Source: Ilumatobacteraceae bacterium (GTDB taxonomy: Bacteria; Actinomycetota; Acidimicrobiia; Acidimicrobiales; Ilumatobacteraceae). Taken from it: 42,628 nt of DNA. The stretch covers positions 1 through 42,628 of the forward strand of contig JANRCO010000017.1 in the NCBI GenBank assembly GCA_030726975.1. Reading direction: 5' to 3'. Shown in pieces: positions 1 to 42,628 of this stretch. A program made the position numbers and the translations under genes. A model generated the notes under the pieces. The model worked only from the letters and a program-made list of their open reading frames with translations. It did no database searches and had not been told where the DNA came from. How positions within the stretch are numbered: position 1 is the first letter of the stretch; each line of letters starts with the position of its first letter.

Positions 1-2
1 CT

Positions 3-1067
3 CCAGAGCCTGCTGCTGCACCAGCACCTGCACCAGCTGCTGCACCAGCACCTGCACCGGCTGCTGAACCAGCACCTGCACCAACTGTTGTGGTGGCTGC
101 TGCTCCAAGTGCAGGTAATGCGCCGTTGTTGTCGCCAGTGGTGCGTCGCCTCATTTCTGAAAACAATCTCGATGTAGCAAAAATTGCGGGCACTGGCCCT
201 GGTGGTCGCATCACACGTGAAGACGTGTTGGCACTCATCGATGCACAGGCCGGCAAGTCAACGCCTGCTGCTCCAGCGCCTGCTGCAGCACCCGCGCCTG
301 CTGCAGCAAAGCCTGCCGCTGTGGCAAAAGCTGCACCAGCGGCCGATAGCAACGAGCGCGAGAAGCGCATCAAGTTGTCGAAAATTCGCAGACTCACTGG
401 CGACCACATGATTATGTCGAAGGCAGTGAGCCCGCACACCTTTAGTGTGGTTGAGGTCGACTATGCAAATGTCGACGTGGTGCGTTCACGCGTGAAGAAC
501 GAATGGAAAAAAACAGAAGGTTTCAGCCTCACTTATTTGCCATTCATCTCGCGAGCAGTTGTCGACGCACTCGTTGAGTTCCCGCATCTCAATGCGTCAC
601 TCGATGGCAATGAACTTGTTGTTCACCAATATGTTGACCTTGGCATTGCAGTAGACCTCGACTTTCAAGGCCTGTTAGTACCTGTTGTGCGTGATGCTGA
701 ATCAAAGCGTTTGCGTGCTTTGGCTCGTGAAATTAGCGATCTTGGTGCTCGTGCAAAATCTCGCAAATTGTCGCCCGATGAAATTCAAGGTGGAACATTC
801 ACCCTGTCGAACAATGGTTCGGCAGGTTCAGTTCTCACCATGGCCGTCATCAACCAACCACAAGTTGGCATTATTTCTACCGATGCCATTGTGCGTAAGC
901 CAGTGGTGGTGAATTTGCCAGATGGTGGCGAAAGTATTGCCATTCATCCGGTGGGCAAGCTTGCAATGAGCTGGGATCACCGCGCTTTCGACGGTGCATA
1001 CGCAGCCGGCTTCCTCTCGCGTGCAAAAGAAATTCTTGAAACTCGCGACTGGTCTGCAGAGCTGTAA
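3..1067 (+). CDS. 2-oxoacid dehydrogenase E2 component (dihydrolipoamide acyltransferase), 3' part; 5' end outside window
   Basis: Frame open from window start through an Ala/Pro linker; peripheral subunit-binding domain (SPVVRRLISENNLDVAKIAGTGPGGRITREDVL) and catalytic domain with SWDHRAFDGA motif. Confidence 0.93.
   Translation, partial: PEPAAAPAPAPAAAPAPAPAAEPAPAPTVVVAAAPSAGNAPLLSPVVRRLISENNLDVAKIAGTGPGGRITREDVLALIDAQAGKSTPAAPAPAAAPAPAAAKPAAVAKAAPAADSNEREKRIKLSKIRRLTGDHMIMSKAVSPHTFSVVEVDYANVDVVRSRVKNEWKKTEGFSLTYLPFISRAVVDALVEFPHLNASLDGNELVVHQYVDLGIAVDLDFQGLLVPVVRDAESKRLRALAREISDLGARAKSRKLSPDEIQGGTFTLSNNGSAGSVLTMAVINQPQVGIISTDAIVRKPVVVNLPDGGESIAIHPVGKLAMSWDHRAFDGAYAAGFLSRAKEILETRDWSAEL
12..83 (+). 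repeat. Three tandem 24-bp units (GCTGCTGCACCAGCACCTGCACCA) encoding the Ala/Pro swinging-arm linker
   Basis: Direct reading: units 12-35, 36-59, 60-83 with 1-2 substitutions. Confidence 0.9.
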
Positions 1068-1081
1068 TTCAGCGCTTCATC

Positions 1082-2779
1082 ATGACATCTCCGCTGCATG
1101 TTCGTTGGTTAGGAAAGGTTCCTTATCGCGAAGCGTTTGCAGTGCAACGTTCTCTTTTTGAACACTCTCGCGAACAGCATCTGCTGTTGCTCGAGCATCC
1201 GCACGTGTTTACCTATGGGCCAAGTGCCGACCTCAACAAAAACTTGAAATGCGTGCCCAGTGAAGTAGGTGCTGACTTTGTCAAGGTCAATCGTGGTGGC
1301 GACATTACGTATCACGGCCCTGGCCAATTGGTGGGTTACCCCATTCTCAATTTGCAGCCAAAACATGGCGGCAACGCGGGGCCCGCCGACACCAATGACT
1401 ACGTGTTTCGTGTTGAACAGTTACTCATCGACTCGCTCACTGAATTAGGTCTCAGCGATGTTGGCCGCCTTGCCGATTATCCAGGTGTGTGGGTAGGCGT
1501 CGCAACTCATCAGCCAAGGAAAATTTGTGCCATCGGCGTGCGCCTCAGCCGTGGTCGCACCATGCATGGTTTTGCGATCAACGTGGAAACAGACCTTACG
1601 TACATGCGTGAACACATTGTTCCATGCGGCATTGCAGAATATCCGGTTACTTCGCTGCGTGAAGAAGGAATTGAATCGTCGCTACAAGAAGTATCTGAAG
1701 TGGTAGCGCGTCATGTAGCTCTTGCCTTCGCCGATGGGCAAACTGCCCGTCAAGACGTTGCGTGGTATCACCGCCCAGAAGATCTTTCTGCATTCTCGCG
1801 TGGTGAAGGCGCAGGCGAACCCGTACGTCTCATCTCTCGGCTGGCTCAAGCAGGCGTGGGCGACGGCCTCAAAATTGAAGAACGCAAACCCGATTGGTTG
1901 CGCCCGAAAGTTCGCCTCACTGAAGAAGTGATGGAAACGAAAAAAGTGGTGCGCGATCTTGGCCTTGTCACCGTGTGTGAAGAAGCAGGGTGCCCCAACT
2001 TGTCGGAATGTTGGTCTGACCGCACAGCAACGTTCATGGTGCTCGGAGAACGCTGCACGCGTGCTTGTGGTTTTTGTTTGGTCGATACTCAAAAGCCAGA
2101 AATCCCTGCGAGTGATGAACCCGACCGTGTTGCAGAGGCCATTCAACGTATGGGCCTCTTGCATGCAGTACTCACCATGGTTGCACGCGACGATTTAGCT
2201 GATGGTGGCATGTTGCACGTGGCGCAATGTGTTACTGCAATTCGCAAAGTATCGCCACTGACGCGTATTGAAACTCTCATTTCCGATGTGAAGGGAACCG
2301 ATGCTCTCGACATTTTGCTTACCGTGAAGCCCGATGTTCTGAACCACAACATCGAAACGGTGGCACGGTTGCAGCGTGCGGTGCGCCCGAGTGCTGGCTA
2401 TGCACGCTCTTTGTCGGTGCTTGCTCGTGCCAAGGCTGCTGATCTCACCGCAAAATCGGGTCTCATTATGGGCATGGGCGAAACCCTTGAAGAAGCCGAA
2501 GGAACTCTGGTTGACCTTGCTGGTGTGGGTGTCGACATTGTCACTATTGGCCAATACTTGCGTCCCACCACACATCACCTGCCTGTCGCGCGTTGGGTAG
2601 AGCCTGCAGAGTTTGATCACTTGAAACAATTTGGTGAAGCATTAGGCATTAGCCATGTGGAATCGAGCCCGCTTACTCGTTCGAGCTATCACGCTCGCCA
2701 ATCGGCAGAAGAAGCCGAGCAGAAAAGTATTGATACCGCGGTCTCGTTGACACGCAAACCCCAAGGAGCAAATAAGTGA
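1082..2779 (+). CDS. Fused octanoyltransferase (LipB) - lipoyl synthase (LipA)
   Basis: N-term LipB: RGGDITYHGPGQLVGYPI, KICAIGVRLSRGRTMHGFAINV, IVPCGI; C-term LipA: CEEAGCPNLSEC (CX4CX5C), CTRACGFC (CX3CX2C), terminal RSSYHA; single continuous 565-aa ORF. Confidence 0.95.
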   Translation: MTSPLHVRWLGKVPYREAFAVQRSLFEHSREQHLLLLEHPHVFTYGPSADLNKNLKCVPSEVGADFVKVNRGGDITYHGPGQLVGYPILNLQPKHGGNAGPADTNDYVFRVEQLLIDSLTELGLSDVGRLADYPGVWVGVATHQPRKICAIGVRLSRGRTMHGFAINVETDLTYMREHIVPCGIAEYPVTSLREEGIESSLQEVSEVVARHVALAFADGQTARQDVAWYHRPEDLSAFSRGEGAGEPVRLISRLAQAGVGDGLKIEERKPDWLRPKVRLTEEVMETKKVVRDLGLVTVCEEAGCPNLSECWSDRTATFMVLGERCTRACGFCLVDTQKPEIPASDEPDRVAEAIQRMGLLHAVLTMVARDDLADGGMLHVAQCVTAIRKVSPLTRIETLISDVKGTDALDILLTVKPDVLNHNIETVARLQRAVRPSAGYARSLSVLARAKAADLTAKSGLIMGMGETLEEAEGTLVDLAGVGVDIVTIGQYLRPTTHHLPVARWVEPAEFDHLKQFGEALGISHVESSPLTRSSYHARQSAEEAEQKSIDTAVSLTRKPQGANK

Positions 2780-3627
2780 GCCCCATGAGAGCAGTTGCCG
2801 AAGTCGTTCAGGCTCACCGCACAGTTGAAGGTGGCGGCTTTGTTGTGCGCCGTCCATTTCCTACCACATCGCTCGACCATATTGATCCGTTTTTGTTGCT
2901 CGACGAAATGGGCCCAGTGGAATACGGCCCAGGTGAAGCAGTAGGCGCACCCGAGCACCCTCACCGCGGCTTTGAAACAGTCACATACCTGTTGCATGGT
3001 GCCATGGAGCATCGCGATTCATCGGGCGGAGTCGGAACCATTACGCCAGGTGGAGTGCAATGGATGACCGCTGGGTCGGGTGTGGTGCACAGTGAATTGC
3101 CACCAGCATCAATGGTGAAGTTGGGCGGCAAAATGCACGGCTTTCAACTGTGGGTCAACCTTCCTGCTGCCAAGAAAATGATTGCACCGCGTTACCAAGG
3201 TTTCGATGCTGAAGAAATTGTGGCGAACACTCTTGCCAATGGCGGTGTGATGAAAGTTGTTGCCGGCGAAGTGGCAGGGGTTCTCGGCAAAGTGAATACC
3301 ACGAGCCCAGTTACTTATGCGCATATTGAGTTTGCAGCAGGTGACCAGGTGGTGTGGGCTCCTCAAGAAGGGCACACGGCGTTAGTGCATGTGTTTGGTG
3401 GGGAAGTAGAAGTCAATGGTGAAAAAGCTGTTGATGGCCAAATGGTGGTGTTAGAGCGCACTGCAGGTGAAGTGCGTGTCACCAGCGCAAATGGGGCAAG
3501 TGTGTTGCTCCTTGGAGGTGAACCACTCAATGAGCCCGTTGCTCGCTACGGCCCTTTCGTCATGAATACGCAAGCAGAAATTGTTCAAGCCTTTGAGGAA
3601 TACCAAGCCGGGACACTGGTGCGATGA
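2776..3627 (+). CDS. Pirin family protein
   Basis: HPHRGFETVTYLLHGAMEHRDSSGGVGTITPGGVQWMTAGSGVVHSE motif; GTGA overlap with upstream gene. Confidence 0.92.
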   Translation: MSPMRAVAEVVQAHRTVEGGGFVVRRPFPTTSLDHIDPFLLLDEMGPVEYGPGEAVGAPEHPHRGFETVTYLLHGAMEHRDSSGGVGTITPGGVQWMTAGSGVVHSELPPASMVKLGGKMHGFQLWVNLPAAKKMIAPRYQGFDAEEIVANTLANGGVMKVVAGEVAGVLGKVNTTSPVTYAHIEFAAGDQVVWAPQEGHTALVHVFGGEVEVNGEKAVDGQMVVLERTAGEVRVTSANGASVLLLGGEPLNEPVARYGPFVMNTQAEIVQAFEEYQAGTLVR

Positions 3628-4748
3628 ACTCTCGCGAATCTCACGCATTGCCAACGCGTATTTATGAAGAGCGCGTTGCTCGCGTTAAAAAAGAGATGAA
3701 GGCGCAAAACATCGATGCATTGTTGTTGTCTATTGGTCACGACCTCCCGTATCTCACGGGTTACCACGCCATGCCACTTGAACGCCTCACCATGTTGGTG
3801 GTGCCACAAGAGGGTCTAGCAACGTTGGTCATTCCTCGTTTAGAAGCACCTCGTGTTGCATTGCATCCCACAGTGTTCACACTTGCTGCATGGAACGAAA
3901 CCGATAATCCAGTAGCTCTGGTGGCACAACTCACGAAAGACGCGCGCACCGTGTCGGTGGGCGATCAAATGTGGGCGCGGTTTTTGGTAGAGCTACTTGC
4001 CTTTGCGCCATCTGCGCACTATTCGCGAGCAGTAGATGTTGTGGGGCCGTTGCGCAAAGTGAAAACTCAAAGTGAAATTGAAGCACTGCAACGCGCGGGT
4101 GCGGCCGCCGACCGCGTAGCGACGCAATTGCAGTCGGGTCTTATTCCATTGGTGGGGCGTACTGAGGCGCAAGTGTCGGCCGATATTTCGGCGCGACTTT
4201 TAGAAGAAGGCCACGATGTGGTGAACTTCGCGATTGTTGCGGCAGGTGAAAATGCTGCAAGCCCACATCATCATCCAGGGGCACGCATCATTCGTGACGG
4301 TGAAATTGTGTTGTGTGATTTTGGTGGAACCATGGCCGACTACTGCAGCGACATCACGCGTTGTGTGCATTTAGGTACGCCGCCACAAGAAATTTTGGAA
4401 GCGTATGCAGTGTTGCAAGAGGCGCAAGCTGCTTCGGTTGCTTCAGCCCAAGTGGGTGCTACCTGTGAATCGGTCGATGAAGCGGCCCGGCGTGTCATTG
4501 CCGAAGCTGGCTTTGGTGAGTATTTCGTGCATCGCACGGGCCATGGCATTGGCATGGAAGCCCATGAAGACCCCTACATCGTGGCGGGAAATACTGAAGC
4601 ATTGCTTGCGGGGCATGCATTTAGTATTGAGCCAGGAATCTATATTCCGGGTCGATTCGGCATGCGTTTAGAAGACATTGTGGTGGCGACCGACCAAGGA
4701 CCGCTGGCTATGAACCACGTCTCGCATGATTTGGTTGTTCTCGCATAG
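3624..4748 (+). CDS. M24 family Xaa-Pro dipeptidase/aminopeptidase
   Basis: Creatinase/M24 fold: CDFGGTMADYCSDITRCV, HRTGHGIGMEAHEDPYI, FSIEPGIYIPG; ATGA overlap with pirin gene. Confidence 0.92.
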   Translation: MNSRESHALPTRIYEERVARVKKEMKAQNIDALLLSIGHDLPYLTGYHAMPLERLTMLVVPQEGLATLVIPRLEAPRVALHPTVFTLAAWNETDNPVALVAQLTKDARTVSVGDQMWARFLVELLAFAPSAHYSRAVDVVGPLRKVKTQSEIEALQRAGAAADRVATQLQSGLIPLVGRTEAQVSADISARLLEEGHDVVNFAIVAAGENAASPHHHPGARIIRDGEIVLCDFGGTMADYCSDITRCVHLGTPPQEILEAYAVLQEAQAASVASAQVGATCESVDEAARRVIAEAGFGEYFVHRTGHGIGMEAHEDPYIVAGNTEALLAGHAFSIEPGIYIPGRFGMRLEDIVVATDQGPLAMNHVSHDLVVLA

Positions 4749-4775
4749 ATTAAGAACCTGAGAGATGGGGGAATC

Positions 4776-6488
4776 ATGCTCGACGTTCTAATTACCGGTG
4801 GCGATGTTATTGACGGAACAGGCGCAGTGCGTCGGCGGGCCGATGTAGGAATTGTCGATGGGCGCATTACGCAAGTAGGCACCATCACAGAATCAGCACA
4901 TCAGACCATCGATGCAACTGGCAAAGTAGTAACACCTGGTTTCATCGACCTGCACACGCACTACGACGCGCAAGCCTTTTGGGACACGTCACTTAGCCCG
5001 TCGCCATTGCATGGTGTTACCACCGTCATTGGTGGCAACTGCGGTTTCACTATTGCTCCACTCACTCCACAAGATGGCGACTACCTCATGCGTATGTTGG
5101 CCCGCGTTGAAGGCATGCCGCTCGAATCGTTGCAGCAAGGTCTGCCATGGAACTGGACCACCACTGCGGAATATCTCGATGCGCTCGATGGCACCCTGAT
5201 GCCGAACGCCGGCTTCCTGGTTGGTCACAGCGCATTGCGCCGTGTGGTGATGCACGATGCAGCCAACCAACGCGAAGCAACCGACGAAGAAATTGAAGCA
5301 ATGTGCAACTTGTTGCGCGATGGTTTGCGTGCAGGTGGCATGGGCTTTTCTTCCACATGGTCACCAAGTCATAACGACCACACAGGTGTTCCTGTTCCGT
5401 CGCGTCACGGTTCACGTAAAGAACTCATTGCGTTGTGCGCAGTAGTTGAAGAGTTCCCCGGAACCACACTTGAATTCATTCCTGCTGTTGGTGAATTTGC
5501 TCAAGAGACCTTCGAACTCATGGGCGACATGAGTGCCGCAGCAAACCGTCCGTTGAACTGGAACTTGTTGCAGGTGTATGCCCAGAACTGGGAACTTGTT
5601 CAACATCAGTTGAAAGGGTTCGATATTGCCGCTGAGCGTGGTGGCAAAGTTATTGCACTAACCTTGCCCGACACCTTCCGTATTCGCTTGAACTTCAAGA
5701 GCGGTTTTATTCTCGACATTTTGAACGGTTGGGACGAACTGATGGCGCTTCCCGACGATGTGAAGCTCACCATGATGCGCGATCCGAAGGGTCGTGAAGA
5801 AATGAATCGTTTGGCGCAAAGCACACAGGGCCCTACTCGCTCTATTGGTAACTGGGGTGCATACATCTTGCTCGAAACCTTTACCGATAAGTGGCAGAAA
5901 TACGCAGGGCGCCTCATTGGCGACATTGCAAAAGAACTCAAGGTTGAGCCATGGGATCTCCTCATCGACATTGTCATCGACGACAATTTGCGCACGGTCA
6001 TTGCCAACCAAGACAAAGGTCAAGATACGGCAACATGGAAGCGTCGTGTTGAAGTGTGGCGTGACGAGCGTGCCATTGTTGGTGCAAGTGACGCTGGTGC
6101 TCACCTCGACATGATTGACAGTTTCGCTTTCTCTACCACGCTCATTGCCCGCGCCGTACGTGATGAAAAACTGATGGAACTGGAAGAAGCGGTGTATCAC
6201 CTCACCGAGCAGCCAGCGCGTTTGTACGGGTTGCGCAATCGCGGTCGAATTGAAGTGGGCTATTGCGCCGATGTTGTGGTGCTCGACCCACTCACCGTTG
6301 GCCCTGGCCCTGTATACACAAAGTTCGATATGCCTGCTGGCGCCGGACGTGTATATGGGGAAGCTGAAGGAATCAATCACGTTCTCATCAATGGTGTTGA
6401 AACGGTACGTAACGGAGAAATTCTCACAGCACGGCCCGGAACTTTGTTGCGCTCGGGTCGCGATACCGACACCGTGACTGCTCGCTAG
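4776..6488 (+). CDS. N-acyl-D-amino-acid deacylase-like amidohydrolase
   Basis: GxVIDGTG...VTPGFIDLHTHYDAQ, GNCGFTIAP, GASDAGAHLDM motifs typical of the D-aminoacylase/amidohydrolase family. Confidence 0.85.
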   Translation: MLDVLITGGDVIDGTGAVRRRADVGIVDGRITQVGTITESAHQTIDATGKVVTPGFIDLHTHYDAQAFWDTSLSPSPLHGVTTVIGGNCGFTIAPLTPQDGDYLMRMLARVEGMPLESLQQGLPWNWTTTAEYLDALDGTLMPNAGFLVGHSALRRVVMHDAANQREATDEEIEAMCNLLRDGLRAGGMGFSSTWSPSHNDHTGVPVPSRHGSRKELIALCAVVEEFPGTTLEFIPAVGEFAQETFELMGDMSAAANRPLNWNLLQVYAQNWELVQHQLKGFDIAAERGGKVIALTLPDTFRIRLNFKSGFILDILNGWDELMALPDDVKLTMMRDPKGREEMNRLAQSTQGPTRSIGNWGAYILLETFTDKWQKYAGRLIGDIAKELKVEPWDLLIDIVIDDNLRTVIANQDKGQDTATWKRRVEVWRDERAIVGASDAGAHLDMIDSFAFSTTLIARAVRDEKLMELEEAVYHLTEQPARLYGLRNRGRIEVGYCADVVVLDPLTVGPGPVYTKFDMPAGAGRVYGEAEGINHVLINGVETVRNGEILTARPGTLLRSGRDTDTVTAR

Positions 6489-6548
6489 AGAGTTTTTGGT
6501 CACAAATTCACTCTTGGCGACGCTGCGTCGCCTAGGTTGCTTGTCGTG

Positions 6549-7283
6549 ATGCGACTTGATGCGGCCACAGTACTTCTGCAATGGGCGAGTGGTGGTCTGC
6601 TTTTTTGTTGGCTCACTACCCGCAACAGTGAAATTGGCCGTGGTTACACCTGGCTCTTGCATGGTGTGTTCGCCACAATGGCTGCAGGTGCATTTGCCTG
6701 CGGGCTCACCTTAGGCGTGGTGCCCGTGCGCGAAGGCGCATCGCTAATAGTTGCGTTACTTGCACTTCTCACATTGCGTAAGACCCCTCCTCATCGCTTG
6801 CTTATTGCGCCACTCATTGGTGGTATTGGTGTTGTTGCTGGAGCGCTCGATGTTGCGAGCGGCCTTGGCGATTCACTGTTGGCGTCATTTCGTGTTGTGA
6901 TTGGCGCAATGTTCTTGGGTGCCATTACCGATGCCATGCTCTTGGGCCACTGGTATTTGGTGCAACCAGGAATGCCGCGCAAGCTTCTCAACGACCTTGT
7001 TGACGTCATGTATTGGGCACTACCGCTGGAAGTGCTCGCAATGCTGTTGCCCACGGGAATGGTGAGCGTTATCAACGGCTCTATCGATGATGGCTGGAAC
7101 GGCACTTTGGGCTGGTTCTGGATTGCCTGTGTGGTTGCAACGGCTGCCTTAGTGGTGGTCACCAAGGCAGCGCTGAAAGAACGCAGTTATTCAGCAGTCA
7201 TGGCAGCAACAGGGCTCTTGTATTTGGCAATTCTCACCGCTTTTGGTGTTGATCTTGTTGCACGTGCTGTTCTTGCTGGTTAG
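6549..7283 (+). CDS. Hypothetical integral membrane protein
   Basis: ORF of about 245 aa with multiple hydrophobic segments; ATG at 6549 preferred over TTG at 6537; no family recognised. Confidence 0.65.
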   Translation: MRLDAATVLLQWASGGLLFCWLTTRNSEIGRGYTWLLHGVFATMAAGAFACGLTLGVVPVREGASLIVALLALLTLRKTPPHRLLIAPLIGGIGVVAGALDVASGLGDSLLASFRVVIGAMFLGAITDAMLLGHWYLVQPGMPRKLLNDLVDVMYWALPLEVLAMLLPTGMVSVINGSIDDGWNGTLGWFWIACVVATAALVVVTKAALKERSYSAVMAATGLLYLAILTAFGVDLVARAVLAG

Positions 7284-7327
7284 GAACTTCGCTCACAGTT
7301 TTTCTCATGCTGCCTTGAACATCTAGC

Positions 7328-8494
7328 GTGAGCGGAATGGAAGCTTTCCCACGCACAATTTTTGATGAAGTCCACCAGCAATTTCGTTCCACCTTTCGCT
7401 CGTGGCTCGATAAAGAAGTAGTGCCTCATCACGAAGAGTGGGAAGCTGCGGGTATTACACCTCGCGAGTTGTGGCTCAACGCTGGCAAGCAAGGCTTCCT
7501 TGGTCTCAATGTTCCTGGTGCATATGGCGGCGGCGACACAGACGACTATCACTTTGCGGCAATCATGGCTGAAGAAATTGGTACAACCGGGGTCATTGGT
7601 AGCGCTAATGGAATCACTTTGCATAACGACATCGTGTTGCCGTACTTTCTTGGTCTCGCTAACGAAGAACAACGCGCACGATTCTTGCCCGGCATGGTTA
7701 CTGGTGAAGTCATTGGCGCACTAGGAATTACCGAGCCCAATACGGGAAGTGACGTCGCTGGCATTCGCACGACGGGTCTCAAAAAAGGTGGTGCATTCAT
7801 TGTGAATGGCGCCAAAACTTTTATCTCCAATGGCATCAACAGCGATGTGGTCATTGTTGTTTGTCGCACCGACCCAGAAAAAGGTCATCGTGGTATTTCA
7901 CTGCTTCTCGTAGAGCGGGGCATGAAAGGTTTTGAACGCGGTCGCAACCTCAACAAGTTGGGGATGCATGCTCAAGACACCGCAGAGTTGTTCTTTTCCG
8001 ATGTTGAAGTTCCTGCGGAAAACGTGTTAGGCGAAGAAGGCAATGGGTTCGTGTATCTCATGACCAACCTTGCCCAAGAGCGCCTCGGTATTGCTGTTGG
8101 TGCTGTTGCAGTTGCCGATGCAGCACTGCACTGGACACTCGATTACACCAAAGAACGCAAAGCATTTGGTCAGTCCATTTCGCAATTCCAAAACAGCAAG
8201 TTCCTTCTTGCCGAACTTGCAACGGAAGTGCAAATTGCTCAGGTGTATGTAGACCGGTGTGTAGAATTGCACTGTGAAGGCAAGCTGTCGGCAGAACAGG
8301 CAGCAGCCGCGAAGTTCTGGACCACTGAACTACAAAATAAAGTGGTTGACCGTTGCTTGCAGTTGCACGGCGGTTATGGCTACATGATGGAATACCCCAT
8401 TGCGCGAGCCTGGGCCGACAGCCGTATTCAAACCATTTACGGTGGCACCACCGAAATTATGAAGGAAATTGTGGGTCGTTCAATTACAAAATAG
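7328..8494 (+). CDS. Acyl-CoA dehydrogenase
   Basis: ALGITEPNTGSDVAGIRT, LGEEGNGF, LQLHGGYGYMMEYPIARAWADSRIQTIYGGTTEIMKEIVGR. Confidence 0.95.
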   Translation: MSGMEAFPRTIFDEVHQQFRSTFRSWLDKEVVPHHEEWEAAGITPRELWLNAGKQGFLGLNVPGAYGGGDTDDYHFAAIMAEEIGTTGVIGSANGITLHNDIVLPYFLGLANEEQRARFLPGMVTGEVIGALGITEPNTGSDVAGIRTTGLKKGGAFIVNGAKTFISNGINSDVVIVVCRTDPEKGHRGISLLLVERGMKGFERGRNLNKLGMHAQDTAELFFSDVEVPAENVLGEEGNGFVYLMTNLAQERLGIAVGAVAVADAALHWTLDYTKERKAFGQSISQFQNSKFLLAELATEVQIAQVYVDRCVELHCEGKLSAEQAAAAKFWTTELQNKVVDRCLQLHGGYGYMMEYPIARAWADSRIQTIYGGTTEIMKEIVGRSITK

Positions 8495-9671
8495 CGCCGA
8501 TAGAGCGCAAGTGCGCTGCATCGAAGCCAAGCTCGTTCACAATTTCATCGCTGTGTTCTCCCACCATCGGAGCCGGGCGGCTGACGCGTAATTTGGTGTC
8601 GGAAAAGATCACCGCGGGGCGCACTTCACGCATGTTTCCTGCAGCGTGGTGAGAGCGTTCTACAAACACTTCGTTGTGAACTATCTGTGGGTCTAACGGC
8701 AGGTCGGCGATGGTATTCACGCGTGATGCAGGCACATCGTTTTCTTCGGCGCGGCGTAAGAAATCATCGAGGTTTGCCTCGAGTGCGTGCTTCGTCATTG
8801 TTGAGACAAGTGCTTCCATATTTTGACCACGATTTTTTGCTGAGGTAAAACGCGGGTCATCGGCAATTGCTTCATGACCAAGTGCTGCACACCAGCCGCG
8901 GAACTCGGCATCGCTCACTGCTGCCCCTGCGCAATATCCATCAGACAATTTTGTGACTGAATAATTAGCGCCAAGAGTAGGGGTGCGGTTGACGTCGTCG
9001 TCGAGTAACGCTGCATCCATGCCACCGTCAGGCCAGAGGAAAGCAACTGCAGAGTCGAGCATGGCAATCGTGAGGTGTTGACCCTTGGCAATGCCGCGTT
9101 CGCGTGCAAATAGTGCAGAGGTAATGCTTTGCATTGCGGTATACGAGGTGACCTTGTCGCACACCAAGTTGCGCAACATGCCAGGCGCTCCTGTTGCGGG
9201 GTCAGTTTGTACTGCTGCCATGCCACTTGCGGCTTGAATGACGTTGTCGTACACACGACGGTGGCTGTTGGGCCCAGTTGGCCCGTATCCGCTCACCGAC
9301 ACATAAATAAGATTGGGGTTGAACTTCTTCACGTCGTCGTAACCAAGACCTAAACGGTCCATAGCGCCGGGGCGGAAGTTCTGAATGAACACGTCGGCTT
9401 CAGCGATGAGTTTTTTGAGAACGTCAAGACCTTCGGCTTGTTTCACGTTCAATGTGATGGCTCGCTTGCCACGGTTGTTGAGTGAGAACAAACCAGTCAT
9501 GCCACCTTTGCTCGTGCCAAGAAATCGCATGAGGTCACCAAGACCTGGTGACTCCACTTTGATGACGTCTGCACCGTAGTCGGCAAGCATCATTGCGGTG
9601 AGTGGTCCGGAAATCATTACCGACATGTCGACAACTTTGATTCCTGCGAGTGGTCCTGTATTTGTAGTCAT
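8484..9671 (-). CDS. CaiB/BaiF (class III) CoA-transferase
   Basis: GIKVVDMSVMISGPLTAMMLADYGADVIKVESPGLGD, NNRGKRAITLNVK, FIQNFRPGAMDRLGLGYD; ATG preceded by GGGGAGAG. Confidence 0.94.
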   Translation of the reverse strand: MTTNTGPLAGIKVVDMSVMISGPLTAMMLADYGADVIKVESPGLGDLMRFLGTSKGGMTGLFSLNNRGKRAITLNVKQAEGLDVLKKLIAEADVFIQNFRPGAMDRLGLGYDDVKKFNPNLIYVSVSGYGPTGPNSHRRVYDNVIQAASGMAAVQTDPATGAPGMLRNLVCDKVTSYTAMQSITSALFARERGIAKGQHLTIAMLDSAVAFLWPDGGMDAALLDDDVNRTPTLGANYSVTKLSDGYCAGAAVSDAEFRGWCAALGHEAIADDPRFTSAKNRGQNMEALVSTMTKHALEANLDDFLRRAEENDVPASRVNTIADLPLDPQIVHNEVFVERSHHAAGNMREVRPAVIFSDTKLRVSRPAPMVGEHSDEIVNELGFDAAHLRSIGAIL

Positions 9672-9695
9672 ATCTCTCCCCAAAAGTAAAACTGT

Positions 9696-11111
9696 TTATA
9701 TCGTTGCAGATGGAGCCACTAATGGCCATGGTCGTGAGCGCTCAATTGCCAAACCCAGTTCCAAAAGAACCTGTTCTTGAAAGTGTTTGCCCACAATTTG
9801 CAAGCCAACGGGTAGCCCATCTACCTGCCCGGCAGGCACCGATAATGCGGGGTTTCCGTGCAGGTTTGCAGGGAAAGTGAGTTTGCCATTGTTGGCCGCA
9901 CCACCTTTTTCTCCACCGAAAGTATCGGGGAGGGGGCCTTCTGCAGCAAAGGCAATATCGGGGTTACTTGCGGTGAGCACAACGTCAACTTCAGAGAAGA
10001 TGGCGGCCATGCGCTCATTTAATTTCATACGCCGTTGTTCAATTTTGTCGCGCGCAGCTGAGCTGTAGAGCCCACTTGTGAACTCTAAGCCCATGCGAAT
10101 TTCTGGTGTAAGTACATCGGCACACTCTGGCCAAAACTCAGCGAGTTCTGCAGCAATAGAGATCATTCCTGAAATAGACCATGCGGCGCCCATGCTGGGC
10201 AAGTCGGTATTCACGTTGTCGACGCGACGCAACCCTTGTGAACTAATGAGCCACTCGGCGGTCTCATTCAATACGTTCCACATGTGTGGCGACACCACAG
10301 CGCCACCCCAGTTCGGCACCACTGCAACGCGCAACCCACGTAAGGAAAGTGTGCCGAGTGCATCTTCCCACCCTGCCTCGCGCGGCAAACTGAATGGGTC
10401 GCGTGCATCGTGACCATTAGCAATGTCGAACCATCGTGCGGTGTCGCGAATACTGCGCGAAACACACCCTGTTGTGGTGGTGAGATTTCCCATGTAGTGC
10501 TGTGGCGCGCGCGGAATGCGACCATAGGTTGCTTTCAACCCAACAAGCCCCGTGAAGCCCGCGGGAATACGAATAGATCCACCGCCATCGCCTGCGGTTG
10601 CGCTTGTGCATAAACCGCCAGCAACTGCAGCAGCAGCGCCGCCCGATGAACCACCAGGTGTGAGACCTGTACGCCACGGGTTGTGCGTGGCGCCATTCAA
10701 AACAGTGCGGGTGACATTGACACCACCAAATTCACTTGCCGTGGTGAGCCCGAAGGGAACCATGCCACCTTCGTGCTGCAGGCGTTGCACCATGATGGAC
10801 GTGTGCTCGGCAACACGGTCGGCAAAGACTGCACATGCAGAAGTGTCGGGCCAACCCTGAACTGAATCTAACTCTTTGACTGCGAGTGGCACGCCACCAA
10901 AGGGGAGCGACGTGTCGGCGGTTTGTGCCGCGGCAAGAGCGCTGGTTGCATCGATGAAACTAAATGCATTGAGGTCGCTTTTTTCAATATCGCGCAAAGT
11001 GGCAGCGAGTTCTTCAGCGGGGCTGCGTCGTTTGGCACGAAATTCTTCGACGAGAGAACATGCATCTCCTTGCCAAGATTCGCGGAAGCTGTGTGGGGAT
11101 GTGTCTGACAT
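9696..11111 (-). CDS. Amidase (amidase signature family)
   Basis: GGSSGGAAAAVAGGLCTSATAGDGGGSIRIPAGFTGLVGLKATYGRIPR signature. Confidence 0.93.
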   Translation of the reverse strand: MSDTSPHSFRESWQGDACSLVEEFRAKRRSPAEELAATLRDIEKSDLNAFSFIDATSALAAAQTADTSLPFGGVPLAVKELDSVQGWPDTSACAVFADRVAEHTSIMVQRLQHEGGMVPFGLTTASEFGGVNVTRTVLNGATHNPWRTGLTPGGSSGGAAAAVAGGLCTSATAGDGGGSIRIPAGFTGLVGLKATYGRIPRAPQHYMGNLTTTTGCVSRSIRDTARWFDIANGHDARDPFSLPREAGWEDALGTLSLRGLRVAVVPNWGGAVVSPHMWNVLNETAEWLISSQGLRRVDNVNTDLPSMGAAWSISGMISIAAELAEFWPECADVLTPEIRMGLEFTSGLYSSAARDKIEQRRMKLNERMAAIFSEVDVVLTASNPDIAFAAEGPLPDTFGGEKGGAANNGKLTFPANLHGNPALSVPAGQVDGLPVGLQIVGKHFQEQVLLELGLAIERSRPWPLVAPSATI

Positions 11112-11163
11112 ATCACTGCAAACTACAACGCTTTGGCCCTGTGCGTATTAGCGTCGTGAAGGT

Positions 11164-11991
11164 ATGGATACCGTTGAATTTCTTGGGCTGAAAAGTAGCC
11201 ATAATCCCTTCCGCTGGCACTTAGAGGTAGTTCCTCATATCTCCACCTCTGTCAATTTTCTCTTTGGCGGCTGTGGGCTTGCTGCAGCAATTTCGGCCAT
11301 GGAAGCCACAACGGGGCGCAATCTCATTTGGGCCACTGCTCAGTACCTTTCCTATGCGCGGCCAGGTGAAGTGATGGATATCGATGTCACGGTGTCGGTA
11401 TCGGGGCATCAAATGACCCAAGCTCGTGCTGTTTGCCATGTGGGGGAGCGAGAAATTCTCACCGTCAATGCCGCACTCGGCGATCGTCCACTCGATATGC
11501 ACGGCCAGTTCGAAGCCATGCCTGTCGTTCCTCCGCCAGATGACTGCCCGTTGTTTATTCATCGCGGTCTTCAAGAAGGTTCCATCAACGAACGCATTGA
11601 AAAAAGACTGGTGAAAGGGCGCCAAATTGCCACGCTCGACAAAACAGTGGGCGATGGTCAAACGCTCATGTGGGCACGTATTCCCGGTGTCATTCAAGGC
11701 GTCGACGCCAGTGCCCTTGCGGTGCTGGGCGATTACATTCCCCTTGGCGTGAGCCAAGCCATGGGCATTCGTGGTGGGGGCAACAGCCTCGACAACACAT
11801 TGCGTGTGGTGCGCCTGGTGCCCACGGAATGGGTTTTGCTCGATATCCGTATTCATGCCATCGACCGCGGTTTTGCGCATGGTTTGGTGCACATGTTTGC
11901 CGAAGACGGAACGCTCATGGCAACCGCCAGTCAAAGTTGCATCGTTCGTTTCTGGAAAGATGAAGTGCCTAAAGATAAGGAAGTCTCATGA
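11164..11991 (+). CDS. Acyl-CoA thioesterase-like (hotdog/TesB-type) protein
   Basis: LFGGCGLAAAISAMEATTGRNLIWATAQYLSYARPGEVMDIDV and C-terminal second hotdog-like half (LDNTLRVV..., HMFAEDGTLMATASQ). Confidence 0.8.
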   Translation: MDTVEFLGLKSSHNPFRWHLEVVPHISTSVNFLFGGCGLAAAISAMEATTGRNLIWATAQYLSYARPGEVMDIDVTVSVSGHQMTQARAVCHVGEREILTVNAALGDRPLDMHGQFEAMPVVPPPDDCPLFIHRGLQEGSINERIEKRLVKGRQIATLDKTVGDGQTLMWARIPGVIQGVDASALAVLGDYIPLGVSQAMGIRGGGNSLDNTLRVVRLVPTEWVLLDIRIHAIDRGFAHGLVHMFAEDGTLMATASQSCIVRFWKDEVPKDKEVS

Positions 11992-12977
11992 GCCAAGCCA
12001 TCCCTCGACGTAACGGAATGACCGTTCCACTCCCTGGGCATCTCCATTCGCATCGTGAAAAACTCAGTGAATTAGCCGACCTCGGCTACAGCGACATCTG
12101 GTCTGCAGAATCAGACGGCGCCGATGCATTTACTCCACTCGCAATGGCTGCTGCATGGGAACCACGGTTGCGTTTAGGAACAGCAATTGTTCCGGCATTC
12201 ACGCGCTCACCGGCTGCTTTTGCACAATGCGTTGCATCACTTGCCGATGCTGCACCCGGGCGCTTTGCCATTGGCATTGGTTCGTCGAGCAACGTCATTG
12301 TTGAAAAGTGGAATGGCGTACCTTTTGTAGAGCCCTACAAGAAAGTGAGAGACATCGTGCGTTTTCTGCACGACTCCTTTGAGGGTGAAAAAATCGTTAA
12401 GAAGTACGACACATTTGAAATTAACGGTTTCCGTTTAGGTGTGAAGCCTGAGGTGAAGCCGAAGATCCTTGTTGCTGCTTTGCGTGAAGGAATGTTGCGC
12501 TTGGCTGCGCGCGAAGCCGATGGCACCATCATCAACTGGCTCTCAGCTGAAGACGTGAAAAAAGTTGCTGCAGTGGTGAACGGCGCAGCAAATGGTGTAC
12601 CAAAAGAAATTGTGTGCCGTATTTTCGTGTGCCCAAGTGAAAACGCTGAAGTGGTGCGCAAAGCCGCTCGGTTTGCCATTACGGCTTACATGAATGTTCC
12701 GGTATACGCACAGTTCCACGAGTGGTTGGGCCGTGGCCCAGCATTTCAAGGCATGTGGGATGCATGGAAAGCTGGCGACAGAAAAGCTGCACTTGCTGCG
12801 ATTCCCGATGAAGTAGTCGACCAACTCATTGTTCATGGCTCGCCTGAAAAGTGCCGTGCACAAATTGATCAGTACTTCGCAAACGGAGTCACCACAAGCT
12901 CAATTGCCATTATGGCCTTCGACCCAGAGTTGAGTCATTGGGATGCAGTGAAGGCGCTCAGCCCGAGCGCATCGTAA
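11988..12977 (+). CDS. LLM-class (F420-dependent type) oxidoreductase
   Basis: Luciferase-like motifs: LADLGYSDIWSAESDGADAFTPLAMAAAWEPRLRLGTAIVPAFTRSPAAFAQ; ATGA overlap with upstream gene. Confidence 0.88.
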   Translation: MSQAIPRRNGMTVPLPGHLHSHREKLSELADLGYSDIWSAESDGADAFTPLAMAAAWEPRLRLGTAIVPAFTRSPAAFAQCVASLADAAPGRFAIGIGSSSNVIVEKWNGVPFVEPYKKVRDIVRFLHDSFEGEKIVKKYDTFEINGFRLGVKPEVKPKILVAALREGMLRLAAREADGTIINWLSAEDVKKVAAVVNGAANGVPKEIVCRIFVCPSENAEVVRKAARFAITAYMNVPVYAQFHEWLGRGPAFQGMWDAWKAGDRKAALAAIPDEVVDQLIVHGSPEKCRAQIDQYFANGVTTSSIAIMAFDPELSHWDAVKALSPSAS

Positions 12978-12979
12978 AT

Positions 12980-13891
12980 TTATAGCAAGGCGTCGGCGAG
13001 GCGATTCCACTGCGTCATGGGCACCACCTGTGGCGTGTCGGTGAGTACCTGAATGCACACATGGTTGGCGCCTGCAGCGTGATGCTCGGCGACACGATTT
13101 TTAATGGTTGCTTCGTCTCCACACACGATGACTGCATCGATGAGGCGTTGAGAAGGTTCACCGTTGCCTGCGTCGATGTCGGCATCGGAAAAACCCACGC
13201 GCTTCAAGCTGTTGGTGTAGTTCGGCAAGCGTAAGTAGCGAGTCATGCCAGCAACAGCAATAGCGCGCGCCTTTGCCTTGTCTGTTTCCAAAACAACCAT
13301 TTGTTCAACGGCAAGGTTTGCTGCAGGGTTGGTGCTGTCAATGTCGCCGCGAGCGAGCGCAGTGTGTTCAGGTGGCATGAAGTAAGTAAGCGCACCCGAT
13401 GTGCGTTCGCCAGCAAGACCCACCATGCGTGGGCCTAGTGCACCCAACATGCGATGTGGAGTGGTGTTTGGTGTGGGGCCCATATATGTGGCCTTGTCGA
13501 TGGTGTCGAGGTAGTTCTTCATGAGGGTGAGCGGGGTGTTGTACGCGGCATCTAAAACGCGATTCACAAACGTGGAATGGCTCACACCAATACCCAATAC
13601 AAATCGACCTTCGTGTGCTTCAGAAACAGCCATCCACCCACTGTGCATGGAAAGGGCAGTGCGTACCTGCGCATTGGCTACGCCCGATGCAATACGAATG
13701 TTTTTGCTGGAGTTCAAGAGCAACATGGCATTGGCAAACACTTCGCGGTTCACCGATTCGCCAATCCATAGTGTTGGCCAACCGCGCTCGTCAAGTGCAG
13801 CAATGCCTTCGCGCACAATGGGGGAGCGCTGTGTTTCAAATGCACCGGTGAAAATGCCAACTGTGCCGAGGTTGAGTGTGGGGGTTGTCAT
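12980..13891 (-). CDS. LLM-class (F420-dependent type) oxidoreductase
   Basis: GWPTLWIGESVNREVFANAMLLLNSSKNIRIASGVANAQVRTALSMHSGWMAVSEAHEGRFVLGIGVSH. Confidence 0.88.
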   Translation of the reverse strand: MTTPTLNLGTVGIFTGAFETQRSPIVREGIAALDERGWPTLWIGESVNREVFANAMLLLNSSKNIRIASGVANAQVRTALSMHSGWMAVSEAHEGRFVLGIGVSHSTFVNRVLDAAYNTPLTLMKNYLDTIDKATYMGPTPNTTPHRMLGALGPRMVGLAGERTSGALTYFMPPEHTALARGDIDSTNPAANLAVEQMVVLETDKAKARAIAVAGMTRYLRLPNYTNSLKRVGFSDADIDAGNGEPSQRLIDAVIVCGDEATIKNRVAEHHAAGANHVCIQVLTDTPQVVPMTQWNRLADALL

Positions 13892-13933
13892 GTTGCTCGC
13901 TCGCTTCTCTTGAGAAGCAAACGTTAACGAAAA

Positions 13934-14110
13934 CTAGGCCGCGTTGGTGCGTTGGGCTTCTTTTTCGGAGCGTTGAAGTTCTTCGCGCCGAGCTTGCTCA
14001 GCGAGTTGAGCTTTGATGAGCGCTATGTGTTTGAGCCCCAACTCACGCGTATGACGAGACAGCCGTGTTTGGCGTGGAGTGAACCCGGGGAGTGTGGCAT
14101 TCGTTGTCAT
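13934..14110 (-). CDS. Small hypothetical protein
   Basis: Short ORF filling the gap between two same-strand genes; start inferred at MTTNATLPGF; charged helical C-terminus. Confidence 0.45.
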   Translation of the reverse strand: MTTNATLPGFTPRQTRLSRHTRELGLKHIALIKAQLAEQARREELQRSEKEAQRTNAA

Positions 14111-14140
14111 GAAAAAATCATGCCAACGAGGTGTCACATG

Positions 14141-15571
14141 CTATTTGGCGCCGGGCATCCAGTTGCCGTGAAACCCTGCAGGCACACGCTGTGGCAGGTG
14201 CACGCGGGCAACAGGGCCTGCTGCAAGATCTTCAGCATTGAAGATGCAAAAGTCGGTGGTCATTGCGGCAAGGTCGGTGGCGTACACCATGACATATGCA
14301 CCAAGTTCACCTGGTCGTGTGGGGTCGTCGGCAACAACGGCTTCACCAATGGCGGTGCCTGGCCCAAAGGCGAAGGTTTGGTCGCTGCCACCTTCGAGGT
14401 CATAGCGAATGATGCCATTGAAACCAAGGCCCATTGGGCCATCGAGGGTTGCTGAGGCAAAGCCATAGCGGTGCTTCAAGCCCAAGAGGTCGTCGTGCAA
14501 GCGCGGGAAGTCGCTGCGCAGATCGTGAATCATTTCTTCTTTCACGGTGCCGGTGGTGAGGTCGATGGTCCACTTGGCCATGCCGACGCCGTCTACCGCA
14601 GCAATGCCACTTGGCGCATCGCCTGTTGCCTCGAAGTCGAGGTCGACGTTTGGCATACGGCATCCATAAGCAACGATGCGCTCGTGGCCATCGCTGCCAA
14701 CTTCTTCCCATGCATTCAAGAAGTGGAATACATAGCAGGGGTCGATGTCGAACCAACGCACGTCGGCATCGCTGCCATGACGCGGCATCACACCAATGCG
14801 TGCACCAAGATCTGGCTGCCACATTGATTTGCCTTCCATTGCTGCTGCAATGACTGCAGGCAAATCGAAAATGATGGAGTAATTGCGCGTCGTGAGGAAG
14901 TCGTGCATCATGACGCCTTCGGGAATGGTGATGGGTGTGCTGTGCACAAGGTTGCCGTGTTTGTCGGCAACGTGGTAACGCAAGAAAGGTTGTCCGCCAA
15001 TGGGGTCGTAACCAATGATGATGAGTTCACCGGTCTCGGGGCACCACTTTGGGTGAGCTGTCATGGAGCCTTCAAGTTTTCCGGCGTAGTCCATGATGCC
15101 AACAGTGTCGAGCTCGCGGGTGATTTCCGATGGTGGACCACCTTCCCACAGGCCAAGAATTTTGTCGGCGTGGCGAATGATGTTGGTGTTCGCTGCATTT
15201 TTGAAAATGCCACATTCGGCCATGATGTCTTCAGGTGGGAATTGGAAATTGAGAATGCCGCCAAAGAGTGCTTTTTCTTGTTCACGTTCGTGGCGCAAAC
15301 CAGGTGTTTCAATCCACCTGTTCTTGTAGCGAGCTTTGCCGTTTTCCAAATACACAGCGTGAATCATCCCGTCGCCATCGAACCAGTGGTAGCGACCCAT
15401 GGGTGCAAACTGTGGGTTCGCGCCATTGCGCATGTACACGCCAGTGAGTGCGGCAGGAATTTCGCCAGTGACGCGCAAGTTGGCTTCGTTCATCTCGTCG
15501 AAAACGGGTCCGTACGCTCCACGAAGAAAAGGGCTGTAGTCGGCAAAGGGCTGTGATTCAAGTGCGGTCAT
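14141..15571 (-). CDS. Carotenoid cleavage oxygenase (RPE65/CCD family)
   Basis: MRNGANPQFAPMGRYHWFDGDGMIHAV; candidate Fe-binding His in TAHPKW, MMHDF, YVFHFLNAWEE and C-terminal GFHGNW. Confidence 0.92.
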   Translation of the reverse strand: MTALESQPFADYSPFLRGAYGPVFDEMNEANLRVTGEIPAALTGVYMRNGANPQFAPMGRYHWFDGDGMIHAVYLENGKARYKNRWIETPGLRHEREQEKALFGGILNFQFPPEDIMAECGIFKNAANTNIIRHADKILGLWEGGPPSEITRELDTVGIMDYAGKLEGSMTAHPKWCPETGELIIIGYDPIGGQPFLRYHVADKHGNLVHSTPITIPEGVMMHDFLTTRNYSIIFDLPAVIAAAMEGKSMWQPDLGARIGVMPRHGSDADVRWFDIDPCYVFHFLNAWEEVGSDGHERIVAYGCRMPNVDLDFEATGDAPSGIAAVDGVGMAKWTIDLTTGTVKEEMIHDLRSDFPRLHDDLLGLKHRYGFASATLDGPMGLGFNGIIRYDLEGGSDQTFAFGPGTAIGEAVVADDPTRPGELGAYVMVYATDLAAMTTDFCIFNAEDLAAGPVARVHLPQRVPAGFHGNWMPGAK

Positions 15572-15641
15572 AAAGCAATGTTAGACGGAAATGAGGGGGT
15601 GGGCTACCAGCGGGTAGAGCCAAAACGATACGGTAGAAGCG

Positions 15642-17444
15642 ATGTCGCAAGCGGAAAGCCACCCACAGGACGGCCCCGCTACCGCGGAGGGCTGGAAACT
15701 TTTACGCAAGGTACTGCGTGAACAGCGCAGAGGTTTGCTACAAGGCGTGGCCATTGGGCTCATGTGGAGTGCGGGCAAGGTGTCGATTCCACAACTGTTC
15801 AAGCTGGGTGTTGACCGTGGTATTGAACAAAGCGGTTCATTGTTGTTCTGGGCGGGGGCAATTACTTGCGCCGGAATTATTGCAGGCTTTTTCGCTGGCT
15901 GGCGCAGATGGATTGGTTTTCGCGAGAGCAGATGGACAGAAAGTTCGCTGCGTGAGCGTCTCTTCACACATTTACAGGGCCTGCACATCGGGTATCACGA
16001 CATGACCCAAACAGGGCAACTCATGAGTCGTGCCTCAAGCGACCTTGGCCAAATTCAGGGTTTTGTTGTGATGATTCCCATCACAATTTCCAACGTAGCC
16101 ATGGTGCTTGCCGTGATGGTGATTTTGCTGTCGAGCCAACCCATGCTTGCCATAACTGCGCTCGCACCTTTGCCGTTTATCAACCTGGCCGCGCGACGTT
16201 TTTCTCACGACATTCATCCGGCAGTTCTTGCGATACAAGCAGAACAAGCAGAACTCGCCAACGTTGTTGAAGAAAGTGTGTCGGGTATTCGCGTTGTGAA
16301 AGGTTTTGGTGCTGAAGCAACACAAATGCGCAAGTTAGAAAAAGAAGCGAACGATATTCGTCATGTCTCACTCGGGGCCGCAAAAATACGCAGCAAATTT
16401 CTGCCAGGTATAGACCTTTTGCCGTCTATTGGTCTCATCGCTGTTTTAGGCATTGGCGGACACCGCGTCATTAATGGCCAAATGAGTGTGGGCGACCTTG
16501 TTGCATTCAATACGTATCTCACCATGCTCATCTGGCCATTGCGCAATATTGGAATGACAGTGGCTTTTGGTCAACGCGCTGCTGCGGCACTGATGCGTGT
16601 GAATGAAGTGTTGTCGACCGAACCAGCAATTGCCGACCCACCAAAACCCGTTGCACTCCCCAGTAGAGCAAGTTCAGCTTTTACGGGTGCAGTGACCTTC
16701 AGCAATGTTTCATTTGGCTACAACAATGGCCAAGAAGTGCTGAGCAATTTAGATCTGGTCATTCAGCCTGGAGAATCTGTAGCAATTGTTGGGGCAACAG
16801 GAAGCGGTAAGAGCACCCTGGCACGTTTGCTGTTGCGTTTTTACGACACGACTTCTGGTGACATCACTCTTGATGGCATCGATATTCGCCAGTTGCGTCT
16901 ATCAGAACTGCGGCGTGCGGTTGCAGTGGTATTTGAAGACACTTTGTTATTCAACGACACAGTTGCAGCCAATATTGCCTTTTCAGATCCCAATGCGCTG
17001 CAAGATCGTATTGAAAGTGCGGCTCGTTTAGCTGGGGCACACGAGTTCATCTTGGAACTTCCCGAGGGGTACAACACTGTTCTGGGTGAGCGCGGATACT
17101 CGCTCTCGGGTGGGCAACGTCAACGCATTGCCATTGCACGTGCCATTGTGGCCGACCCCCGCGTGTTGGTGCTTGACGATGCAACATCTGCAGTGGACCC
17201 CGCCAAGGAAAACGAAATTCGTGAGGCGATGACCACGGTGATGCGTGGTCGTACCACTTTGGTCATTGCGCATCGGCCAGCAACTATTGCACTTGCCAGC
17301 AAAGTGGCTTTGCTCGACGAAGGTCGCATTGTTGCTTTTGGTGAACATGCTCACTTGCTTGCGACCAATGCGAAGTATGGCGAAGTTCTTGCTGCGCAAG
17401 AAAAGAACATTGCAGAGCAGACCAACCAATTGGTGGGTGAATAG
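15642..17444 (+). CDS. ABC exporter half-transporter (TMD-NBD), degenerate-site subunit
   Basis: Walker A GATGSGKST, signature LSGGQRQR, Walker B VLVLDDATSAVD (Asp where catalytic Glu is expected), H-loop IAHRP. Confidence 0.93.
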   Translation: MSQAESHPQDGPATAEGWKLLRKVLREQRRGLLQGVAIGLMWSAGKVSIPQLFKLGVDRGIEQSGSLLFWAGAITCAGIIAGFFAGWRRWIGFRESRWTESSLRERLFTHLQGLHIGYHDMTQTGQLMSRASSDLGQIQGFVVMIPITISNVAMVLAVMVILLSSQPMLAITALAPLPFINLAARRFSHDIHPAVLAIQAEQAELANVVEESVSGIRVVKGFGAEATQMRKLEKEANDIRHVSLGAAKIRSKFLPGIDLLPSIGLIAVLGIGGHRVINGQMSVGDLVAFNTYLTMLIWPLRNIGMTVAFGQRAAAALMRVNEVLSTEPAIADPPKPVALPSRASSAFTGAVTFSNVSFGYNNGQEVLSNLDLVIQPGESVAIVGATGSGKSTLARLLLRFYDTTSGDITLDGIDIRQLRLSELRRAVAVVFEDTLLFNDTVAANIAFSDPNALQDRIESAARLAGAHEFILELPEGYNTVLGERGYSLSGGQRQRIAIARAIVADPRVLVLDDATSAVDPAKENEIREAMTTVMRGRTTLVIAHRPATIALASKVALLDEGRIVAFGEHAHLLATNAKYGEVLAAQEKNIAEQTNQLVGE

Positions 17445-17446
17445 CA

Positions 17447-19234
17447 ATGTGGGGCGGTGGAGCAGTTTCCGAAGAAGATCGTGTATCACGCGATGAAGCT
17501 CGCAACCTATTGCGTCGCACTCTTGCCATGGCGGCACCTTTTCGCAAAACAATGCTTGCTGCACTTGCTTGCGTTATCGCGGTCACGTTGTGCACATTGG
17601 CGGGCCCCGTGCTTGTGCGCCATGGTATCGATGCGGGAATTCGCGCAAAGAACACTCGCTCGCTCAATATTTCGGTCATTGCTTATATTGCGGTGACCTG
17701 TATTGCGTATTGCTTTGGGCGTGCACAATACATTTTCATTAACCGTGCTGGCGAGAATCTATTACGCGTCTTGCGTTTGCGTGTTTTCTCGCAAATGCAA
17801 AAACAGTCAATGGCATTCTACGACCGAGAAAAAGCCGGTGTTCTGGTAGCACGCATGACCGCCGATATTGAGAGCATGAGTGAACTGGTGCAGTGGGGTT
17901 TATTGCAGTTCATTTCAGCAGGTTTTCTTTTGTTCCTAGCGGTGATCTTGCTCTTCACATTGTCGTGGCAACTCACCATTGTGGCGTTGCTCGTGATGCC
18001 AGTCATTTTCGTTGCCTCAATCAAGTTCCAACGCGATTCCAACAAGGCATATTTAGATGTGCGCGAACACGTGGGCACAAACCTCTCTGCCCTGCAAGAA
18101 GGAATTACTGGCGTGCGAGTCATCCAGGCTTACGCCCGTGAAGAGGAACAGATTCGACGCTTCCGTGCATCGAACGATGCTCTTTATAAAAGCCACATGC
18201 ACAGTGTGAAAGTCAGCATGTGGTACTTCGGCTTTGTGGAGTTCGCCGGCATTTTTGCCTCTGCGCTCATTGTGGGCATGGGTGGATGGCTTGTGCATCG
18301 AGGAAGTGTGTCGGTGGGAACAGTGGTGGCGTTTGTACTACTTCTTGCCAACTTGTTCGACCCCGTTCAACAGTTGTCGCAGCTCTATAACACCATGCAG
18401 TCTGCAGGCGCGGCGCTGAAAAAGTTGTACGGCATTATGGACGCGGTACCCGAAGTGAATGAATCTATTTCTGCAGTTGATTTGCCAGAGCATGGCGACC
18501 TAGTGGTGAGCGGTGCCACATTCACATATGCAACAGGTGCTCAGCCCGCATTGTGCAATGTTTCTATTGCAGTGCCCAATGGCAAGCGTCTGGCACTGGT
18601 GGGGCCAACTGGCGCCGGTAAGTCGACCCTTGCGAAGTTGATGGCGCGCTTGTATGACCCAAATGTTGGTTCCATTACATATGGTGGCGTGAACTTGCGT
18701 GATGCAACGATGCAGTCGTTACGCGAGCGCATCGTGGTGGTGCCGCAAGAAGGGTTCCTTTTCAACGGAACTATTCGTGAAAATCTGCGCATTGCAAAAA
18801 GTGAAGCAACCGATGCAGAGATTGAAAGTGCACTGCACGCTTTGGGCGTATATGAACGCTTTATGGCGTTTCCCGAAGGTCTCGACACCGAAGTGCATGA
18901 GCGCGGGTCGCGCTTGTCTGCAGGGGAGCGTCAACTCGTTTCTCTTGCGCGAGCAGCTCTTGTTGACCCTGCTGTGCTCGTGCTCGACGAAGCAACCTCG
19001 AACCTCGACCCTGGTACGGAAAAAGATGTTGAAGCAGCCCTAGAAGCGTTAATGCAAGGGCGCAGCGTTGTGGTTGTTGCGCACCGACTCACCACGGTTC
19101 AACGCGCCGATGCCATTGGGGTTGTCGACCATTCCGAACTGGTGGAATGGGGAACGCACAGTGAACTAGTGGAGAAGAACGGAAAGTATGCCGCGCTCGT
19201 CAATGCTTGGAACGCCAGCCAGCCGACACGTTAG
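17447..19234 (+). CDS. ABC exporter half-transporter (TMD-NBD), partner subunit
   Basis: Walker A GPTGAGKST, signature LSAGERQ, Walker B VLVLDEATSNLDP, H-loop VAHRL; 2-bp spacing from upstream subunit. Confidence 0.93.
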   Translation: MWGGGAVSEEDRVSRDEARNLLRRTLAMAAPFRKTMLAALACVIAVTLCTLAGPVLVRHGIDAGIRAKNTRSLNISVIAYIAVTCIAYCFGRAQYIFINRAGENLLRVLRLRVFSQMQKQSMAFYDREKAGVLVARMTADIESMSELVQWGLLQFISAGFLLFLAVILLFTLSWQLTIVALLVMPVIFVASIKFQRDSNKAYLDVREHVGTNLSALQEGITGVRVIQAYAREEEQIRRFRASNDALYKSHMHSVKVSMWYFGFVEFAGIFASALIVGMGGWLVHRGSVSVGTVVAFVLLLANLFDPVQQLSQLYNTMQSAGAALKKLYGIMDAVPEVNESISAVDLPEHGDLVVSGATFTYATGAQPALCNVSIAVPNGKRLALVGPTGAGKSTLAKLMARLYDPNVGSITYGGVNLRDATMQSLRERIVVVPQEGFLFNGTIRENLRIAKSEATDAEIESALHALGVYERFMAFPEGLDTEVHERGSRLSAGERQLVSLARAALVDPAVLVLDEATSNLDPGTEKDVEAALEALMQGRSVVVVAHRLTTVQRADAIGVVDHSELVEWGTHSELVEKNGKYAALVNAWNASQPTR

Positions 19235-19554
19235 AAGCTGGCTGGTGGAGCTGGTGGCCCGAAGCGGTTAATGGAAACATCGCCAGGCTGGGCCCAAAAA
19301 ATGAGGTTGCCAATGGGGAGAAGAATCCACCAACCCGATTTATTGACATCGTGCATGCGACGAATACCAAACATGATTTGTGGAAGAAAAATAGCCGCGG
19401 AGAAGATGTTGCCTCCACTTGTGCTCACACCCGATACGAGAAGCTGCGCAACAATGGTGAAAAGCATCCACCACCAAAAATCGTTTCGTCGCGCGCGACC
19501 TTTGTAGTTGATGTAGTTCACAAACCCGAGTTTGACTGCGGTAACAATAGGCAT
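19231..19554 (-). CDS. DUF805 family membrane protein
   Basis: NYKGRARRNDFWWWMLFTIV...GIRRMHDVNKSGWWILLPIGNLIFW pattern. Confidence 0.85.
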   Translation of the reverse strand: MPIVTAVKLGFVNYINYKGRARRNDFWWWMLFTIVAQLLVSGVSTSGGNIFSAAIFLPQIMFGIRRMHDVNKSGWWILLPIGNLIFWAQPGDVSINRFGPPAPPASF

Positions 19555-19563
19555 GAGGCGAAC

Positions 19564-22500
19564 TTAGCGGGCGACGAAGTATTTTGCGCGGGGATGATGG
19601 CAAATGATTGCTGAAGTTGTTTGTTCAGGCTGGTATTGCCAGCCCGTTTCTTCGCTCACTTCAATGCCAAGTCGTCCTGCTTCAAGTAGAGCAGCCACGG
19701 TTGCGTTGTCTTCTAATTCTGGGCAAGCGGGGTATCCCCACGAATAGCGCCCTCCGCGGTATTGCTGGCGAAAGAGTCCATGCAGAGATGGCCCGTCTTC
19801 TTCAACAAAGCCCCATTCGGAGCGAATGCGATGGTGCCAATACTCGGCAAGAGCTTCAGCCATTTCCACACCAAGGCCGTGCAAGATGAGATAGTCCTGA
19901 TACTTGTTCTGCTCAAACAACTCAGCTGCCATTTCACTGACCGCATTACCCATGGTCACAATGTGGAACGCTGCGTAGTCTTTTTCGCCCGACTCAACAC
20001 TGCGGAAGAAATCGGCAATGCAGAGAAATGGTTCTTCGCGTTGGCGTGGGTAGTGAAAGCGACACTGTTCAGTAGTGCGGGTGTCGTCGGTGTACACCAC
20101 AAGATCGGTACCGTCGGCGTTAACCGGGAAGTAGCCGTACACCACTTGCGGCAACAGCACGCCACTAGTTTTGGCATTGCTCAATTGTTCGCGCAACAAA
20201 GGGCGTAAGCGATCTTTAAATTGTTCATCGGTTTCGCCATTTTCCGGGCGGAACTGCCACTGGTTGCGAAAGATTGCCGTTTCATTGATGTAAGCGGCAA
20301 TATCGTCGATTGCTAGACCCTTCACCACTTTTGAACCAAGGAATGGAGGTGTGAACACCGGGTTGTCGGTCGCAGCATCTGGAGAGCGATGCGGCAATTC
20401 CACTTCTTCGCGTTCTGCCTTTTTGCGATCGGGAAGGACGCGACCGCTCGGGATGCGCCCGAAATCGGGGTCAACGACACCGTCACGTTTAATCGACATA
20501 ATTTTGTCGAGCGTGTAGAGCCCTTCAAAGGCGTCGCGACCGTAAAACACGCGGCCGTCGTACACCTCGCGCAGATCTTTTTCTACGTAGGTACGTGTGA
20601 GTGCAGCACCGCCCAAAATGACGGGAATTTCCGACAGTCCAACCGCGTTCAACTCTTGCAAGTTTTCGCGCATGATGAGTGTGCTCTTCACTAAGAGGCC
20701 ACTCATACCAAGTGCATCGGCATTGACCTCTTGAACTTTGGCAATCATGTCGGCAATAGAGACCTTGATTCCCATGTTCACCACTTCGTAGCCATTGTTG
20801 GTGCAAATGATGTCGACCAAGTTCTTGCCAATGTCGTGAACGTCGCCTTTCACTGTGGCGAGCACAAGGCGACCCTTGGAGGTTTGCCCATCAACTTTTT
20901 CCATGAAGGGTTCAAGGTGTGCAACGGCAGTTTTCATTGTTTCTGCGCTTTGCAAAACAAACGGCAATTGCATTTGTCCTGAACCGAACAACTCACCAAC
21001 AACTTTCATGCCTTCAAGAAGAATGTTGTTAATGATGTCGAGTGGTGGAATGCCTTGTGCCATAGCGGTGTTGAGATCGTCGGTGAGCCCGTCGCGCTCG
21101 GCGTCGATGATGCGTTGCTTCAAAATGCGTTCAAGTGTCCAGTCGCTGCGGTCTTCTTTCACCGCATCAACCGACTTCACATCTTCAAAGAGGCGCAGCA
21201 AAACATTGAGTGCATTTTCACCCTTAATCTCTTCGTCGTAGATGAGCGCTCGGCATACTTCTTTTTGCTCTTCAGGAATACGTGAGAGAGGCAAAATTTT
21301 GCTGGCATGAACAATTGCCGAGTCGAGACCAATGGCCGTACATTCGGCAAGAAAGACGCTGTTCAACACCTGGCGCAGTGCTGGCTTCAAACCAAAGCTC
21401 ACGTTCGACAAGCCCAGTGTGGTGAAAGCGCCGGGTATTTCTTCTTTAATGCGACGAATGGCTTCCATGGTTGCCAAGCCGTCGCGACGCAGATCTTTGT
21501 CGCCGGTACCAATAGGGAAGGTGAGCGCGTCGAAGATGAGATCAGATGAACGCAAGCCGTAGCGCTCGGTGGCAATTTTGTTGAGGCGATGTGCCACTTC
21601 CATTTTCCACTCAACATCGCGTGCCTGACCGCGTTCGTCGATGAGCAAGCAAATAACCGCACATCCGTAGTCGCGAGCAAGGCTAAAGACGCGGTCGAGT
21701 CGGCTGCCTGGCGCTTCACCGTCTTCAAGGTTGGCCGAGTTCAATACGCCACGACCACCGCTGTGTACAAGGCCTGCTTCCATTACTTGGGGTTCGGTGC
21801 TGTCGAATACCAACGGAACGCTCACTTGCGAACCGAATCTGCTGGCAATGGAGTCCATGTCGACGACGCCATCGCGGCCTACATAGTCAACACAGACGTC
21901 AATAACGTGTGCACCTTCACGTATTTGCTCGGCGCCCATTTTGGTGCAACCGTCCCAGTCGGCTTCAAGCATGAGGTCGCGAAATGCTCGTGAGCCGTTG
22001 GTGTTGGTGCGTTCTCCAATAATAAGAAATGAATTGTCTTGAATAATGGGTACCGATGAATACAAAGAGGTAAGTGCAGGCTCAAAGTTGAAATTGCGTG
22101 GAGCAGGTGTGAGGTCGCGTACTGCTTCTACAACCTGGCGCAGATGCTCTGGGGTGGTGCCACAGCAGCCACCCACAATGCCAACGCCTAAATCTTCCAC
22201 GTGATGCTTGTGGTACGAAGCGAGCTCGGCCGGTGTGAGGTCGTAATGCGTGCGGCCATTTAAAACGCTCGGTAAGCCAGCATTAGGCAAGACAGAAATA
22301 GGGATAGGTGAGTGTTGCGAGAGGTGACGCAAGTGCTCTTGCATTTCAGCGGGCCCAGTTGCGCAGTTGATGCCAATGACGTCGGGGCGCATTGCTTCGA
22401 GAGCAACTAGCGCAGCACCAATTTCGGTACCCACCAACATGCGGCCTGTTGTTTCCATGGTGACTTGCACCTGAATGGGAATTTCACGACCCACAATTTT

Positions 22501-23040
22501 CATTGCTTGGCGACATGCTTGCATTGCTGCCTTAATTTGCAGCAAGTCCATGCAGGTTTCAATGAGGAAAAGGTCTGAGCCGCCATCAAGAAGTCCGCGT
22601 GCTTGTTCTACGTACGAGTCGCGCAGTTCGGCAAAGCCGATGTGCCCAAGGCTCGGCAGTTTGGTGCCGGGGCCCATTGAACCTGCAACGAAGCGAGTAC
22701 GACCGTCGGATTCGTAGCTACTTGCCATCTCGCGAGCAAGAGATGCCGCTACAGCGTTGAGCTCGTATGACTTTTCAGGAATGGCATATTCCGTGAGAAC
22801 AGTAGAGAAAGATCCGAAACTTGCCGTTTCAATTGCGTCAACGCCGACCTTGAGAAAGGCGTCGTGCATGGAGCGAATCACATCGGGGCGAGTGAGACAG
22901 AGCATTTCGTTGCAACCTTCAAGAGCGGCACCACCAAAATCGTCTGGGCCAAGATCAAGATCTTGCACAAAAGTGCCAAAGGCACCATCAAATACGATGA
23001 CTCGTTCGTTCACGGCCTGAAGATAGGTCTGTCTTTTCAT
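19564..23040 (-). CDS. metH: Cobalamin-dependent methionine synthase
   Basis: Hcy domain (GINCATGP, GGCCGTTPEH), pterin-binding domain (GERTNTNGSRAFRDL), B12 domain (VKGDVHDIGKNLVD), activation domain (GGRYSWGYPACPEL). Confidence 0.97.
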   Translation of the reverse strand: MKRQTYLQAVNERVIVFDGAFGTFVQDLDLGPDDFGGAALEGCNEMLCLTRPDVIRSMHDAFLKVGVDAIETASFGSFSTVLTEYAIPEKSYELNAVAASLAREMASSYESDGRTRFVAGSMGPGTKLPSLGHIGFAELRDSYVEQARGLLDGGSDLFLIETCMDLLQIKAAMQACRQAMKIVGREIPIQVQVTMETTGRMLVGTEIGAALVALEAMRPDVIGINCATGPAEMQEHLRHLSQHSPIPISVLPNAGLPSVLNGRTHYDLTPAELASYHKHHVEDLGVGIVGGCCGTTPEHLRQVVEAVRDLTPAPRNFNFEPALTSLYSSVPIIQDNSFLIIGERTNTNGSRAFRDLMLEADWDGCTKMGAEQIREGAHVIDVCVDYVGRDGVVDMDSIASRFGSQVSVPLVFDSTEPQVMEAGLVHSGGRGVLNSANLEDGEAPGSRLDRVFSLARDYGCAVICLLIDERGQARDVEWKMEVAHRLNKIATERYGLRSSDLIFDALTFPIGTGDKDLRRDGLATMEAIRRIKEEIPGAFTTLGLSNVSFGLKPALRQVLNSVFLAECTAIGLDSAIVHASKILPLSRIPEEQKEVCRALIYDEEIKGENALNVLLRLFEDVKSVDAVKEDRSDWTLERILKQRIIDAERDGLTDDLNTAMAQGIPPLDIINNILLEGMKVVGELFGSGQMQLPFVLQSAETMKTAVAHLEPFMEKVDGQTSKGRLVLATVKGDVHDIGKNLVDIICTNNGYEVVNMGIKVSIADMIAKVQEVNADALGMSGLLVKSTLIMRENLQELNAVGLSEIPVILGGAALTRTYVEKDLREVYDGRVFYGRDAFEGLYTLDKIMSIKRDGVVDPDFGRIPSGRVLPDRKKAEREEVELPHRSPDAATDNPVFTPPFLGSKVVKGLAIDDIAAYINETAIFRNQWQFRPENGETDEQFKDRLRPLLREQLSNAKTSGVLLPQVVYGYFPVNADGTDLVVYTDDTRTTEQCRFHYPRQREEPFLCIADFFRSVESGEKDYAAFHIVTMGNAVSEMAAELFEQNKYQDYLILHGLGVEMAEALAEYWHHRIRSEWGFVEEDGPSLHGLFRQQYRGGRYSWGYPACPELEDNATVAALLEAGRLGIEVSEETGWQYQPEQTTSAIICHHPRAKYFVAR

Positions 23041-23105
23041 CTCCAGTACAAGTTATCGGCACAGGATCAGGTGCTCGTAACTCTCCCGCACTAACGTTGT
23101 AACAA

Positions 23106-23669
23106 ATGGCACGCGAACCGATCTACACACGTGATGGCGACGATGGCACTACTGGCCTCTTTTACGGAGGAAGGGTGCCCAAAGACTCAGCGCTACCACG
23201 CGCCTATGGCACCGTCGACGAGGCGCAAGCCGTGTTGGGGCTTGCTCGTAGTGCTGCGGTGAGCAACAGTGGCGATGCTCGTTCTCAAGAAGTGGTCACG
23301 ATGCTCGAGCCATTCATGCGCGACTTATGGGTGCTTATGGCTGAACTGGCCACATTGCCTGAGAATCGCCACAAGCTAGTGCCAGAAAAGTCGTGTGTGT
23401 CAGCAGAGATGGTGACCAACATGGAACAACTCATCGACAAGCTCGATACGCAATTTGAACACCCCACGGAGTTTGTGGTTCCCGGCGAGCACCCGGTGTC
23501 GGCATGGCTCGATCTTGCACGCACCGTTGTGCGTCGTGCAGAACGTCATTCGCTTGCTGCTGCACCAGCTCCATCTCATGTAGTTCCATATCTGAATCGG
23601 ATGTCCGACTTGTTGTGGACCATGGCACGTTGGCAAGAGGGTACGAGTCGCCCAGTGCGCAGCGTTTAG
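23106..23669 (+). CDS. PduO-type cob(I)alamin adenosyltransferase
   Basis: YTRDGDDGTTGLFYGGRVPKDSALPRAYGTVDEAQAVLG; ARTVVRRAERHSL; LNRMSDLLWTMARWQEG. Confidence 0.9.
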   Translation: MAREPIYTRDGDDGTTGLFYGGRVPKDSALPRAYGTVDEAQAVLGLARSAAVSNSGDARSQEVVTMLEPFMRDLWVLMAELATLPENRHKLVPEKSCVSAEMVTNMEQLIDKLDTQFEHPTEFVVPGEHPVSAWLDLARTVVRRAERHSLAAAPAPSHVVPYLNRMSDLLWTMARWQEGTSRPVRSV

Positions 23670-23678
23670 ACTTCGCAT

Positions 23679-25139
23679 GTGACTATTCAATTCAGCGTTT
23701 CCACCTCATCTCGTTCACAAGCAAGCGCCATTGGTGTACCAGTGGGCACCGACGGGCCAGTATCTCCAAAAATTGGTCTCAATCGTAAGCAGTTAGCTGA
23801 GCGGGGCTTCGACGGACGAGTGGGTCAAACTTTGGTGCTGCACGGTTTAGGTGGTGCATCTATTGTTGTGGCCGTCGGCGTTGGCGCAAGTAATTCCTTA
23901 ACCCCCAACGATGCTCGTAAAGCAGCTGCAGCCTTTGCTCGCGCTGCAGGCAAGATGGAAAGCTTGTCAACCTCGCTTGCCAACTTGGGTCGTGGCAGCA
24001 AAGCAAACATTGCGCAAGCTGTTGTTGAAGGAATTCAACTGGCGACGCATCGCTACAGTTCACTGAAGAGCGATAAGAATTTCGCTTCACCGTTACGTGA
24101 CGTAGTGCTGGTGGCAACTGCAGCTAATGCAACAGCAATTTCACGTGGAGTAAAAGACGGAGCAGTCATTGCCAATGCAGTGTGCACGGCACGCGATTTT
24201 GCAAACATGCCCCCTGCGTATCTCACGGCTCGTCACTTTGCTGAAAAGGCACAAGAGATTGCTGCACAAACTGGCCTCGACATCACGGTGTACAACAGAG
24301 AAGAACTCATTCAAATGGGTTGTGGCGGCATGATTGGTGTGAACCAGGGAAGCATTGAGCCACCACGCATGGTGAAGTTGTCGTACAACCCCAAGGGTGC
24401 AGGCAAAAAGCAGCACGTTGTGCTTGTAGGTAAAGGTGTCATGTACGACTCTGGCGGCATCAGCTTGAAGCCGTCCGACCCATCGCATGCAGTGATGAAG
24501 ATGGACATGAGCGGCGCTGCTGCAGTGTTGGCCACCATGAGCACGCTGAGTGCCTTGAAGTGCCAAACGCGGGTCACCGCATTTCTCATGTGCACCGACA
24601 ACATGCCCTCAGGTAGTGCGTTGAAACTTGGCGACGTACTCACCATGCGCAATGGCAAAACGGTAGAAATTCACAACACCGATGCCGAAGGGCGCCTCAT
24701 TTTGGCCGACGGTCTCTCGCTCGCTGCTGAACTCAAGCCATCGGCAATTATCGACATTGCAACACTCACCGGAGCCTGCCTGGTGGCACTCGGCGAAAAA
24801 GTTGCTGGCGTTTTAGGAACTAACGACAAGCTCATTTCTCAACTAGAAGATGCAGCGGCTCGTGTCGATGAACCCATTTGGCAATTGCCATTGGTGAAGG
24901 AATACCGGCGTTTGCTCGACTCCACTGTTGCCGACATGCGCAACATTGGTGGGCCAGCTGGTGGCACCATTACTGCAGGTTTGTTCTTGAGCGAGTTCGT
25001 TGGCAACACGCCATGGGCGCATCTCGATATTGCTGGGCCAATGAAAGTTGACGGCGACGATGGTTGGATGCAAAGAGGTGCAACAGCATTTGGCACGCGT
25101 CTTCTTATTGACACGGTGACCAGTTTCAAGCCTGTCTAA
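23679..25139 (+). CDS. pepA: M17 leucyl aminopeptidase
   Basis: VMYDSGGISLKPSDPSHAVMKMDMSGAAAVL and NTDAEGRLILADGLSLA. Confidence 0.95.
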   Translation: MTIQFSVSTSSRSQASAIGVPVGTDGPVSPKIGLNRKQLAERGFDGRVGQTLVLHGLGGASIVVAVGVGASNSLTPNDARKAAAAFARAAGKMESLSTSLANLGRGSKANIAQAVVEGIQLATHRYSSLKSDKNFASPLRDVVLVATAANATAISRGVKDGAVIANAVCTARDFANMPPAYLTARHFAEKAQEIAAQTGLDITVYNREELIQMGCGGMIGVNQGSIEPPRMVKLSYNPKGAGKKQHVVLVGKGVMYDSGGISLKPSDPSHAVMKMDMSGAAAVLATMSTLSALKCQTRVTAFLMCTDNMPSGSALKLGDVLTMRNGKTVEIHNTDAEGRLILADGLSLAAELKPSAIIDIATLTGACLVALGEKVAGVLGTNDKLISQLEDAAARVDEPIWQLPLVKEYRRLLDSTVADMRNIGGPAGGTITAGLFLSEFVGNTPWAHLDIAGPMKVDGDDGWMQRGATAFGTRLLIDTVTSFKPV

Positions 25140-25567
25140 CTCGTTGCATCAGTGAGCCACATTGCATGTGTCTCGCGGAGGTGTTGGGGTAGACGTTGAA
25201 CATGTCGTGCCGATAACGCAGGTATGCGTGTTCGTACGGCGAGCCCGTAAGAGTATTTCTGCGCCACACCAAACATCACCAACCGGTCAATTCCGCGCGT
25301 GAAGGGGCATTCTTTGTCGGTGCGGTAATTCAACCCGAGTGCTGCCGCGGTTTCCGGCAAGTTGAGTTCGTATCCGTCGGGGTAGTGGTCGAACCCGCTC
25401 ACTAAGCGACGCAAAAGCCAGGTAGAAGTAGGCCCAAGTATGCCGAGCCAATAGTGCTCGACGTAGTCGCTGCGTACTTCGAAACCAGTGGAGTCGACCA
25501 CAGGGTCGAGCCATGGGTAGACCACCAGTGTTTCGGAATCGTGAAGAACAGTTGCAGTTGAGTTCAT
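25136..25567 (-). CDS. Conserved hypothetical protein, possible winged-helix-like
   Basis: ORF ends at pepA stop; EHYWLGILGPTSTWLLRRL...FTRGIDRLVMFGVAQ...LPQHLRETH resembles an unnamed actinobacterial family from memory. Confidence 0.65.
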   Translation of the reverse strand: MNSTATVLHDSETLVVYPWLDPVVDSTGFEVRSDYVEHYWLGILGPTSTWLLRRLVSGFDHYPDGYELNLPETAAALGLNYRTDKECPFTRGIDRLVMFGVAQKYSYGLAVRTRIPALSARHVQRLPQHLRETHAMWLTDATS

Positions 25568-25641
25568 GCCTATATGTGTGCATTGTGTGGCACTTGGTGA
25601 CACAAATTGTTTGATGAACCCAAGAGAGTAAGAATGAAGCG

Positions 25642-26403
25642 ATGTCGGATGAACTACTGAAGCTTGCTCAAGAGTTGTTGGCAGGTGCCGAACGTGTCAC
25701 CGTGCTCACTGGCGCTGGTATTTCTACCGATTCCGGCATTCCCGATTTTCGTGGGCCCAACGGCGTGTGGACACGCAACCCAGCAGCTGAAAAAGTGGCA
25801 ACGCTCAAGCACTATTTAGAAGACGAAGAGATTCGCAAAATCGCCTGGCAGAATCGGCTTATTTCACCAGCATGGACTGCACAACCCAACCCTGGGCACC
25901 TTGCACTTGTGCAACTGGAACAGCAAGGAAAAATGCACGGTCTCATTACGCAAAACATTGACGAGCTTCATCAACGTGCAGGAAATTCCCCCGAGCTTGT
26001 AATTGAAGTGCACGGCACGATGTTTCGCACCGCATGTTGGAGTTGTCATGAGCGACTTCCCATGGAGCACGCCATTGAACGGGTGCGTAACGGCGAGGAA
26101 GATCCGCAGTGTTTAGCGTGCGGAGGAATTCTCAAAAGCGACACCATTAGTTTTGGTCAAGCATTGGTGCCCGAGGTCATCGCACGTGCCATGCAGGTGA
26201 GTGAAGAGTGCGATGTGTTTGTTGCTGTGGGCTCCACCTTGTCGGTGTTTCCGGCGGCTAATGCCGTGCCTCGGGCAAAAGCAGCGGGAGCAAAAATCAT
26301 CATTGTGAACGGCGTGCCCACCGAGATGGACCGCTATGCCGATGCGGTATTACTGGGCGATATCAGCGTTCTCTTGCCGCAATTAGTGGCTCTCGCGGGC
26401 TGA
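25642..26403 (+). CDS. Sir2-family NAD-dependent protein deacylase
   Basis: GAGISTDSGIPDFRGPNGVW, TQNIDELHQRAG, HGTMF, Zn cysteines CWSC...CLACGG. Confidence 0.96.
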   Translation: MSDELLKLAQELLAGAERVTVLTGAGISTDSGIPDFRGPNGVWTRNPAAEKVATLKHYLEDEEIRKIAWQNRLISPAWTAQPNPGHLALVQLEQQGKMHGLITQNIDELHQRAGNSPELVIEVHGTMFRTACWSCHERLPMEHAIERVRNGEEDPQCLACGGILKSDTISFGQALVPEVIARAMQVSEECDVFVAVGSTLSVFPAANAVPRAKAAGAKIIIVNGVPTEMDRYADAVLLGDISVLLPQLVALAG

Positions 26404-26447
26404 AGTTGCCCCGAGCCGAAACCCGACCCATCAGGTAGCATTTAGGC

Positions 26448-27614
26448 ATGGCTACATTCCGTGACCTTCTGTCGAAGGCAAAAGCGCAAATTACCGAGGT
26501 CGACACCGCTGAAGCGCAAAAGCGCATTCAAGGTGGTGGAGTCATTGTGCTCGATGTTCGCGAGCCAGATGAATTCGACCAAGGTGCGTTGCCCGATGTG
26601 TTGCACATTCCCCGTGGGCACTTAGAAGCACAAATTGAAGGCAAGATCATCGACAAAGATGCGCCAGTAGTGGTGTATTGCGCCGGTGGTGTACGTAGTG
26701 CGTTTGCCGCACAAACTCTCACTGAAATGGGATACACCAACGTTGTTTCCATGGACGGCGGATTCGGTAAATGGAAAGACGAAGGCCGCACCTGGAAGCT
26801 TCCTGTCACGCTCACACCAGAACAGCGCAATCGCTATCAGCGCCATCTGTTGTTGCCAGAAGTTGGCGTTGAAGGTCAAGCAAAATTGCTTGGGGCAAAG
26901 GTGCTCATGCTTGGTGCAGGCGGCCTTGGTTCACCAGCAGCGTTGTATTTAGCTGCAGCTGGTGTAGGCACCATTGGCATCATCGATATGGACGTTGTTG
27001 ATGCGTCGAACTTGCAGCGCCAAATTTTGCACAACCTCGACCGCATTGGCGATCGCAAAGTAGATAGTGCAAAAAAGACACTCACGCTCATGAACCCCGA
27101 TGTCAACGTGGTTACTTACGACACGCGCCTCGATGCCAGCAACATCATGGACATCATTGCTGGCTACGACGTCATTGTCGACGGTGCCGACAACTTCCCG
27201 AGCCGTTACTTACTGAACGATGCCAGCGTGAAGTTGGGCATCCCAGTTGTTCACGGTTCCATTTTCCGCTTTGAAGGAATGGTGAGTGTTTTCCACCCAC
27301 TCGAAGGCCCTACGTATCGCGACATGGTTCCCGAGCCACCTCCAGCAGAACTTGCACCAAGTTGTGCAGAAGCTGGTGTTCTTGGCGTGTTGCCGGGCAT
27401 CATCGGCTCCATTCAGGCGCTTGAAACTATTAAGGTCATTTTGAAACTTGGCGAGCCTCTCATTGGTCGCATTCTTGCGGTCGATACCACCGAGATGATT
27501 TTCCGCACGTTCAAATTGCGTGCCGACCCATCGAACCCTGTGACCTATGCCAACCGCGATCTCATTCAGGTACGTGACCTCGAAGGACTCTGCGGGCCAC
27601 AGATGGCTCACTAG
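26448..27614 (+). CDS. Rhodanese-MoeB/ThiF adenylyltransferase fusion (rhodanese N-terminal)
   Basis: N-term rhodanese VVVYCAGGVRSAFAAQTL; C-term E1-like MLGAGGLGSPAALYLAAAGVGTIGIIDMDVVDASNLQRQILH, PSCAEAGVLG. Confidence 0.95.
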   Translation: MATFRDLLSKAKAQITEVDTAEAQKRIQGGGVIVLDVREPDEFDQGALPDVLHIPRGHLEAQIEGKIIDKDAPVVVYCAGGVRSAFAAQTLTEMGYTNVVSMDGGFGKWKDEGRTWKLPVTLTPEQRNRYQRHLLLPEVGVEGQAKLLGAKVLMLGAGGLGSPAALYLAAAGVGTIGIIDMDVVDASNLQRQILHNLDRIGDRKVDSAKKTLTLMNPDVNVVTYDTRLDASNIMDIIAGYDVIVDGADNFPSRYLLNDASVKLGIPVVHGSIFRFEGMVSVFHPLEGPTYRDMVPEPPPAELAPSCAEAGVLGVLPGIIGSIQALETIKVILKLGEPLIGRILAVDTTEMIFRTFKLRADPSNPVTYANRDLIQVRDLEGLCGPQMAH

Positions 27615-27623
27615 GCTGGCAGG

Positions 27624-28781
27624 GTGCCTGTACGCCCTCGTCATATAGCCATCGTTGGTGCCGGATTCTCGGGTGCGGTCATCGCTCGTGAACTCGCCGA
27701 AGCAGGTCATCGTGTCGATGTATTCGACTCGCGACCACATGTAGCGGGCAATTGTCATACAGAGCGTCAAGACGACGATGTGATGGTGCATGTTTATGGG
27801 CCACATATTTTTCACACTGCTCATGAACACGTGTGGCAGTACATGAATCGTTTCGGCACCATGATGCCGTACAACCACAAAGTGAAAGCGACCACGCAGG
27901 GCAAAGTGTTTTCATTGCCGGTCAACTTGCTCACCATCAATCAATTTTTTGGCAAAACTTTTACGCCAGCAGAGGCTGAAGCATTCATCACTTCCATTGG
28001 CGACCAAAGCATTACCGACCCCCAATCATTTCGCGATCAGGGTCTGCGGTTTGTTGGGCCAGAGTTGTACGCAGCATTTTTCGACGGTTACACGCGTAAG
28101 CAGTGGGGCGTTGACCCTGTGGAATTGCCTGCAAGCATTTTGGCGCGCTTACCTGTGCGTTTCAACTACGACGATTCGTACTTCAATCATCCCTATCAAG
28201 CCATTCCGCGCGACGGATACACGCCCATTGTGGCCAATATTCTCGACCACCCCGCCATCACCGTCACCTTGGGTGTGGTGAAATCGCGTGCCGACCTTGC
28301 TGGCGCCGATCACGTGGTGTGGAGTGGCCCCATCGATGCATATTTTGGTTTTGAGCATGGCCGCTTGGGGTATCGCACGCTCGACTTTGAACGTCAAGTG
28401 CACGATGGCGACTTCCAAGGCTGTGCAGTAATGAATTATGGCGACCCCGATGTGCCTTACACGCGGATTACTGAACACAAGCACTTTGCACCATGGGAAA
28501 CACATCAAAAAACGGTCACGTACCACGAATACAGCCGCCTTGCCGACCCCAATGACATTCCGTATTACCCCATTCGCTTGGTGAAAGAAAAAGGTCAACT
28601 GCAGCAATATGTGCATGAAGTGGGGAAGTTGAGCAACATCACCTTTGTGGGTCGCTTGGGAACATATCGTTATCTCGATATGGACGTCACAATTCACGAA
28701 GCACTTGGCGCAGTTCGAGCATTGCTCACTGCTTGGGAAAATAACTCTGCAGTATCGCCCTTCTCGGTGGACCCACTTTGA
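27624..28781 (+). CDS. glf: UDP-galactopyranose mutase
   Basis: IVGAGFSGAVIARELAEAGHRVDVFDSRPHVAGNCHT, VYGPHIFHT, YTRKQWGVDP. Confidence 0.96.
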   Translation: MPVRPRHIAIVGAGFSGAVIARELAEAGHRVDVFDSRPHVAGNCHTERQDDDVMVHVYGPHIFHTAHEHVWQYMNRFGTMMPYNHKVKATTQGKVFSLPVNLLTINQFFGKTFTPAEAEAFITSIGDQSITDPQSFRDQGLRFVGPELYAAFFDGYTRKQWGVDPVELPASILARLPVRFNYDDSYFNHPYQAIPRDGYTPIVANILDHPAITVTLGVVKSRADLAGADHVVWSGPIDAYFGFEHGRLGYRTLDFERQVHDGDFQGCAVMNYGDPDVPYTRITEHKHFAPWETHQKTVTYHEYSRLADPNDIPYYPIRLVKEKGQLQQYVHEVGKLSNITFVGRLGTYRYLDMDVTIHEALGAVRALLTAWENNSAVSPFSVDPL

Positions 28782-30562
28782 TGTCTGTTGCAGCATTCCC
28801 CGAAATCAACTTGTTGCAGCGCATTTTGCCAGCGCGCGCCGACACGCTCGAGCCACCGCTTTACGAGCGCATTGCGGGCAATGTGCACAGTTTCGATACC
28901 TACTTTGGTGTCTTCCCTGCAGCACGCTGGCGGCGTAAATCGGCTGTTCATGCGTTGCATGTAGTACTTGAAGTGTCGGGGCCATGCGAAATTGAAGTAG
29001 TAGCAGTGAAGCGCTTAAAAGAAAGCATTGTGACCACACATGTGGCTCAAAGTGCTGGTGTTGTCAACATGCGTGTGTGTGATCTGCAAGACACCACAGT
29101 CGATTCCTATTACGTCAGTGTTCGTCGCAATAGCGACAATGGTGGCCGTCTCGTCACCGGTGGTTGGTATTCAGGTGCGGCCCCGTTGCGCGAAGTACGC
29201 ATGAATGCGGTCATCACCACGTTCAATCGCCAGCCTTACGTACTTGCCAACGTCGAACGGATGCGTCAACTCATTACTGAAGTGCCAAGCATTGAACAAT
29301 CTTTCCGTGCCACCATTGTCGACAACGGGCGTAACCTAGAAGTTCCAGCAAGTACAGGCATGAGCCCAACACTTATTCCTAACCCGAACTTGGGTGGTGC
29401 AGGTGGTTTTGCGCGTGGTCTTATTCATGCGCGCAACGATGGGTGGACCACTCATGTGGTGTTCATGGATGACGACATTTCACTTGAAGTGGAATCGTTA
29501 GTACGTACCATTGCGATGTTCCGCTATGCCACCGACGACAAGCTCTGTATTCACGGGGCCATGATCTCAGAAGAAATTCCCTGGATGCAGTTTGAAGCTG
29601 GCGCACACTATGCATGGCGTTACACGTATCCGCTGCGTGCAATTGGTCGTGAAGACGACCTGCGCGATCGCATCACAGTGCTGGCCGATGAACTCGAGCC
29701 GAAGTTTGAATACACCGCCTGGTGGTATACCGCGTTTCCCATTGCAGTTGGTAAAGAGAACCCGGTACCAGTCTTCGTGCGTGGCGACGACGTTGCCTTT
29801 GGCCTCATGCACACTGGCGAGCACAGCATCACCATGAAAGGTGTTGCAGTGTGGCACGCCGACTTTGCCCTCAAAAACGGGCCAATGACTCTGTACTACG
29901 AAACCCGCAACATGTTGTTGGTAGAAACATTGGTCTACGACCAGCACAAGTGGTATCACACGGCATATCGCACGTTGTCGTTTGGGTTCCGCAACATTTT
30001 CTCACTGCGCTATGCCAGTTTGGAATACATGTTGAAAGGTCTCGACCACTATTTGGAAGGCCCCGATTTCTGGCGCAATGTCGACCATGCGGCAATGCAC
30101 GATGAAGTGCGCGTGTGCCCCGAAGAAAAAGCTGTGCCGCTGAATGCCGAACTCAGCGCAATTCAAATTCCTGCTGGTATTCCAAAGCCCATTCGTCTCA
30201 TTGGCTTTATTGCTGCTGTGCCACTTGTTGGTGGTTACATATTGCCGCAGTGGTTGCGTTCCAAAAAGATGGGTGTTGCCCCCATCAACTCACGCGCGGT
30301 GGGCTTAGCTACGCGTCGTAACAGTATTTTGCATCGCCATCCACGCCTCGACGAGGGTTACGTGTTGGTGCGCGACACGCCACGTTTCTGGCGCGATATG
30401 AAGGCCTTGCGTGTATCGCTCATGCGTTTGCGCCGCGATTACCCACGCTTGAAGCGTGAATATCGTGCGTATTACCCCGAGATGGTGAGTGATGAAGCGT
30501 GGGCGCAGCGCTTTGGTGTTTCTATAGACGATCTGCGGTCGTCATCAATGCCAGCCAAGTAG
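28778..30562 (+). CDS. Galactofuranosyltransferase, GlfT2-like
   Basis: NAVITTFNRQPY...NPNLGGAGGFARGL...FMDDDISLE; YTAWWYTAFP; WHADFALKNGPMTLYYETRN; ATGA overlap with glf. Confidence 0.92.
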   Translation: MMSVAAFPEINLLQRILPARADTLEPPLYERIAGNVHSFDTYFGVFPAARWRRKSAVHALHVVLEVSGPCEIEVVAVKRLKESIVTTHVAQSAGVVNMRVCDLQDTTVDSYYVSVRRNSDNGGRLVTGGWYSGAAPLREVRMNAVITTFNRQPYVLANVERMRQLITEVPSIEQSFRATIVDNGRNLEVPASTGMSPTLIPNPNLGGAGGFARGLIHARNDGWTTHVVFMDDDISLEVESLVRTIAMFRYATDDKLCIHGAMISEEIPWMQFEAGAHYAWRYTYPLRAIGREDDLRDRITVLADELEPKFEYTAWWYTAFPIAVGKENPVPVFVRGDDVAFGLMHTGEHSITMKGVAVWHADFALKNGPMTLYYETRNMLLVETLVYDQHKWYHTAYRTLSFGFRNIFSLRYASLEYMLKGLDHYLEGPDFWRNVDHAAMHDEVRVCPEEKAVPLNAELSAIQIPAGIPKPIRLIGFIAAVPLVGGYILPQWLRSKKMGVAPINSRAVGLATRRNSILHRHPRLDEGYVLVRDTPRFWRDMKALRVSLMRLRRDYPRLKREYRAYYPEMVSDEAWAQRFGVSIDDLRSSSMPAK

Positions 30563-32897
30563 CACGGTTCACGTTGCCTGTAGCACGCAACTTTGCGCGT
30601 TGTTGGAACTGCTTCACGTAGTACACCGTGGGTCGGTCGTAATAGCCAGATGTTTTCAATGTAATTTTGAGTACCCGGTTGAGCGTTGCTTGCAAAACTT
30701 TCACCGACGGATGCTTCGCGCCGAGGCGCAACACAGATGTGCGTGGCTTTTTATCGAGGCCAAGACTTTTCCACACCTCAATGTCGACAACGCCATCAAC
30801 CGGAAGTGCCATGGCGGTTTCATACCTCTTAACCAGTGACCTTGTGCTCTTGCCGAAAATGCCATCGGTAGGAATCGCTTTCTTCTTCAGTTTGAAAGCA
30901 GCGTTCAGCGACTTCTGCACCAATTTCACCATGTCGCCTCTGTGTTTGGTGCGCAGTGGTAAACCAATCACCACATCGGGAGCCCCTGGTGTTTGGGGGA
31001 GCAGACCCTGAGCACGTAGTGCATCGAGTTGTGCACGAATGTATAACGCAAACTCGGTTTGGCCCGTTGCCGTGAGGTGCACATTGTCGTTCTTCACAAA
31101 CCAACGCCACCTTGGAGTGTCAGATGAATATGTATTCCAGTCGAACAGGGTGACATTTGCATGTGTTGCAGCAATGTTGGCGAGCGCTGTATTCGATACG
31201 TCGTACCCAGCCGTTGTGCGCCGAGTAGACATGTTGATGAAAATGATTCTCTGCACGCCTTTGGCAGTAAGCGCAGCTACTACTTGATCTGCTTCGGCGC
31301 CAAACGTGCTCGATGAATCGTTGTAGCCCAGTTGAATGACAGCGATTGCCGGTGTCTTATCTGCAGGTAATGAGTTGATGATGGTAATTCCATCGGGTGC
31401 TCCTGTGCATGAAGCGCCAATGAGACACCGCGAACTCTGCGCTTGATAATCGACATTGGGGTAGGCAGGGCGAACAATGCTGTTGAACTCAGAAGTAATA
31501 CTTTCTCCAACCGAGTCACCAATGAACAACATCGGCCCGACCACTGTTGATGTTGATGTTGAGCCGTAAACCGGTGTGGTTTCGTACCACGGAGAACGTA
31601 GAGCAAATGCCGATTTAAAATCCCACCCACCCACACTCACTACGCCTGCTGTGCCAGAAATGGTGACCTTGGTTGCATAGCCATTCCAATCGCTTCCTAG
31701 CCCGTCGTGGGTGGTAACAACAGAAAGCAGCACACCAATGCTTGGGTACTTCTTTTGAATACTCTTGGCATCAATCACCGCACTCCAATTGAGGTCAGAT
31801 GAATCGGCCGCAATGTCACCATCGTCAACACGCATGGGGAAAGTTGTGCCGGCAGTTCGGCCACCATTCGACGAGGTGAACTCAGTGCTCACCACGCCAC
31901 CTTTTGCGGTACGCATAATGAATCCACTGGTGTCGCTGATGGCAGTGTTGGTGCGCATGTCTTCTAAAACCGCAATGGGGCGGCCTATTTTCTCGCGAAG
32001 TGCTGCACCGCCGTACACCTGGCACGATTGCGTGTCGCAGGTTTTGGCGTAGCTATAGCGCTTTTGGCCAAGGGAGTACGAGCGTGCAGCAACTGCTTGC
32101 GCACGTAGTGCATTCATGCCTGCGCCACCTGCGAGGTCGCCCCAAGACGCAGGAGATTCACGAGGAACTACTCCACGCAAGTAATCGTCGAGTTTCACCA
32201 GGTTGACGGTGCGATTTTCTTTGTCGGTTCCATTCACGGCACGAATGGTTCCGCGGTAGTAACGCGTGGCACCCGCGGGTTCACATATGCCAATTGCATC
32301 ATTTGGCATCACTGCTGCAGATGCATCGTTGCTGAGAGTTGTTGAAACATTGGTGGGGCCAGCAATGTCGGCAACGAGAACGAATTTGTTTGCTACGGGG
32401 TCAGATTGTTCAGCAACACAAGTTGGTGTGGTGCTTCCCCATACGCGATACGTGCCCACAGTGCCGGCAATCTCGCGCACCACTAGCGCTGCCCATTTGC
32501 GACCCGGCACGGGGTCGTTCTCAAGAAGGAGAGAAGCATTTTCCGACACCATTGCTGTTTGTTTGTTGTCGAGGGCGGTGAGTCGCACACTCATGACGCC
32601 GTTGGGTGTGAGATCCGCATCTGCATCGGTGAGTGGCGACAACGTGGTGCCGCCGTAATAGAAGTCGAGAATTTCTTGCCAGGTTTTGCTGTAGGTGGTG
32701 GCCCAGCCGAGTGCGCCGTATTGGCTCATGCCACGCCCGTGACCATTTCCTTTGCCGTTCACCAAAATCGATGCGGGGGGTAGACCCGCGAATTCGTCTG
32801 CAAATGCAGGGGGAGTGGGTACCGCGAAGAGGAAGGTGCTCAACAAGACCGCCGCAACAATGATGCGACGAAGTTGAGTTGAGGACGCGTGGATCAT
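30522..32897 (-). CDS. SpoIID-domain / SGNH hydrolase / two PG-binding domain secreted protein
   Basis: Signal peptide; SpoIID motif GNGHGRGMSQYGALGWA and LRGVVPRESPASWGD; SGNH blocks FIGDSVGES, LGYND, DNVHLT; two PG_binding_1-like repeats at C-terminus. Confidence 0.9.
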   Translation of the reverse strand: MIHASSTQLRRIIVAAVLLSTFLFAVPTPPAFADEFAGLPPASILVNGKGNGHGRGMSQYGALGWATTYSKTWQEILDFYYGGTTLSPLTDADADLTPNGVMSVRLTALDNKQTAMVSENASLLLENDPVPGRKWAALVVREIAGTVGTYRVWGSTTPTCVAEQSDPVANKFVLVADIAGPTNVSTTLSNDASAAVMPNDAIGICEPAGATRYYRGTIRAVNGTDKENRTVNLVKLDDYLRGVVPRESPASWGDLAGGAGMNALRAQAVAARSYSLGQKRYSYAKTCDTQSCQVYGGAALREKIGRPIAVLEDMRTNTAISDTSGFIMRTAKGGVVSTEFTSSNGGRTAGTTFPMRVDDGDIAADSSDLNWSAVIDAKSIQKKYPSIGVLLSVVTTHDGLGSDWNGYATKVTISGTAGVVSVGGWDFKSAFALRSPWYETTPVYGSTSTSTVVGPMLFIGDSVGESITSEFNSIVRPAYPNVDYQAQSSRCLIGASCTGAPDGITIINSLPADKTPAIAVIQLGYNDSSSTFGAEADQVVAALTAKGVQRIIFINMSTRRTTAGYDVSNTALANIAATHANVTLFDWNTYSSDTPRWRWFVKNDNVHLTATGQTEFALYIRAQLDALRAQGLLPQTPGAPDVVIGLPLRTKHRGDMVKLVQKSLNAAFKLKKKAIPTDGIFGKSTRSLVKRYETAMALPVDGVVDIEVWKSLGLDKKPRTSVLRLGAKHPSVKVLQATLNRVLKITLKTSGYYDRPTVYYVKQFQQRAKLRATGNVNRATWLALMTTADRL

Positions 32898-32931
32898 GTT
32901 CCTCCAAAGGGTAGTTGTGCAGACATGATTA

Positions 32932-33891
32932 TTATCGGCAACTACCCCCTCCCCCTTGAGTGTTCTCGGCGCCGTATGTCACGTTTTTTGCAACATTTTG
33001 CGCCGAGAAACCTCTTTCGAGGTTCGCAGCGACAAGTTTTGGCTCAAAAGCAATCTGTCGGAATGAAAAGCGCCACACCGTGTAGCCCAAAGATTGCAAT
33101 TCCGCATCGCGAAGGCGGTCATTTTCAAAAGCATCGCGAGTTGACCCGTGATAGGAAAACCCATCGCATTCCACAATTGCTCGATACTGCCGCCAGAGAA
33201 AATCAACTCGGTGATTGCCAACTTGAGCTTGAAATTCAAATGGAGGCAATTTATTCATGAAACAAAGGGACAACATTTTTGCTTCCAAAACACTTTCGGG
33301 TTGTGCAGTGTCGAGATCCCATTTATTCAGGAGGTTTTTCAACTGCGTAATGCCGGGGCGACCCTGTTTCGCATGAAGAAAAAGTTGTCGCCATGCAGAT
33401 TGGATAGTGAATTGATCGGCAACTAAGAAATGTTCAAGTACGCGGTGGGCAAGTGCGGGGTTCCATGCGCACGTATCGAGCAGTGTGCGAAATGGCGAAG
33501 TAGAGGGAATTCCTTGCGTGTCGATAGGAGAAAGGTCATAAGTATCAATTGGGCGATGCACGACAGCGCCAACAAGTTTGCGGTGAAGTGGCCGCGTGGG
33601 GCTCAGAATATGGATGGGTTCAATGAATGGAAGCGATACTCCATGCAGCCAAGCCGCAGTTGCTCCTCCCGCCATCGCATCTTTCCCAGATGCACGAACT
33701 GCAGCAGCAATACGTTGTTCTGGTGACTGCTGTGTGTTGGTGACCGCGCCAATTCCAGGCTGGAGAATAGAGAGATAGCCACGATGAACTGCGCGACTCC
33801 AAGAAGAGCGAGAAACGTGAGCAGGAACAACTTCGCCGTGGGCGATGAGGCCGAATTGATCTGCGAATTGCTGAAGTGTGTTGTGGTACAT
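32932..33891 (-). CDS. AbiEi-like N-terminal domain + DUF559 (Vsr/PD-(D/E)XK-like) protein
   Basis: N-term FGLIAHGEVVPAHVSRSSWSRAVHRGYLSILQPGI; C-term PESVLEAK...HRVDFLWRQYRAIVECDGFSYHGSTRDAFENDRLRDAELQSLGYTVWRFSF. Confidence 0.9.
   Translation of the reverse strand: MYHNTLQQFADQFGLIAHGEVVPAHVSRSSWSRAVHRGYLSILQPGIGAVTNTQQSPEQRIAAAVRASGKDAMAGGATAAWLHGVSLPFIEPIHILSPTRPLHRKLVGAVVHRPIDTYDLSPIDTQGIPSTSPFRTLLDTCAWNPALAHRVLEHFLVADQFTIQSAWRQLFLHAKQGRPGITQLKNLLNKWDLDTAQPESVLEAKMLSLCFMNKLPPFEFQAQVGNHRVDFLWRQYRAIVECDGFSYHGSTRDAFENDRLRDAELQSLGYTVWRFSFRQIAFEPKLVAANLERGFSAQNVAKNVTYGAENTQGGGGSCR
32960..33012 (+). repeat. Left 53-bp terminal inverted repeat (itself a hairpin-forming palindrome)
   Basis: GTGTTCTCGGCGCCGTATGTCACGTTTTTTGCAACATTTTGCGCCGAGAAACC; 43/53 identical to reverse complement of 33935-33987; 10-bp perfect stem 32963-32972/33000-33009. 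Confidence 0.95.
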
Positions 33892-33934
33892 ACCTGACTG
33901 TGTGCATTAGTCACATGAGAGCGCCACAAATTTT

Positions 33935-33987
33935 GGTTTCTCGGCGCGTTTCGTCACGAAAAGCGGGACATACGGCGCCGAGAACAC
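33935..33987 (-). repeat. Right 53-bp terminal inverted repeat (itself a hairpin-forming palindrome)
   Basis: GGTTTCTCGGCGCGTTTCGTCACGAAAAGCGGGACATACGGCGCCGAGAACAC; 10-bp perfect stem 33938-33947/33975-33984. Confidence 0.95.
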
Positions 33988-34012
33988 TAAAAGTGGGTTA
34001 TAGCCTGAAGGG

Positions 34013-35299
34013 ATGAAGCAAGAGGTGCGTTTAGGCGTTATTGGTGTGGGAAATGTCGGAGCGGCATTGATCAACCTTGTTCACGAGCGTGCTGAAACAA
34101 TTACCCAGCGCACAGGCATCACTTTGGTGGTGAGCCGAGCCTCCGTGCGCGATCTTTCACGTGCTCGTGGCGTGTCGCTCGACGCGAAAGCATTCACTGC
34201 GAACCCGCTCGACGTGGTCAATGACCCCAATGTCGATGTTGTGGTGGAACTCATGGGCGGAATTGAGCCCGCTCGCGACCTCATCACCCAAGCACTGGGC
34301 AAAGGCAAGCCGGTGGTCACGGCAAATAAGGCGCTCCTTGCCGAGCATGGCGCAGAACTTTTTGCTGCTGCCGACGCTGCGGGTGTTGACCTTCTCTTTG
34401 AAGCCGCAGTTGCTGGCGGCATTCCATTCATTCGTCCGTTGCGCGAAAGTTTGCGTGGCGAACCGATACGCCGTGTCATGGGCATTGTGAATGGCACCAC
34501 AAACTTTATTTTGACGAAGATGACAGAAGAGGGTGCCGACTACGCAGCAGTTCTTGCTGAAGCTCAAGCTTTGGGTTATGCCGAAGCCGACCCCACAGCC
34601 GATGTTGAAGCATTCGATGCGGCTGCGAAGTGTGCAGTGATTGCGAGCATCGCATTTGGAGCCAACGTCACTTCACACGATGTTCATCGCGAAGGAATTA
34701 CTACGGTCACAGCGGCCAACATTGCTGTGGCAAAACGCCTCGGTTATGTAGTGAAGTTGCTTGCCATTGCGGAAATCGATGCAGATTCGCAAGAACTTTC
34801 TGTACGCGTGCACCCTGCAATGGTGCCACTCAACCACCCACTAGCCAGCGTGCGCGAGGCGTATAACGCCGTGTTCGTCGAGGGCGATGCAGTGGGGTCG
34901 TTAATGTTCTACGGCCGTGGTGCCGGTGGCAGCCCAACGGCAAGTGCGGTACTGGGCGACATCATTGACGCTGCAGTGAACTTGAAAAAAGGCACGCACG
35001 CCATGCTGGGTTCGTTCTCAAAACCACGCTTCACCGCAATAGATAAAACGCATAGCGAATATATGTTGGCACTTGAAGTGCTCGACCAACCAGGTGTTTT
35101 GCACAGCATTACAGGCGTGTTTGCACAAAACGGCGTGAGCATTCGTACAGCCGAACAAGAAGGCATTGGCGAAAATGCACGTCTTGTTTTCATTACACAC
35201 CTTGCACAAGAAGCTTCGGTCCAAAAGTGTTTGCGCGATTTCGCAGGTCTTGCAGTAGTCAAACGATCGGGTGACTTCATTCGAGTTGTAGGGCAATAA
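34013..35299 (+). CDS. hom: Homoserine dehydrogenase
   Basis: GVIGVGNVGAALI; VVVELMGGIEPARDLITQALGKGKPVVTANKALLA; GTTNFILTKM; C-terminal ACT-like domain. Confidence 0.96.
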   Translation: MKQEVRLGVIGVGNVGAALINLVHERAETITQRTGITLVVSRASVRDLSRARGVSLDAKAFTANPLDVVNDPNVDVVVELMGGIEPARDLITQALGKGKPVVTANKALLAEHGAELFAAADAAGVDLLFEAAVAGGIPFIRPLRESLRGEPIRRVMGIVNGTTNFILTKMTEEGADYAAVLAEAQALGYAEADPTADVEAFDAAAKCAVIASIAFGANVTSHDVHREGITTVTAANIAVAKRLGYVVKLLAIAEIDADSQELSVRVHPAMVPLNHPLASVREAYNAVFVEGDAVGSLMFYGRGAGGSPTASAVLGDIIDAAVNLKKGTHAMLGSFSKPRFTAIDKTHSEYMLALEVLDQPGVLHSITGVFAQNGVSIRTAEQEGIGENARLVFITHLAQEASVQKCLRDFAGLAVVKRSGDFIRVVGQ

Positions 35300-35302
35300 C
35301 TG

Positions 35303-36697
35303 ATGCAGTACGTATCAACTCGTGGTACTGCGCCCGTCCTCTCTTTTGCCGATGCTGTACTTGCCGGTCTAGCCACCGATGGTGGTTTGTACGTTCCGCA
35401 ACAGTGGCCGTCTGCTCCAGACACGTTGACCACCGACTACGCATCGCTCGCAGCGTCGGTGATGGCTCCATTTATTGGCGACGAAATTGATGCAAACACA
35501 TTGCAGAAACTCTGCGGCACTGCATATTCCACATTTCGCGACCCACGTGTCACCCCGCTTGTTCCATTGGAAGCCAATCACTGGATGTTGGAACTTTTCC
35601 ATGGCCCGACCTTGGCGTTCAAAGACGTGGCTCTGCAGTTTTTGGGTCAATTGTTCGACTTGCTTCTGGAGCAACGTGACGAGCACATCACTATTGTTGG
35701 AGCAACAAGCGGTGATACCGGTAGTGCAGCTATTGACGGCGTGAAAAATTGCTCACGTGTAAAAATTGTCATTTTGTACCCAGAGGGTCGCGTGAGCGAT
35801 GTGCAGCGACGCCAAATGACCACAGTGAATTCACCCAATGTGAAAACACTTGCGGTGAATGGAACCTTCGATGATTGCCAAGACCTTGTGAAGGCAATGT
35901 TCAACAATCAAAAGTTTCGTGAACAACAACGCCTGTCGGCAGTGAACTCCATCAACTGGGCACGCATCATGGCTCAAGTGGTGTACTACTTCTCTGCAGC
36001 GCAGCAGTTGGCCTCTAGTGGTGTTTCCATTAGCAATGGCGTTTCTTTCAGTGTTCCCACTGGCAACTTTGGCAACGTTTTGTCGGGTTGGATTGCGCGA
36101 CAAATGGGCGCACCTATTCATCAACTCATCGTTGGCTCAAATTCCAACGATATTTTGACGCGCTTTTTCGCCACACAAGAGATGCGCGCACAAAGCGTGC
36201 TGCCAACGCTGAGCCCCAGCATGGATATTCAAGTGTCGTCAAACTTTGAGCGGTTGCTCTTTGAAATGAACAACCGCGATGGTGCACGCACTGCCGACCA
36301 ACTTGGTCGCTTTCGTTCTGAAGGCGCATTTGCAGTGAGCCCCGAGCAATACAACACCTGGCTTGCACCGGTCTTTCGTGCAGCACGATGTGATGATGCA
36401 ACAACGCTGGAAGTCATTCGTGATGTGTTTAAAAAAACTGGGCAGCTCATCGACCCACACACTGCAGTGGGTGTGTTCGGTGCGCGTCAGCATCAAGCAG
36501 CCGACATTCCAATGGTCACTTTGGCAACTGCTCATGCAGCGAAGTTCCCCGATGCAGTAGAAAAAGCAACAGGGAGCCGGCCGTCGTTGCCCGCGTATCT
36601 TGCAGACCTCTTGGACCATGAGGAATATGTGACTGCGGTCGAAAACGACCTGGAAGCGGTACAAAATGCCGTTGCTCGGTTCACTGCCGGTGCTTAA
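35303..36697 (+). CDS. thrC: Threonine synthase
   Basis: MQYVSTRG...GLATDGGLYVPQ; ELFHGPTLAFKDVALQFLG; GATSGDTGSAA; PTGNFGN. Confidence 0.96.
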   Translation: MQYVSTRGTAPVLSFADAVLAGLATDGGLYVPQQWPSAPDTLTTDYASLAASVMAPFIGDEIDANTLQKLCGTAYSTFRDPRVTPLVPLEANHWMLELFHGPTLAFKDVALQFLGQLFDLLLEQRDEHITIVGATSGDTGSAAIDGVKNCSRVKIVILYPEGRVSDVQRRQMTTVNSPNVKTLAVNGTFDDCQDLVKAMFNNQKFREQQRLSAVNSINWARIMAQVVYYFSAAQQLASSGVSISNGVSFSVPTGNFGNVLSGWIARQMGAPIHQLIVGSNSNDILTRFFATQEMRAQSVLPTLSPSMDIQVSSNFERLLFEMNNRDGARTADQLGRFRSEGAFAVSPEQYNTWLAPVFRAARCDDATTLEVIRDVFKKTGQLIDPHTAVGVFGARQHQAADIPMVTLATAHAAKFPDAVEKATGSRPSLPAYLADLLDHEEYVTAVENDLEAVQNAVARFTAGA

Positions 36698-36741
36698 TTT
36701 TCGCTAAGCGTTGCAACAAGTTCCCCAGGTGGCTATGGTGG

Positions 36742-36768
36742 GATCATCTCGGGTTGCCGAGATTGATT
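36742..36768 (+). other. RNA hairpin in rho leader (11-bp stem incl. one bulge and a G-U, GUUG loop)
   Basis: GATCATCTCGG-GTTG-CCGAGATtGATT read directly. Confidence 0.7.
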
Positions 36769-36819
36769 TCCGAAGCGGCGTCCCGCTCCCGCTCGTTACT
36801 GCTTTTGCGGTGTATCTGC

Positions 36820-36850
36820 GCGAAATCTCGTGAACTTTCACTGATTTCGC
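36820..36850 (+). other. RNA hairpin in rho leader
   Basis: GCGAAATC-tc-GTGA-actt-TCAC-t-GATTTCGC: 8-bp outer plus 4-bp inner perfect stems. Confidence 0.7.
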
Positions 36851-36897
36851 CGTGATGACCTGAACGCACATGAGATGGCATATGAAAGGTGGCAGCA

Positions 36898-38682
36898 ATG
36901 GCTGCAGAAGCACTAGAGCAATCAGTTCTTGAATCCAAGGACCGTGAACAACTCATGGCAATCGCCCAAGCACTGGGAGTGAAGTCGGTTTCGCGTGCCA
37001 AAAAGGCTGAACTCATCGACAAAATTTTGGAGCAAACAGCTCCACCCCTAGAGTCCAAGCGCCCTGCTCGCATTGAGAAGCAAGCACCAAGAGAGGCTGC
37101 AGCACCAAAGGAAACACCAGCTGCCAAAGCAGAACCACGTGTGGTCATTGGCATTGACGGTGAACCATTGTCAGAGTGGGAACTCGAGCTCGCCGAACAT
37201 GAAGGAACGCTCGAGAAGACCGCTTCTGAAGGTCATCGCCCGAATCGCCCGCACAACGACCGTCAACAAAACGATCGTGGCCCACGCCCTGAAAACGATC
37301 GCCAGCAAAATGATCGTGGCCCACGCCCACAAGGTGGTCAGCAAAACGATCGCGGTCCGCGTCCACAAGGTGGTCAACAAGGTGGCCAGCCAGGTTTCCA
37401 ACAGGGTTCACGTTTCGACAACGACCCAGCAAATCGCAATCGCAATCGCAACCGTCGCCGTCGTAAAGGACGTCGTGACGATGAGGGCCCACAGGGCACC
37501 GACCGTTATGAAACCGATGTTGACGTTTCAGACGATCCCATCAGTACAGAGCCAGTAGCAGTGTCGGGTTACCTCGACCTGCGTGACGAGGGATACGGCT
37601 ACTTGCGTGTCAATGGCTACTTGCCAACACGTGAAGATGCATACATCTCGGTGAAGCAAACGCGTCAGTACGGATTGCGCAAAGGCGACCATGTCACTGG
37701 CATGGCACGCCCCGCTGCTCGCGGCGAAAAGAACCCGGCAATGCTCGATATCGCTACGTTGAATGGCAAGTCGCCAGACGATGCAAAAAAGCGTCCACGC
37801 TTTGAAGATCTCACGCCGTTGTTCCCCGATTCTAAATTGCGTCTCGAAGACGACAATGATCCGGGCAACATGACCGCACGCATCATCGACCTCATTGCGC
37901 CAATTGGTAAAGGCCAGCGTGGGCTTATTGTGTCGCCGCCTAAAGCGGGCAAGACCACCATCATGAAGACCATCGTGAGCTCCATTGAAAAGAACAACCC
38001 CGAGGTCGACCTCATTGTTCTGCTCATCGATGAACGTCCTGAAGAAGTAACCGACATGAAGCGCACCGTTCGTGGTGAAGTCATTTCATCAACCTTCGAC
38101 CGTCCGTCTGAAGAGCACACCATCGTTGCGGAAATGGCAATTGAAAAAGCCAAGCGCATGGTGGAAGCTGGCAAAGACGTGGTTGTTGTTCTCGACGGCA
38201 TTACGCGTCTCTCGCGTGCATACAACCTTGCTGCTCCGGCAACAGGTCGTGTGATGTCGGGTGGTATCGACGCAGGTGCTTTGTACCCACCGAAGAAATT
38301 CTTTGGTGCTGCTCGTAACGTGGAAGAGGGTGGAAGTCTCACCATCCTTGCCACGTGTCTGGTGGAAACTAACAGCCGTATGGACGATGCCATCTTTGAA
38401 GAATTCAAAGGAACCGGCAACATGGAATTGCGCCTCGATCGCCGCCTCGCCGAGCGTCGTGTGTACCCAGCAATCGATGTCGATGCCTCAAGTACCCGTC
38501 ACGAAGAGCTGCTCTTCCCACCCAAGCAGTTGCAGTTGGTCTGGAAACTCCGCCGCGTGCTCTCAGGCCTCGCTGCCGATGGAAATGGGGCTCCAGGGCT
38601 CGAACTCCTCATCGACCGCCTCAAATCGTTCCGCAATAACGACGAATTCTTGTCTGAAATCGCTAAACAACCCTCGATGTAG
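36898..38682 (+). CDS. rho: Transcription termination factor Rho
   Basis: Rho_N domain, RNA-binding OB domain ([22 protein letters not shown]), ATPase [35 protein letters not shown] 36898 preferred (AAAGG 8 nt upstream), GTG 36889 possible. Confidence 0.97.
37255..37389 (+). repeat. Degenerate tandem repeat in rho encoding [24 protein letters not shown] units
   Basis: 39-bp units 37255-37293 and 37294-37332, 36-bp unit 37333-37368, partial unit 37369-37389. Confidence 0.9.
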
Positions 38683-38733
38683 GGCGCATTTCGCCCGATA
38701 CACTCATGCCACTGCTAAGAACTCCGGAGAGCC

Positions 38734-38952
38734 ATGAAGACCGACATTCATCCCCAATACGTAGACACCAACGTCATTTGCTCATGTGGCAATACCTTCA
38801 CCACACATAGCACCAAAGGTGGCGAATTCCGCGTTGAATTGTGCAATGAGTGCCACCCGTACTTCACCGGTAAGCAAAAACTGGTCGACACTGGTGGTCG
38901 CGTGGAGCGCTTCAACAAGCGCTACGGCGAGCGCAAGTCCAAGAACTCCTAA
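38734..38952 (+). CDS. rpmE: 50S ribosomal protein L31 (Zn-cysteine form)
   Basis: [22 protein letters not shown]...[31 protein letters not shown]. Confidence 0.97.
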
Positions 38953-38975
38953 TTCGACGTTCTTCGGTTACGCCC

Positions 38976-40004
38976 GTGTCGCTTGACGACTCTCGAAAAG
39001 GTCAACTCCTTTCTTTGAAGTTGCGCGTCCTTGTCCACGAGCATCTCGGCAAGAGCATTCCTGAATCTGATCTCGAGCCACTTGGCTTTTCGCGTGGCGC
39101 TGCAGTGAAGCACGGAACCGATGTGTGGGTATTGGTGAGCGATAACCCGCAACGTGGGCTCGGCCCAGCATTGTTGTGGGCTCTCAAAGAAGAGGCAACC
39201 GCGTTACACGTGCTTGCCGAAGAAAATACAGGCGTGCTTGCTCGGCAGGCCGAACACTTTTCTTTTCCCATCACCGTTTGGCACGTCAATGACCGCGAGT
39301 TGCTGCCCGCTATTGCCGTGCCTCATGTTGAAGCAACTCCGGCACTGCCTGAACACTTAGCTTTCATCGAGCTCATTGCATCGGGTGGTGCAGTTCCTCA
39401 TGTTGAACACGGCATTGTTACCGGTGAAGTGCTTGGCCTTGAAGTGTGTCGTGCGGTGACCGATGTCTATACCGCCGAGGTGCGCCTGGAAGTGGGAATG
39501 GGTGCACACGACAGAGAAGCATTTGTGCTGTTGCATGGCAATAAGCCACAACAAGAAGCATTGGCAGGCGTTGTTGCATCGGTAGCAAAACAACGCCACC
39601 CCGATGCCGAACCACATCCGTTCAATCGACTTGCACCAGAACGTATGTTGCGCGCACGCGTGGTGAATGAACCAGGTCTTGTTGGTGCAGTGTCGCTTGA
39701 ACCTTGCGACCCGCCATTTGCTCGCAGCAATGTGCTCGATGTGGTGCCCTGTGTGGGTAAAGCGCAAGATGCGAGCGGTCAACAATTCATTGTTGTATTC
39801 ACAACTGGTGCCGACCCCGACATTGTTCCTTTTGCCCTCGATGCACGCAGTTACATCGACCCCTCTGCAGAACTTGTTATTGCAATGCCCGACACGCACA
39901 TCACACGTACGAACCTGCTTGCTGTAGAAAAAGCCACGAAGCCTGCTCGGTTCCTTGGCATTCCTGCTGCAACGAAGAACTCACAGTTAGCCTCTCCTTC
40001 ATGA
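38976..40004 (+). CDS. Uncharacterised protein encoded between rpmE and prfA
   Basis: 342-aa ORF in co-directional cluster, ATGA overlap with prfA; no confident family. Confidence 0.75.
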   Translation: MSLDDSRKGQLLSLKLRVLVHEHLGKSIPESDLEPLGFSRGAAVKHGTDVWVLVSDNPQRGLGPALLWALKEEATALHVLAEENTGVLARQAEHFSFPITVWHVNDRELLPAIAVPHVEATPALPEHLAFIELIASGGAVPHVEHGIVTGEVLGLEVCRAVTDVYTAEVRLEVGMGAHDREAFVLLHGNKPQQEALAGVVASVAKQRHPDAEPHPFNRLAPERMLRARVVNEPGLVGAVSLEPCDPPFARSNVLDVVPCVGKAQDASGQQFIVVFTTGADPDIVPFALDARSYIDPSAELVIAMPDTHITRTNLLAVEKATKPARFLGIPAATKNSQLASPS

Positions 40005-41065
40005 TGGATCGTCTCGATGGCATAGAACGCGACTATGCAGAGCTTGAAGCAAGCCTTGGCGACCCCGACATTGTTGGCGACCAAAACAAACTGCGCGATG
40101 CTTCACGTTTATATAAGCAAATGACCCCTATCGTGCAGTGCATTCGCACCATTCGCGAAACGCAGGGTAATGCTGAAGCTGCTCGTGAACTCATGGAACA
40201 AACCGTGGGCGACGAGCGCGACCTCTTCCGTGAGGAATTGGCCAGTGCAGAAGCTGAACTTTTGTCGCTTGAAGCAGAACTCAAATTGCTTCTGTTGCCA
40301 CGCGATGCGAATGACGGCAAAAATGTGATTGTAGAAATTCGCGGCGCTGAAGGTGGCGAAGAGGCGAACCTTTTTGCTGCAGATCTGCTCGAGATGTACC
40401 GCGCGTATGCCGCCAACCAAGGTTGGAAGTGCGAAACACTTTCACTCGATTTCTCGCCGTTGGGCGGAATCAACCAGGTAGTTATTCTCATGAGTGGCGA
40501 TCTTGCCTGGACCTACATGAAATTTGAAGGTGGCCCGCACCGCGTACAACGCGTTCCGGTTACTGAAAGTCAAGGCCGAGTACACACGTCATCGGCAACG
40601 GTGACCGTGATGCCAGAAGCTGAAGAAGTCGATGTTTTCATCGATGAAAAAGACTTAGATATCGACATTTATCGTTCATCGGGTGCTGGCGGACAGCACG
40701 TCAATACCACCGACTCTGCAGTGCGTATTACGCACAGGCCAACAGGTGTTGTGGTGGCGATGCAAGACGAACGTAGTCAGCTGCAAAACAAGGCACGTGC
40801 AATGCAGGTTCTGCGCACACGTATTATGAAACTGCGCCAAGAAGAACACGATGACGAGGCTTCTGCCCAGCGCAAAGCCCAAACCGGTGGTGGTGGTCGC
40901 AGCGAGAAAATTCGGACCTACAACTACAAAGATAATCGCCTCACCGATCACCGCATTGGGCTCACGTTGTACAAATTGCAAGACATCTTGAGTGGCAACT
41001 TGCTTGAAGTGTCGCAAGCGCTCATTAGCGACGAACGTTCACGGCAGTTGGCCGGAGAGAAATAA
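40001..41065 (+). CDS. prfA: Peptide chain release factor 1
   Basis: GGPHRVQRVPVTESQGRVHTSSATV, RSSGAGGQHVNTTDSAVRITH; PVT tripeptide fits the RF1 type. Confidence 0.96.
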   Translation: MMDRLDGIERDYAELEASLGDPDIVGDQNKLRDASRLYKQMTPIVQCIRTIRETQGNAEAARELMEQTVGDERDLFREELASAEAELLSLEAELKLLLLPRDANDGKNVIVEIRGAEGGEEANLFAADLLEMYRAYAANQGWKCETLSLDFSPLGGINQVVILMSGDLAWTYMKFEGGPHRVQRVPVTESQGRVHTSSATVTVMPEAEEVDVFIDEKDLDIDIYRSSGAGGQHVNTTDSAVRITHRPTGVVVAMQDERSQLQNKARAMQVLRTRIMKLRQEEHDDEASAQRKAQTGGGGRSEKIRTYNYKDNRLTDHRIGLTLYKLQDILSGNLLEVSQALISDERSRQLAGEK

Positions 41066-41077
41066 ACCCAAGCCTGG

Positions 41078-41971
41078 GTGTGCCCCATGAGTAACGAACA
41101 GGCAAGTACGTGGCGCGAGTTGTGGAATGAAACCACGTCACTGTTAGGCGACGAAAAAGAAGCACGCTGGATCTGTGAAGAAGCAAGCGGGCTTGAGGGT
41201 AGTGAATTCCTTGAGTCGCTGAACGAACTAGCAACAATGCGCATGGGTGTGTCTTTACAAGCAATGGTGGGGCGCAGGCTGGCCGGCGAACCTGTGCAAT
41301 ACGTGCTAGGGCACTGGCCATTTCGTCATATCGATTTGCACATCGACCAGCGGGTACTCATTCCTCGATCGGAAACAGAACAAGTGGTTGAAGTTGCATT
41401 GAGTTGTGCTCGTCAGTTGCGTAGCGATGAACATATGTTGCGCATTGCCGATATTGGCACTGGTAGTGGAGCAATTGGGCTATCGATGGCAAATGAATTA
41501 CCGCACGACAACACTGAAGTGTGGCTGAGTGATATCTCCACCGATGCACTCGATGTTGCACGGGCAAATATTGCCGGCATTGGTCGCAATGCACGCAATG
41601 TGCGTGTAACTGAGGGCAGTTGGTGTGCGGGTCTTCCGCGTGAACTGCGTGGTTCCTTCCAGGTCATTGTGTCGAACCCTCCCTATGTCGATGAAGCTGA
41701 CCCACTTGTTGAAGACTCGGTGCGTACGTGGGAGCCACACATTGCACTTTTTTCTCCCAACCAGGGTCTTCGCGATGTGTTAGGAATTGCCCAAGAGGCA
41801 CGTGAGTTTCTGGCACCTGGTGGCTATCTCGTTTGTGAGATGGGTTTTGCACAAGGCGATGTGTTGCGTGCCGAGTTTGCACAACTGGGCTATGCGCACG
41901 TGGAAGTGCGCAAAGACTTTGCGAGTCTTGACCGCATCATTATGGGGCAGTGGGCAATGAGCGCTGAATAA
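41078..41971 (+). CDS. prmC: Release factor glutamine methyltransferase
   Basis: PVQYVLGHWPFRHIDLHIDQRVLIPRSETEQVVE; IADIGTGSGAIGLSMA; VSNPPYVDEAD. Confidence 0.96.
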   Translation: MCPMSNEQASTWRELWNETTSLLGDEKEARWICEEASGLEGSEFLESLNELATMRMGVSLQAMVGRRLAGEPVQYVLGHWPFRHIDLHIDQRVLIPRSETEQVVEVALSCARQLRSDEHMLRIADIGTGSGAIGLSMANELPHDNTEVWLSDISTDALDVARANIAGIGRNARNVRVTEGSWCAGLPRELRGSFQVIVSNPPYVDEADPLVEDSVRTWEPHIALFSPNQGLRDVLGIAQEAREFLAPGGYLVCEMGFAQGDVLRAEFAQLGYAHVEVRKDFASLDRIIMGQWAMSAE

Positions 41972-42628
41972 ATGAGAGTTGATGCAGGAGTAAATTCTCT
42001 GCAACAACTTCTTGAGGTGTCATGTGTGTGACCCCAGACAAAGGCAAAACTTCGTGGTCTTTACCTGCAGCAAGTAGTGCGCTCGATAATTGCAATGTGT
42101 GTGCCGCAACTACGTTGTCGTCGGCAAGACCATGAATGAGAAGTAGTGGTCGTTGAAGTAGATGAGCGTCATTCATGAGCGACGTGCTCTCATACGGGTG
42201 TGCATCGACTGCTGGGTTCCCTAAATAACGTTCGGTGTAGTGCGTGTCGTACAAGCGCCAGTCGGTGACGGGAGCCCCCGCAACTGCGCAATGGAAAACG
42301 TCGGGTCGGCGAAGCACAGCAAGTGCAGCAAGGTAGCCACCAAAGCTCCAGCCACGTATTGCAACGCGAGAGGTGTCGGCGCGGGGTTCAAGTTGCGCAA
42401 GTGCCTGTGCAACTTCCACTTGGTCAACAAGCACAGGTTCGGCAAGATCGTGCAACACACTGCGCTCATAGGCACTTCCTTTGCCCGGAGTTCCACGTCC
42501 ATCGGCAATCACCACTACGAATCCTTGGTCGGCAAACCACTGCGAGGTGGCATAGGCAAGAAGTGAGCCCACCACACGCTGTGCATGCGGCCCGCCATAG
42601 GGGTCGAACAGCACCGGGAGTTTGGTTG
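41940..42628 (-). CDS. S9 prolyl oligopeptidase-family peptidase, C-terminal part; 5' end outside window
   Basis: GGPHAQRV, FVVVIADGRGTPGKG, IRGWSFGGYLAALA, LLIHGLADDNV, GVTHM. Confidence 0.9.
   Translation of the reverse strand, partial: TKLPVLFDPYGGPHAQRVVGSLLAYATSQWFADQGFVVVIADGRGTPGKGSAYERSVLHDLAEPVLVDQVEVAQALAQLEPRADTSRVAIRGWSFGGYLAALAVLRRPDVFHCAVAGAPVTDWRLYDTHYTERYLGNPAVDAHPYESTSLMNDAHLLQRPLLLIHGLADDNVVAAHTLQLSSALLAAGKDHEVLPLSGVTHMTPQEVVAENLLLHQLSFIQRSLPTAP

Follow-up and report, generated by a model that had tools for sequence, protein, structure and literature searches.

Two hairpins around a DUF559 gene as probable members of a family of tagged, REP-like palindromes in freshwater Acidimicrobiia

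In a stretch of 42,628 nucleotides of DNA from an Ilumatobacteraceae bacterium, analysed at its full length and referred to here as the window, two inverted hairpins bracket a gene for a DUF559 protein, which raises the question whether hairpins and protein are parts of one mobile unit or whether the gene happens to lie between repeats of another kind. A preliminary description leaned towards the former and saw in the hairpins a parallel to the palindromes that RAYT or IS200-like enzymes recognise as single strands, with the DUF559 protein cast as the partner. We favour the latter, and at a probability of about 0.6 hold that both hairpins belong to a family of REP-like palindromes that carry a tag, the DUF559 gene being a passenger.

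Anatomy of the hairpins and their copies in the genome

The left hairpin (positions 32963-33009, minus strand; covariance model match with E = 5.4e-20) consists of an outer, tagged half (32963-32983), a TTTTT spacer (32984-32988) and an inner half (32989-33009), and carries at its outer end the tag AGTG (32959-32962), which reads CACT on the minus strand. The right hairpin (33938-33984, plus strand; E = 6.0e-18) is laid out the other way round, its inner half (33938-33958) and AAAAG spacer (33959-33963) coming before the outer half (33964-33984) and the tag CACT (33985-33988, plus strand); both copies are of the paired type (see below) and both were in the training set of the model that matches them. 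Between the hairpins lies the gene for a DUF559 / MTES_1575 nuclease-like protein of 319 amino acids with a weak AbiEi match (32932-33891, minus strand), and the 3' end of this reading frame translates the left hairpin in frame. Conserved beside the site are a gene for a protein with a SpoIID domain and a peptidoglycan-binding part on the left (30522-32897, minus strand) and homoserine dehydrogenase (hom; 34013-35299, plus strand) on the right. The right hairpin is thereby placed between the divergent DUF559 and hom genes, 28 nt 5' of the hom start codon, which follows 24 nt after the tag.

As the preliminary description had it, both hairpins contain a perfect 10-bp stem, TTCTCGGCGC/GCGCCGAGAA, with 27 nt between its arms. 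These 27 nt are not, however, the free loop they were taken for, since they divide into 11, 5 and 11 nt and form an imperfect inner stem around AAAAA or AAAAG. Because a sister copy (C90:836-882) pairs over its full 21 bp, as a perfect palindrome around AAAAA (-29.9 kcal/mol on DNA folding), the supposed loop is a decayed or chimeric inner stem. The window copies, also folded as DNA, reach -13.3 and -16.1 kcal/mol with z scores of -4.5 and -4.6, and copies of the family range from -4.5 to -12.6. The loop half that had been called conserved is so over more than the GACATACG singled out at the time: the block reads CGKGACATACG-GCGCCGAGAA and then the tag CACT, and GACATACG itself is kept in one clade only, the sister clade having other sequences there. 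A nested TTTCG-TCA-CGAAA hairpin is present in the right copy, as described, yet is no feature of the family.

Across the genome (1.5 Mb, 103 contigs), the 10-mer TTCTCGGCGC occurs 35 times as against 3 times for a reversed control, and the pattern stem-N20-34-stem is found in 11 places as against none for its control; stretch scanning, together with a covariance model trained on 17 copies, gives a total of 17. Both window hairpins are far beyond chance, and because of the 17 copies and the pattern count (11 versus 0) we can say that they belong to a genome-wide repeat family and are not the feature of a single locus. Other hairpins of the window's form, which the preliminary description had proposed to look for, turn out to be abundant. 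The dispersed unit is a 47-nt palindrome plus a 4-nt tag, AGTG/AGGG: in the alignment, copies run through TTCTCGGCGC, 11 nt, AAAAR, 11 nt and GCGCCGAGAA to a CACT or CCCT tag, which is present in 17/17. At the gathering score, searches of five sources against Rfam returned no family, only tRNAs. A phage origin was ruled out, the exact pattern being found in 0 of 2.9 million viral contigs. Among single copies, one (L011:2440-2486) lies upstream of TTATCCACA/TTATTCACA-like words, possibly near an origin, and another (L020:2122-2168) shortly after what by its appearance is the 3' end of a tRNA.

Clade dialects and covariation

All 13 genomes of the genus that we searched, judged by named relatives a group of freshwater actinobacteria within the Acidimicrobiia, carry copies, typically about 17 each; genome G001 has 4 matches only, mostly degenerate. 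The copies come in dialects. Clade A, which includes the window's own genome, G028, G146 and others, has GCGCCGAGAA with CATAC, and clade B (G116, G094, G071) has mostly ACACCGAGAA with AATTAC-like halves. About 14 of 36 neighbourhood groups, by our reading of the groups, hold copies of both clades, so that the sites are old and their sequences go with the clade. Yet another dialect, the third and by its looks an older one, persists in G001 and also in a few decayed copies of clade B, at sites that in clade A bear that clade's dialect.

That dialects change together at orthologous sites, and that the long perfect dyads resemble operators, would also fit palindromes that serve as binding sites of a DNA-binding protein - a regulator or a chromosome organiser - with the dialects reflecting co-evolution of site and protein. 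To our minds this is improbable: the neighbouring genes are of unrelated function, many copies come after 3' ends rather than at promoters, and those of G001 are few and degenerate. Moreover, old-dialect copies in clade B persist and decay beside new ones, a situation that selection on all sites would forbid.

Stem covariation, proposed earlier as a check on the hairpins, depends on the distance over which it is sought. The 17 copies of the own genome do not covary, their outer stem being almost invariant. Farther afield, weak model matches in other genera are partly long palindromes of similar layout, and a wider covariance model made from these matches detects hairpins of this kind in 24 of 395 genomes from the class, which shows similar hairpins and not proven common descent, as the mixed dialects of this model were chosen and registered by eye. 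In the wider-model alignment, double changes across genera occur at 16 of 22 pairs, and double-change cells number 111 as against 42 +/- 5 on shuffling (0 of 500). Since selecting clear hairpins itself favours pairing, this covariation is better taken as support for a conserved palindrome than as a measure of that conservation.

In a complete genome of another genus (G019; L311-L330), own perfect palindromes of the types GCGTGAACAAACTGCGGAA-cta-TTCCGCAGTTTGTTCACGC and GTCGGATACGTTTCGTCG recur in several copies within 400 kb. We also note that MAG records of the group (L183, L201, L204 and others) are titled Bifidobacterium breve or Acidobacteria, titles that look wrong.

Outward-facing pairs and the genes between them

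When 216 unique copies are compared, the bulk of them from some 14 species of the genus and a few loci from other genera, two forms can be told apart. A solo is a perfect palindrome flanked by tags at either end; a paired copy is a chimera of a tagged, clade-specific outer half and an untagged inner half. Thus 24 of the 28 copies in which all 11 inner pairs form are tagged on both sides, and copies with 1-6 inner pairs mostly have a one-sided tag. Tagged halves are, for example, GGTATGTCCCG and CGTATGTCCCG in clade A or GTAATTACCCG and GAATTGACTCG in clade B; untagged halves are close to RNAWYGTYGCR and different from the tagged ones. Chimeric copies are mostly found in tag-outward pairs; for some, among them four copies of the own genome, no partner could be recognised. 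One symmetric copy in G094 (L155:672-718, contig C35) bears both tags and yet has inner-type halves.

Adjacent asymmetric copies within 3.5 kb of each other point their tags outward in 37 of 43 pairs (37 (-,+), 1 (+,-), 3 (-,-) and 2 (+,+)), although the 37 count orthologous loci repeatedly and correspond to an estimated 14 or so independent (-,+) sites. Because independent insertion would make all four orientations common, the tag-outward couple probably arises as a unit.

With regard to genes, 39 of 52 tag sides look towards a 3' end, for the most part 3-13 nt past the stop codon, and 13 towards a 5' end, and the intergenic solos (13 contexts) occupy 7 tandem, 6 convergent and 0 divergent intervals; these counts rest on mechanically called ORFs, so single cases may be wrong. 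Together with a palindrome conserved by covariation, such a preference for 3' ends and the lack of divergent solos might suggest transcription terminators or stabilisers of mRNA 3' ends, acting two-way as solos and one-way as chimeric copies. We see this as possible but unlikely. No U-tract follows the stem, a genome contains only some 17 copies, and the right window copy, the exception to REP-like placement, sits between divergent genes in both clades. A further copy is in frame within coding sequence, where an MFS transporter gene carries the hairpin in a linker (G000:C83:13857-13903; L021:2358-2404), and in clade B the same position is occupied by that clade's own sequence, again in frame. 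RNA folding alone would also leave the dialects and the two types of half unexplained.

What the couples enclose are one or two accessory genes unrelated from pair to pair: DUF559, DUF2237, a GNAT acetyltransferase, a DAO oxidoreductase with an SDR, SMP-30 and a CrgA-domain protein, as well as Exo_endo_phos, ECH, EamA, PhyH, Dabb and nitroreductase genes. The p450-nrdJ site, compared over loci L124, L150, L180, L284, L237 and L239, holds a near-perfect solo in G071, a 143-bp pair in G116, a pair with patatin as passenger in a further MAG and a longer gene set in G146. In the case of the SMP-30 pair, the right hairpin is missing from G105 and G045, and the arm end and tag remain. Elsewhere (L122:1087-2052), a CorA transporter gene lies between hairpin and neighbouring gene in G146, not in the own genome.

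Such contrasts - solo versus pair at one site in two species (G071 and G116), different contents at p450-nrdJ - bring gene cassettes to mind, with solos as empty targets and each pair as a cassette that has its own inner ends and is put in by a hairpin-recognising recombinase. The inner halves do form a separate class, which the symmetric L155 copy of inner-type halves shares, and this, too, would be in line with cassettes. However, the spacers at the two ends are inverted rather than parallel, which does not agree with insertion by simple conservative crossover there; the one resolved loss fused arms and not spacers, the passengers are old and mostly vertically inherited, and no integron-type integrase is recognised from Phage_integrase counts in the 13 genomes. 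All in all, we rate the idea as doubtful. The same doubt applies to a bolder version of it, a chromosome-wide cassette system without linked integrase, in which palindromes would dock genes with palindrome-mimicking ends so that each end re-forms a hairpin, and a single-strand-recognising enzyme would insert, remove and homogenise, giving rise to the clade dialects.

Returning to the passenger of the window, the hairpin pair around DUF559 between SpoIID and hom is common to the own genome, G146 and G028. Based on tblastn at hom, DUF559 adjoins hom in G059, G071 and G116 as well, survives as a remnant in G001 and is absent next to hom in G105, G083 and G045; G094 also has DUF559 at hom. G105, whose hom is 98% identical to that of the own genome, has a single hairpin in which ...AGTGTTCTAGGCGC is joined to GTTTCGTCACGAAAAGCGGGACATACGGCGCCGAGAACACT; the outer arm of the left copy here runs on into the remainder of the right one. 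Judged by its sequence, this junction looks as expected for a deletion between two direct TTCTCGGCGC arms. A similar, more diverged single hairpin is found in G083, and the 55 nt at the corresponding place in G045 are too diverged to be read as one. Three changes are needed on the hom tree, which does not settle the order of losses. On grounds of parsimony, loss of DUF559 is the preferred direction of change, because in the other clade, too, the gene is found at this site, and G001 retains a remnant of it there. So the hairpins have probably let at least one bracketed gene be lost.

A DUF559-centred mobile unit, as had been proposed for this locus, could draw on the fact that the window pair brackets DUF559 and that the arrangement is kept in the other clade, but we find it hardly credible. 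There is one DUF559 gene for the 17 hairpin copies of the own genome, other pairs hold unrelated genes, and hairpins are kept by genomes - most of them incomplete - without any DUF559 match (G105, G083, G127, G137 and, with its 4 matches, G001). The expected enrichment of hairpins near DUF559 is likewise not seen. DUF559 is therefore a passenger and not the partner enzyme.

Relation to known repeats and the question of a spreading enzyme

If not DUF559, which enzyme might spread the family? Our search covered two protein families, Y1_Tnp and Phage_integrase. With positive controls working and at E <= 1, Y1_Tnp (RAYT) is found in 0 of the 13 genus genomes, the own one and 12 relatives, whose completeness of 76-96% (76-92% for most) makes absence no proof; a RAYT partner was nonetheless discarded on this result. 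Phage_integrase has 1-2 matches per genome in 11 of 13, the usual two of which we take by their count for XerC and XerD, and an integron integrase is not apparent in most genomes, which show nothing beyond these XerC/XerD-like counts. G116 has 3 matches and G045 has 4, those above the usual two being located on G116:C191, G045:C7 and G045:C31.

As to its kind, the likening to REPs stands: the family is a dispersed, tagged, mostly extragenic palindrome that often occurs in inverted pairs. Tagged REPs are palindromic, often in opposite orientation and downstream of genes, sometimes inside genes, and there are CGTC REPs without a dedicated transposase (Di Nocera 2013, PMC3733652). Similarly, the repeats described here are short stem-loop palindromes with a tetranucleotide tag, fall into several sequence families with closely spaced, oppositely oriented units, and lie downstream of genes, in tandem or convergent intervals and occasionally inside a gene. 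They differ in their tag (AGTG/AGGG instead of GTAG/CGTC), which solos have at both ends, in their length (47 nt compared to 20-40), in their chimeric halves and in pairs that bracket whole genes. Hence the family works like tagged REPs but, because its tag differs, is no GTAG or CGTC REP.

With REPINs or BIMEs it shares inverted doublets, tags outward, as the apparent unit; here, in contrast, the two units may lie just a few nt or as much as about 2.6 kb apart and enclose protein-coding genes, and RAYT was not found. Elements of the RAYT and IS200-IS605 type also have hairpin ends with a tetranucleotide and a gene between inverted hairpins, whereas in our case the passengers are unrelated and none of the 13 genus genomes has a Y1 transposase. 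Acinetobacter dif (pdif) modules and integron cassettes resemble our pairs in having single genes between inverted imperfect palindromes with a short central spacer. Our pairs differ in having dispersed chromosomal loci rather than a plasmid or an array, no recognised integron integrase, inverted spacers, arms of about 25 bp, and a resolved loss that joined arms, not spacers. The hairpins also seem unlike the dif core. Rickettsia palindromic elements (RPE), finally, compare to the palindrome in frame inside the MFS coding sequence, but this is one such locus, and sequence and tag differ.

For the REP-like family that we favour, we would envisage a trans-acting enzyme that disperses the palindrome as DNA and keeps its copies uniform, and a tag-outward pair that arises as a unit and whose near-identical arms may act as short direct repeats, so that the bracketed gene can drop out. 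Against a REP-like reading stand a copy number (17) that is low compared to the >100 usual for REPs and a search for the two protein families that yielded no spreading enzyme in the genus genomes. Transposition is also unlikely to be frequent, given that positions are orthologous and turnover is slow, and nowhere did we see an empty site that had clearly received a recent insertion, from which a target-site duplication, as expected for a MITE of a DDE transposon, might be read.

Among the open-access papers searched, we came across no earlier description of the family in this group, and the word Actinobacteria is absent from the survey of GTAG/CGTC-tagged REPs (Di Nocera 2013, PMC3733652). REP biology would thus extend to the Acidimicrobiia, a class unnamed in the main survey of tagged REPs, with a family that shows gene-bracketing pairs and replacement of dialects. 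It makes two questions testable: what keeps short palindromes alike across a genome that has no RAYT, and whether genes of small freshwater genomes are lost more readily when repeats bracket them. For both, the same-site contrasts - a solo, an empty pair or pairs with differing genes - are ready material.
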